Assembly (NCBI GenBank): GCA_032622095.1
Contig: CP136065.1
Location: 37,792,732-37,856,731 of the forward strand
Direction of reading: 5' to 3'
Source: Siphonodentalium dalli
Lineage: Eukaryota > Mollusca > Scaphopoda > Gadilida > Siphonodentaliidae
DNA length: 64,000 bases
Position 1 is the first letter of the stretch, and every line of letters begins with the position of its first letter. Both the position numbers and the translations under genes were made by a program. Below the pieces are notes generated by a model. That model did no database searches and was not told the DNA's origin. It saw only the letters and a program-made list of their open reading frames with translations. Positions 1 through 64,000 of this stretch are shown here, piece by piece.

Positions 1-889
1 GAAAGAAACAGTCGGCAGCAACTAGATCGTCTTTTTCTGTCGTAATAATCTTATAATATACGACAACCCATTATTTTTCACGGTTTCTCCCATAATAATT
101 TTGGTTGCCAAGTAAACAGAAAATAAACGGTGACCATGTAAATGTTTTTTACGGTTATCACTTATTTACTGTTTACACAGTCCTGAAATTATTATGATAG
201 AAAGAGTTGGTCGGCAAACAGCCAAATGTTTCTCACATAATTTTGCGATGACTTTTTCAAGAGTGCATGTTGGCATAGAACTGAATTCCACAAGATGTGG
301 CAAATTACAAGTAAAATTTCATGAAATCACAAACTCCTGAGGACTATTCTACCATTTAATTGCTGTCAGTAATCTTAAAGTGATGCATGTAAATTGCCTC
401 CGTATGTGAGGGCCACCAATTCATGAATCATATCATAAGCAACCGATATTGAGAGTCGAAGATGAAGGAAATTGTCCAAATGGTATAATTGGTTGCATCT
501 ATGTTGTATGACGTTTTAAGATGAACATCAATGACTATGTCTTTATGAGTAAGAAGACACAGTGAGATTTTGGAAATTAAACTTTAATTCAAACTTATCC
601 AGCAGGAATAATTGCCATCCTAGCCATTCTTCCATAGCAGTGTATATTCCTGTCTTCTGTGCACACCTCACCATTGCAACAATTGCACTGAATTAACACT
701 AAATAACTATATAGTTTATCGCACATCTGCTTATATTGAACATTCCCAAGAAGGACAGCTCATCTGATTCTACACCTGCCATGCAGTAGTAATTTAAAGA
801 TCCGCAGCTCCTCTACATTGGGATCTGATAAATATACCACCTTTTGGGAACTTCAATCTGAATTCGTGTCTCCCATAGCAGATGAGGCT
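1..889. other. Unassigned AT-rich sequence
   Basis: No gene, RNA or clear repeat was recognised here. The open frames are short, with no family motif. It ends at a long imperfect palindrome. Confidence 0.5.
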
Positions 890-890
890 A

Positions 891-985
891 CGCAGAATGA
901 GGTCCCAGGTGGATGAATTTAGTGACGCTAGCCCACTGAGCGGAGTTGCGTCACTAAATTCATCCTCTGGGGATCTCATTCTGCA
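891..985. repeat. Imperfect palindrome, arms about 38 bp
   Basis: The arms lie at about 891-928 and 948-985. They pair with about four mismatches around a 19-nt loop; the inner arm reads GATGAATTTAGTGACGC against GCGTCACTAAATTCATC. This could be a small foldback MITE. No second copy was seen, so the family is not established. Confidence 0.75.
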
Positions 986-1391
986 AATGACAGGCACACT
1001 AAACTCAGACTTGTATGGGGTTTTTTTGTGCGGAAGAAAATGACTGGATGCGTGGGTAGATTGCAGTCGAATTCACAATGCACCGTTGAAAAATTTTTTC
1101 TGTGGTATATCGCTCCGACCGACATCTCTCTCGCTCTTGATATATACAGTTTGGGGACATCTGTTTCCTCTTTCATCACCTTTGGTATTTCCACCAGTCT
1201 GTTTTTCTCACAAAACTTGTGGTTTACACGTGTGATATGTACAACAACGTTGTATAAATAGTCTATTTGGTTTATGAATGAAAGTGATACGGGTTTCTGA
1301 AGAAAGCCAAACTGAAGAGTTATCCTGGAGACATTCCCTCCTGTTTACTTGTGTATTCAGATGCCCGCAATAATGTACATCCCTTTCATGG
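986..1391. other. Unassigned sequence
   Basis: No gene or repeat was recognised. Open frames on both strands overlap each other and carry no known motif. Confidence 0.4.
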
Positions 1392-1459
1392 CACAGGCCC
1401 CTGGTCTACACTGGTATAGTCTATATTGGTATTTTAGTAATTTTCCCCAGGGGCCTGTG
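1392..1459. repeat. 13-bp perfect inverted repeat
   Basis: CACAGGCCCCTGG (1392-1404) pairs perfectly with CCAGGGGCCTGTG (1447-1459) across a 42-nt loop. The CAGGGGCC ends resemble terminal repeats of MITEs such as the one at 40067, but no target duplication is visible. Confidence 0.6.
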
Positions 1460-1716
1460 TTTCATGGCGGGAACTGCGCTGACGCAACATTAAAGACCCT
1501 GTGCCAATTTTCTTATATATGCGAGTCGACCATAGGTCGCCTCGCATATATAAGAGAATGCATTGGCCTAACAATTTGTTATCATTTTTTTATCAATTTT
1601 TCTTACATTCTTCCACAATTTTTATCATTTTTGTTATCATTATTTATCATTTTTTCTCATATTCTATAACAATTTTTGTTATAATTTTTGCTTATATTCT
1701 TTAACACTTATATGTA

Positions 1717-1803
1717 AGGATTAGAGCACAAGAATTTTTCTTTACCAGAATCAATCGAGTCGAAGACGAGACTTATTCTGGTAAAGAACTATTCGCGTGC
1801 TCT
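1717..1803. repeat. Hairpin-forming nested repeat of about 85 bp
   Basis: It is bounded by AGAGCAC and GTGCTCT and carries internal arms CTTTACCAGAAT and ATTCTGGTAAAG. A related copy lies at 7297-7366 in the opposite orientation. It abuts the next TTAGAGC element, suggesting a shared terminal sequence. Confidence 0.6.
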
Positions 1804-1810
1804 GACCGAC

Positions 1811-2152
1811 TTAGAGCACAATTGATCCCACATAATGCAATCAACTGGAAATGTGCCGTTAAGCGTGTTTTGACCACGACGCACAATCCGTGCTCTGGCC
1901 GCGATTGGACACAATAGCCGGTTAGCTACGCCAACAACGTGATTAACATGAACTGATCGCCGTTAAATGTGAATAGATATGTCCGAAACAACACGGACTG
2001 GTCCCAATTTGAAGCGCCCTTGCGATTTGTCTGTTATGAGTTTCGTGTGCCTAACAATGAGATTATCACTGAACTATTCCTTCGCCAGCCTTGGAATTGA
2101 TGTGCTTTACGAACATTTAGGGAACGATTGCAACAATGGGATTGCGCTCTAA
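1811..2152. mobile_element. TTAGAGC MITE, 342 bp
   Basis: The termini are TTAGAGCACAAT at the left and ATTGCGCTCTAA at the right. The body matches, in reverse orientation, two pieces at 40726-40862 and 43271-43450 that flank another transposon. That makes this the uninterrupted reference copy for that locus. No coding capacity was seen. No clear target duplication was found because the flanks are T- and A-rich. Confidence 0.75.
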
Positions 2153-2438
2153 AAAAAATTATCATTTTTTTCTTACATTCTTTATAAATTTTTATAATTT
2201 TTCTTATATTCTTTAACAACTTGTATCATTCTTGGTCATTATTTCTTACATTCTTTAACAATTTATTCATTACTTCTAACATTTTTTAACAATTATAAAA
2301 AATAATATAAAATTTGTTAGGCCAATGCATTCTCTTATATATGCGAGGAGGCCTATATATATACGTTTGGAAAGCTTGCGGATTTTATAGGTTCCATACG
2401 AAATTGATTTTCGTTGCCATTGTAACATATGTGTTACA

Positions 2439-5400
2439 GGTTACACTGGTGTAAATACTATAGGCAGCTCCCCCTGCGGTTGCGGGAGGAGTATAGAGTT
2501 TCACAGTTAAAACACTCTGGGCTGTGATTGGTTGCATGAATTAAATGTAAACTGTTGACAAAAATTCAAGGAATCATTCTCCCACAAACTTCATTTGCCA
2601 AGAGGCCCATTCATTAAAGGTGAAGTCTGTTGTGGCTGTTTAGAAATTTTAAGTGTGATTGAAAAAATGACAATATTTTTTTAGTGCGGAACTGACCCTA
2701 GTCATGAAAAAACGAAAATTTGAAGTGGATTCCCTGCTAGACGGTGTTGATTTTTTTATTGGGAAAGTTTCCACAGATGTCAAGCTCACATAATCCGAAG
2801 GCAGTTTGAACAGTTTCCATTTGACCTCTGATGCAGATCAACAAACGTTAACATTGAAGCCTATGGGAAATATTTACACCAGTGTAACCTAAAGGGAAAA
2901 AATAGCTTTTTATCATTTTTGATTCCTGGGAGTCACTTTAAAGCATTTTAATGCATTTTACAGAGCCTGGTCTTTCAGTCCAATGAATATCTCATGCTTG
3001 GTGTAGCTATTCTTGCTGCTGATGTCTTCTTTCACTTACATCAGCCAAAAAAATAGTAAGATTTTTCATAAAAAATGCCAATTTTTCAAGGTATTTTCAA
3101 AAAAATTCAAGGTGGTAATAGTCACATGATAATGCAAATGACCCATAACATGAGCATGTCAACGACACATATATCAATTGTTATAAGAACCTAATCTAAC
3201 AAGTATTTTGGATTTTATAGCCAGTGATATACAGATATATATCATAAAAGTGTGTCATTTCCACTGGTGGGTATGGTCATTTGAAGGTTAATAGCACTAA
3301 AACTTGGACACATTTAAGAAAATGCTTCAGCAATTCAAAGAGAGCATATCTTTATTCAACTAATTCAATATACACCCACATCCAGTTATCTTGGATCACC
3401 CTTGCAGACCTGAAAATGTCATATTTTATTCTTCAATGTGCTGATAAAGTCATGCGCTTGATGCTCAGCTGATCAGATCTGGACTCAATGACCTCACATC
3501 ACCAGAAGTTCTCTCATGGAAAGAATATTGTACAGTCTTCCATAGCTGATCCAAGTTTGCAACACCAGACCCCTAAAACTGAGTGAAAATGGGGCCTGAA
3601 CATGACTGGTGGTGGAAAATTGTGCCTTTTTGATGAATAATTTGTTAAAGGGGGTGGGGTTAAATTGTGTGTGATAAATAAAGAACCATAGGGGTGATAT
3701 TGTTTTTGAACACATTTTTTCCATTGATGGGCAATTCTGAAGAAATGTAGGGAGTTACAATTATTCCGCGAAAAAGCGGGCTATCGCTTTAGGTTACACT
3801 GGTGTAAATACTATAGGCAGCTCCCCCTGCGGTTGCGGGAGGAGTATAGAGTTTCACAGTTAAAACACTCTGGGCTGTGATTGGTTGCATGAATTAAATG
3901 TAAACTGTTGACAAAAATTCAAGGAATCATTCTCCCACAAACTTCATTTGCCAAGAGGCCCATTCATTAAAGGTGAAGTCTGTTGTGGCTGTTTAGAAAT
4001 TTTAAGTGTGATTGAAAAAATGACAATATTTTTTTAGTGCGGAACTGACCCTAGTCATGAAAAAACGAAAATTTGAAGTGGATTCCCTGCTAGACGGTGT
4101 TGATTTTTTTATTGGGAAAGTTTCCACAGATGTCAAGCTCACATAATCCGAAGGCAGTTTGAACAGTTTCCATTTGACCTCTGATGCAGATCAACAAACG
4201 TTAACATTGAAGCCTATGGGAAATATTTACACCAGTGTAACCTAAAGGGAAAAAATAGCTTTTTATCATTTTTGATTCCTGGGAGTCACTTTAAAGCATT
4301 TTAATGCATTTTACAGAGCCTGGTCTTTCAGTCCAATGAATATCTCATGCTTGGTGTAGCTATTCTTGCTGCTGATGTCTTCTTTCACTTACATCAGCCA
4401 AAAAAATAGTAAGATTTTTCATAAAAAATGCCAATTTTTCAAGGTATTTTCAAAAAAATTCAAGGTGGTAATAGTCACATGATAATGCAAATGACCCATA
4501 ACATGAGCATGTCAACGACACATATATCAATTGTTATAAGAACCTAATCTAACAAGTATTTTGGATTTTATAGCCAGTGATATACAGATATATATCATAA
4601 AAGTGTGTCATTTCCACTGGTGGGTATGGTCATTTGAAGGTTAATAGCACTAAAACTTGGACACATTTAAGAAAATGCTTCAGCAATTCAAAGAGAGCAT
4701 ATCTTTATTCAACTAATTCAATATACACCCACATCCAGTTATCTTGGATCACCCTTGCAGACCTGAAAATGTCATATTTTATTCTTCAATGTGCTGATAA
4801 AGTCATGCGCTTGATGCTCAGCTGATCAGATCTGGACTCAATGACCTCACATCACCAGAAGTTCTCTCATGGAAAGAATATTGTACAGTCTTCCATAGCT
4901 GATCCAAGTTTGCAACACCAGACCCCTAAAACTGAGTGAAAATGGGGCCTGAACATGACTGGTGGTGGAAAATTGTGCCTTTTTGATGAATAATTTGTTA
5001 AAGGGGGTGGGGTTAAATTGTGTGTGATAAATAAAGAACCATAGGGGTGATATTGTTTTTGAACACATTTTTTCCATTGATGGGCAATTCTGAAGAAATG
5101 TAGGGAGTTACAATTATTCCGCGAAAAAGCGGGCTATCGCTTTAGGTTACACTGGTGTAAATACTATAGGCAGCTCCCCCTGCGGTTGCGGGAGGAGTAT
5201 AGAGTTTCACAGTTAAAACACTCTGGGCTGTGATTGGTTGCATGAATTAAATGTAAACTGTTGACAAAATTCAAGGAATCATTCTCCCACAAACTTCATT
5301 TGCCAAGAGGCCCATTCATTAAAGGTGAAGTCTGTTGTGGCTGTTTAGAAATTTTAAGTGTGATTGAAAAAATGACAATATTTTTTTAGTGCGGAACTGA

Positions 5401-5594
5401 CCCTAGTCATGAAAAAACGAAAATTTGAAGTGGATTCCCTGCTAGACGGTGTTGATTTTTTTATTGGGAAAGTTTCCACAGATGTCAAGCTCACATAATC
5501 CGAAGGCAGTTTGAACAGTTTCCATTTGACCTCTGATGCAGATCAACAAACGTTAACATTGAAGCCTATGGGAAATATTTACACCAGTGTAACC
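2439..5594. repeat. MITE-based tandem array, period 1353 bp
   Basis: The order is M-X-M-X-M. M is a 451-bp element with ends GGTTACACTGGTGTAAAT and ATTTACACCAGTGTAACC, at 2439-2889, 3792-4242 and 5145-5594. X is a 902-bp spacer at 2890-3791 and 4243-5144. The copies look essentially identical by eye; the third M lacks one A. The whole array is flanked by TACA (2435-2438 and 5595-5598), and copy B shows the matching site without insert near 19340. This layout resembles direct terminal repeats with an internal region, or a MITE that became a satellite. Confidence 0.9.
2890..3791. repeat. 902-bp spacer unit X (first copy)
   Basis: It begins TAAAGGGAAAAAATAGC and ends GCTATCGCTTTA, a weak inverted repeat suggesting that X may once have been an independent insertion. 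Identical short open frames of 63 and 76 codons recur in each copy. They have no recognisable motif and are probably incidental. Confidence 0.6.
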
Positions 5595-6319
5595 TACAAT
5601 GCGTACTTGTTACTATGTTCTCACCACTTCCGGTTACTACAACACGCCTATAATCAGATCCTTCAATCCACAGACCCCTTCTGCATGCATGTGCCGCTCT
5701 CCTATAATGACACCCCGTGTGTCTAAAAATAAAGCATTCCACAATTTGTATGATGATACTCGGTCTTGTAATAGAGAATTTCAGCACAGTTCTGTAGTCG
5801 ACCGTTATAAAGCCGTTATGGGATTAGAAAAAAATAGTCACAGATCACGTCCATTTAACCGAATCCGCAGCAGTCTTTCGCATTCATGCACGAAGGGTAC
5901 ATCTTTCTATTACTTAGGTTACGTTAACACAATGAAATTTGCATGGCTATTGTTGTGTAATTAATGGAATGTGTCTATATTGAGCTAAGATATGAACGAC
6001 TGGTCATCATCGCCTTATACAGTCAAAAGGGACAACCGCAAACACTTCCTTCCCCGTCATCGCTTCAGCTTGTGCCAAGCCGTCGCACATCTAGCTCAGT
6101 CATAACCTGATAAGATATTATACTTTGACTTTCTTGTTGATCTGCAGTGAAATAATTGCCAGAGGTATCCTTTTGATACTAAAACGTCTTATCTTGACAA
6201 CAAATTCAACACAATAGCTCTGGCAAAAAGTCGTACAACAGTTGTTTGCGGGATCAATAGCATCATATGTGACCCGCCATATCAAATCCAGTCGTAAGTC
6301 GGGATTTTTTTACCCTGTG

Positions 6320-6386
6320 CCAATGCATTCTCTTATATATGCGAGTCGACCATATGTCGCCTCGCATATATAAGAGAATGCATTGG
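6320..6386. repeat. Near-perfect 67-nt palindrome
   Basis: Left arm CCAATGCATTCTCTTATATA, then GCGAG, a short loop segment around CGACCATATGTCG, and the mirrored right arm. The other full-length copies have CGACC-ATA-GGTCG at the tip, so the transcript or single strand could fold into one long hairpin with a 3-nt loop. Confidence 0.9.
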
Positions 6387-6607
6387 CCTAACAATATTTT
6401 ACAATTTTACTAATTTTGTCTTGTATTCTTTAACAATTTTAAAATTTCACACATACAGAGCCCCAGACAAACATGAGCAGACGACACTCTTCTATATGCT
6501 TCTATATATGTGTGGGGCTCCCTGCAGGGTAATGGATGCTTTTTATTTTATGTCCTAAAAATTGTAAGAAACATTTATTTTTTTTTAAATGATAAAATAT
6601 TGTTAGG

Positions 6608-6674
6608 CCAATGCATTCTCTTATATATGCGAGGCGACCTATGGTCGACTCGCATATATAAGAGAATGCATTGG
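6608..6674. repeat. Near-perfect 67-nt palindrome (right end)
   Basis: This is the reverse-complement partner of the palindrome at 6320-6386, with tip CGACCTATGGTCG. It is part of the right terminal repeat of the TA-flanked MITE. Confidence 0.9.
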
Positions 6675-7296
6675 CACAGGGTAAAAAAAAATCCCGACTT
6701 ACGACTGGATTTGATATGGCGGGTCACATATTAGATCGGCTGTGGATCAAGTTATATATTATTATAAAGATGTTTGCAGACATTGCTTATACATTATGAA
6801 CAACAGTCGAATTAAAATAAATACATTTTTCCCTCTCCTGAAAATTTACCAAGATCGAGTTCCGTACTTTTCATTGTAATATAAGATTACGTTATACAAT
6901 GGTTGGACAACACTGTTTACTACAATGATCAGTGATATCTCTATAATTTCACAATATTCTATAACCGACGTGTGTATGAAGTTTGACTGCTTACGTGCAC
7001 TGCATATCTGGCAAGAATAAATTGTGCGATCCGTATATATATAGCAAGCCAGGACACTCGAAGACAAACGCATACCCAATCAAACAATGTACAATATATC
7101 GTTTGTGATCGAAGAATTGCATAAAGAATTGCATAAAGAATTGCCAAGCATTTTTGCCAGCTACGTGGACGTACCCTTAGAGATTGTCCCATGAATGATA
7201 GACGCCGTCCTGTGTTCATCTTGTGTTAAGGTTCTCATCATATGTGGGTTCTACAGTGGCAGTCTAGGTATGCAGTCACTTGTGTTCGATGGGAAT

Positions 7297-7366
7297 GCGA
7301 ATAGTTCTTTACAGTGTTCGATTCGATTAATTCTGGTAAAGAACTAGTAGTATGCTCTAGTCCATA
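7297..7366. repeat. Copy of the 85-bp hairpin repeat
   Basis: It contains GCGAATAGTTCTTTAC and TTCTGGTAAAGAACTA and ends with TGCTCT. It is similar to the reverse complement of 1717-1803, with the loop shortened. Confidence 0.55.
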
Positions 7367-7857
7367 CTTATATACTTCTCTACACCTCTAATATTTAAGG
7401 TCATAGGGTCCCCACCCATTGTACCTGAAATCGTCACCCAACGGAAACTGATCAAAACTATACACACTCATGAATTCCTCATGTGAAATTCATTGTTTTA
7501 TATATCTTAATTGAATATTGTGATGTCATATATATATCTTTTACTCTAAAATATCTATATTGAATTGAATAGTAAATGGACGCAGAACAAAACAACACAA
7601 CAACCCTCCAAATCGACGATGGTTCACTTCGAATAGCTCGGCCAGAGCATCGACAGTTAAAGATGATTAACTCTATTCGACAAATGAAGAACAGAGACTA
7701 TGCGAAGTGATCTATCAACATAACACATAACTAATTCAGCTACCATGGGCGACAATAGTTATGTGAAACACTCTGTCGGGGTCATCGAAAGGGAATAGAG
7801 AATAAAATATTAATTTAATAAATTCTATATCCAAACTGGCAGCACACAACTTCATTC

Positions 7858-8345
7858 TTGATATAAACAATATTTATTCCATATAATTCAAAAAATGTAT
7901 ATAACAAAATATGATGTATGAATATTGGTTGTATGGAGGGGATCCGACATCAAGCATAAAGCTTATGGGGGTCGTTTCCGATTATGTGTGAATAAGCCCA
8001 CACCGAGAGAATGCTTACAAAATATTAGGTAATGATGTTCATGATAATTTTAGAATATCGTTGGTATATCATAAATGTATATATGTTACTCAGCTACTCA
8101 CAGTGTGGGCTGGATCGATAGATATATCAAAATGTTATATTTGTTTCATACGGAGTAATAGAAAGAAATATAATTTAAAATAGATTTGTTATAGCGGGAA
8201 CGAAGTATAGGTCGGTATGGGCAAGAGTGTGAGTTGACATATCAAACGTTTGGATGTGTCTGATATGCAGTATATATAGGGAGGAGAGATGTGGCGTGTA
8301 AATGATAAGATATTGCTTTTAGTTATACACTAATTATAACTTTAT
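7858..8345. other. Unassigned insert within copy A
   Basis: Copies B and C run directly from the ATTCTTG word to the ATGCAGCGACT region. Copy A has about 490 extra AT-rich bases here, including TGGATGTGTCTGATATGCAG. No terminal repeats or target duplication were resolved. Confidence 0.45.
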
Positions 8346-8740
8346 TATTGCGCATATGTTATATGCAGCGACTATCACTGTCGTGTGGTCGTCGGGCGGT
8401 TAGACCCGGAATAAATTGGTAAGGAAGCCATTCTGGTATCAAATTGTGCGGACTGGTTTGCAGAACAACACATGCAAAATGCGCTACAATCCGCTCTGGG
8501 GGAAATTCCCAATTCAACATGGCGTCCATGATGGCCGTCGCTATAGAAAAATGCTGTATTTATGCGGTGGGTGCATCAATTAGATCCAAATTATTAATAA
8601 CTTGAAATTTATACAAAAAAAAAACAGCCTTAAACCATATCTGCAGAATGTCAGTCCAAAACTCGCCGCCACAATGAGCAAAATCTAATGAAATTTACAT
8701 TTTTTGTGCAAAAATTGAATAGCTGGTTTTATAAGAGCAC

Positions 8741-9443
8741 AATTAACTGATTTGAGACTATAAAAGAACATTATGATCGCAGGCATACGAATACTCTCTA
8801 ATGTGTCGCACTAGATTAACGATTAAACTTAGACAGTTAAGTGCACAGAAGCGGACAAACAACTCTGTTTTGATTATGCTGGTTCATCTTCAAGATATAG
8901 CATATATGTATAGTCCAGACACTTTAGACGTGAAAGGATAAAATTACGGAAATAAATCGAGGAAAGCTATTTTAATTAGGTCATAACATCACGGATGCGT
9001 CACGAAAAGTCCCTTAAAATCCGAGTTGAGATTTCTGAGTCACACCGTTGTTTTCATATAAAAAACAAAGTTATATTTTTCACAATCATGGATACTGTAA
9101 CAATTTCTCAGCCGAAAAATATCAAAAGCCATTCAATATTGTTCAATATACAATTATCCAACCAGACACACCCAATCTATTGGGGACTTCGAATGAATTT
9201 AGTAGATATGATACGAGATAACTTACTGATCCTAAAACATGACGAATTTCTCAGACACACTATCATATTCGATGTCGAATATCTCAGGCTTTACAACACA
9301 TAGACGCAGGCAATTTGTTTTTAAAAACTGCAAAGTAATTACTCCTTCATTATCACAAGCCAAAGGTTGTTTTACGGTTCGTAAGCGACGCAAGAATAGT
9401 TGTGACGTCACTAATTTCTATACGCCATCAACCTCAATTTTTT
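8741..9443. other. Unassigned sequence
   Basis: The open frames of about 100 codons around 8995-9520 have no recognisable motif and run into the structured palindrome at 9444. No other feature was found. Confidence 0.4.
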
Positions 9444-9514
9444 TAAGGACGACCAGCTGGGCGCAGCCCAGCCGCGCATTTGTTGCGTATCAACAAATGC
9501 GCTGGTCGTCCTTA
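9444..9514. repeat. Three-way-junction palindrome
   Basis: The outer stem TAAGGACGACCAG (9444-9456) pairs perfectly with CTGGTCGTCCTTA (9502-9514). Inside it sit two further perfect hairpins: CTGGGC-GCA-GCCCAG (9457-9471), and GCGCATTTGTTG (9474-9485) with CAACAAATGCGC (9491-9502) around a CGTAT loop; C9502 could pair in either the outer stem or this hairpin. The 71 bases can therefore fold into a cloverleaf-like junction. It is not a tRNA: it lacks the anticodon arm layout, the TTCRA loop and any CCA-ready acceptor context. Confidence 0.85.
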
Positions 9515-9540
9515 TACTGAGTTCGCTTTCGAACATGGGC

Positions 9541-9574
9541 GCCGCCATCTTGAATTAGGGGCGCCGCCATCTTG
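9541..9574 (+). promoter_or_regulatory. Two YY1-like GCCGCCATCTTG motifs
   Basis: GCCGCCATCTTG occurs at 9541-9552 and again at 9563-9574, 22 bp apart, on the same strand. A third related word, GGCCGCCACATTGG, follows. This is the consensus bound by YY1-type zinc-finger proteins in animals. Whether it acts as a promoter element here is unproven, since no gene start was identified next to it. Confidence 0.4.
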
Positions 9575-9599
9575 AATTTGAGGGGCCGCCACATTGGAA

Positions 9600-11826
9600 C
9601 GTCATTGCAATTAAATTAAAACTACAAAATGTTACTTTTCATATAGCCAACATAACAGTAATCATGCGTTAAGGCATTACATGGTTTATTCTTTGAACAA
9701 TAGTCATTACTTAAATATTGTCGACCGGACTCGGGTTGCTATGCTATTCGGAAAATGACGGAAATTACGTAAAACTGCACATTTTAGTTAGCCACATCGC
9801 GAAAACAACATGACCGTAAATGTCTAAAATGTTTGTCATATCACTAAATAAACTTTTCTTTAGTTTAATAAATTAGTAAAAACATGCATGTTCACGTAAA
9901 CTGTTAGGTGACGCCACGGATATGTTGTCGTATTGGCACGCACAGTTCCCTGCGAAATTTCCCCAACTAAAATTTCAACCAAATTGAGAATGGGCATGGG
10001 CCAGTCGAACAATTGGGAGCCATGAAAGGGTGAAAGATGTGGGTGCAATAGGAAATTCAGAGGTAGACCCCACCCCCTACCACCAGTAAGTAACTTTCAT
10101 GTACGTAATTGGTTATAATAAATATTTATAGATAGCGGTACCGGTAATTAAATCTTAATTGACGCTCATATATAAGTCAACACATATAGTTCTGAGTAGT
10201 GCAGGTCGTGACTGTACTTGGGCGTATTTTTTTTACATGGATTCCAATGCCATAATTTCTTTCTTTTTGTTTTAAATCCGGGCGATTCGGACCTATGGTC
10301 CCCTATGGTGGACACCATGTTGGAATAACCTCGAACAAGCCTGTAAAATGAATTGACAAACTAACAAAACGAATTTATTTTTCTTCTTTGTTCAGCCTCT
10401 CAATAGCAACACTATTAATTTGAAAAACACAAGCACCCTTATTCAAAATTAAATGATTAATGTGGATTTAGTTGACATAGGCGCATAGCATTCGGCAAAC
10501 CTCGTCAGATTCCGTCAGATTAAAGATATATATATAGCACCGTTACAAATGGTGACGCAATTATCGTAACAAAATGGCTGCGCTCTGATAAGTTATTGGC
10601 GAATACTATACAAACTCTTCAAACAACAACAACAACAACTCTTCTCCGGTGTGGTTCTCGTGCTGAATTTTATTTTGCTATACTCCAATTCATCGGGAAT
10701 ATATTTTTGAAATTTAACAGTGAAAGTGAAACTCGGTCAGTCGAAAAGAAACTGAATCAGTGATTGAGTGAATGATGAAACTGTGACTGAAAGAAATAAG
10801 AAAATGAAGGTCACTGGAGTGGACTGTGGACGTTGGACTGGTCTGTGGTCACCACTGTGATTTGACTTGTTCTGTTACATTTTAAGTCTGTTTTCACCTG
10901 GACTCAATGGTTAGAGTTGCAAGCGGCAAATTGTTCCGTCGACTTCTCTAAATTTAATTTGTTAATAGCTAACACTGTCACTGTCAGGTCAAGGAAATCA
11001 GAAAATGGACATTTTAGAGCTGACTGATTTACTGATAAAAATTTACTACTAGTGTATTACTATTATGATTGTATTAGTGATTACAGACTAGTAAATCTAG
11101 TTTTCAACGACTTCAGCCTGTTCAGGCTCAGCCTCACACACTCACTGTGAGTGTGACTCGGGTCAAAATACAATTCTAACCATCTATAGAGCAGTCGACA
11201 CACAGATGTGACAAACATGTGAAGCCCAGTGAATTGGTGACTGACAAAGTGAGTCAATTAACTTGGTGAGTGAAGGAAAAGAAGAACATCTCCCATTTAG
11301 TCTCGGCACACTACAGAGTGTAGTGACTGGTGAGAGGATATGCTTCCAACTTTCCATCTATGAATTCTGTTTCATGTGAGTGTGATGGACAGATCAAGTT
11401 AAATATAATAATTATAATGCACTTGATTTTAGAGTTATCTATCTTACATCGCAATTTGTCTGTTTGAGCTGGTTTGAGTACGTGAAATTAACAAACTTCA
11501 AATATCGATATCTGATCTCTCTGAGCTTTGAAGGGTGGGTTCCTCGACTCGAATGAAATATTGTTTTACCCCCGAAGCCAAAGAAATAGTAATTTAGGGG
11601 TGCTTAATCGGATTGAGTACCTTTAAATGCCCGCTTAATTTTCGAACCCCCAGATCGCATATAAAAAATATATGCCATATTATATACCATGCATTTGAAA
11701 TAGGAAACTCTCTATCATTGTATTATCAACTTATCCGTGTGTAATAAACTGTGAACACGTTTTTGTTGAGTTGCCGACGTGTTTTTGTGCTAAAGTTTCA
11801 TCTGGTTTTGTTGTGTCAAAGTGTAT
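9600..11826. other. Long stretch without recognised genes
   Basis: A short (CAA)n run lies near 10624-10640 and a block rich in GTGACTG/CAGTGA words covers roughly 10720-11350. Part of 11526-11650 (GGTTCCTCGACTCGAAT, GATTGAGTACC) has relatives near 16378 and 16706. No coding motif was found. Confidence 0.4.
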
Positions 11827-11889
11827 TATTTTCAATGGAGGGGGAATAACTCAATATTTTAAAGATAGTTATTCCCTTCCATTGAAAAT
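11827..11889. repeat. Palindrome with 22-25 bp arms
   Basis: The left arm at 11827-11851 (TTTTCAATGGAGGGGGAATA) pairs with the right arm at 11867-11889 (TATTCCCTTCCATTGAAAA) with one bulge, around a 15-nt AT loop. It is probably a small foldback element or hairpin. Confidence 0.7.
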
Positions 11890-11934
11890 TCCCTTTTCTA
11901 GCTTGAATTATGTTGCATTCTGGTAGCCATAACG

Positions 11935-11947
11935 GGGGGGGGGGGTA
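11935..11947 (+). repeat. Poly-G tract
   Basis: An uninterrupted run of about 12 G is followed by TAATG. Such tracts are prone to length errors during sequencing and assembly. Confidence 0.8.
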
Positions 11948-12462
11948 ATGATTTCAGCTGTTTTCTATTTCTCTATGGGCATCTTCTGTGATACAAACGT
12001 TTCAAATAGTAATGAATTATAGTATTTTAATCATATTATATGGCATAGATTGTTATTAAAACAGTATATCAAGGCACTATAACAAGAAAAATCAGTGATG
12101 CGAAAATTAAGTGGGCCTTTAAAGTCACATTTGCATTTAAGGTCATCTCTTATCCGTCTATTCTGCCATATTCTGCTACGCTGTATGTTATGGTGGTCTA
12201 GTATTCATTAAGCACTATAGCCCCGCTGTTATAAACCGACTTTAGCTGGCGTATTCTTGCCTCTAAGATTATTGAAATATAACGTCATCGAAACATAGCA
12301 ATTGTGTGGGCTGCGTGATGTGACATTAAATTTCAAGGAAACCCGCGAAAAAAAAATCACATTTATTGTTTCAATGTTTTAAGTTATTTCCTTCATAAAA
12401 AGAGTCTTATGATAAAGAACCCTCTCAATACTTTAGAATATAGAATTAACCTTCAAAATAAC

Positions 12463-12575
12463 AAAAACCTTCGGAATAGTGAACATTCGGAATAGAGAAC
12501 CTTCGGAATAGCGAACCTTCGGTATAGTGAACCTTGGGAATAGTGAACCTTCGGAATAGCGAACCTTCGGAATAG
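12463..12575 (+). repeat. 15-bp minisatellite, about 7-8 units
   Basis: The unit is close to GAACCTTCGGAATAG, repeated head to tail with point changes. The minus-strand open frame of 73 codons across it (peptide repeats of the FTIPKVRYSEGSL type) is a product of the 15-bp period and is not called as a gene. Confidence 0.85.
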
Positions 12576-13460
12576 AGACATGTCGCCGTCCATACGTACT
12601 GACGTGGTCATATATCACAAGTGGGCCGGAAATACAGGCACTCCCATGAAACATACATTTATCATTGTATAGATGGACGTATGTGTTTTGGGTTGTCCAT
12701 ACGTACTGACATAATCATATTAATATGTGGCAGTATCGTCTGCGCCTCTCGTAAGTGGTCAATACTTGTAAAAACATAACTCTATCGCCTATACTTGCTC
12801 TCATCGACCTAGTCATAGCAACCACCAAGGGTGCATATACCTAAGGCATGTGAATGACGTCATATAATGTTTTCTATATCCATCAGTGATATTTCAAGAT
12901 CGCGGGTATAGATTTTGGAGAAATTGTCACGTGACTTCCGGTTAGCAACCGTGTGGAGATTGCAAAAAACGCGGAATTGGGAATGGAGCATCGCGATGAA
13001 AATGAAAGTACAACTTACGAAGAATTCCATGTGATTTGGGCCTATTAATTTCATTTAGACCAATTCCGTTGGTTAGCTTAATGAAAACGAAAAACGAAGA
13101 CGTCATGACACGGTTTCTGACGTCATTTTGGATTTGTAGGCCAGAATACAGACAAAATTGAACAATCCACGACACGTCTTATCAAGTTGTCATGTCGTCT
13201 CCGTCGTGACCACTGCATGATGTTACATATATTATTCTTAGCATTATGTAGCCGATAAAAGGCAAATATGAGGCACAGCATGCTGTGTGGTTGCGCCACT
13301 ACGTGTCACGTACGATTCATATTATTTTGCTCTTATATTGGTCAGGGCACTTTGTGTAGAAACACACAATTGTGAAAAAGATAATAAAAACATGAAACTT
13401 GACACATATTTTCCTTATACGCTACTACTCATTTTCAGATGTGGCGATAATCGTCAGGCC
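12576..13460. other. Unassigned sequence with a repeated word
   Basis: GTCCATACGTACTGAC occurs at about 12590 and again near 12694. Otherwise no gene, RNA or mobile-element ends were recognised. Confidence 0.4.
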
Positions 13461-13489
13461 CTTCCTTAGCAACGGTTGCTGTGCAACTA

Positions 13490-13965
13490 CCCGCATCGAA
13501 GACATTCACATATGACTGATAGTATGTGAGTTTTAACAAACTATACAATACGTCGTGTCGCATTCTTATGGTGAACATAATTATGATCGTTGTTGCCAAT
13601 CAGTCTTGACCTGACTGATCAATTACCGTAGTTCTTACAGGTGCTATAGACATAACCGAAATCTTAAATGGACATATGACTGATATTATGGTAGTTTTAA
13701 CAAACTAATCTACACCAAGTAGCATTTTTATGGTGAAAACAATTATAATAGTTATTGTTAGCGTGGATCTGGCTAAAAAATATTACCAAATTATAGTTCT
13801 TACTTACATGAGTGGTAACGGTTGCTATTGACATATAACCGAATTAAAAATAAAAAGCACACATAACTGATATTATGGTAGTTTTACAAACTGACAAACT
13901 AAACTCATTTTTATGGTGAAAACAACTATGATAGATGTTAGTGTGAGCCTAACAGAATGTGGCAA
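13490..13965 (+). repeat. Three direct repeats of about 165-190 bp
   Basis: The words CATATGACTGATA...GTTTTAACAAACT and TTTTTATGGTGAAAAC recur with starts near 13509, 13673 and 13862. Divergence is moderate. This may be a short satellite array or the front part of the repeat family that follows. Confidence 0.7.
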
Positions 13966-13989
13966 AAAATTTGTTTTCATATGGGTACA

Positions 13990-16900
13990 ATTATCCGTTA
14001 TGCTCCAGTTCCGACAATCAGAACGAAGACCAGAATTGAGGAGTCTTGCACTAATCGGTCAAACGTGAATTCAATGTGGGAGTTGAAAAGTTGTTGCTTG
14101 TATTTAAAATGAGGCATTACCACTATAGTTACATATTCCATATAAATATAAGCTAATGCAAAGGTCACGGCCGAATGCTGGCCTATAAGGACCCTGGTCG
14201 AGAAATGCACGGGGACAATCTAGATGGCACAACAGGGGTCTAACAGCACTGCTATCAGTGGAAACGTTTTACGAGGAAGATAATGTTGCGGGTTAACATT
14301 TTCTAAAGTGACGCTGTTGTTGTTAGGTGCAGAATAGGGGAGGAGCAGCAAAACTTTTTGTCGTCGATTTCCACCAAACTTATACCTAATCATCTCCATG
14401 ATATGAGGACTCTAATGATGGGGTTAAATGTGTCTAAAGAGGCCTCGTTCGAGTCAGATGTGCGCGGAAGTGGAGAGGGGTACCACATTGATCAAACTAT
14501 TTTAGCTCTGATTTCCACTAAATTGATATGCATTCTTCTCCATTATACAAGGATTATAATCGTGTGAATTAAAGATGCCAAATTGGTGCCGTTTTGATGC
14601 AAGATGGGGGAGACTAAATTTTATAAGAATGTGTTAGTCGCCGATTACATCAAACTACATAATCATATCCGTGATACAAGGAGTCTAGTGATGGTTTAAA
14701 GCTGTCAAACGTGGCGTCATTCGAGTCAGGGGAGCATTGATAGGAGATAGGCCAAAACATTAATAACAATATTTCTAGAGCCGATTTCCACCAAATTGAT
14801 ACACATTCTTCTCCATGACACGAAGAATCTAGTTGTGTGATTAAAGACGCCAAATTGGTGCCGTTTGGGTGAGAGATGCATGGAGAGGGTGTGGTTACTC
14901 AATATGATACGAATTTGTGTTGTCTCCGATTACCACCAAAAGTATACATAATCATCTCCATCATATCAGGAGCTGTGTGTGTGGTTTAAATATGTCATAA
15001 GTAGGGCCGTTCGAGTCTGGTGTGCATGGAGTGGAGGGACACCAACCAATATTGATAAATCATATGTTCAGCGCAGATTTCCACCAAAATGATACACTCT
15101 TCTCTGTGATACGAGGAATCTAATCGCGTGCCGTTTGGGTGCGAGATGGGGGCACTAAATGTTGCTACGAATTTGTTTAGTCGCCGAATTCCACCAAAGT
15201 TATATATAGTCATCTTCATAATGAGTCTAATTGAGTTGTTTAAAGATGTCAGAAGTGGCGCCGCTTGAGTCAGAGAGAGGGTTTACCATAACTGATAAAA
15301 AATATGTTTAGCGCCAAATTCCACCATATTTCATATATATTATTCTCCAATGATATGAGGAATCAAATCGTGTGGGTTAAAGGCGGAGGGGAGAGGGGTA
15401 CCATTTATAACAAAACATATTTTAGCGCCGATTTCCACCAAATTCTCCTCCATGAGTCGAGGAATCTAATCGTGTGAGTTAATGACGCCAATTAGTGCCG
15501 TTTGGTGAGAGATGGGGCGCAAATTTCATAAGAATTAGTTTAGTTGCCGATTATCACCAAACTTATACATAATCATCTCCGTGATATCAGGAGTCTAATG
15601 GACGTGGTTTCAATATGTCAAAAGTGGCACGCTACGAGTCATGAATGTAGAGGGCAGGTGCACCAGAGCTGATACAATATGGTTAGCACTAATTTCTACA
15701 AAATTCAGACAAATATTCTTCCCAATTGATACGATGAATCAAATCATGTTTCGTTTGGACCAGGAATGGAGATAAGGGGCCCCTCAAATTGATCATAATG
15801 TGTTAGTCGCCGATATCTACCGAAGCTATATATATATTCATCTTCATCATTCGTGCTAAGGTGTGTTTGCCGTACGAATTTCGCCACATCGACCAAATTA
15901 TAATGGTGACCAAATTAAATTACTTTAACAATTATATCTTCTCAATTGTCATATTTATATGGGGACGGGAATCATGACATTCAAATAGCAAAACAACACG
16001 TAGAGGAAAGCATTAAACGTATATCTATCATTCTATTTAAGAGATACCTACAATTTGTCAAGAGTGTATAAGGCCTGTTCAAAAATAGTAGTCACAGTGT
16101 GCAGTCAAATGTAGTTTCTTCTGAGATAAACGAAAACACATTCAGTCGCACATGACTTTTCATGACCTCCAATACTGGCATCTGACAAGGGTACTTCTGC
16201 CCGATACAGAATATTTCTTTCATTTTAGAACGTACCCATAGCCTAACATAAACAACAAAAACATCTCGCTCTGTGTAGGGCACATGCATCTGATATATAG
16301 CAACATTTCACTTGAAGATGCATAATCCGAATTAACGCTCGCAAATTACTATTTCCTTGGCTTTGGTGGTAAAAGCTATTTGATTCGAGTCGAGGAACCC
16401 GCCCATCAAGGCACAGAGTGATCGGATATCGATTTTTGAAATCTAGTAAAAAGTCGAGGATAAGACGATCTCGGACCAAATTGCGGATGAAGATGGATAA
16501 CTCTAAAATCAGGTGGCTTTTTTGTGTCAGATATTTGACAAACTGGCAAAATTTCGTTGAACAAAATGTTGATAAATAATAGTTTTTGTGTAATTTTATA
16601 CTATAGTTGACTGTGGTTAGAATTGTTTTTGGGCAATTAACCGATTCTGATAAATTAAGCGGCATTTAAAAAAATGTTGTTGTTGTTGGAATCTGATGAT
16701 ATGGGGACCCTCGAATCGGTTGAGTACCCTTAAGCTGAGAATAATAAGCCAGTATAACAACATGAGCAGAGGAGCACCTGTATATATCTTTAAAGCATCT
16801 GTATCTGCATGGAGATATGATAAACAGGTGTCCTCAAAATCCAACCCACTAGATTGATGCATACATCTCTACAAGTATGAACAACTCAATTGTCGTCTTT

Positions 16901-17300
16901 TATTTGTGCGAACTATGTGTTTATGATGTTCATGTTTTGATCCCAATAAAATATTTTAAAAAAACAGAAAACAAACAAACGTCAATTCAAACAACGTCGA
17001 CTACGATTTAAAAAATGAAGTACGCGCAGATGTAAATAAATAAATACTTCTTTATTGCTATTCTTTATCGATAAACAAAATGAAAATTACTCATACACGG
17101 TGAGCCACTACATTTAATCCGTGTATAAGAATGACTTGTTTGTGATGCCATTTGGATATACAATTTATGAGAATACGTGTAACACTTTGAGCAAGAGTAT
17201 TCTGGCGCCTGCACTCTGATGCATCAATAACAGGTTTCAAGAGGTGACCCCTAATTGAGAGTCTCCTTATGAGACCACATACTGAGTCCATCTCCAGTTG
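13990..17300 (+). mobile_element. Long repeat with degenerate 110-150 bp units, copy 1
   Basis: The word GCCGATTTCCACCAAA or a close variant recurs about 12 times between 14365 and 15810, at intervals of 108-150 bp, each followed by a TACATAATCATCTCC-type segment. The non-repetitive tail (16000-17200) matches 51840-52660, including GCCATTTGGATATACAATTT and TGAGAATACGTGTAACAC. Copy 2 ends as a Helitron, so this is probably a non-autonomous Helitron relative that has lost its 3-prime end. Open frames at 16092-16862 on the minus strand are not conserved in copy 2 and are not called. Confidence 0.7.
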
Positions 17301-17405
17301 TGCATGTCTAGTTTATTATATATGTCTGATATATGCCTGCAATATCAGTGGCAATATATATATATAAACTTGTTTTGTCACGTTTTGTGGTAACCGACGT
17401 AAAAT

Positions 17406-17594
17406 ATGTCTTCTATTAATTTCGATGAAGATCCCCCAACTCCAATCCCACCAGTGGCCAGGAGAGACACTTTTGCTAATTTCAAACCGCACATTTATCT
17501 TCCTGGTAACATTTTACCGCTATTTGACCTACCATATATGATGAACATGGGGGTCAGCCCCCAATATGTTAACCATGGACCTAGCCCAAAATAG
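17406..17594 (+). CDS. Small open frame, possible first exon (unrecognised)
   Basis: The 62-codon frame starts MSSINFDEDPPTPIPP and continues with a hydrophobic stretch containing LPGNILPLFDLPY. The start has A at -3 (AATATGT). Unlike most frames here it is not part of a visible repeat and has mixed, gene-like codon use. A consensus splice donor, AG-GTAAGG, lies at about 17597-17602 but just after the in-frame TAG. A second possible donor lies inside at CTG-GTAAC. No homologue was recognised and no second exon was identified, so it may be incidental. Confidence 0.2.
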   Translation: MSSINFDEDPPTPIPPVARRDTFANFKPHIYLPGNILPLFDLPYMMNMGVSPQYVNHGPSPK

Positions 17595-17699
17595 TTAGGT
17601 AAGGATCCAGGCACCTATACGTGGCCATAGGACCCATGTCCATATATATATAGGATATGGACGACGTATGATATGCATAGGATATGAACCAGGCCGGTA

Positions 17700-17712
17700 T
17701 ATATAATCCACA

Positions 17713-17775
<63 letters not shown>
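17700..17775. repeat. (TA)n microsatellite
   Basis: An almost pure AT dinucleotide run, interrupted once by GTATAT. The next Helitron-like element is inserted at its right edge, consistent with Helitron preference for AT sites. Confidence 0.9.
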
Positions 17776-17778
<3 letters not shown>

Positions 17779-18502
17779 ATTATATATTTTGAAAGATCTG
17801 TGTGTGTGTGTGTGTGTGTATCTGTCTGTGTGTGTGTAATCGATGAACTCAAAAACGACCGACCCGATTTCGATGAAACTTGGTACGTGGGGTTATATTC
17901 GGCCGGGGGTTAACATAGGCCTATTGATTTTCAGATCCGAGGTCAACTTTTCACGTGCCGAGGTCAAATCTGTTTTTACGCCGTTTTGCGCTAATATATT
18001 TCAGTTCGGTGCTCACAAATCGATTCGATATAGCGCGAATAATAAATTGCCAGTAATATAATTTGCACGGTTAGAATCTGTGGCGCTTCATATTTCCAAT
18101 GATGTATCACACGCCTGTGTACGTTTAAAGTTTCTACCTTAATTATCGGGAAGAACGCAGGACCATGCTTCGCTCATCGAAAATCATTGCGTAAATATAT
18201 TACGCCATCAACATATCGTGACGTGATCGCGTTAACTCTTAACCGGCCGATGTCAGGTTAACTCATCACCGGCCGAGGTATCCGCAAATGACATTGGGCT
18301 ATATATCTCGGAAACGGGTGGAGCTATCGACTTGAAATTTGGTATGTGAATGTATCTTGCCCCGGATACGAATTTTATCGGGTCGCCGAGCCCGTGCGAT
18401 GCCAGCTTCGCGCATGCGCAGACCAGATCTCGAAAACGGGTGGAGCAATCGACTTGAAATTTGGTTTTTGAATAGCCCGGACGAAGTCGGGTCACCTTCT
18501 AG
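17776..18502 (+). mobile_element. Non-autonomous Helitron-like element, tandem copy 1
   Basis: The 5-prime end is TCTATTATATATTTTGAAAG, followed by a (GT)n tract and TAATCGATG. The 3-prime end has a hairpin CCCGGAC-GAA-GTCGGG and terminates TCACCTTCTAG, the CTRR terminus typical of Helitrons. An alternative start at 17774 would place the insertion exactly between A and T. It encodes no replicase. It is joined directly to copy 2 with no host sequence between them. Confidence 0.8.
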
Positions 18503-19108
18503 TCTATTATATATTTTGAAAGATCTGTGTGTGTATCTGTCTGTGTGTGTGTGTAATCGATGGACTCGAAAATGGCCCAGCCGATTTCGATGAAACTTGG
18601 TATGTGGGGGTATTTTCGGCCGGGGACGAATATAGGCATATTTATTTGTCCGTGCGACGTAACCTTGACCTTGAAATTGGGTCATATCAAGGTCAAACAC
18701 CCGAATATCACGGGATTTCGATGAAACTTGGTATGTGGGGGTACTTTCTTATGACGAGTCTCATAAGCATATTCATTTGCCCGTGCGACGTGACCTTGAC
18801 CTTGAAATCGGGTAACTTCAAGGTCAAATCGCCAATTTTGATGGGATTTCGACGAAATTTGATACGTGGGGTTAGTTTTGTCCACCGATTGTTTTGGACG
18901 GGTCCAATCGTGACCCCGAGCAGACCTTGACCTTCAAAATGATCAATTCAAGGTCAAATCGGGTAAAACCGGATGGATTTCGACGGGCACGTTTGTCGGG
19001 TACTTTTGTCCGGGCAGTGTTTTTGGACTGGTCAAATCGTGACCCCACTTGATCTTCAAAATGGACAATTCAAAGTCAAAGCCCGGACGAAGTCGGGTCA
19101 CCTTCTAG
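18503..19108 (+). mobile_element. Non-autonomous Helitron-like element, tandem copy 2
   Basis: It begins with the same TCTATTATATATTTTGAAAG and ends with the same hairpin plus CTAG, followed by a new (TA)n run. The middle holds repeated words TTTCGATGAAACTTGGTATG and several TCAAGGTCA or TGACCTTGA motifs. The start abuts CTAG of copy 1 (18499-18502), giving a head-to-tail dimer. Confidence 0.8.
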
Positions 19109-19253
19109 TATATATATATATATATATATATATAATTTCGTCTATGTTGTCTTTGTTATTGTATGTTTGTTTGTTTTCCTTATTAGTTTATCTGCCAGGA
19201 GAGGTAATTAAATGACCATATTTCAGGAGTTTAATGCATATCCGTACAGAATG

Positions 19254-20640
19254 AATTGTTATATACGGTTGGAAAGCTTATGGATTTTACTCTGCTTTTT
19301 CTAGTTTCCCTACGAAATTTATTTCCGTTGCCATGGTAATGTGTTACCATATGTATTTGTTTCCATGTTCCTACCACTTCTGGTTACTATACAACATGAT
19401 ATCAGATCCGTCATAAAGTATACAACAGTCTTCAAAATGATCTGTAGAAACCCCCTCTGTATGCATGTGCCGCTCTCATATAATGACAAGCCCGTGTGTC
19501 TAAATGTAAAGCAGACCGACATTTCACAATTTGTATTATGATACTCAGTCTGGCAGCGGCTTCTAATATAGCATTTCAGCACGTTTGTGTAATCGCCCAT
19601 TATATATCCGACAGCGCTATGTGGTCAGAATTAAAATAGTCACAGATCACGTCCATTATACCGAATCTGCAGCAGTCCTTCGCATTCACTTAGGGTAAAT
19701 CGTTCTATACTTAGAGTACGTTCACACAATGACAAATATGTATGGCTATTATTTTAGGTAATTCATGGAATGGGCCTATAATGAGGTAAGATATGAACGA
19801 CAAACTAGTTATCGTCGCCTTATACAGGCAAACGGGACGTAAATCGTTCTTCTTTTTTTGGCAAAATAATATTACAACCGCAAACACTGTCCCGCCATGG
19901 CTTCAGCTTTTGTCACACCGTCACAGCTCTACCTCAATCAGAACCTTGTTGTTATACCTAATAAGACAGTTTACTTTGACTGACTTTTTGATATACGGTG
20001 AACAAACAGCAACAGGTGTCCATTTGATACTAAAAGGTCTGTTCTTTACAACAAATTCAACGAAATAGCTCTGGCAAAAAAGGTCGGAACAACTCTTTTT
20101 TTTGCGAGATTATACTAGCAGCATATTAGGTCGTCTTGGGATCAAATCGATTTACGTCCTTTTCATTGTAATATAAGCCGACGTTATAAAATGGTTGGAC
20201 ACCACTGTTTACCACATGATCAGTGAGATCTCTCTAATTCCAAAATGTCATATAACTGACATTTTTCCGACATCATACATGTATATATGGCAAGAATCAA
20301 TCGTGCGATCATTAGTTCGTGGAAAGTCAAAACAACCCATCGAAATCGACCAATGTTCACTTCGAACAGCTCGGACAGAGCATCGACATTTAAAGATGAT
20401 TAACTCTATTCGACGAATAAAGAAAACCGACTGTGTGGAGTGATATATACCAACTCTTGGATACATAACTCGCAACTAAATCAGTTACCATAGGCGGCAG
20501 AGTTAAAGTTACGTGAAACACTCCGCTGGGTCATCGAAAGGGAACACAGAATTTAATATTTAATTTCATAAAGTTTATATCCAAATTGGCAGCACACAGC
20601 TTCATTCTTGCGAAACGATTATTTGCAGCGACTGCTGGAC
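19254..20640 (+). repeat. Dispersed repeat, copy B
   Basis: It runs collinear with copy A but lacks the inserts. The region 19320-19350 corresponds to the TACA target of the 3.2 kb array, and TA at 20124-20125 to the target of the 461-bp MITE. The last part (20440-20600) also matches copy C. Open frames in it differ from those in copy A, so it is probably not coding. Confidence 0.8.
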
Positions 20641-20706
20641 GAAGCAAACATTGACATTAACGGAATTTCAGAGCATTGGTTTACTGTTTTTTTCCCAGTC
20701 TATTAA

Positions 20707-21098
20707 CCCTTTACCCAACAGAAGGGCCCTGTGCCAATGCATTCTCTTATATATGCGAGTCGACCATAGGTCGCCTCGCATATATAAGAGAATGCATTGG
20801 CTTAACACATTAAAAATTATAAAATTGTTAAAGAATGTAAGAAAAAATGGTAAAAAGTGTTAAAAAAAGATTTTTTTTAGGCCAATGCATTCTCTTATAT
20901 ATGCGAGGCGACTTATGGTCGACTCGCATATATAAGAGAATGCATTGGCACATGGCATAACTGTAACTATCACAATGTGGTCAAGGAGCCGGTTCCAATG
21001 ATATCCATATTTGTATGGTTCTATTGAGACAGACCGAAGATATTTTAGGCTGTTGAAGCTTTATGTGGCCGGTTTTGGCCGTTTTGTTGGGTAAAGGG
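20707..21098. mobile_element. TTAA-flanked MITE, 392 bp (piggyBac-like)
   Basis: The ends CCCTTTACCCAACA and TGTTGGGTAAAGGG are perfect 14-bp inverted repeats, bounded by TTAA at 20703-20706 and 21099-21102. A TTAA duplication with CCC-starting ends is the signature of the piggyBac superfamily. Inside lies a pair of the 67-nt palindromes (20734-20800, 20882-20948). It has no coding capacity. Confidence 0.85.
20734..20948. repeat. Pair of 67-nt palindromes inside the TTAA MITE
   Basis: Palindromes at 20734-20800 and 20882-20948 are mirror images of each other, with tips CGACCATAGGTCG and CGACTTATGGTCG. Outer words are CCTGTGCC at the left and GGCACATGG at the right. The same module occurs at 6320-6674 inside a different (TA-flanked) MITE. 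Confidence 0.85.
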
Positions 21099-21399
21099 TT
21101 AACAGTTGATACGACGTTTGTGCCATCATCAACTCCTCCCATCGCCTCCCTATGCAGAGGGGACACATGCCTGATGGTGTTGCGTTCCTTTGAAATAGTG
21201 AAAGGTTCGGAGGAGAGGAAGAGTATCGCAGCTACCTATCGATGATGACCGGTTGATCGGTATGCAAACTAATATGGGGGAGTTCTGTTTATACATCATA
21301 CAAGTAAATCTACCGTCATGTTATCACACACTGCAACTTTTCCTTTAATACCTGAAGAAACTACAAGAGCTGTTGTTCAGATTCTCACCTCGTGGTAAA

Positions 21400-22091
21400 G
21401 TTTTCTTAATTGTAGTGTTAATTGTACCGTTTCTAGACTGTAACGCTTGTACTCGGCGGCTAGTTGATCGTGGAACTGTGCCAATAGACTTTCTTGAGCT
21501 TAAGTCCGTTAATGACGGTTGTTACCACATGGACGTCGCATGCGTCCCAGCTATGTGACACACCGGGTCGGTTATAGATCATATGCTGATCAGCTGTTCC
21601 GATGACGATATTATTTCGAGTTGCAATGTTTTAGATGACGACAGCTGGAACGTTTCAAATCACAGAACGCTTATAGTTCATATGAAATTTGACATGAATC
21701 TCACCCCAGTCAGTTTATTGTGCATAGCTTTAATATGCATAATTTTATTTGGTCAAGATGTACAGATGTAAATCAAATAGCAGCTTAATTATCGCTTACC
21801 AGCGTGATCTCAATGCGTCGGTTTTGATGGAATTCATTATGAACACATTATTTTGGTGGTATTACGTTAGTGGAGGTTATTTCTTACCTGTTTAATCAAG
21901 TTATCAGTCAAAAATATGTTCCTTTATCCTACAACAATCTGTAAAAAATTGTTGTCTTTTCACTTTATAAAGGGCATCCGAAGCCTAAGAACTCATTCGA
22001 CAGCTATCGGGAAATTACCCTCCTACAATCATCATACAAGTTATTTGAGAGACGTGCCTTACAATAACTCGGAACTTATACACCCTCCTTA
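21400..22091 (+). mobile_element. LINE pseudogene, endonuclease and RT start (5-prime part)
   Basis: Translated pieces show an APE-type endonuclease end (IDHMLISCSDD near 21573; NVSNHRTL near 21648, where the catalytic S-D-H triplet now reads S-N-H) and the start of a reverse transcriptase (FGGITLVEVISYLFNQ, then PKNSFDSYREITLLQSSYKL near 21990-22040). There are in-frame stops near 21927 and 22062 and frame changes between domains, so it is dead. It is cut after codon TTA at 22089-22091 by a foldback element, and the RT frame resumes at 24677. The 5-prime limit is uncertain. Confidence 0.8.
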
Positions 22092-22514
22092 GGCCCGTTC
22101 CAAACGACGGATTTTTGTCGACTCGAATCTAATTGTATTAAATCCGTCGGTGATGCGTCTGCGGTCAATTTTGTTTGAGACGGACGCATCTTTGTCGCGT
22201 CGAATCTAATACCTCGGTCGATTTATTTAAAGGTGCACTCCATGTTACCTTCACAAAATGGTCACGCGTACATATAGAGGCCTATATATACCGGTATGTT
22301 ATACATATATATAGTAAAATACAGTATAAATTATGTATAAATATATGCGCGATTGCAGCGCGAATATATGTGCATATGTATATGAGGATGTATATAGTAC
22401 ATATAGTTATATAATATAATATAATAGGCGCTACAAATAAATGTTAGATCGTGCAACCAATTGCCATATATGTGTATACCATGCATGTAAATACAGGTAT
22501 ACAAGTATTAGTAT

Positions 22515-23195
22515 AAATCAGAGACTACCACCCCTACCCTTATAATAAGGAATACCGGAATATATGAATTATTATAAATAAGAGGTTACCACCCTATACC
22601 CTCATAATAAGTAATGCCGGTATATATGAATTATTATAAATAAGATCAGTGGTACCACCCCTACCCTTTATAATGAGGAATACCGGAATATATTAATTAT
22701 ATATTATAAATCATAGGCTACCACCTATATATCCTTTATAATAAGGAATACCGGTATCTATGAATTATTATAAATCATAGGCTACCATCCCTACCCCTCA
22801 TAATAAGTAATACCGGTTTATATGAATTATTATAAATCTGAGGCTACCACCCCTACCCCTTATAATAAGGAATACCGGTATTTATAAATTATTATAAATC
22901 ATAGGCTACCACTCTGCCCCTTATAACAAGTAATACCTGAATATATGAATTATTATAAATAAGAGGTTACTACCCCTTTACCCCTCATAATAAGTAATAT
23001 CGGTATATATGAATTATTATAAATCAGTAGTACCACCTCTGCCCCTTATAATAAGTAATACAGCTAAATATTAATTATTATAAATCAGAGACTACCACCC
23101 CTATTCCTTACAATAAGGAATATCGGTATATATGAATTATTATAAATCAGTTGCTACAACCCCTACCCCTTATACCGGTATATATGGATTATTCT
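22515..23195 (+). repeat. Array of about 64-bp units in left arm, about 11 copies
   Basis: The unit contains CTACCACCCCTACC, TTATAATAAGGAATACCGG and TATATGAATTATTATAAAT. Units differ by substitutions and small indels. The right arm holds about eight units in reverse orientation. Confidence 0.85.
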
Positions 23196-23417
23196 AAAAC
23201 ATTGATACTATATCCATTATAAGATGTGAGTCAGTGACATGCCATGTTCGTTGAGCAATCAAACTACCAAAATTATTACAATTTGCACAATGTTACCTAA
23301 GCAATGCTTATAGATATATCTTTCTTTATGACAAAGAGAGCGTGCGACAAATGACGTCATGTGGGTATTTCCTCAGATAAGGGGAGCCCCCTCATTATTA
23401 TACCATTATCATATCAT

Positions 23418-23683
23418 TATCATATCATTTGCATTCGTTTTTCGGCAACTTCGTCACATGTATTAGATTCGAGTCGTCAAAAATCCGTCGTTTGAAACCA
23501 AGACGGATTTCAGACGCATCACCGACGAAGATACGTCTGAATTGGACGGAGATTCGTCTGTGATGCGTCTGACACGGATCTAATTGTTTCAAACGTCGCA
23601 TTTTTGACGCATTTAATACAATTGTGGGTCTGGTATTAGATTCGAGTCGACAACAATCCGTCGTTTGGAACGGGCCTATTATG
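23418..23683 (-). repeat. Internal copy of the foldback terminal region
   Basis: The end sequence GGCCCGTTCCAAACGACGGA recurs in reverse orientation, ending at about 23683, next to another AAACGACGGATTTTTGACGA word at about 23460-23490. It looks like a nested short MITE of the same family inserted at the loop end of the right arm. Confidence 0.65.
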
Positions 23684-23739
23684 GTAGTTTGATTTCTCAA
23701 AGAACATGACATGTCACTGACGCACATCTTATAATGGAT

Positions 23740-24250
23740 ATAGTATCAATGATTTATAATAATTCATATATGCCGGTATAAGGGATATTTGTTGTAGCAA
23801 CTGATTTATAATAATTCATATAGACCGATATTCCTTATTGTAAGGGATAGGGGTGGTAGTCTCTGATGTATAATAATTAATATATACCGGTATTACTTAT
23901 TATAAGGGGTAGGGGTGGTACCACTGATTTATAATAATTCATATATACCGACAGTACTTGTTATGAGGGGTAATTGGGTGGTAACCTCTTATTTATAATA
24001 ATTCATATATTCCGCTATTACTTATTATAAAGGGCAGAGTGGTAGCCTATGATTTATAATAATTTATATATACCGGTATTACTTAGTATGAGGGGTAGGG
24101 ATAGTAGCCTATGATTTATAATAATTCATATATACCGGTATTCCTTATTATAAAGGATATAGGGTGGTAGCCTATAATTTATAATAATTAATATATTCTG
24201 GTATTCCTTATTATAAGGGGTTGGGGGTGGTAGTCTCTGATTTATATTAA
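23740..24250 (-). repeat. Array of about 64-bp units in right arm, about 8 copies
   Basis: This is the reverse complement of the left-arm array, with words ATTTATAATAATTCATATA, CCGGTATTACTTATTATAA and GGGGTGGTA. The unit number differs from the left arm, showing expansion or loss after the arms formed. Confidence 0.85.
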
Positions 24251-24676
24251 TTATAGTATACCGGTATTTACATGCATGGTATACACATAGATGGTAATTG
24301 GTTGCACGATATATAACATTTATTTGTAGCGCCTATTATAGTATATTATATATATGTATGTATACTATATACATCCTCATATACATGATCACATATATTC
24401 GCGCTGCGGTCGCGCATATATAAATATATACATAATTTATACTGTATTTTAGTATATATATGTATAACATATACCGGTATATATAGGCCTCTATATCTAC
24501 GCGTGACCATTTTTTTACGGTAACCGGGAATTGACCTTTAAATAAATCGACCGATGTATTAGATTCGACGCGACAAAGATGCGTCCGTCTGTAACAAAAT
24601 CGACCGCAGACGCATCACCGACGGATTTAATACAATTAGATTCGAGTCGACAAAAATCCGTCGTTTGGAACGGGCC

Positions 24677-24835
24677 TTACTGAACTTGTATCCCTTGCAA
24701 ATCGGATTCGAGCGCGGGGTCAGCTGCATGTTGTCATATTTCGTTGTATCGGAATGCATATCCTACATGTATGAGAGGTAGAGCAGAATATGTTCTTGCT
24801 TCTTAGACGAGTGGAAAGCTTTTGATGCCGAATAA
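24677..24835 (+). mobile_element. LINE pseudogene, continuation of RT after the foldback insert
   Basis: Translation gives LYPLQIGFERGVSC followed by ...FLDEWKAFD (about 24803-24826), the expected next RT blocks (GF-R-G, then LD-KAFD). It continues in the frame of 21963-22091 after removing the insert and one TTA. It has an in-frame stop between the blocks and ends abruptly at the start of dispersed repeat copy C. Confidence 0.8.
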
Positions 24836-24839
24836 AGAA

Positions 24840-25170
24840 AACAAACTGTGTGTCGTGATCTATCCTTTCTGTCGACATAGTTAAAGTTATGTGAAACACT
24901 CCGTCGGTGTCATCGAAATGGAAAACCGAATAAAATATTTAATTCATGAATTTTATATTCAAATTGGCAGCACACAACTTCATTCTTGTGATAAAATTAT
25001 ATGCAGCGACTAAATCTGTCGTGTGGTCGTGAGGCGGTTAGACCCGGAAGAAATTAAAATCTATACAAATAACGCATAGCATCAACCATATCTGCATAAT
25101 GTCAGTCCCAAAATGGCCGCCACAATGAGCAAAATCTAAAAATTGAATAGCTGGTTTATAATAATAATAA
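24840..25170 (+). repeat. Dispersed repeat, copy C (short)
   Basis: It shares GAATAAAGAAAAC, GTGAAACACTCCGTCGG, TTGGCAGCACACAACTTCAT and the GGCGGTTAGACCCGGAA region with copies A and B. Here the segments are contiguous, which shows that the 7858-8345 part of copy A is extra. Confidence 0.75.
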
Positions 25171-25264
25171 TATATAATATGCAGCGACTCTCACTGTGTG
25201 AATCGTCCCCGTTTGTTTGTCGGCGACAATTCGTCCCGAACTAACGAGTATTTATTTACAGTTG

Positions 25265-25830
25265 TGCGTACTTCAATTCAATTCAGTTTATTCTGGTCGT
25301 CAATAATAGACATGACAGATGTGTATACGTAAATACAACGTATGGTCATTACAGGTATACATGTATAGGTATGGCATAAACAATAGGAATTGGTGGTCGA
25401 TATTCGTTAGTTACGCTGTTTCAGTTCGACAGGCTGGTGGTAGTAAGCCTGGGGGACCTAACTATTTGAAGGACGTTCTTAATCGATACTGACAAGTTAT
25501 TAACTGTCTTATGATTTCTGGAGTTAAATAGAGCGGATAGTTTATAATCGTCTCTGGTGTAGCAGTAGGGTTTCAGATATTTTATTCTAAGTTCCCTACA
25601 TTTCAGTACCATGTGGTATTCATCGCCGATTTAAAGATTGCAGAGAGAGCATATTCTGTCGGAATTGTCGTATTGGTCCAAGGACGGTGTTCTACAGAAT
25701 GTTTGTGGTTTCGTGTGCGGAAAGCTAAAATACAGTTAACTGCTCTGTTATCATCAAGGGATAATGTGCCTTTATAATCCTGTAAAATGCGATTTTTCGT
25801 GACTTCGATATTGTTAACCACCATTCTTGT
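25265..25830 (-). mobile_element. LINE 3-prime fragment (RT C-terminal region), decayed
   Basis: The minus-strand translation gives DDNRAVNCILAFRTRNHKHS, then after a frame change MVLKCRELRIKYL. This matches the end of the LINE at 37200-38370 (RFRISNHKLPIETGRW, then a C-x2-C...H-x4-C knuckle). The 3-prime end reads AATAAACTGAATTGAATTGA, that is, a (TTGAA)n tail. It is 5-prime truncated with a frameshift. Confidence 0.75.
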
Positions 25831-26960
25831 ATGTATATGTCACGTAATTTATCGGTTACATAGTTGTGCGAGTGAAGCTTTTCAAGCTGTGTACAAGTTA
25901 ATTGGCCCAGACACTACTGATACCCACACGCGGGCCGATATGGAAATCAGTCACTCAATTTGCCAGCTTCTATTCCTCACAGTTCACCAATTATTGTCAA
26001 CTAACTGAGATAATGCCTTCGTTTGCCCTAAAGCAACGAGTATATGCTAATTGGTTGAACAAAGCACGTCTGTGTTGAAAGAGGAACTATTTTGTCTGGT
26101 GTTAGGTAACATGGTAATTACAGCATATAGCCTCTCTTCAGGTAAAGCTACTGGCTGAACCGATCGACAATTATTTTGCGCACCACCCTCCTACCCAATA
26201 TTTCTGCTTAAGTTTTGGGAGTAGATACCCATTTTCCTAACATCCATGCTTATTGTGTTTTTCATATCTAGATATGGGATCGTAGATCAGGATCTCATGC
26301 TTGACGCTTTGGTGTTTTCGACTACCTGTTGCTTTATTGATTAATAGTCATTAAGGCAAACCATTCTTGTTATTAATAACAACTGTGTCGGATAAATAGA
26401 TTTATTCATATAAAACACTAAAATGAGCATATATGCGTCACAAGAACTATAATTTATAATATACAAAAGTACATGCATTCATAAAACAGAATAATATCAA
26501 AATAGATTATCATAAATATTCAGGAAGTGTGAGATGTTTAATTTTGATTTATTACACTATCCTACCGTTATTCCATTAAATAAACCCATTCAATAAATTG
26601 TGATATTAAACGTTCGTTAAATAACAGGAAATAGTGCAATGTGACCTTTGGCTTCTGGTTTGTCGTCTGTTTACATTTCGTACGCTATGTCTTAAAATAC
26701 TATGGCTTCCAATATTTTTCCAAAAGAAACTATAATGAACGAAGAGTTTGAAAAGTTATGTCATTAAATATACGTCATTAAATACGCTAAAGAGTCCTTA
26801 TTTATCTGGGACTATTTCTTTATAGTTACGTGAAATGTCATCGCATGCCTTATAGAAACCGATGTTAGTTTTGCATCCCATTTGTTGATTTAAGTATGTT
26901 TTATCGAGGTTTTGGATCATGTAATAAATAAAATCTACAACTCGTTCCCAGTTTATAACG
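25831..26960. other. Unassigned AT-rich sequence
   Basis: No gene, RNA gene or transposon ends were recognised. The open frame at 25787-26008 overlaps the antisense LINE remnant and has no known motif. Confidence 0.4.
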
Positions 26961-27050
26961 GGATTTACAAAACTCGTCCAATAAATTAGGTCTGGACCTC
27001 GCCAAAGGCTCAGTCCAGACCTAATTTACTGGACTCGTTTTGTAAATTCC
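26961..27050. repeat. Palindrome with 37-38 bp arms
   Basis: The left arm 26961-26997 (GGATTTACAAAACTCGTCCA..., ending GGTCTGGAC) pairs with 27013-27050 (GTCCAGACC..., ending TTTTGTAAATTCC) with very few mismatches. The loop is 15 nt. Probably a foldback MITE. Confidence 0.8.
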
Positions 27051-27429
27051 GCTTTAAATCTAATTATAACATAAATAGTGGAATGGTCGATTTTCATTTT
27101 GAGATGTCAACGTCTGTAAATAGGAATGTCCTAAGGTCCTATTTGGATTTATCAATCTCTTCTAGACACCTGAGTTCATACAGTCGTCAATTCCAAAGAA
27201 TCGAGTCAGCAATCTAGAAAGCCCTTTTACAATTGCTGATCTACCGAATGGCTGGATAATGATAGTGTGGAGGTCATCGCCTGATCTTAATTCCGCGACG
27301 GACGTCCACTCTCAAATAACTAGAGGAACCAGTCCGTTTTTACATGTTATTACCAAACGAAGAGTTTTGGGCTTTGGCCTATGTGTGACACAAGTAGTCA
27401 ATTGAGGCATATTAGCATGCATTCCTTGA

Positions 27430-27760
27430 TATGTTGTAGCTGTTGTATTTAGCACTATTCGAAGTTTAAAGAATTAATTTGTCAAGTAGTCCAAGATAGA
27501 GCGCGTTGCCATAACCTGCTCGAATTAGATATGGTTTGAGTTTACTGAGATTGTTTAGCTGCCACTAGCATCCCAACAAACATTGATGTGTGACTCAAGC
27601 TTCAGGGACGAACCCATTGTCAACCCTATTGCCAAATCCCTACGACCAACCGAGCTGTCTCCCATACTCAAGGATGGCACAGGTAACGAGACGGAAAGAC
27701 TTTTAGAAATGACAAGAAACAAAAAGTTATAGTCACTCAACTGTGGTAAGCGATGACCAC
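27430..27760 (-). mobile_element. LINE RT C-terminal fragment, decayed
   Basis: The minus-strand translation contains MGDSSVGRRD, then SSLKLESHINVC, then after a frame change QLNNLSKLKPYLIRAGYGNA. This order (VGDSSV, then HI-VC, then L-NLSKIRPYL, then LDY-NALL) is characteristic of the region after the RT domain in L2/CR1-type LINEs. Frameshifts and stops make it a relic. Confidence 0.7.
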
Positions 27761-28489
27761 AACACCACGACACATTATGATGTGAAGCCACAATATATAC
27801 CGTATGGCGATTAGAACTTCAGGGTCGGAAATGAGGTAGTATAGAACACAAAGTGTCAAACCATACTTAAAATAAATTGGCAAAGCCATGCAAATATACC
27901 GTGAAAAGTGTTGAAAAGTTCACCCACCCGTTCCCCGTTTGGCGTCCAATGTGGACACTTGGCGAACAAGCCCGCATAAATGGTCGAGGAATTAACTTTG
28001 TCTGTTAAATCTCTATTTTGTTGTTTTGTTGTTTATGTTCTACCAACAGCATTCAAAGTGGGTGCGTGAAAAATAACATAAATTGTATAGATAACTGTCT
28101 GCCTTTCCGCGCGCCATTTATTTACTAGTTCTCCTTGATACGTCCATTAATACAAAGCTTTGGAAATTTGTATCGTTAATCTTGTTTGCGTGCTTAACCC
28201 TTTCAATACTAAATACGTATTGACGATTAGTTCCCTTGAGATATGTTCATATAATAAGTTCAACAAAGGACCATATAGGTCGTTTGTTGAACTGTAACCA
28301 AACAGTTCCCACCAATGAATATAACTGTATTATCTGTATGGCTGTCTGTCATCTGCTTGTGTTACATGAACACCGATCTCAATGAATAATATAACAGTTC
28401 GATGTATACTTTTATAATGAGAGACTCTATCCAGTATAGAATGTGTTAAACAGTGCCTACATTGACAAAGAAAAATACATGTATAGACA
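27761..28489. other. Unassigned sequence
   Basis: No feature was recognised apart from general AT richness. Confidence 0.4.
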
Positions 28490-28739
28490 TATATATACCA
28501 AAAAACTCAATTTTGTTTGTTTATTCGTTTGTTTGTTTGTCCGCTTGTAGGCAACCAAACGGCTGGACCATCGGAGCTGAAAATTTTATATACATGTAGG
28601 TGTAATTTGACCCGGGGAGCGTTATTAGATAGGTACAGTTCACCTCAAATGTATTAAAGGGGCACTAATAATTATTTTATATATATTTTGGCTAGAGGCG
28701 ACCAAACGGTTCCATCCTCGGAGCTGAATTTTGTTTTAC
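28490..28739 (+). mobile_element. Helitron-like 5-prime fragment
   Basis: GTTTGTTTGTCCGCTTGTAG, ACCAAACGGCTGG and TTTGACCCGGGGAGCGTTAT closely match 36440-36560, the start of the complete Helitron at 36425. It contains one full internal subunit (28530-28680) and the start of a second, in which the 41-bp array begins. Confidence 0.75.
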
Positions 28740-31700
28740 GTATGGGTAATATCACTCGAGGATCTTATTATTTTGTTTATGTATGGGTAATATCACTCGA
28801 GGAATCTTATTATTTTGTTTATGTATGGGTAATATCACTCGAGGAATCTTATTATTTTGTTTATGTATGGGTAATAACACTCGAGGAATCTTATTATTTT
28901 GTTTATGTATGGGTAATATCACTCGAGGAATCTTATTATTTTGTTTATATATGGGTAATAACACTCGAGGAATCTTATTATTTTTGTTATGTATGGGTAA
29001 TATCACTCGAGGAATCTTATTATTTTTGTTATGTATGGGTAATATCACTCGATGAATCTTATTATTGTTTTTATGTATGGGTAATATCACTCGAGGAATC
29101 TTATTATTGTTTTTATGTATGGGTAATATCACTCGAGGAATCTTATTATTTTTGTTATGTATGGGTAATATCACTCGAGGAATCTTATTATTTTTTTTAT
29201 GTATGGTTAATATCACTCGAGGAATCTTATTATTTTGTTTATGTATGGGTAATAACACTCGAGGAATCTTATTATTTTGTTATGTATGGGTAATATCACT
29301 CGAGGAATCTTATTATTTTGTTTATGTATGGGTAATAACACTCGATGAATCTTATTATTTTGTTTATGTATGGGTAATATCACTCGAGGAATCTTATTAT
29401 TTCGTTATGTATGGGTAATATCACTCGAGGAATCGTATTATTTTTTTATGTATGGGTAATATCACTCGAGGAATCGTATTATTTTGTTTATGTATGGGTA
29501 ATATCACTCGAGGAATCTTATTATTTTGTTTATGTATGGGTAATATCACTCGAGGAATCTTATTATTTTGTTTATGTATGGGTAATATCACTCGAGGAAT
29601 CTTATTATTTTTGTTATGTATGGGTAATATCACTCGAGGAATCTTATTATTTTTGTTATGTATGGGTAATATCACTCGAGGATCTTATTATTTTGTTTAT
29701 GTATGGGTAATATCACTCGAGGAATCTTATTATTTTTGTTATGTATGGTTAATATCACTCGAGGAATCTTATTATTTTTTTATGTATGGGTAATATCACT
29801 CGGGGAATCTTATTATTTTTTTATGTATGGGTAATATCACTCGAGGAATCTTATTATTTTGTTTATGTATGGGTAATATCACTCGAGGAATCTTGTTATT
29901 TTTTTTATGTATGGGTAATATCACTCGAGGAATCTTATTATTTTTGTTATGTATGGGTAATATCACTCGAGGAATCTTATTATTTTTGTTATGTATGGGT
30001 AATATCACTCAAGGAATCTTATTATTTTGTTTATGTATGGGTAATATCACTCAATGAACCTTATTATTTTGTTTATGTATGGGTAATATCACTCAAGGAA
30101 TCTTATTTTTTTTTTATGTATGGGTAATATCACTCAAGGAATCTTATTATTTTGTTTATGTATGGGTAATATCACTCAAGGAATCTTATTTTTTTTTATG
30201 TATGGGTAATATCACTCGAGGAATCTTATTATTTTTTTATGTATGGGTAATATCACTCGAGGAATCGTATTATTTTGTTTATGTATGGGTAATATCACTC
30301 GAGGAATCTTATTATTTTGTTTATGTATGGGTAAAATATCACTCGAGGAATCTTATTATATTTTTTTTATGTATGGGTAATATCACTCGGGGAATCTTAT
30401 TATTTTGTTTATGTATGGGTGATATCACTCGAGGAATCGTATTATTTTGTTTATGTATGGGTAATATCACTCGATGAATCTTATTATTTTGTTTATGTAT
30501 GGGTAATATCACTCGAGGAATCTTATTATTTTGTTATGTATGGGTAATATCACTCGAGGAATCTTATTATTTTTTTTATGTATGGGTAATATCACTCGAG
30601 GAATCTTATTTTTTTTTTTATGTATGGGTAATATCACTCGAGGAATCTTATTATTTTGTTATGTATGTGTAATATCACTCGGGGAATCTTATTATTTTGT
30701 TATGTATGGGTAATATCACTCGAGGAATCTTATTATTTTTTTTATGTATGGGTAATATCACTCGAGGAATCTTATTATTTTTTTTATGTATGGGTAATAT
30801 CACTCGAGGAATCTTATTATTTTGTTATGTATGGGTAATATCACTCGAGGAATCTTATTATTTTGTTATGTATGGTTAATATCACTCGAGGAATCTTATT
30901 ATTTTTTTATGTATTGGTAATATCACTCGAGGAATCTTATTATTTTGTTATGTATGGGTAATAACACTCGAGGAATCTTATTATTTTGTTATGTATGGGT
31001 AATATCACTCGAGGAATCTTATTATTTTGTTATGTATGGGTAATATCACTCGAGGAATCTTATTATTTTGTTATGTATGGGTAATATCACTCGAGGAATC
31101 TTATTTTTTTTGTTTATGTATGGGTAATATCACTCGAGGAATCTTATTATTTTGTTATGTATGGGTAATATCACTCGAGGAATCTTATTATTTTGTTTAT
31201 GTATGGGTAATATCACTCGAGGAATCTTATTATTTTGTTTATGTATGGGTAATATCACTCGAGGAATCTTATTATTTTGTTTATGTATTGGTAATATCAC
31301 TCGGGGAATCTTATTATTTTGTTTATATATGGGTAATAACACTCGAGGAATCTTATTATTTTGTTATGTATGGGTAATAACACTCGAGGAATCTTATTAT
31401 TTTGTTTATATATGGGTAATAACACTCGGGGAATCTTATTATTTTGTTTATATCTGGGTAATAACACTCGAGGAATCTTATTATTTTGTTATGTATGGGT
31501 AATATCACTCGAGGAATCTTATTATTTTTGTTATGTATGGGTAATATCACTCGAGGAATCTTATTATTTTTGTTATGTATGGGTAATATCACTCGAGGAA
31601 TCTCATTATTTTGTTTATGTATGGGTAATATCACTCGAGGAATCTTATTATTTTTTTATGTATGGGTAATATCACTCGGCGAATCTTATTATTTTGTTAT

Positions 31701-33308
31701 GTATGGGTAATATCACTCGAGGAATCTTATTATTTTTGTTTATGAATGGGTAATATCACTCGGGAATCTTATTATTTTGTTTATATATGGGTAATAACAC
31801 TCGAGGAATCTTATTATTTTGTTATGTATGGGTAATATCTTCGAGGAATCTTATTATTTTTTTTTGTATTGGTAATATCATTTAGGGAATCTTATTATTT
31901 TGTTTATGTATGGGTAATATCACTCGGGGAATCTTATTATTTTGTTTATGTATGGGTAATATCACTCGAGGAATCTTATTATTTTGTTATGTATGGGTAA
32001 TATCACTCGAGGAATCTTATTATTTTTTTATGTATGGGTAATATCACTCGAGGAATCTTATTATTTTGTTATGTATGGGTAATATCACTCGAGGAATCTT
32101 ATTATTTTGTTATGTATGGGTAATATCACTCGAGGAATCTTATTATTTTGTTATGTATGGGTAATATCACTCGAGGAATCTTATTATTTTTTTATGTATG
32201 GGTAATATCACTCGAGGAATCTTATTATTTTGTTATGTATGGGTAATATCACTCGAGGAATCTTATTATTTTTGTTTATGTATGGGTAATATCACTCGGG
32301 AATCTTATTATTTTGTTTATATATGGGTAATAACACTCGAGGAATCTTATTATTTTGTTATATATGGGTAATATCACTCGAGGAATCTTATTATTGTTTT
32401 TATGTATGGGTAATATCACTCGAGGAATCTTATTATTTTGTTATGTATGGGTAATATCACTCGGGGAATCTTATTATTTTGTTTATATATGGGTAATAAC
32501 ACTCGAGGAATCTTATTATTTTGTTATGTATGGGTAATAACACTCGAGGAATCTTATTATTTTGTTATGTATGGGTAATAACACTCGAGGAATCTTATTA
32601 TTTTGTTATGTATGGGTAATATCACTCGAGGAATCTTATTATTTTTTTTTGTATTGGTAATATCACTTGGGGAATCTTATTATTTTGTTTATGTATGGGT
32701 AATATCACTCGGGGAATCTTATTATTTTGTTTATGTATGGGTAATATCACTCGAGGAATCTTATTATTTTGTTATGTATGGGTAATATCACTCGAGGAAT
32801 CTTATTATTTTGTTATGTATGGGTAATATCACTCGAGGAATCTTATTATTTTTGTTTATGTATGGGTAATATCACTCGAGGAATCTTATTATTTTTTTTA
32901 TGTATGGGTAATATCACTCGAGGAATCTTATTATTTTTTTATGTATGGGTAATATGACTCGGGGAATCTTATTATTTTGTTTATGTATGGGTAATATCAC
33001 TCGAGAAATCTTATTATATTTTTTTTATGTATGGTTAATATCACTCGAGGAATCTTATTATTTTTTATGTATGGGTAATATCACTCGAGGAATCTTATTA
33101 TTTTGTTTATGTATGGGTAATATCACTCGAGGAATCTTATTATTTTTTTATGTATGGGTAATATCACTCGATGAATCTTATTATTTTGTTTATGTATGGG
33201 TAATATCACTCGAGGAATCTTATTATTTTTGTTATGTATGGGTAATATCACTCGAGGAATCTTATTTTTTTTTTTATGTATGGGTAATATCACTCGAGGA
33301 ATCTTATT
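28740..33308 (+). repeat. 4.6 kb minisatellite, about 110 units of 41-42 bp
   Basis: The unit is TATGTATGGGTAATATCACT followed by CGAGGAATCTTATTATTTTG plus 1-3 T. It is repeated head to tail with few substitutions and variable T runs. The CTCGAG core is nearly invariant. The flanking sequence shows the unit arose from one internal segment of a Helitron-like element: the single-copy counterpart is at about 36522-36560. Long open frames on both strands (GNITRGILLF, WVISLEESYYF, NKIPRVILPIH) are by-products of the period. No sign of transcription is visible. Confidence 0.95.
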
Positions 33309-33700
33309 ATATATGTCCCGTTGACATCAGATGTCTTAAAACGGCACTAATAAGTATTTTATGCCTCTAATTTATATATGTGCTATATGCAGTGTTTTTT
33401 TGTTTCAAATATGATTGTAGGCCTTTAATTTATCTATGTACTATACGGAGTTTGTTTGTGTTTTCGGTTCGAACATTTCTGTAGAATTTCAATTTATCTA
33501 TGTACAATGTGGAGTTTGGTTTCTCTTTCGTTTCAAACATTATCGTATGGCTTTACTTGATCCATTTTCCATATGGATTTTTTTTTTCCGATCCAAACAG
33601 TATCGTATGGCTTTAAAATTGATCTATGTACAATATTTAGTTTGCTTTGTTTTCATTTCGAATATTATTGTAGGCCTTTAATTTATCTACATTGTATGTA
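33309..33700 (+). repeat. Helitron remnant, then 70-bp-class repeat (short block)
   Basis: It begins ATATGTCCCGTTGACATCAG ATGTCTTAAA, matching 36555-36585, then passes into units with TAATTTATCTATGTAC, GGAGTTTG and TTTCGTTTCGAACATTAT. The block is paralogous to about 34345-34700, offset by about 1007 bp. Confidence 0.75.
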
Positions 33701-33703
33701 CCA

Positions 33704-33810
33704 TGTGAATGATCACTGATAATCGCATCGTATACAATAAACTCGCCATTCCCCAGTTCATGAAAGAAATCTGGAGCTTTGCTTTATATCCCCGATAATT
33801 TAATAAAACA
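33704..33810 (-). pseudogene. Truncated copy of the Mab-21-like gene end
   Basis: The minus strand reads KLSG, then a stop codon where the intact gene has Lys, then SKAPDFFHELGNGEF and YDAII. The match extends into the downstream flank (CATTGTATGTACCATGTGAA). It therefore derives from duplication of the region 34345-34810, containing the last 30 or so codons and 3-prime flank of the gene. There is no other coding sequence. The normal stop is lost, adding a few codons after YDAII. Confidence 0.85.
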
Positions 33811-34084
33811 CGCATTTATTTTATTTTGGCCTTACTTACAGACCGACAGTCAAACATTATATTATATAATCCATATATAAAACACAATAATATATAATAT
33901 TATAACGTAACAATATACATTGAATAATACAGATAATATACAAATTACACTCCACTTCAGTTACGTCTACGGTTTACACGACACTATATTAATTAATGAA
34001 CAATTTACAACCAAATTATGATTGATTTAATACATATGTTATCGACATGGCATGTACATCCTTGTTTATGTTATGTGAATTGTT
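33811..34084. other. AT-rich spacer
   Basis: Dominated by ATAATATA-type words. No feature was recognised. Confidence 0.4.
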
Positions 34085-34703
34085 TGTTCTTTTCGTTTTT
34101 GCACAGGCCTTTAATTTATCTATGTACCGTATGGAGCCTGTTTTATTTTCGTTTCGAACATTATTGTAGGGGCTTTAATTTATTTATGTACCATATGATG
34201 TTAGTTTTTTAAGTTTCTCATATTATTCTAGGCCTCTCGTCTATTTATGTACCATGTGGAGTTTGGATTATCGTTTCAAACATGATCGATTGGCATTAAT
34301 TTATCTATGTACCATACAGAGTTTTTTTTTCGTTTCGAAAATTATTTTAGGCCTCTAATCTATATATGTAATATCTGCAGTGTGTTTGTTTTTTCGTTTC
34401 AAATATGATTGTAGGCCTTTAATGTATCTATGTACTATATGGAGTTTGTTGGGTTTTTCGTTTCGAATATTTCTGTAGACCTTCAATTTATCTATGTACA
34501 ACGTGGAGTTTGGTTTTTTCTTTCGTTTCAAACATTATCGTATGGCTTTATCTATTTTCCATATGAAGTGTTTTTTTGTTGTTTTATTTTTTTGTTTCCT
34601 TCGAAACAGTATCGTATGGCTTTAATTTATCTATGTACCATATTTAGTTTGCTTTGTTTTCGTTTCGAACATTATTGTAGGCCTCTAATTTATCTACATT
34701 GTA
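34085..34703 (+). repeat. 70-bp-class minisatellite downstream of the Mab-21-like gene
   Basis: About 8-9 diverged units contain TAATTTATCTATGTACCATA, GGAGTTTG and TTTCGTTTCGAACATTATTG. It lies where the 3-prime UTR of the minus-strand gene should be, so the transcript probably includes part of it. It is duplicated, with the gene end, at 33360-33810. Confidence 0.8.
34583..34588 (-). terminator. Candidate polyadenylation signal
   Basis: AATAAA on the minus strand, about 130 nt past the stop codon of the Mab-21-like gene, lying inside the 70-bp repeat. It is the closest exact match seen by eye; other variants are possible. Confidence 0.3.
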
Positions 34704-34719
34704 TGTACCATGTGAATGA

Positions 34720-36231
34720 TCAGATAATCGCATCATATGCAAAAAACTCGCCATTCGCCAGTTCATTAAAGAAATCTGGAGCTTTGCTTTTTATCCCAGA
34801 TAATTTATTAACAATATTTTGACACTTATTGATTGGTGTACGATCCAGCAGGTTCATTTCTCGTACAAAATAATGCTGCAATTTTTTTTCTCTATATGCT
34901 TCAATTAGAACGTTTACTAAAGTTTCAAGGTTATTGAGTAATTTGTCGTTGGTCCAATCAGCAGGATCGGCACGTTCACACACCCAAAGGAAAGCTGTTC
35001 TCAGAAAATAAGATCTAATGTCATCGTCTTTGTCTTTTTCATCGTCGTCAACGGCGGATTCAACGCCGTATTTCACAAGGATTTTGAACGCCTTATAACA
35101 TAACTTTTGAACTTCACTCAAGCTTTGGCAAAGTTTGAATTCTGCCCGTGCAAATGATAGGTACCATTCCGATTCATCCGCATCATGCTTAGGTGACGGC
35201 TTCCCGACCAGGTTGAATCCCTCCTTTGCTATGATACAGACAGTCTTCTTTGACGGCCAATTCCGATCCCGACTGATCCATTCTTCAGCAGGTCTAGGCC
35301 AACCGCTGACATAGAATGCAGCAATCCAATCGACAGAGAACTTCGGCATAAAATCTGACAGTAATTTTGCAATAACTTTTGTCGGAAGTGTTGCACCATC
35401 TGACAATATATCATTCTTATATGGCAATAAATTTTTAATAACTTCTTTCTCAATTGAGGATCCAAAGAACGTCATTTTAAAAATTGATTGTTCCAAGGAG
35501 CCCCGATTAGTGTAAATGGTGTCTACGAGCAAAACGTCTGACAAGAATTTTGTAATATCTGTTTCCGGATCTGAAGTATCGAGCACCACGCTGAACAGAC
35601 CAATAAATTGAAGACCTATATGCAAAAACTGGTCCTTTTCGGCTTCGGAGTATTCTTCCTCCCATATTTTTATTTCTTTTAGATCAGTTTCTGTTGTGCC
35701 GTTATCTTGGGTCAGCTTCCCTCCGGTCTGTTTTATAGCTCTCTTCAGAAGATAAATACATTTGAAAATTTCGGGCAATTTGTGAAGCCACTCGTCAAAT
35801 TTGTAGCCCTGTATCCCCCCTTCTTGCCTATTATATTTATAGAGACCCGCTATTTCATATAATCTGAGACTCAGAGCTGACGTGTTGCTCAACATCATTG
35901 TCCTATTGACGAATGCTCCTCCATCTACAAGACATTTGCAATGGCAAGGAAATTTATCGTCGTATACAAAATTTGCTTCTTCAATTTTATTTTCAAGAAA
36001 ACTCTGACTGTTTGTAATCATAAAATCTATGTCGCCAATATCACCTTCTTTGCTAAGTTTTAAGCCATCGCGACTGCTCCCACAAACTGTAATTTGGTCC
36101 GGATTTGATCCTAATAACTCAAATCCAAACTTGGCTATGATCGCGATCCCTTTATTCAGTTTATATGATCTATTATCACCAACTTCTGCATTGAGGATCT
36201 TACGTGATATCAGCTCTGCTAAGTTAGCCAT
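34720..36231 (-). CDS. Mab-21 domain protein, cGAS-like receptor candidate
   Basis: An intact single-exon frame of 503 residues. The first ATG is at 36229-36231 with good context (GAAATGG); the frame extends 3 codons upstream only to a TTG. Motifs in order: nucleotidyltransferase GSSRDG at 51-56; metal-binding DID at 67-69 followed by FM; third carboxylate D301 in VDWIAAFY; the Mab-21 signature WPRPAEEW-x2-R-x-R-x-WP at 311-326; SEWYLSFARAEF at 354-365; and the helical C-terminal part with SYFLRTAFLWVCE (407-419) and HYFVREMNLLD (453-463). All three catalytic acids are present. Proteins of this fold include cGAS and animal cGLRs, which make cyclic dinucleotides on sensing nucleic acid and signal through STING; other Mab-21 proteins have no known enzyme activity. 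Molluscs carry large families of such genes. There is no signal peptide, transmembrane segment or extra domain, so it is likely cytosolic. Ligand, product and expression cannot be read from sequence. Confidence 0.9.
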   Translation of the reverse strand: MANLAELISRKILNAEVGDNRSYKLNKGIAIIAKFGFELLGSNPDQITVCGSSRDGLKLSKEGDIGDIDFMITNSQSFLENKIEEANFVYDDKFPCHCKCLVDGGAFVNRTMMLSNTSALSLRLYEIAGLYKYNRQEGGIQGYKFDEWLHKLPEIFKCIYLLKRAIKQTGGKLTQDNGTTETDLKEIKIWEEEYSEAEKDQFLHIGLQFIGLFSVVLDTSDPETDITKFLSDVLLVDTIYTNRGSLEQSIFKMTFFGSSIEKEVIKNLLPYKNDILSDGATLPTKVIAKLLSDFMPKFSVDWIAAFYVSGWPRPAEEWISRDRNWPSKKTVCIIAKEGFNLVGKPSPKHDADESEWYLSFARAEFKLCQSLSEVQKLCYKAFKILVKYGVESAVDDDEKDKDDDIRSYFLRTAFLWVCERADPADWTNDKLLNNLETLVNVLIEAYREKKLQHYFVREMNLLDRTPINKCQNIVNKLSGIKSKAPDFFNELANGEFFAYDAII

Positions 36232-36353
36232 TTCACACAATATGTCAACGTACTGCCGGAGCTAATCTTCAGTGTCCAAATAAATGGAATTAACATAGCA
36301 GTGAACAGACAAGGCAGGTATCTGCGAGCTTGCGTTGTTAGTCGTTGAGTTTC
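36232..36353 (-). other. Probable 5-prime UTR exon part of the Mab-21-like gene
   Basis: On the minus strand, a pyrimidine-rich tract ends in TTTTCCAATTACAG at 36354, a good splice acceptor, about 122 nt before the ATG. This suggests that a non-coding first exon lies further upstream, beyond or within the neighbouring Helitron. No TATA box was identified. Confidence 0.4.
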
Positions 36354-36424
36354 CTGTAATTGGAAAACAATCACACACATATACACGATTCTAATGTTAA
36401 ATAACATATCATTTACTCACATAA

Positions 36425-39373
36425 TCTATACTAATAACACTCAGTTGTGTTGTTCGTTTGTTTGTTTGTCCGCTTATAGGCGACCAAACGGCTGGAACAT
36501 CGGAGCTTGAAATGTGTATATAGGGGTAATTTGACTCGGGGAGCGTTATTATATATGTCCCGTTCACCTCAGATGTCTTAAAGGGGAAATAATAATTATT
36601 TTATATATAGTTTGGCTATAGGTGACCAAACGTTTGGATAGTCGGAGCTGTAAATTTGTATATAAGAGTAATTTGACCTGGAGAATCTTCCGTTGACCTC
36701 ATATTTCTTAACAGTGCAATAATAATTTATTTAACAAAATAATTAATTTTATCCCCAAAATAGTTGCAATCTTGTCGGTGAAAATTGAACAAAACTGAAG
36801 CACGGTGATAAATTGACCCGTAGCGTGTAATGATATAGATTATGTTGACCTCAGACGACATAAAGGGGCAAATATGAGCAATAAAGAGTGTTCTTTGTCA
36901 GCTTAGAAGATATGTATGAAAATTGGCACAGATGGGTAACATGGCCAGGGGATTATCATGGAAAGGCACATTTGATCTCAGATGACATAAAGGGGACTAA
37001 TAAATTATATGATCAATAAAGAGCGTTTATTATCAGCCCAGACGATATGTGGGTCAATTGGTGCACAAAAGTAAAACTACGCGCGGATTGTCACGGGATA
37101 GGTGCTCATATGACTTAGAGAGGCACTAATAAATGGCAATAAATAACGTATATTATCAACATAAAATATATATTTAACTTTACCCGGAAAGTCATGCAAT
37201 ATGGGATGTTATATTCATCAAACTTAATATCTTACTTTATGCAGATGATACAATTATTTAAGCTGAATCTTCAGATGAACAACAGTTAGTATTTAACGCA
37301 TTCTCTGGGAGCTAAAGATTAATGTAGAGAAAAGCAAAACGATAATCTTTGGAAGAGGAAGACGTTGTATAAAAAAGTATTTATTGTCAATGGCAGAATA
37401 ATTGAAACTGTTGATGAATTCAAATACCTTGGTGTTTTATTCTCGAAGACAGGTACATTCTTCAAAGCGAAAAACCAGCTAATATCCCAGGCAAATAAGC
37501 CCATGTTTTCTGCTATTCGTCTTTGTAGACAGAATAGGTTAACTCTCGATTGTCCGTTTGATCTTTTTGATAAGTTAATTCTCCCCATAATTACATATGG
37601 ATGTGAGGTGTGGGCCACACTAATACAAATATGATTGATCAATTATATATGAAATTCTTGAAATTCATATTAAAACTAAGGAATAACGCTTGTGATGCCA
37701 TGATATATGGCGAGACAGGCAGATTCCCTATTTCTATATCTATAAAACTCCAGATGATTAAATATTGGGCCAAAGTTGTTACTGGACCTGATAGAAAGCT
37801 GTCTCGTATATTATTTGAATACATGTATGTGCATCATAATATGCATATGTAAAAATACCCGTGGCTACAAGGAATTCAAGATATATTGAATTAATGTGGC
37901 TTATCCCATATTTGGTATAACTACCAGAATGTATCTGTGGATAGCTTAGCAAAGCAAAACAAACCTGGATGTCTAATGTATGAACTCACCAAAAGCTGAC
38001 ACGTATAGGGTTTATAAAGAGACATTTGGTATGGAAAAGTATCTCCTTAGCTTAGACTATGCAAATTCTATATCTATGCTGAGATTCAGAATCTCAAATC
38101 ATAAGCTTCCCATTGAAACTGGCCGCTGGTCGAGAACTCCGATGAATGAACGTTTATGCACTTTGTGTGATTTAGGTGAAATTGGTGATGAATATCACTA
38201 TATTTGTAGATGCCGTGTCTTATCAGATAAGAGGCTACAATATTTGGACAAAGAATTTAGAAACAGACCCAGTGTTTTTAAGTTTAAAGAACTAATGATG
38301 CGAACCGATGTTAAGTCCATGAATTCTCTCAGTAGGTTTTTTAGGGTGATCGATCGGCTATTCAGTCATTGACAATTTGTTGTAGCTGGGTGGGCGATCC
38401 GCCGCCCTGAGAGATTTGCTGGGGGAGTCCATGGATGTCCTGTGGGACCAATTGACACCCAATCAATGAAATAAATATATATATAAGTGTGTATCACTAA
38501 AGTTGCCTTATTTCAAGTCGCATACCACTAAAGTATCGGTGGCCCACACTAACTGACAGTAACAATTAGTAATCTATTTTAAGGCATATTTATTGATTTA
38601 TTAGTTTCCTAATTTAATATTAAAAAAAAGAAGAAAAAAGCTATTATTATCCTAATCGAAATGAGGTTACTATCGACGTTTACTAATAATACGTAAATCC
38701 ACACGTGCTGTAGTATTTCTGACAAACAAACACGTAAATATTATATTTATCAACAAATGTGTAAAATCACACTGTTGTAGTATTTCTGGTCCTATTGATA
38801 ACAAAACGTAAATTTTTATTCGCCTAGTTCAGGGCACCCGATATCGTAAAGCCATTTTGATTGGTAACCTGTGTACCTTATTTGAATAAGATGCTACGAT
38901 GGTGCATTCTGGGACTGATTAATTATAGTCTGTATATGGATTATATCGACTTCAGAAGACAACATTGACATACTTTTAAATTATATATAGTCTTTTTCTG
39001 TAATAACGAACCGTACGTTCTGAAATGTTGGAATGGGCTACCGATACAACCACATATTTTATGCTACATGAGCATTATATATACACTTACCGGTATAATT
39101 ACAGTTAGTTATACTCAATTGTGCCGAATTTATCTATTTGCTACGTAATTATCTATATACAACCTACATACCCCTGTCTTACAGGGACGCCGCTAATTTA
39201 ATTTATTTTTGTAATTCTTTTTCACCATTTGTACCACGATTGTGGTTTATGTGAATAAACAATTTGACTTGACTTGACTTACCCCAGGTGACTAATAATA
39301 ATTTAAAATGACTTGAATGGCCACTAATAAATTTCGCATTCTTCACCCGAGCAACGCCGAGTACCCCAGCTAG
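36425..39373 (+). mobile_element. Non-autonomous Helitron with nested LINE
   Basis: It starts A|TCTATACTAATAACACTC and ends GCAACGCCGAGTACCCCAG-CTAG|T, matching Helitron ends (5-prime TC, 3-prime hairpin and CTRR, insertion between A and T). The inner part holds diverged units of about 140 bp, each with ACCAAACG or CAGATGACATAAAGGGG and AATAAAGAGCGTT words. A LINE is inserted at about 37200, and Helitron sequence resumes near 39287 (CCCCAGGTGACTAATAATAA). It has no Rep/helicase. Confidence 0.8.
37200..39286 (+). mobile_element. LINE (RT and C-terminal region), 5-prime truncated pseudogene
   Basis: YADDT, the RT catalytic motif, is at 37238-37252, followed by a stop at 37259. Then come NVEKSKTIIFG, DEFKYLGVLFSKTG, LPIITYGCEVWA and, in another frame, MLRFRISNHKLPIETGRW with C-x2-C-x11-H-x4-C (about 38155-38210). 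There are several stops and frameshifts. It may end with AATAAACAATTTGACTTGAC and a (TTGAC)n tail at 39250-39286; the 38470-39240 part is non-coding and may include another insert. Same family as the minus-strand fragment at 25265-25830. Confidence 0.8.
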
Positions 39374-40066
39374 TATCTAATATATTCACCAAAAGCAACA
39401 AAAATGAAAGTGTCAATGACATGGGCCGCACCCGGAAGAAATTGTTACTGAAACGATATTGGTGTCATTCGATGCGGTAAATTAAAATAGATTAACATAT
39501 CCAAATTCCAAGAAAATCAAAATAGGGGAAAATGTGTCAGAGCTTCTCAACGCCATGCAGACAACGTTTCTACTAAAAATAAATATTTTTTGGAAACATG
39601 GTTATGTCGCCGATTTCACAGTTGTTTGTAGTAAATAAAGGTCGCGAAATCAGAGTATATGAGCTATAATAGAGTGACGCGGACATAAAATAATACAATC
39701 ACGGCCATTAAATGGCTGTCAACATATTTGATAACCATATGGGTGTGCAAATATGCATGCATGGGTAATGTGCCATTCCGTTGGCATGTATCTGTAAAGA
39801 TACACATATCACCATAGCATATCAATTGTAATAACTTATCGATCACTACAAACCAAGACAGACCCAATTATTTACGTCTAAAATAAGTGTTCTGCTTTGA
39901 ATACTTCCAACAGTTGGGCCAACAAATTTTATTTCGGGTATGCAATTGACAAAGTACTATTTCGCCATGTTGCGTGTTGTATTGTCGTTTGGTAATGGTT
40001 AATTATTTAATAAATTGCCAACACTGAAGTGCATACACTTATAGTATAAATATTAGTTACAGTTCA
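39374..40066. other. Unassigned sequence
   Basis: No gene or repeat was recognised. Confidence 0.4.
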
Positions 40067-40692
40067 GGCCCCTGTTTCACGAAGCAAGGTCATAAGATTA
40101 TCTTATGATGGACTTAATCTAAGATCTAAGGTGGATCTTATGATGTTACTTTTCCGTTTCACGAACGCGTTTCATAAAACAATCTTAAGTCCATCTTAAG
40201 TAGGAAGTTAAGTTCGCGCGCTTTTAGACTGGCTCTCGACAATTTATTACAGCTATGCGCAGAAAATATATCAAATTATAACATAATAATATAGAAAGGC
40301 AAGTAAACAATAATAATAGCCGACATCAGCATTTATCAAACAGCTGAGTATAAATCATTCAATATTATCCTCGATGTGAAAATGTTCGGACCAATTGTCT
40401 CAACCTGATTATTGTCTACAGTACGATTGTGTGATTTGAATCACAAATGATGTCAAACTCTATGGAAATATATTAGATCCCATCCACATTTCGGACCAAA
40501 TGCGGATCATAATGTAGGTCTTAACTTTAAGATTATCTTAAGACACCTCACACCAGTCTTAAAGTTAAGACCAAAGTTAAGACCATCTTAAGTTAAGACC
40601 TTGTTCGCGAAAGGCACTTATGACTGAAGTTTGAACTTATGACCATCTTAAGTCCCAACTATGTCATAAGTTGCCTTCATGAAACAGGGCCC
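40067..40692. mobile_element. MITE with GGCCCCTGTTTCACGAAG ends, about 626 bp
   Basis: The left end GGCCCCTGTTTCACGAAG pairs with the right end CTTCATGAAACAGGGCCC with two differences. The interior is full of CTTAAG, GACTTAAT and TCTTAAGTTAAGAC words that can fold back on themselves. No open frame or clear target duplication was found. End type suggests PIF/Harbinger. Confidence 0.75.
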
Positions 40693-41784
40693 AGGGATAT
40701 TCAACACTTTCCGTTATAACAAACCTTAGAGCACAATCCCATTGTTGCAATCGTTCCCTGATTTTTGGTAAAGCACACCAATTCCCAAGGCTGGCGAAGT
40801 AATAGTTCAGTGATTATCCCATTGTTAGGCACACGCAACTCATAACAGACAAATCGCACGGGGGTGATTCTCCATTAAATGAACAATTTCGTCCAGAAAA
40901 TTATGGGGGGAAAAAGTTTGTCACATGCCGATGAATTTTATGTGAGTATGTAGCACAGATATTGGTGACCACGAAAATGACATTTGGCAAAGTTATAGGG
41001 CCAGGTCAAGGTCAATCAAGGTCGTTCATTACAGCATGTGCCAATGACGTTTTTTGGGGTTGAATCAGGGCAACGTTATTGTCAAATTCGCTCTTTCTCC
41101 AAAACTTGTTGACATGTGCCCTTTAATAGTTGAATTATCGTTATGAGTATATATTGTTTGACTAGCCGATGTTGTATCCGTCCAAACGACGTATTGCGTA
41201 GCTCCGCACGTTGAGACGTCTATGAGATACAGCCATTTGAATATACGTGGTGGAAATTGATGTGCTTTGTGGGCGTGACTTAGAGTTCAAACTCTCTGAG
41301 AGGTCAACGAATACAGCGTTCAGATATGATAATTGGAAACAGATTTTGATCGCATAAAAGGCGATTCCTATCAAGTCGGGCATGCCCTGGTCCCTCGTAT
41401 ACTTGGTGTGACTCCAAACGATCGAGGAAATCTGATGTAGACAACGTGAACATACATCAATCAAAGTATGTTCCCCAAGGGGTTCGCCAAATTGCAATGA
41501 TAATTTAGAGTAGAAAACATTGTCGATGGATTTCTCTTACATGTTTCAAGATATTGAATTGAAATTTGGTATTTAGGGGTTTCTCGTCAGTGAGATATTC
41601 TGATGGTCCAAAATGTGTATTTTTAGCCGTTGCTATAACACACGAGCCGGAAATCGCCCCGCACGCAGAACGATTGTTGAAAAGTACGGAAATAATTGAC
41701 TTTCAAACTGCCATCTGCTTCTCACTGAGATTGTTTGATGTAAACGTCAATCCATTTAGAGAATTCGTTAGATTCCGTTGATCA

Positions 41785-41836
41785 CCCCCCCCCCCCCCAC
41801 CACTCATTCACTCACCACCCCCCCCCCCCCCGCCCC
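41785..41836 (+). repeat. Poly-C tracts
   Basis: Two C runs of about 14-16 bases are separated by ACCACTCATTCACTCACCA. Length is likely unstable. Confidence 0.85.
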
Positions 41837-42465
41837 CGATTTTATATAAACGCACTAAAACTAATCCACATGTCATATTTGTTCTTTTTATATACACCCA
41901 GATCATCCCTTAAAGACACGGTTGGCCTTGGCGGTGGGTATCCTGTGAAAATATCTCCACCCGTCAAAAACCGCCACAAACAGAAAGGACATAAAAATGT
42001 AGATAGACTTTGTCCGTATACAAATAAGAAATATCGCATAAACAGTATGTTATGGTCATTTGTTTGACCATTGTTATGTAAACAAAAGCATAAAAAGTTA
42101 CTTTTCTGGTGTTTGTTTATATTATGATGGTAAACATAAAGAGCGTTCTTTGTTGGTGAATACCTGATATGGAACGAATAAAGAGCGTTTATGCCATTTG
42201 TGTGTGATTAGCCAGAAGCATTGTGCTGTCTTCTGTAACACAATCAGGCTCCTGCTTAGGTAAAATATAGTAGGTCTGTATGATAACATGCTGTTTACGC
42301 GATGGTCATGGTATATATGAACGGAACTGTATGCGTTTTAATGTTTTTCTGTTTACGGTGTTTGGAACAAATATGAATATTTTCGACAATTAAGGCCGCA
42401 CGTGCCTTTAACATGTTTTATTTGTTAGATCGTGTTTGCGTCTCTGGATATTTCAAAATTAAAAT

Positions 42466-42870
42466 TGCGTCATTACCCAAACAGAAGGGGTGTTTGGGTA
42501 ATGACGCGTTTGGGTAATGACGATTTTCGTTTCAGCGCGCTCTTATATTTTGAATATCCATCACCTATGAAAATGAACTAGTTTATGAACAAACAACCGC
42601 TGTGAGCTTTCGAAAAAAACTTTTAATCGTTCGCCTACAGCATGTAACATTCAAATGCATGGTCTGCGTTTGTGTAATGACGCTGAATAAACATACGCTA
42701 GCGATTTCTAGTTTCAAAGGTTGATTTTGAAAAATTATTCAAGGAAACATAACCTGGGTTTATTTTTTCTAGACATTAAAGGATATTTACTCCACGATGC
42801 AACCATAGATATGAACAAGCTATGTTTCTGGTGAAAATATCAGCCGTCTTTATCGTGCGTTTGGGTAATG
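42466..42870. repeat. GTTTGGGTAATGA repeat cluster
   Basis: GCGTCATTACCCAAAC (about 42467) and GTTTGGGTAATGACGC (about 42491) form a perfect 16-bp hairpin. Further direct copies follow near 42506 and 42857, with a variant near 42668. Recurrent subterminal-type motifs inside a transposon may be transposase binding sites; this is inference. Confidence 0.65.
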
Positions 42871-43450
42871 ATTCTATATAACGGGACATGCTTTTGGAAG
42901 ACTTCACATGCTTTCCACTAACTAAATATTTAATTTCATAAAAATTATATGAATTGCATGGCGTTCAGTGCAAAATTCCGCACAAGAATATTAATTGGTT
43001 TAAAGATAAATCGTTCGGTGGCGAATGGGAACAATCAGGGAAGTTGAATGCCTTGATTTGGGACATGCTGTTTCGGGGTACGTAGCCTGTAATATACACA
43101 TGGCATATATGTTGTCACACGTCCATACTAAACCCGAAATGTCTCTAATAAATGCCTGTATCGTGAGCTACAAGATCACTACCATCACTTTTATGTATGG
43201 TGGCCATTGCTTTTCATAGGATGAACTAATAACGCAGGACATGGGTTTGCTCGTTTACGGGAGAATCACCCACGGGCGCTTCAAATTAGGACCAGTACGT
43301 GTTGTTTCGGACATATCTATTCACATTCAACGGCGATCAGTTCATGTTAATCAAGTTGTTGGGCGTGGCTAACCGGCTATTGTGTCCAATCGCGGCCAGC
43401 GCACGAATTGTTTGTCGTGGTCAAAACACGCTCAACGACACATTTACTTT

Positions 43451-44275
43451 TTAGAGACAAGCTGTGTGTCACTTTACTGAATCAGTACAAATTGATCAGT
43501 GGGTATTATGGCATTGTTCAATCTGGAAGCATGTGACAATCATCTACTATTGGCGATAATTCCACGTCGAGTGAACAATTTAAACAAAGATAACAATGGG
43601 ATTCAGCGGGCTCACCACTTTTGGGATCTTTAGGGATTTAGTTCCGACTCTAATTTGATCGAGATCCGACACTATTCCGATTTTTTCAAAACTTTTGAGA
43701 AGTTTTTGATGCCGAAAAAACCGAGACGGATGGAAGGTGAGTCTCTCGATATTTATTCGATGAGTATACTATTTATCGGTTTCGTACTGTTTTGTTAGCT
43801 ATGTTCGATCCCGCAATTTAGGTAATATATATATATATTGACCACCACTGAAACACGCGCTTACCTATGTGATTTACCATTGAGACTTTGCATTCTGTTT
43901 ATTACAAAAAACGAAGCTATTTCGATTTATATCTCAAGGGTATGCTCTTTATAAACGGCTCAAGCATCAACGATTAACACGTGCATTGATCATTCAGTCT
44001 GTCTAAGCTTCACAACAAAATCTCCAAAATGGGTCCGATCAACTCGTCAGTGATTGCGACACTTTCGTTCTGTTAGAAATGAGTGTATTATGTTCGCATG
44101 CATGATGTGAGAGGTTCAGTTTAGGCTTATTATCGTGTTTCTACTTATGACTGATTGTCTAATCCCGTTTGGACAAACAATCGGCATTGTAGAACATTCG
44201 CTATGTCACTTCCCTCACAAAGGTGACTTTCATTCCTTATTCCTTATCTCTTATTCGAGTTTTTATATTTCGCAA
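43451..44275. other. Unassigned sequence
   Basis: A short AT run lies near 43830. No gene was recognised. Confidence 0.4.
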
Positions 44276-44279
44276 AATA

Positions 44280-44700
44280 AAGAGTGTTGTAGGGTGCCCC
44301 ATCCAAGACCCTCTTTCCACACACCCAACCGGATCCAAAATGGCCGCTGTCCAGCGGGGTTCAAATAGGGCCCCTTGACCGATTTAGTTCAAATAAAGGA
44401 TGTTGTATGGTGGCCCAAGACATTCTAAATATTCACCGTACACACCCACCCGATCCAAAACGGCCGGCATCCAAAGGGGTCAAATAGGACACCCAAGCTA
44501 TTTCTCGGCCCATTGACTGACTTAGGTAAAAGAAAGGGGGCATCGTAGGGTGGCTCCAAGACATTCTACTTATTTGACCTAAATCGGTCAAAGGTCCGAG
44601 AAATGGCATGGGTGCCCTATTTGAACCCTTCTGAGCGGCAGCCATTTTGGATAGTGTCAGGTGATTATTTAGAATGTCTTGGGGCCACCCTACATTGTGT
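44280..44700. repeat. About 126-bp units, direct and inverted
   Basis: AAATAAAGAGTGTTGTAGGG and CGATCCAAAA(C/T)GGCCG recur in two to three direct units to about 44560. A final unit (44585-44695) is inverted, with CCATTTTGGATAGTGTCAGG and GGGGCCACCCTACA. The whole block can fold back. Confidence 0.75.
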
Positions 44701-44939
44701 ATCTTAGGTATCTAGACATTAAATATTTACAATGTAACAAACTACGGGGCAAACGCCTCCATTTTTAAATAACAATTAATTCCGTATTTAAACTAATTTA
44801 CCTTACTCGTATTTAAATTCGCGCAGTTATATATTCTCAAAGGATGAGTGTTTGCCTCTCATCACACATTAGTTACTCTTTACAAACAACAGTCAAATTA
44901 AAATAATTTATCCACCGCTCACTACGTCTATTGACTACA

Positions 44940-45060
44940 TAAAGCCTGCCTAATAAACGTTACGTTTATTACGTCAATATAGCTTTATTAGGTCAACGTA
45001 GCTTTATTAGGTTAGTACTACTTTTATGACGTAATTTGATATGCAAATTGCGCAGGTAAC
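44940..45060 (+). repeat. Short direct repeats with TTTATTAGGTCAACGTAGC
   Basis: TAGCTTTATTAGGT recurs three times with small changes, next to an inverted AACGTTACGTTTATTACGTC segment. A further GACCTAATAAATG lies near 45287 in reverse. Confidence 0.6.
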
Positions 45061-45387
45061 CAGGGACGTCAACCGGCCTTAATGACGTCATTGTGATTTC
45101 AGAACGTTTTTATCGTGTATAATTCACTAAAATAATTCGTAAAATGATATATGTTTTAGCTCTAAAACATCTATAAATCCTCAGAACAAGGTCTGCTTAT
45201 AATAAATGTAAAAATGCCAACGAGCTATTTCGCTCTAAGCTGCACTCCGGTTTTCCCACGTCATGAATGCTAATTGGTTTGCTTGACCTAATAAATGTAA
45301 TGGCATCATCGAAGTTACGAATGTAAAACTGAGGAAAATGACAGATTTACCTCACAAAAGGCAAGTTTTGTGCGATGGATAAATAAA

Positions 45388-45530
45388 ATATGTAGCTAAT
45401 GTCGTCGCTTAAACTGTTTATGTCCGCTCGGGGGATTTGGCATATATTGGACTCGCCAGAGCCTCGCCCAATAGATGCTCAAATCCCCCTCACGGACATA
45501 AACAATTACACGGCGACACTAGCTACATAT
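45388..45530. repeat. Palindromic MITE-like element, arms about 55 bp
   Basis: ATATGTAGCTAATGTCGTCG...TGTTTATGTCCG at the left pairs with CGGACATAAACA...CGGCGACACTAGCTACATAT at the right, with some mismatches. The central loop is about 35 nt. No coding capacity. Confidence 0.8.
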
Positions 45531-46010
45531 TCTATATATATAATGTAGATTACCGTGCGGGTGCGCGAAAAATAGTACTGCGCAAATTTAAATACGAGTA
45601 AGGTATTTCATTTCGCATGCGCGGTAATCACTACATAACAAGACACCGTTTTAATCGATGTGCTCTGCATTGATTGGAAAATAACGCTTGAGGTACATGT
45701 ACATGGATATCGTGTTGTCAATTTAATGCATCTGACACCAGCGTGAAAATAAACATGACGCTTAATCATTATGTCGGTGTATGGCTATAGAAAAAAATTC
45801 GATATTTTTTTATTTTCTATTTCAAATACCCACATATTTGGTGCATAACCCGTTCATCGTGAAAATTGAAACTGCCCAGATGGATTGTGCCACCTGGCAA
45901 GTTTCGGGTGCTATCCAAAACTAACCAAGGGAATGGTTCGTGAATTTGATCCATTTCATGAGAGGCAGAACACTCAATAATGTGCGAAGAGAGTCAAAAA
46001 CTCATTCTTT
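45531..46010. other. Unassigned sequence
   Basis: No feature was recognised. Confidence 0.4.
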
Positions 46011-46014
46011 GATA

Positions 46015-46016
<2 letters not shown>

Positions 46017-46052
<36 letters not shown>
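46017..46052 (+). repeat. (ATA)n microsatellite
   Basis: About 11-12 uninterrupted TAA/ATA triplets. Confidence 0.9.
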
Positions 46053-46139
46053 TTCCAATTTTCATCGGAGTAACAGGCGCCATAAGCAAAAACTTGTCTA
46101 ACTGGCTCAAACTAATACCAGCAACACTATCGGTTGGAC

Positions 46140-46545
46140 ACTTCGAATAATCATGATAATAATTAATATCTATATAGCGCTTATCCCCCGTAAGGGGCCC
46201 TAAGCGCTTTACACATTATATAAATACACAACAAATGCACATGCAAAATAATCAATAGATATGTGGAATTATATATAATCGGTTTTTGTTGTTAGTTTTA
46301 TTTGTGTCGGGGTAGCGTCGTCGGAATATATGAGTTTTCAATGACGATCTAAATTCTGTAAGCAAACAGGATTGTCGCATTTCATTTGGTAGAGAGTTCC
46401 AAATGTCAGGACAGGCTACAGAGAAAGCTCTGTCGCCGACGGTCATAATATTGGCACCTTGTGGACAGAGTAAGAGCGGTTCACCTGAACATATATATAA
46501 CTTTATCCCTAGCCAACCTAATATGCTGTGATTAATCACGCTATA
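46140..46545 (-). mobile_element. LINE 3-prime end (L2/CR1-type C-terminus)
   Basis: The minus-strand frame has GDRAFSVACPDIWNSLPNEM and a following FRSSLKTHIF, the well-known C-terminal block W-N-SLP-x2-R-x-S-x3-F-x3-LKTHLF of L2/CR1-type polyproteins. After the stop lies a hairpin-forming tail, AAGCGCTTAGGGCC and ATAAGCGCTATATAGATATT, a 3-prime sequence widespread in marine animals. It is 5-prime truncated at about 46545; only about 95 codons remain. Confidence 0.85.
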
Positions 46546-46559
46546 ATATGTTTTTATGA

Positions 46560-49500
46560 CTTTTTGCCAGAAGTATTTAGTTAAATAAATTTGTTATTGC
46601 TATTTTTCTTTCGTAGTTCAACAAGAAAGTCAAGTAAAATGTCTTATCAGGGAAAAAAAACAAGGTTCTGATTAAATTATAGAGGTCAGACGTTTTGACA
46701 CAAGCTGAAGTCGTGGTGGGAAAGTGTATGGATATGTAAATCCGACTTTTCCCAAAACCAACATCCGTCCATTTGACTGTAATGCATCGGAATGCTTGGT
46801 AGGCCTATGTCACCGCATCAATCGAAAACACTCCTTGTCGAAAATGCTGAGAGGAGCACAATAAATGATGAACCATATATCAAATTTGTGCTCGGCTCCT
46901 GACAATAAAGCGATTTATGTACGAGAAATGCTTACCTTTTATGATTGTATAAGTTATCTGTTGAGATCAAATCACCCAAAATACCCGGCCACAAGATAAT
47001 TTATAGTATCTTCGGATATTATGCACGCACAACTTGTTTTCACATAAGGGTGTGTGGTTTTGAGACACCAAGCCTACGTAGTATTATACGCCAAATCAAT
47101 TTAAGTTTTCTAATTATACTCGAATTTCTCTACTTCAGTTTGAACAATGAAGTACAGAGCAGAATGGAAAGGTTGTTTGGACACAAATCACAAAGAAACT
47201 CCCAAATTTGACAAGCTATGAATGCACATTTATAACACCGTTGTAATCGCGAAGTGAACCAATGCACTGGCTTTCAATAAAATAATTGTTTGTGCATCGG
47301 TGTAGTATATATGAGAATTTAAGATATAAGTGTCGCCTTATATGCATAGACCAAAAATTAACATTAGCTTCACCTTGATATGAAATTTATGCGACTTACA
47401 TGTTCAGTCGCATAAACATGTTTTACTTATATAGTGCAGCGCACGCAACAAATTTCAGAACATTTAGTCTATCAGGACTACAAATAACACCCTGTGTGAA
47501 CTATGCGAAAGATGATTTTGAGATGTTTAGTAGGAACAATTCGGCAAAAATCGCTGTTTCTAGATAATGCGGCAAATTGAGACATAAAAGACATTTTGAG
47601 ACATAAACACGATTGAAATATAAACACGATTTGTTTGCGCTAAGATATTGCAGCCCGCATACTTTACGTTGATCGGTAGCAAATTTTTTGAGATTTATAG
47701 AAAACAAAATTGAAAAAAAGCGTAAATTGTCTCCCCCCCCCCAATCTTAATTGGCGATAATTCAATATTGCTTTGACTTAGGATATCGTATAGTCTAGAA
47801 AACTGCGGAGATATATACCGCATATATATGATCATAACGTGTAACAACTTTAATGTTGTATTATGTACGATTATTTCGTCCCACACCCCAAAATTCAGCA
47901 AAAAGTCACTGCTTTGAATAAATTCGACAGAACGGAATAATAAAAAGATAGGAAGTCGGAACTTTCTGCTGATATAGCAGTCTACAAGCATTTTGCTACT
48001 CTGCGCGTAAAGTGCGCCAATGATACGAAACATGCACACAAAATTTATGCTCGTACAAAAACATACCATTCACACCTCTCCTCACCCCACCCAACAACAC
48101 ATTAAATTACCCTTGCACAAGATGCACAAGAAAATACCATCGCCAACACTTAGATGAACGCTAATCCCCTATTGCGACAAAAGCTCACCACAAGCTGCTG
48201 TTACACACATGCGACCTTTCCCAAACCACCTCATATATACAGTACGCGGATTATATAATTCCCAACGTGTAAGATTAAGACTAAGTCTTCCCTATATGCT
48301 ACTGTTATGTTCCCTTGGAAATAACCAAATTTCTCAAACAAATATTTGGCATTAGTGCGACGCTACAGATCGGCCTGCACATTTATTAACTAAACCCACA
48401 TAAATGTGAACAACAATAATATCAAATAATATTTCATTATTTTTTATTATATTTCGAATTATAGTTCATATCACGTAAAGGCTAAGGGCGTTTGGGCATA
48501 TACAGGCTACATAACATACCTATGTAAGCGAAATATATTTCATGCACGCGAATTATACTATGTGAGATCAACAATAGGAATAAACAACCTTTCATCGGCC
48601 GCTCTGGAAAAACCGGATGCATCTTTTGGTGACCATATATTTCAATATGGCTTCTTTTGTTGGCTCCCGGAAACCTGCATCCGACCGTTTGAAGTGATAA
48701 ATCAACAATTTCTTAATATTGTTCTTTTGAAATTATTATGTTTCATATAAAAATTATTAACATGTTTTTAGGAAAATTAATAGAAACACATAATGGTGTA
48801 TTTTAGTGAAAACTACAATGTGTTTTCTGTGATTTGTAAATCGCAGCCGATCCGCGGGTGTACGTCGACTAGAGTGACAATACATTCCGCACTACATCAC
48901 CACAATCGAGCGAGTGAGTACCACTTCACCGGCCACTCAGGATTGCACAACTCGGCGTGCATGCATTCACATTAACCCATATCGCACCGTAAATATAATA
49001 ATTTCACGCTATGCTGCGTAACGCTAGAAATAATATATCTACATTGAACAAAGTGACACAATTATAGGGAACAGCTGATTCACGTCGCTATAAAACTCTA
49101 CCCATTGAGCATGCGTACGGCGCAACAAAAACACATACTGATGCGTATAAGAAACACACAAATAAACCCGACATCCACGATAACCTGCTATTATCAATGT
49201 GGGGAAACTACTCTTGGCGATTTGGTTCTGTACCGAGTTTCACGAGCATTTTTGAGCGACGATTGCGATTATCTATCGAGCAATCGAGGCATGAACATAA
49301 AAAACAGCATTAGAACAGTGTTTCGTGCGATTCATAGCGCTATCGTGAAATTATAGTCACTGACCATCAGTGTGTGAAAACAAAAGTTAAAAACTAATCC
49401 CGAAATTAACAGAAATTGACTTTTTATTTTCCGATTCCGATTCTCTGCTGAGGGCTCCGAATCTTTACCGAGTGCTCGGTTCTCTGCGAATAACTCGATT

Positions 49501-49700
49501 CTCTGCCTTAGATAAAGTAGTATATGCCGTCCGCATGATTTCTCCCAATATGACTACATAATTAGTTATAAGCCTCATACATGATGAGCGGCGGCCATAT
49601 GCAATGGCATACACCTTTAGAAAAGAGGCACAGGAACCAAGCTGAAGAACCAGTAGTTGGTTATTCGTGCTTCAAACAGAGTTGTAGAATCAAATTAACA
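46560..49700. other. Long stretch without recognised genes
   Basis: The longest frames are 124 codons (minus, 47695-48069), 88 codons (46945-47211) and 83 codons (49105-49356). None has a recognisable motif, and none is supported by a repeat or splice pattern. A poly-C run lies near 47733. The segment 49425-49510 repeats CGATTCTCTGC-like words. Confidence 0.4.
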
Positions 49701-49775
49701 TATCATTACTGCTGTTTTGGTTCTTGAGAATTGAAGAACCAAAAGTGGATAGACGGATTATTTACAACTAAACTG

Positions 49776-50285
49776 CAATCATCGTCGTCGTTTTCCTCGT
49801 CGTCGTCATTATCGCATCATAGCCGTCGTCGTAGTCATCGTAAGCATCTTCGTCGCCATCGAAATCGTCAACGTCGTCATCATCGCTGTCGTCGTCGTCA
49901 TCATCGTCATCATCTCTATCTTCGTCTTAGTCACACTCATCATCGTCTTCGTAGTCATTATCATCGGCGATGTCGTCGCCGTTGTCATCATCATTATTGC
50001 TGTCGTCGTCGAAGTCACCATCATCATCACTGTCGTCATCTAAGTGATCATCATCATCATCATTGTTGTCGTCGTAGTCATTATAATTATCGAGGTTGTC
50101 GTCGTAGTTATCATCATCATCATCATCATCATCGATGCTGTCGTCGTAGTCATCATAATCGCTGTTCATCATCATCATTATCGCTGTCGTCGTTGTCATC
50201 ATAATCATCGTCGTCGTCATCATAATCATCTCCGCTATTGGCAGCATCATCCTAATTATTAAAATCATCACTGTCGTCGTGTAGC
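49776..50285 (+). repeat. Compound trinucleotide repeat (TCA/TCG)
   Basis: About 500 bp made almost wholly of TCG, TCA and CAT triplets in irregular order. All six frames stay open for long distances, giving His/Arg-rich, Ile/Val-rich and Asp/Met/Thr-rich phantom peptides. None is called as a gene. A short extension continues to about 50360. Confidence 0.9.
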
Positions 50286-50417
50286 AACAAGGTCAATATA
50301 ATTATTATATTAGCCATCGATATCGACATCGTCATCATTATATTCATCATTATTATCCATCCCTTAACTAACACCATTTCCGATTGGGCAAAAGCCGCCA
50401 CGTGATAGTCCTGGAAA

Positions 50418-50500
50418 AAGTCATATTGGACTCAAGAAAGTCACATTGGACTCCCGACTGTACAATATGACTTTTCATATTGGACTCCGTGACGTCACGA
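50418..50500. repeat. AGTCATATTGGACTC motif cluster
   Basis: AGTCATATTGGACTC, AGTCACATTGGACTC and CATATTGGACTCC recur, with the inverted GTACAATATGACTTTTC between them. They end at a palindromic GTGACGTCAC, a CRE-like word. Probably the end of a small inverted-repeat element. Confidence 0.5.
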
Positions 50501-50599
50501 ATTAACTCTATTGCGAAATGAATCGGTGAAATTGTGATGCGCGCGCAACATTGATGGATTTTAGTAAACGTTTCACTTCCGGATTGAGTTTTTTCTCAC

Positions 50600-52736
50600 T
50601 TCCGTGTTTACTTTTCTAAATCATGCTTTCTGATGATCAAAATACGGTACAGGCTTTTATAGAGAATTAAGTGCCGACAAATACCAAAAATAACCACAAA
50701 AGTTTTATTTCCAAAATTTGGATAAACATACAGATGGATAATTCTTCTCCGTGATACGAGTAATGTAATCTGTTGTTGAAATGCGCCAAATTGGTGCCTT
50801 TTGGGTGAGAGATATACAATGGTGGCCCTAAAATTTGTATACTCGCCAATTTTCATAAATTACATATATATTCATCTCTATAATGAGTCTAGGTGTGTGG
50901 TTTAATGGTGTCAAAAGTGGCGTCGCTTGAGTCCGACACAGGGACGGGGGGGGGGGGGTCACAAAAAAATAATACAAATATGTTTAGTGCCAATTACAAT
51001 CAAACTAATACACGTTCTTCTCAAATGATACAATGAATCAAATATTTGCGAATATATGTCTGTGTTCTATATATAACTTTAAGGGCACAATCGAGATGGC
51101 ACCTAGGCGGTCTAACAGGGGTAACTTTTACGAGTAAGATAATGGTGCGGGTTCAAATTTTCTAAAGTGACGTTGTTGGTGTCAGGGGAAGGGCTATTTT
51201 TATCACAGATTTCGATCAAATTGATATATTATTCTTCTCCGTGATACGAGGAATATAAACGTGTGATTTAAAAACGCGAAATTTGTGCCGTTTTGGGTGA
51301 GAGATGGGGGGGGGGGGGTAATAACTATGATAAGAAATTTGTTTAGTTGCCGATTACCACCAAACTTATATATAATCATCTCCATTATATAACGCATGCA
51401 TTAGTCTAATAGACGTGGTTTAAATATAACAAAAGTGGCGCGGTTCAAGTCCTGGATGAGGGGAGTTGCACCAAAGTTGATACAAATATATTTAGCACTG
51501 ATTCCACCAAATTCATGCAAGTTCTTCTCTAATGATATGATGAATTAAATCACCTTTGGGGTCGTTTGGGTCATGGATGGCGAGAGGAGATTCACTAGCA
51601 TTTATAAGATTGTTCAATTCGCCAATATCCAACAAAGTTATATATAGTCATCTCCCAGGCCATCTCCATGTCGTTCTAAGGAGTTTTTGGCATTCCAATT
51701 TCACAATCTCGACAAATGGTGACCGAATTAAGTCACTTGAACAATTATATCTTCTCAACTGTCATATTTATATGGGGATGGAAATCAGGGCATTCATATA
51801 ATGATCTAGCAACACGGATACATAGAAGAAAGCATTAAAAGTATATTTATATCAATCTATTTAAGAGATACATATATTCATTCAAACTGAGGGACCTTGA
51901 ATCGTCAGATGATTGCATATTAGAATGGTTCATGTATATATTATAACACGATTGAGTCTGTCGCATTCAATATAGTTTCCACAAAAAAAGTTACAATTGC
52001 CAAGAGATATGGAAATAAAGAGCAGGCCAGTTCAAAAATAGTGGTCACAGTGTGCAGTCAAATGTGTTATTTCTGAGATAAAGGAAAACGCAGTCCGTAG
52101 CACATTACTTTTCAGGATCCTCCAATATTGACATCTGACAAGGGTATATCTGCCCAATACAGAGGATTTCTTTCATTTTTTAGAACAGACTCATCGCCTA
52201 ACATAAACAACTCAAAATCTCGCTGTGTCGGGCACATGTAGCTGCTATACTTGCACAACATCAATTCTTTTAAACTGAAAATGATTAGCCAGTATATAGC
52301 ACCAGAACATATGAGCACCTGGACATATCTTTAAGATGTATCTTCATGAAGATATGATAAACTAGATTGATTGATTGATTGATACATCTCTATGTAAAAC
52401 ACAATTGTCGTCTTTTATTTTTTCGAACTAATGTGTTTATGATATTCATGTTTCATGCTATAACGTCTGAAGTATACGCAGTTGTAAATAAATAAATACT
52501 TCTTTATTGGTGGGACGGATTAAACGCGATAAACAAAATGATAATCGCTCCGACCTGATAATGTGAGCCACTACTTATATTCCATGTGTAAGAATCATGT
52601 TTTGTGGTGCCATTTGGATATACAATTTATGAGAATACGTGTAACACTTTGAGAGCAAGAGAATCTCTATTCAACCAAATATCCACAGAGGGTTTCACAT
52701 CACTTTAACCTGGGCAACGCCGGGTAACCCTGCTAG
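50600..52736 (+). mobile_element. Helitron-like repeat, copy 2
   Basis: GCCGATTACCACCAAACTTA-type units recur at about 50849, 50982, 51206, 51347 and 51500, as in copy 1 at 13990-17300. The tail 51840-52660 matches 16000-17200. The 3-prime end reads CCTGGGCAACGCCGGGTAAC CCTG-CTAG (52733-52736), a hairpin plus CTAG as in Helitrons and close to the end of the element at 36425. The 5-prime end was not located; the unit near 51190-51320 contains a poly-G run. Confidence 0.75.
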
Positions 52737-52737
52737 T

Positions 52738-53990
52738 AGCTAATATAAATAAGAAAATCAGAAATAGTGTTAAGAATATTTTATAATTTTTGAAACAATT
52801 AAGGCATATAGACCCCCGTTTTGACTAAAATTCTTTCTCAAAATAGTCTGTAATTTCTTACTGAAATTTGGTACACGTGAATACGTGATTAACGTGAAAC
52901 AAAATCATCACTCAGTTCACTCAGTTCAAATGTATAACTTCACTTTCTATACTTATATGACATTACAAATCTTCAAAATGTCACCTTTTCAGGTAACAAG
53001 AACTTCTGCAAACTAAAAACGTTTTGCACGTTATATAAATTATATTATCCAAATCACACGCATGAGATATTGCTATTCTGGTTCTATGATAGTCAGTAAC
53101 GATGACCAGGCAAGGTATACTCCATGTCTGTTTAGTACACCACGTGTGTGAGATTCTTGATTGCATAGCACCGAAAGATCATACGGGTGCGATTTATAAA
53201 ATTAATTGTTCTATGAACCCAAGGTACATATTATATTTATGCGTATTTGTTATCTCTTTTCTTTCATGTATCGTGCACGTTTTTGTTTGGCTTTTTTACT
53301 CTTTATTTATTTATTGTCGTGCTCTTTGTTTTTGCTTCACATGTATTTTTTTCCCTCACTTTTATTTATTTATATTTTTCTCGAGTATAATATTTTCACA
53401 CATTATATTTAGAGACATATTATATGTATATCGAGAGAGAGATAGAGAGAGAAAGAGAGTATGTACGTGTCCTTATGATTGTGGTGTTCGTCTCTTGCTC
53501 TTCATTGTTCACAAAACATATTCTCTCCCAAAAAGGAGGTAATAAAGAATATCTTAATATTTTCATTTAGAATGACAACCACCCATAAAAATTGTCTGTA
53601 TTTCAGAATGGTCATGTCATGCCCATTGATCAATGACAAATTGGGCTGGGTTGAGTTCTAGGTCATGGTTCATAGCCAAATCCAAGCAGATATCATATAT
53701 GTTAACACCACGTGTGCCATATATAAATTGCCAGTGTTTTAACCAGTCAAGAGAATTATTATTCCCAGTATTTTCTAAAACCGAATATAGTTTGAGAAAA
53801 TTGAAAATGCTTCTAACAAATTCGAGACCATCAGTTATGAAACAATCTGTAAGATGGTCAGATGTAGCTTATCAACCGCTACCTGTTCTCATGTTGAAAG
53901 AGGAACAGGTATCAACCGCCTGTCAGGAGGCAGCCTGATAAATCTTCCATAATCCATACACTCCTTATGCTTCATTGCCAAATCCCCTGT
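52738..53990. other. No recognised gene
   Basis: A (GA)n run lies at about 53430-53458. Low-complexity frames rich in Phe, Leu and Ile at 53102-53542 reflect T-rich sequence. The frame at 53633-53938 (101 codons) has no known motif. Confidence 0.4.
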
Positions 53991-54119
53991 CACGTCCTGG
54001 GGTCAATACTATGAAACTTTTTCTTTGTAAGAATCTACAATTGTTTGTAAGAAATAACAATTTATCATTCCGCCAATACTATGAACCTACGATTACAAAC
54101 ATAAATCACAAATAGTACG

Positions 54120-54810
54120 TGTTCTTTGTATTTACAAATATCTCCAATCACAAAGAATGTTCGAGTACTATGAAACATAATTTTTCAGTTTTCGCACCCT
54201 TAACACGGATAATATATATATCTATGATACGCAGGGACGTGGCGACAAGGGGTCGATTCACCCCCTCGGGACAATATTTTGTCAGCTGGAAATTTCAAGT
54301 ACAACCCACAGGGACGTCGCGACAAGGGGGTTGGGTTATGTTTCTCGCTCCAAACATTTTATCAACACGTTCAACAGCTGGAAATTTGATACCTGAAACA
54401 ACATGAATTGGAAATTTTACAACAACAATAGGTTGAACTTGTTCTGTTATTTTGTTTTTTCCAACAATTTATTAGGGGGTATGTTTTGTTTTAGACCAAC
54501 ATTTGCATATTTACCTCCTTTGGTCAAAAGTTTGGATTGAAATGGCCTATATTTAGAAATTGTCAAACCTTATGGGGTGTCAGCTTGGATGTGATGTAGC
54601 AGTATGTGTTCCTTGTAACTACTGAAATTACCCAATTTATTGGAAGTTACAACATTAAGAACTTGTCTAGAATGTCTATATAGGGTGTCAAACATAAATT
54701 GTCGATTTTCACATCCTTAAACCAGAGCATATAACCATCTGATTCGCAGGGATGTAGCCCCCTTATGAAAATGTGTTATCAATGGAAATCTCATAAACAG
54801 GGACATGGCG
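54120..54810 (+). repeat. Direct repeats with CAGGGACGTGGCGAC
   Basis: A TTTTC(A/G)CA(C/T)CCTTAA word followed by CGCAGGGACGTGG occurs at about 54185-54245 and again at about 54707-54760. Further CAGGGACGT(C/G)GCGACA words lie at 54309 and 54797. Spacing of the main pair is about 505-520 bp. No coding role is apparent. Confidence 0.55.
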
Positions 54811-55329
54811 ATAGTGGTCTTGGGAACACGATGCCTGGCACATTACAGCTGTTCAGAATAGGATGGGGCGAGTAGCCGCCAAATCGTATGAGTCACAACA
54901 TCTCTGACAAAAGTTAGTGATTAATACAAATAGTGAGTGATACTTGCGGATTATAGCCAACATTAGCATGTAACATGTACTTACCATAATCAATGATATA
55001 TCCAAGAATGGATAACAATGACGCGTGTTCCCAATGTGAGTATGATTTTTCGCTCAAGAATGCATTGCGGATTATCCTTTGAGTTTCAATCGTCGACGCG
55101 AATGCATTTGGTCACGGTAACGGACACGAATACGAAGATGCAAGCACATTTTTCATAAATGACTAGAGCATAAATGCAGTGACGTGGCAAGATGCTCTTT
55201 TTTTTTTCTCGAAACGTCGATATCCAACTGTATCCCCACCCCTCAATTATAAACAATTATAAAATTGTTTACCCCGGTTGGCTTCTGATTTTCAAGCTGT
55301 AACAGTAAGTTGTGCACCCCCGCCCCTTG

Positions 55330-55612
55330 GATTGGACATATTGACTAAATATGACTAACTTAGTGTTAGTCACAAACGTTTTGAGTAACTTTGGTCAATT
55401 ATTGGAATTATTTGCACATAATTCAGCAACTTTAATTTACGCCTTCCAATTGACTAAGAAAAGTCCCCATTCCTTAGTCGTTTTGACTAACATCACCCTA
55501 TTAATTTTGATTAATGTTATGCCTCAGTCATGTTGGCTGAACTAAGTCAGTCATCCTGAGGAAAAACGTTTGACTAACATATGTTAGTCATATTGACTAA
55601 GTTTTGTTATCA
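55330..55612. mobile_element. MITE-like element rich in TTAGTCA words
   Basis: ATTGACTAAATATGACTAAC at the left and GTTAGTCATATTGACTAAG at the right form an inverted repeat. TGACTAA or TTAGTCA recurs at least eight times within 280 bp. No target duplication was resolved. Confidence 0.55.
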
Positions 55613-55804
55613 GCGTAGAAAAATTAAAATACTTTCCTCTTGATATACGATTCCATCGTTATGTGGAATTTATAGGCATTGTTTTGTTCAAAGGGTGCAT
55701 ATGGAAATTATAGGATGGACAACCCGTCGCCAAACTGAGCCCATATAGCCACGTCCCTATCTAGATATATTATAAGATATCGGAGCAGTTTGATATTATA
55801 AAAT

Positions 55805-56110
55805 GACACTCCTTTTGGTTTGGTATGGTTTATTAGGGTTTATCAACGTTCTAGCCGCTATGCCACACACGACGTTGTCAATTTTACGGGTGGAGGAAAG
55901 ACCACCCAGAGGCTCGATTTCACCGAGAAATCGTCCCACTGCGTGTAGAAACCACCGACCCCCGGAAAGCAACTGACAAACTTGCCCAGATACACGATTC
56001 CGGTCACCCTCCATATGACGGGGTTAGAACCAGCTTCGTCAGCGATGGACGCCATGTAACAGTGTAGTGCACCTGTCATTCTACCGACTGGCACTCTACC
56101 GCACCACTCC
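55805..56110 (-). mobile_element. tRNA-derived SINE
   Basis: On the minus strand a box-A-like GCCAGTCGGTAGA (about 56080-56092) is followed 40-45 nt later by a box B, GGTTCTAACCCC (about 56029-56040), the internal promoter pair of RNA polymerase III. A conserved-looking body follows with GGTGGTTTCTACACGC and TCTTTCCTCCACCCG, ending in AACCCTAATAAACC and an A/C-rich tail. This layout is that of molluscan SINEs. Only one copy is in the window, so the family cannot be named. Confidence 0.65.
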
Positions 56111-56893
56111 TATAACCGAGACCATTAGCACGTCCCTGCTTCGATACACCCCTCCCGATAAAATGGAGCCACGTTACTGCCTCGATGTGTTATGATAAGA
56201 GTAGCGGATCAGTTTGAAATAATAGGATGGTCACAATATATATAATGCTATACCATCAAAATATAATATTTTATTTTCACAAACTGAATGATTGTAAATT
56301 TGTAAAAACAATGATACCAAAATGTTTGTAGTACTCGGTATTACACTGACTTGTACTTACATACACACACTACAAACGAACCGTTTAATTGTTAACTTGC
56401 GCAGACAAGTGGTCATCAACTTAGCAATCCGTGAACCGATTGGATAGCTCTGATAAGCGTTCACCTCTCAACTTATGATTGGTTATTTCTTTTGTAACTT
56501 TGGCCCGCCGTGATTCAATATATTGTTAATCACTCACAGGCAAAAGTTTGTCCGTAAGCAATCTACAATAATCAACAGTAGATCTTTGTGAAATTTGCGA
56601 GATTTTGTTAGCTCATCGTTTCATAGTACCGGCGTTCTCACTAATCACAATATGATAGCACGCATTGTATCTTCCCCATATAAATTGTTGTCAGTTATTT
56701 TAGCTCTATATACATGTCCGTCTAATTTGAACTGGTATTCAGATAACACTGATAACATGTGCATGGGAGCAGAGTGGGGAGTTATTTTTTTCTAAGTTTT
56801 ACAGCTGCCTTTTAGGGGTTTCACCTCTCGCCCAGTCTAAGGTATTACAATAATACGGCTAAATTTTCCCTGTACTATGAAACCACTGTGATA
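56111..56893. other. Unassigned sequence
   Basis: ACTATGAAAC-type words shared with 54013-54175 occur near 56625 and 56876. No gene was recognised. Confidence 0.4.
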
Positions 56894-56897
56894 GTTA

Positions 56898-57491
56898 AAG
56901 GGGTACTGTACGCCATTTTCAATAAATTCCCGGTGATAACAACGATCTATTATCGATACTATATAGAAATATAAGTAATTTGAGTCGAAGATGTATTCTG
57001 TAAACGCTCAGGTTAATAGGCTATCTTAAAATTTAATAATTTAAAAGTTAATAATTTAATATAAATTGATTTTATGGCTCCAGCCATAAAATGGCGTCTC
57101 TTAAAATTGGAATTTCCGTGTACAAAACGTAATCAAATTATAATTGAGGGATACTGGATTAATAAAACAATTGCACACACGATCGTTTGAAACATTATGC
57201 TTATACGGGGAGAAAACCCAAGCCACTCATTGACTAGTGACCATACACTAACTTAAATGAGTATATGGGACTGCTAAGCATATAATATAATGTTTATTTG
57301 ATTCATTTGGTTGAAAACTGTACAAAAATTACTCGACAACGACAATTTGTATTTTTGCATTCCGGTAAATTTGCCATCCGTAACAATACTTCGTACTCAA
57401 CAGACTTTCAAAAAATGGAAAAGTTGTTACCTTATTCTCCGACTCGGGGATTATAGAAACCAACAACAACATCTTGGGTACAGTACCCCTT
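56898..57491. mobile_element. TTAA-flanked MITE, about 594 bp
   Basis: GTTAAAGGGGTACTGTAC and GTACAGTACCCCTTTAAC are perfect inverted repeats at the ends. They can be read as TTAA duplications enclosing AGGGGTACTGTAC and its complement, as in piggyBac-type elements. The interior is AT-rich and non-coding, with a palindromic TGGCTCCAGCCA. Confidence 0.8.
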
Positions 57492-57599
57492 TAACACAAA
57501 TTTGTAATTACAAATTAATAAATACAATTTGTATTTACAGGTATAAAATTGTTCATAGTATTGACCCCTGATAACACATACATCACTCAGTTCAAATGT

Positions 57600-58345
57600 A
57601 TAACATACAACAGAGAACCCTGAAATCTTGGTGAACGAGTACGAAAAAGACATAGGAGTAAACATCGACAGGAAACTAAAGTTCGACATACATGTAAATT
57701 CAGTATGCAACAAAGCTTATCAAATGCTCGGAGTAATCAAAAGAACATTCACGTGCTTGGATATTTCAACATTTTATTCTTTATACACCACAATGGTGAG
57801 ACCAGTTTTGGAATACTGCAACATTTCTTGGAGCCCACATTTGAAAATTCAGAGTATTGCACTTGAGAAGGTTCAGCGAAGGCGACTAAATTGGTCACAG
57901 AAATACAGCACCTTAACTACCGAGATCCTCTCATAAAATTCAACTTAATGTCAATGAAATATAGACGATTTAGGGGCGATCTTATCGAGGTTTATAAATA
58001 CCTGAATGGAATGTATAACACGGACCCATGTAATTACTTTGTATTCGCTGACTACACAAGGACCAGAGGACATAAACTAAAATTACAAGAGACAAAATAC
58101 AAAAAGGATATCCGGGAATATTTTTTCACAAATCGTGTAATTTCTCATTGGAACAGTTTACCTGATTTCGTAGTCGAAAGTGGGTCATTGGAAGATTTCA
58201 AGAAAGGCATAGACTCATATTGCTATGCCCGTAAATACAGCCATGATTTTGAAGACCAGTGACATTTAATTTCATTTCTGATGTATGATATTTAACTGAT
58301 CCGGGACAAAGAGCCAGAGGCTCGTTCTGGTTATATTTGATATTG
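57600..58345 (+). mobile_element. LINE 3-prime part (Jockey/CR1-like RT end), pseudogene
   Basis: In one frame: EKDIGVNIDRKLKFDIHVNS, then MLGVIKRTF and LYTTMVRPVLEYCNISWSP. A frameshift at about 57885 leads to a second frame with LNYRDPLIKFNLMSMKYRRF, VISHWNSLPDFVVES and LEDFKKGID, stopping at 58261. These are the standard blocks after the RT catalytic site. After the stop there is a non-coding tail and a (TTTGATATTGATA)n-type 3-prime repeat at about 58336. It is truncated upstream at about 57600, so the YADD motif is absent. Confidence 0.85.
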
Positions 58346-59815
58346 ATAATATTTGATATTGATACTTTATGGAGCATATGCAGCGAATGGTCTAAAAATA
58401 ATGTACATATTAAGTAGATATGGTTTAAAATTTAACATAAATTGTTACCCGCACGTGAGAGGGGATATGTATTGTTATTGTAAACTGCTCTGTTTCTGTA
58501 CCATATATGTTGGATGAAAGAATAAACATATCTAAATATATCCAGTTGACTGTTTCATTATATACTCTTCGTGTGTATTGGTGTATGATGTTAAGTCGTG
58601 TAATAAGAAATGTATCTCAACATAAGCTACATAAAACACTCTTATGATTTTTTTTAATAACTCTTCAGATTATATATAAGAGTTCTCATTGGATACATGT
58701 AGATCCAGATAAATTCTTTATTAAATTTATCTGGCAATTCTTGCCTTGGTTTATGCAACTTGCATAACAAATTTGGAATTTAATTTCATTAAAACATTAC
58801 GGATGTCACGGGATATATGCCGTTGTCCCTAACTGACTTAAATGCACTAACATTTAGTAATCAAAAATCATTTTATCAGCTTAAACTAATTCTTCGCACG
58901 ATGCTCCTTCATGTCATGTTTGTCATCCCTCATTTTTGGCGGGCAATCCCTAATATAGAATGTTAATAAAGACAACGACATGTGACTTCTGGTTAATTTC
59001 ATCAGCGAAAAAACAGATGGTCTACTTCATTCGATCCTTATTCAGCTGTGTTGTCCTCAGTATGATTTGTGGAACGTATCCTTCTCCTATGGTGATGAAC
59101 TCCGTGCTTCACACCTATGGTTGGCATTAAAATGATAAACATAATTGCATTGTGATGTATTGTGTGGTTATGCATGTAAAGGCAATTGGGACATTTATAG
59201 TGATCTTTTTTGGCGTTTCACAACAATACCTCTTCAGTACCTAACAATACCTAACAGCTTGTTCTCAATAATTGTCACAGTACATGACATGATCTGGGAA
59301 TTGGTGTTCATGTGTGGCAATACATAGGATGCTGTTAATTTTAATCTCAATACAGTGATCAGACGAATCGCGATGAAACAAACTACGACATTCTCTATCT
59401 GAAGTAGGACATAACTCTTTATCGAGTGGGCACTGGGCAGGTAAATAGTTGTATTTATGACAAACTGAAAGTTAATCTTGATGAATGTCTATTAAAAAGA
59501 ATTGACGTTCATATTCCCAAAGCCACGCAATGCACGAAATTTGGAATTTAATTTCATGTAAACGTCACGTATTTTCCCTTTTTTTTCTACATTTACTACA
59601 AACCTCCCTTTTAAGTTGTTCACTCTGGCACCGAAATCCGACAGCTACAACCAAATCTTAACTAAATGTGTTGCAAGCGTTAACTTGCATCTACAGGAAT
59701 AGTAATAGTTGAATTATTATCGATGTTTCATTCGCTAAACAACATTTGCTCCCCAAAGTAATCGCGGATAGTGAGTCACAATGACTGACAGCCACAGACT
59801 TCATTGGGATTTAGG
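58346..59815. other. No recognised gene
   Basis: AATTTGGAATTTAATTTCAT occurs near 58770 and again near 59538, each followed by a TTACG/CACG segment, so at least two fragments of one repeat are present. Otherwise nothing was identified. Confidence 0.4.
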
Positions 59816-59818
59816 CCT

Positions 59819-60038
59819 GTAATGGCAAGCTGCAAACAGAATTCAGTCCCCTCGCTACGCTATGTCTAAACGCTGCCGGCATGGACAGTTCAGCTTCTCA
59901 GAATAATGCAGAATGAATTGTAACCTACAATAGTCTCAAATAAATACATGTGCGGTTCCGTCACATAATGTGTAGGTGCTGGCAGCGGTAAGCCATGCGT
60001 AGGGGACTGAACTCTGCATGGAGCTTGCTGTAATGGAA
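59819..60038. repeat. Inverted repeat, arms about 60 bp
   Basis: TGTAATGGCAAGCTGCAAAC...GCTGCCGGC (59819-59880) is the diverged inverse of GCTGGCAGCGGTAAGCCATG...GCTTGCTGTAATGG (59978-60034). The shared core is AGGGGACTGAA(T/C)TCTG. It is probably a foldback MITE with a 97-nt loop. Confidence 0.65.
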
Positions 60039-60119
60039 GCGACACAGTATATTGACACATCTGGTTTATAATCCTGTATCTATATATTTTAGAATGTTTG
60101 TATGTCTTCATGTCCACTA

Positions 60120-60330
60120 TGAAAATATATGGGGTCATCTGTAGAACACCAAAGAGGTTTAATAGCGGTGAACATTTACCAGGAAGATAACGGTACGGTT
60201 TATAACTAGCAAACGTGTACCTGGCTGGGTCACTGGTGGGGATAGGAGCCGGGGATATTCACCAAATGTAACAGAAGAAATATTTGAAGTCGATTACCAC
60301 AAAACGTGTATACACACGTCTGCTACACAA
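60120..60330 (+). repeat. Fragment related to the 13990/50600 repeat family
   Basis: AGGAAGATAACGGTACGG, followed by AGCAAACGTGTA and GTCGATTACCACAAAACG, resembles 14270-14400 and 51130-51370. No further units follow. Confidence 0.45.
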
Positions 60331-60339
60331 TGACTGCAA

Positions 60340-60560
60340 CTGACATTGATCAGACATAATAGGTTAGACATGCATAATGCCGAATCACCCGAATGATATA
60401 ATTATCTGGTGCACGGCTAATTGCAAGAGCACTGCATGTCGTGAAATTTCTATTCACCTGATGTGTATTGTACGGCATATTCTGAATAAGTCTATATGTG
60501 AATAAATTGATTTCAAATAAATTGCAGACATTGATCAGACATAATAGGTTAGACATGCAC
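60340..60560 (+). repeat. 33-bp direct repeat
   Basis: GACATTGATCAGACATAATA plus GGTTAGACATGCA occurs exactly at about 60340-60372 and at about 60527-60559, 187 bp apart. This could mark a duplication or the flanks of an inserted segment. Confidence 0.75.
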
Positions 60561-60938
60561 ACAGAGCTGGTCTCGACGAGTGGTTTCATTCATGGTCTGC
60601 CTCTTGAAACCTGTTATTGAAACCTGCTGTTGATAGGTGCTGTGTGTATCATTTTCTAAAAATTGCATGTCACATAAACAGTATTGAATTTAAAAAAAGA
60701 GCATGATGTAATTCACTGAGTAATAATTTAAGTTCAGACGGGCGTATAGAAACTCGTCAACCGCAAAGTCTCGCCAATTCACGTTCACAGTGATAAATAG
60801 AATACGAATATGAATGGTGGGGAATACCGCATGTAAAGTTTATACGATAGTAAGCAAAACGCTGAGCACCGGGGGGACCTACTAGGCCTCAACCACATGA
60901 CAAACATAATTATGTCAGTCATATCCTGAGGTCCCTAT

Positions 60939-61034
60939 CAGCCGTCGTCTGTATAAGCCATGGTTCGTATCAGCTGGTGTCCGTATGGGCCAGGGTCCGC
61001 AACAGCCGGCGTCTGTATAAGGCAATGTTTTAAT
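60939..61034 (+). repeat. 32-bp minisatellite, three units
   Basis: CAGCCGTCGTCTGTATAAGC, CAGCTGGTGTCCGTATGGGC and CAGCCGGCGTCTGTATAAGG start three consecutive 32-bp units. A small tandem array with about 70-80 percent similarity by eye. Confidence 0.7.
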
Positions 61035-61299
61035 TGGAATAAACAGACATCAATAAAGGAATGTAAATAAAAACAGAAATACATATTATTGTAGATCAAA
61101 TGACATTCTTCCAATTCGCTCACATCTCGCTCACTTCATTTACAGAACTTTCGTACACCATACGCACTCCCAGTGACTTACATGTGAATTGGGATCAATC
61201 GAATATATATTCATTATTATAGATTAATTCAGATTTTAAATCCTAGAACTTTGTTCCTGTGTACGGCGTATCGGTACGACATCTAACTATCGACGGCAT

Positions 61300-64000
61300 T
61301 TTGATATTTAGGGGGCTCGTATTTCCGGGTATAATAACTAAGTGAGTTTTCGAACTGGTGAAGAGATAATTTTCAGGACACTCATGTTGATTGGTGTGTA
61401 CATGTTATACATGTAAAGACTTTTCTAAAAGGAACCAGTTTTTCGAAAATTCATCTTGTTTCGATTGTCATCGTGCGGTATACTTCTCACATTGGTATCT
61501 ATAAGCCATAGCGCGGCATGTTCGTTGTAAAGTCCGGATCCGTTGGTGACGAGCCGAGAATAATTGTCTTTTGTTGGGGACAGAGATCAATGCTGTTAAT
61601 TTCCGCCAATCGTTGAATTCCTTTATGAATTCCTGAACGTGAACACAATTCCAAAATATGTGGGAGGTGTCTTCTGTCACGCTTTTACATCTGTCACATT
61701 TATCATCCTGTCATAAATTGGACATTTTGAGAAACTTGTTACTTGACAATAATCGTTAAATTATTCGGAATTGCAGCAATTTCAGCTTCGTGCCAGGCGT
61801 CGTGAGAAGGGAATGTTATCCAGTTTGCAACAATTAATTATGTTGTCGGGAAATAACACTTGCCATTTTCTGCGTGCTACAGTATAACTTGGAATTGCGA
61901 TTAAAATTTTATAAAAGTCTTGTCCTCCTCGATAGTTTTTAAGCAGTCTAATGAAATTATTTAGTAAAATGGTGGTGCCGGTTCGAGTTATATGCTGTTC
62001 AAGTTTTTTGCAAGTAATGTTGGATGTTATTATGGGTGATGAAGTTTGGGTGTATGGTTTCGATCCTCGGTAAATTGTCCCGTGTAAGAAAATAACCATT
62101 ATTGTCCAGTATATCATTTAAAAAGATAACCCCTATTTCTCGCCAGGAGGGGAAATGTATTACTTTTCCGTACTGCTTTGTATTTGTGTTATTCCATAAC
62201 GTACATGCTGATATTTTGCAATTGCTTCTATCTTTCTCCATAAATTTTGTATATACCATCAGGATCATGCCATGCCATGTTTTTCTATCACTTGGAACTT
62301 TTTGTTTCATGGACATCATAAAATGGTTTACATCAGCCATTTTTAATTCGCCATTCTTATAATCCTGACATATTACTTTACATTTTACTCTATCACCCTT
62401 AGAGTTCCAGAGAAAATTAAAGAGCATTGTGTCATAATCTTTCACAAAAACATTACCGGGATTTAGGAGAGCTACAAAAAGGTGTGTTAATTTTGGAAGT
62501 ACCAGTGATTTTATCACCGTTATTCGACCAATGGGTGTAAGTAACCGGTGTGTCCACGTTTCTATCAAACGTTTGATTTCAGCAAGTTTTATATCATAAT
62601 TTATTTCCATTTTGTCAAGGTTGGTATCAAAGTGTATTCCAAGGAGATTGAAAGTACTATTAAATTTTAGTCCAAGGTCTGGGCACATAATATCTATACG
62701 TCCAGTGTGAGAGCCAATCCACGACGCCTGACACTTGCTAGGGTTCATTTTCATGCCTGAATAATCTGCAAATAAGTTTAAAACAGTATATACTTCCCTA
62801 AGACTTTCTTCGCTGTCGTCTAAGAAGAGCGTCGTGTCGTCTGCATACTGTGTAATTTTGTATTCTAATTTGCCGAGGTTAACACCTTTAGTGCGGTAAT
62901 TAGATTTTATCCTAATATTCCACGCATATCAAAAACATATAGGGCGAGACTTTGTCACCCTGTCGGTAGCCACGATGTATTTGAAACTCTGAGATATATG
63001 CCCATTTATTAAAATAGAGGAGTTGATAATCGTGTAAAATATAGAAATCCACCTTTTCATGTCATCTCCAAAATTATAAAGTTTAAGGCATTTATGTATA
63101 AATTTCCAATACTGAATCAAAAGCCTTTTCAAAGTCTAGGAGGAGCAGTAGCCCAGATTTACCGGCAACTTTCGTCTTGTGAATGAGATCATTTGTAAGT
63201 CTAGTATTGTCTCCGATTGTTTTGAGAATCCCGTTTGAGCCTCACGTTTTAATCTTTTAGCTATACACGAAGATATGTTCAAGAGCGAAATTGGTGGCCA
63301 GTTTTTCAGATGATGTCCTTCTTTGTCTTTTGGTGGGGTCAGAGTAATAATACCCCTTGTTTCTGTGTGATCCCCCTTTATCAAAAGCTTCATTGAATGA
63401 TTCACATAGAGTTTGGTCTATGTCTATGTCTATCCAGAAATTTTTCCAAAACTCATATGGCTATCCATCTAGACGATGCATTTATCATTTTGTTTCAATG
63501 CGCACGTCAGTTCAGTTAGAGTTATTGGCTCTTCTGTGATGTTAGCAATGTCATTTGACAATACTGTATGGTCTTTTTCAAGAAAAGCATGAATATCAGA
63601 ATTGTTTGTATTTTTTATGTATATAAATTTTCGTAAAAACTTCTAGCTTCGTGCATTATGTCTGATTGACTGTCAATGTTTTTTCCCCGGTGGAGTCGGT
63701 GAGGTTGCATAGAGTTTTCGATATAGAATTGCGTTTTTCAAGATTGAGGAAATATTTTGTTAGTTTTTCACCTTGTTCAATCCATTTGCTTCTTGGTCTT
63801 ACCATTGCCCCCCTCGTGTCTTATTTTCTTATCTCGTAAAGGTCTTTTGTATTTGATCCAGTAATTCGTCATTATTATCTATTTCAATTTCGAGCAATAG
63901 TTTAGATCTATTCAGTTCATTTTCTTTCATCTTTCGTTCTTGCTTTCGTTTCGACGCAAAATGTATGGTCTCGCCTCTAATATCGAGCAAAAGAGTGTCT
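61300..64000 (-). mobile_element. L1/Tx1-type LINE, RT and C-terminal region, decayed, runs off window
   Basis: Read from the right on the minus strand: an RT start with NWPPISLLNISSCIAKRLKR and QTGFSKQS (about 63240-63330); then KFIHKCLKLYNFGDDMKRW and SSILINGHISQSF (about 62980-63100); the catalytic QYADDTTLFLDDSEESL (YADDT at 62832-62846); MKMNPSKCQASWIGS; GLKFNSTFNLLGIHFDTNLD; LTPIGRITVIKSLVLPKLTH; LFNFLWNSKGDRVK; and a C-terminal knuckle with KCDRC...DTSHIFWNC near 61640-61710. This block order is typical of L1/Tx1-clade elements. Several frameshifts and stops break it. The 5-prime part lies beyond the window. Confidence 0.85.

Follow-up and report, generated by a model that had tools for sequence, protein, structure and literature searches.

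A single-exon gene in the genome of the scaphopod Siphonodentalium dalli probably encodes an active cGAS-like cyclic-dinucleotide synthase, a member of a diversifying subfamily with an unusually long spacer between the second and third catalytic acids, and perhaps one that does not sense nucleic acid. Judged by its sequence, the gene carries the parts of a cGLR together with a match to PF03281, and departs from two parts of the strict motif of Li et al. 2023 (PMC9980059), namely the length of the spacer and the Gln/Thr before GS. The gene lies in a window of 64,000 nucleotides, the whole stretch of DNA that was analyzed, which corresponds to C5:37792732-37856731 in a genome of 2.23 Gb in 9 contigs.

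The Gene and Its Paralogs

The first-pass annotation of this DNA had described an intact frame of 503 codons, and the description was borne out: a single open frame runs from ATG to TGA on the minus strand (36231..34720) and specifies a protein of 503 residues. A chance frame is excluded by the match to the Mab-21 family and by the existence of no fewer than 17 other copies in the genome. Upstream, a putative AG acceptor stands 122 bases before the ATG. Of the 18 copies, 15 were aligned over this site, and 14 of these retain it, as TACAG in 13 and as TATAG in L041, whereas L042 lacks it. The features of the gene are as follows.

34720..36231, minus strand: coding sequence, 503 codons plus TGA in a single coding exon, of a cGAS-like (Mab-21 family) protein
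36232..36353, minus strand: presumed 5' untranslated part of the coding exon, with an in-frame stop upstream of the ATG
36354..36355, minus strand: putative 3' splice acceptor AG (TTACAG/GAA) of an upstream intron, from the alignment of 15 of the 18 copies
36073..36081, minus strand: G51-S52-S53, activation-loop GS motif of the nucleotidyltransferase, G51 and S52 being invariant in 12 of 12 aligned paralogs
36025..36033, minus strand: D67-I68-D69, predicted first and second catalytic acids, D67 and D69 being invariant in 12 of 12
35344..35727, minus strand: extra stretch between acids 2 and 3, residues 169-296, differing among copies in both length and sequence, with inferred limits
35329..35331, minus strand: D301, predicted third catalytic acid, aligned with cGAS and 8gjy and invariant in 12 of 12
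34801..35103, minus strand: Mab-21_C helical domain, residues 377-477 (PF20266, E 1.1e-17)

A genome search with the protein found at least 94 matching stretches; the counts of stretches and copies are lower bounds because 85 of 195 candidates were scored. Among the stretches listed, 30 belong to gene copies with an N half, of which there are at least 18, distributed over five chromosomes (six on C5, four on C2, three each on C4 and C6, and two on C1). Thirteen of the 18 are open and five are broken (L006, L014, L018, L021, and L024). The alignment used throughout comprises 12 open copies, the broken ones having been left out; the thirteenth open copy, L043, stands outside it, its motifs having been checked by eye only. 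The other 11 aligned copies are 34-79% identical to the protein described here. A 10-residue acidic insertion in the C-domain, at about residues 391-401, is common to this protein and the broken copy L018 and is missing from the 11 remaining aligned copies, a distribution that may reflect gene conversion.

This genome holds a very large, largely single-exon cGAS-like repertoire, and the count is a lower bound. At least 64 other cGAS-like stretches cover about residues 280-490 only and belong to other cGAS-like genes, many of them lying within single open frames of 400-800 codons.

Catalytic Residues and Domain Matches

G51-S52, D67/D69, and D301 are present and numbered as originally annotated, and these five residues are invariant in all 12 aligned intact paralogs. 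In alignments with cGAS and 8gjy, D301 falls on the acid of their 'sVD' strand, while D67-I-D69 sits 14 residues after S52, a spacing that is identical in every one of the 12 copies. The motif published for cGLRs consists of G[S/G], in its strict form h[QT]GS, followed by [DE]h[DE] 8-20 residues after GS, and four cGLRs that were assayed require the active-site motif for activity (PMC9980059). The protein described here has both the G[S/G] activation loop and an [DE]h[DE] within this distance. The position before GS, given as Gln or Thr in the strict form, is occupied by Cys in 11 of the 12 paralogs and by Val in the remaining one.

Assignment of the two N-terminal motifs draws on a comparison of profiles. 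An N-half profile built from 11 of the 12 copies (L005 left out) was aligned with a profile of the N halves of eight other cGAS-like genes, a selection from those in this genome, giving an hhalign value of 95.7% (E 8.8e-9) and pairing GS with GS and D67-I-D69 with the DxD of those genes. Controls remained far lower, with 2.1% for the best of 60 column shuffles and 0.0% for the reversed profile. This link covers residues about 46-106 only, and when the full family profile was set against the eight-gene profile, the C half alone was aligned. A profile search of the PDB with the N half returned no nucleotidyltransferase and only chance-level matches (best E 0.099). Pfam gave the same half a weak match to DNA_pol_B_palm, the DNA polymerase beta palm, over residues 46-83 (E 0.11, below the cut-off). 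AlphaFold2 run on the single sequence yielded a mean pLDDT of 37.9 and a pTM of 0.26.

The C half is more readily placed. The Mab-21 profile search that had been proposed as a check matched both Mab-21 and Mab-21_C: Mab-21_C (PF20266) covers residues 377-477 (E 1.1e-17), and the Mab-21 nucleotidyltransferase match spans residues 298-367 (E 5.1e-13), which is the second half of the catalytic domain only. The score for PF03281 (Mab-21) was 50 bits against a curated cut-off of 24.1, and all 12 aligned paralogs gave a Pfam Mab-21 match at E 0.01 or better. The cGLR superfamily has been described as the clade with the Mab21 Pfam domain PF03281 (PMC10732462).

Among PDB chains, the closest in a single-sequence search was 8gjy, "cGAS-like receptor 1" (E 2.1e-17), followed by cGAS chains and then by MB21D2 and Mab21L1. 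Searching with the family profile instead changed the order to 8gjy (4.9e-25), MB21D2 (3.4e-19), Mab21L1 (2.1e-17), and cGAS (9.2e-15), all four matches extending over the C-terminal half. The first-pass annotation had proposed an active cGAS-like synthase as opposed to a dead Mab-21 relative, and this proposal is upheld in part. The three acids, the lack of a zinc ribbon, and a cGAS-like receptor as the best PDB match favor it, whereas MB21D2 and Mab21L1 outrank cGAS when the family profile is used. The stated lack of a zinc ribbon was itself confirmed, as the cGAS chains compared carry extra residues and a Cys pair after the LSF strand and the present protein has none. According to Li et al. 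(PMC9980059), it is not clear if proteins related to Mab21L1 produce nucleotide signals at all.

Searches of other collections gave little. There were 20 pattern matches in viral_contigs and 51 in genome_contigs, with no relative confirmed in either; the phages collection gave no match, PADLOC gave only a weak match to HEC-02B (E 0.018), and Rfam at the gathering threshold found nothing within the 64-kb window.

The Long Spacer

The spacer between acids 2 and 3 measures 231 residues in this protein and 180-243 in the 12 aligned copies, against the 50-90 residues published for cGLRs (PMC9980059). The third acid is present, yet all 12 copies lie outside that published range. The eight other cGAS-like genes compared have spacers of 78-115 residues, three of them exceeding 90. 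The excess lies mainly within residues 169-296, a stretch whose length differs between copies. Pfam gave no match to this stretch in the present protein or to its counterpart in L017, and the extra stretch of L007 had only a chance-level match to Vps55 (E 0.089). The extra stretch would help in sensing or regulation. A literature search found no long-spacer subfamily in the titles or abstract beginnings listed, a result that does not prove its absence.

A long spacer may distort the catalytic core, and this bears on the main rival to an active synthase, in which the protein would be a scaffold with a cGAS fold that binds partners, for example a TBK1/IKK-type kinase, its acids being kept for folding or nucleotide binding. 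Three shrimp Mab21 proteins provide a precedent: they are reported to bind neither dsDNA nor dsRNA, to form no detectable cGAMP, and to activate IKK-epsilon (PMC12928593), although that study allows for different ligands or products. The second and third places taken by MB21D2 and Mab21L1 in the profile ranking point the same way. Against it stands the invariance of five catalytic-motif residues across 12 diverged paralogs, and a non-catalytic scaffold is considered unlikely.

Acidity, STING, and the Ligand

The predicted isoelectric point of the protein is 5.23, and the 12 aligned copies range from 4.87 to 6.68, although bulk pI is a coarse proxy and may hide a local basic groove; taken alone, residues 1-168 of the protein have a pI of 7.6. 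Acidity is not peculiar to the subfamily, as four of the eight other cGAS-like genes compared also have a pI below 6. The ligands known to activate cGLRs are dsDNA and dsRNA, and those cGLRs that sense nucleic acid have a pI above 8.5; certain acidic cGLRs need no added ligand for activity, and non-nucleic-acid ligands have been proposed for the acidic, auto-active ones (PMC9980059). Because of its acidic charge, the protein is suggested to respond to a ligand other than long dsDNA or dsRNA.

A candidate receptor for a cyclic dinucleotide is encoded in the same genome. Eight exons matched STING_LBD, all eight over the cut-off; seven lie on C8 (118.3-151.4 Mb) and the other is at C9:20.1 Mb. 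These matches suggest several STING genes on C8.

The protein could instead be a canonical sensor of dsRNA or dsDNA that makes an isomer of cGAMP or of cUMP-AMP and is ordinary in everything but length. The known activators of cGLRs (PMC9980059) and the identity of the closest PDB chain, a cGAS-like receptor, agree with such a sensor, but the pI of 4.87-6.68 in all 12 copies contrasts with the value above 8.5 of nucleic-acid sensors (PMC9980059), and the zinc ribbon is absent. We regard this explanation as quite unlikely.

Selection on the Subfamily

Codon tests were performed on 11 of the 12 copies, L028 being left out for saturation of its synonymous sites. Codon columns were kept if present in at least 6 of the 11 copies, which retains 92 of the 128 columns of residues 169-296; the code for the codon models was purpose-written, with branch lengths held in proportion. 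Pairwise dN/dS against L009, L003, L004, and L017 ranged from 0.74 to 1.00, and the one-ratio value for the family was 0.68. The branch leading to this gene had a dN/dS of 0.79, which could be told apart neither from 1 nor from the value for the family (lnL -8054.34 with the ratio free, -8054.79 with it fixed at 1, and -8054.55 at the family value).

Among site models, the comparison of M1a with M2a produced an LRT of 21.2, the largest LRT in 40 null simulations being 7.12, although gene conversion between copies could inflate this test. The positive class has an omega of 2.5 and comprises about 10% of codons, and the constrained class has an omega of 0.14 and comprises 38%. G51, S52, D67, D69, and D301 fall in the constrained class with posteriors of 0.86-0.98, while eight sites of this protein have a positive-class posterior of about 0.8 or more, two of them (116 and 122) at 0.95 or above. 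Mean omega is 1.03 over residues 169-296 (92 columns), 0.81 before them, and 0.69 after them. Some sites in the subfamily thus show positive selection.

The open frame carries information of its own. When neutral drift was simulated for two close paralogs to a divergence of 0.08 substitutions per site, less than 1% remained stop-free, and the branch of this gene measures 0.084 substitutions per site. The open frame therefore speaks for selection, which the own-branch dN/dS alone does not. These figures weigh on the idea that the gene is a recent copy heading for decay, intact by chance and under no selection of its own. An own-branch dN/dS not separable from 1, five broken copies out of the 18 (at least) found, and repeats in the intron and flanks are all compatible with it, but there is no stop in 503 codons, whereas neutral drift at its divergence predicts about 5, and both the catalytic residues and the splice acceptor have been kept. 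Incipient decay is very unlikely.

Flanking Repeats and the Mode of Duplication

The gene had been described as embedded in mobile DNA, between a Helitron and a Helitron-derived minisatellite. The flanking features are as follows.

About 36425..36659, plus strand: start of a repeat element (the Helitron of the first-pass annotation) in the presumed 5' intron, placed by eye
28487..33362, plus strand: second copy of the repeat element, with an internal minisatellite of 42 bp x 110 (28728-33310), from repeat comparison
34105..34550, unstranded: 64-bp tandem repeat 3' of the gene, with matching sequence also next to L029-L033 and L039
33718..33825, minus strand: duplicated fragment of the 3' end of the gene, 36 codons (residues 468-503), 69% identical

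This description was borne out in part: both sides carry copies of one repeat, the putative Helitron (36419-36659 and 28487-28734, 82% over 251 bp), with the 42-bp minisatellite inside the second copy, and repeats occupy the presumed intron as well as the flanks. The gene is nevertheless no stray, being one of at least 18 dispersed copies. As to the statement that everything around it is decayed, Pfam was applied to 10 other frames (nine of the 30 other frames of at least 110 aa and one shorter frame), and a single match was obtained, to a reverse-transcriptase fragment. This fragment lies at 61999-62928 on the minus strand (RVT_1, E 5.4e-7). Near the upstream repeat, two short frames at 37365-38372 on the plus strand resemble, by eye, the end of a LINE reverse transcriptase; neither had a Pfam match at E 0.01. 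Elsewhere in the window, two tandem arrays, at 22490-23174 (62-bp period) and 23794-24268 (125/186-bp), stand about 600 bases apart, and their units look by eye like reverse complements, possibly marking a large inverted structure or a mobile element.

The upstream repeat starts about 70 bases beyond the splice acceptor. Since it lies beyond this conserved acceptor, it is probably located in the gene's own 5' intron. It is common to this gene and to L029, L030, and L031, the last of which is on another chromosome, and because four copies have it in common, it seems older than those duplications. Homology of L029, L030, and L031 to the window extends from about 33890-33945 to 36556 or further and takes in the 3' tandem repeats; other copies match over a shorter stretch. 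The copies keep the splice acceptor, the sequence beyond it, and the 3' flank, which indicates duplication at the DNA level; retroposition as the mode of copying is disfavored on the same grounds. It is extremely unlikely that the gene is cargo spread by a Helitron-like element and not a host gene merely hit by one: the repeat abuts the gene and is common to four copies, but the element starts about 70 bases past the acceptor and seems to extend outward from the gene, the homology of L032, L033, and L036-L039 to the window stops at the edge of the element or close to it, and several copies also have the 3' tandem repeats in common.

Proposed Mechanism and Implications

For the active synthase, which is the reading we favor, we infer catalysis, product, coupling to STING, class of ligand, and location in the cell. 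The protein would be an intracellular cGAS-like enzyme switched on by ligand binding. With two metal ions bound, its GS loop and the D67/D69/D301 triad would link two NTPs to form a cyclic dinucleotide, which would then be read by one of the host's STING-type receptors. The subfamily of at least 18 copies, 13 of them open, would have spread through DNA-level duplication.

A bolder version may be entertained, tentatively and with considerable doubt. It holds that these genes form a distinct subfamily in which a module of about 100 residues between acids 2 and 3 is ligand-facing and changes fast in the at least 18 copies, the proteins being acidic sensors of something other than nucleic acid that feed cyclic-dinucleotide signaling. 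On this view, searches that use the published spacer (PMC9980059) would discard this class of sensors.

The published catalog of animal cGAS-like proteins was curated with a spacer of 50-90 residues (PMC9980059), and the subfamily described here lies well outside this range with its catalytic residues kept. If the synthase is active, its catalytic core tolerates a large insertion. Activity would also make the 13 open paralogs a panel in which to look for ligands besides nucleic acid, a question left open in PMC9980059.

Comparison with Known Systems

The closest resemblance is to the cGLRs of Li et al. 2023 (PMC9980059) and to 8gjy, with which the gene has in common the Mab-21 nucleotidyltransferase and Mab-21_C domains, the GS loop, and the acid triad, although the sequence match to 8gjy is limited to the C-terminal half. 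Like those cGLRs, it belongs to a large gene family in a genome that also encodes STING; unlike them, it has a spacer of 231 residues instead of 50-90 and a Cys before GS, and its acidity matches only some of them. Among these are the coral Pd-cGLR and other acidic, auto-active cGLRs, for which a low pI, down to 5.0, has been reported (PMC9980059). The third-acid strand and the helical C-domain align with those of vertebrate cGAS, from which the protein differs in its acidity, in the lack of a zinc ribbon, and in the extra stretch within its core. MB21D2 and Mab21L1 give significant profile matches in the C half (E 3.4e-19 and 2.1e-17), but these are weaker than the match to 8gjy and, in the single-sequence search, rank below the best cGAS chains.
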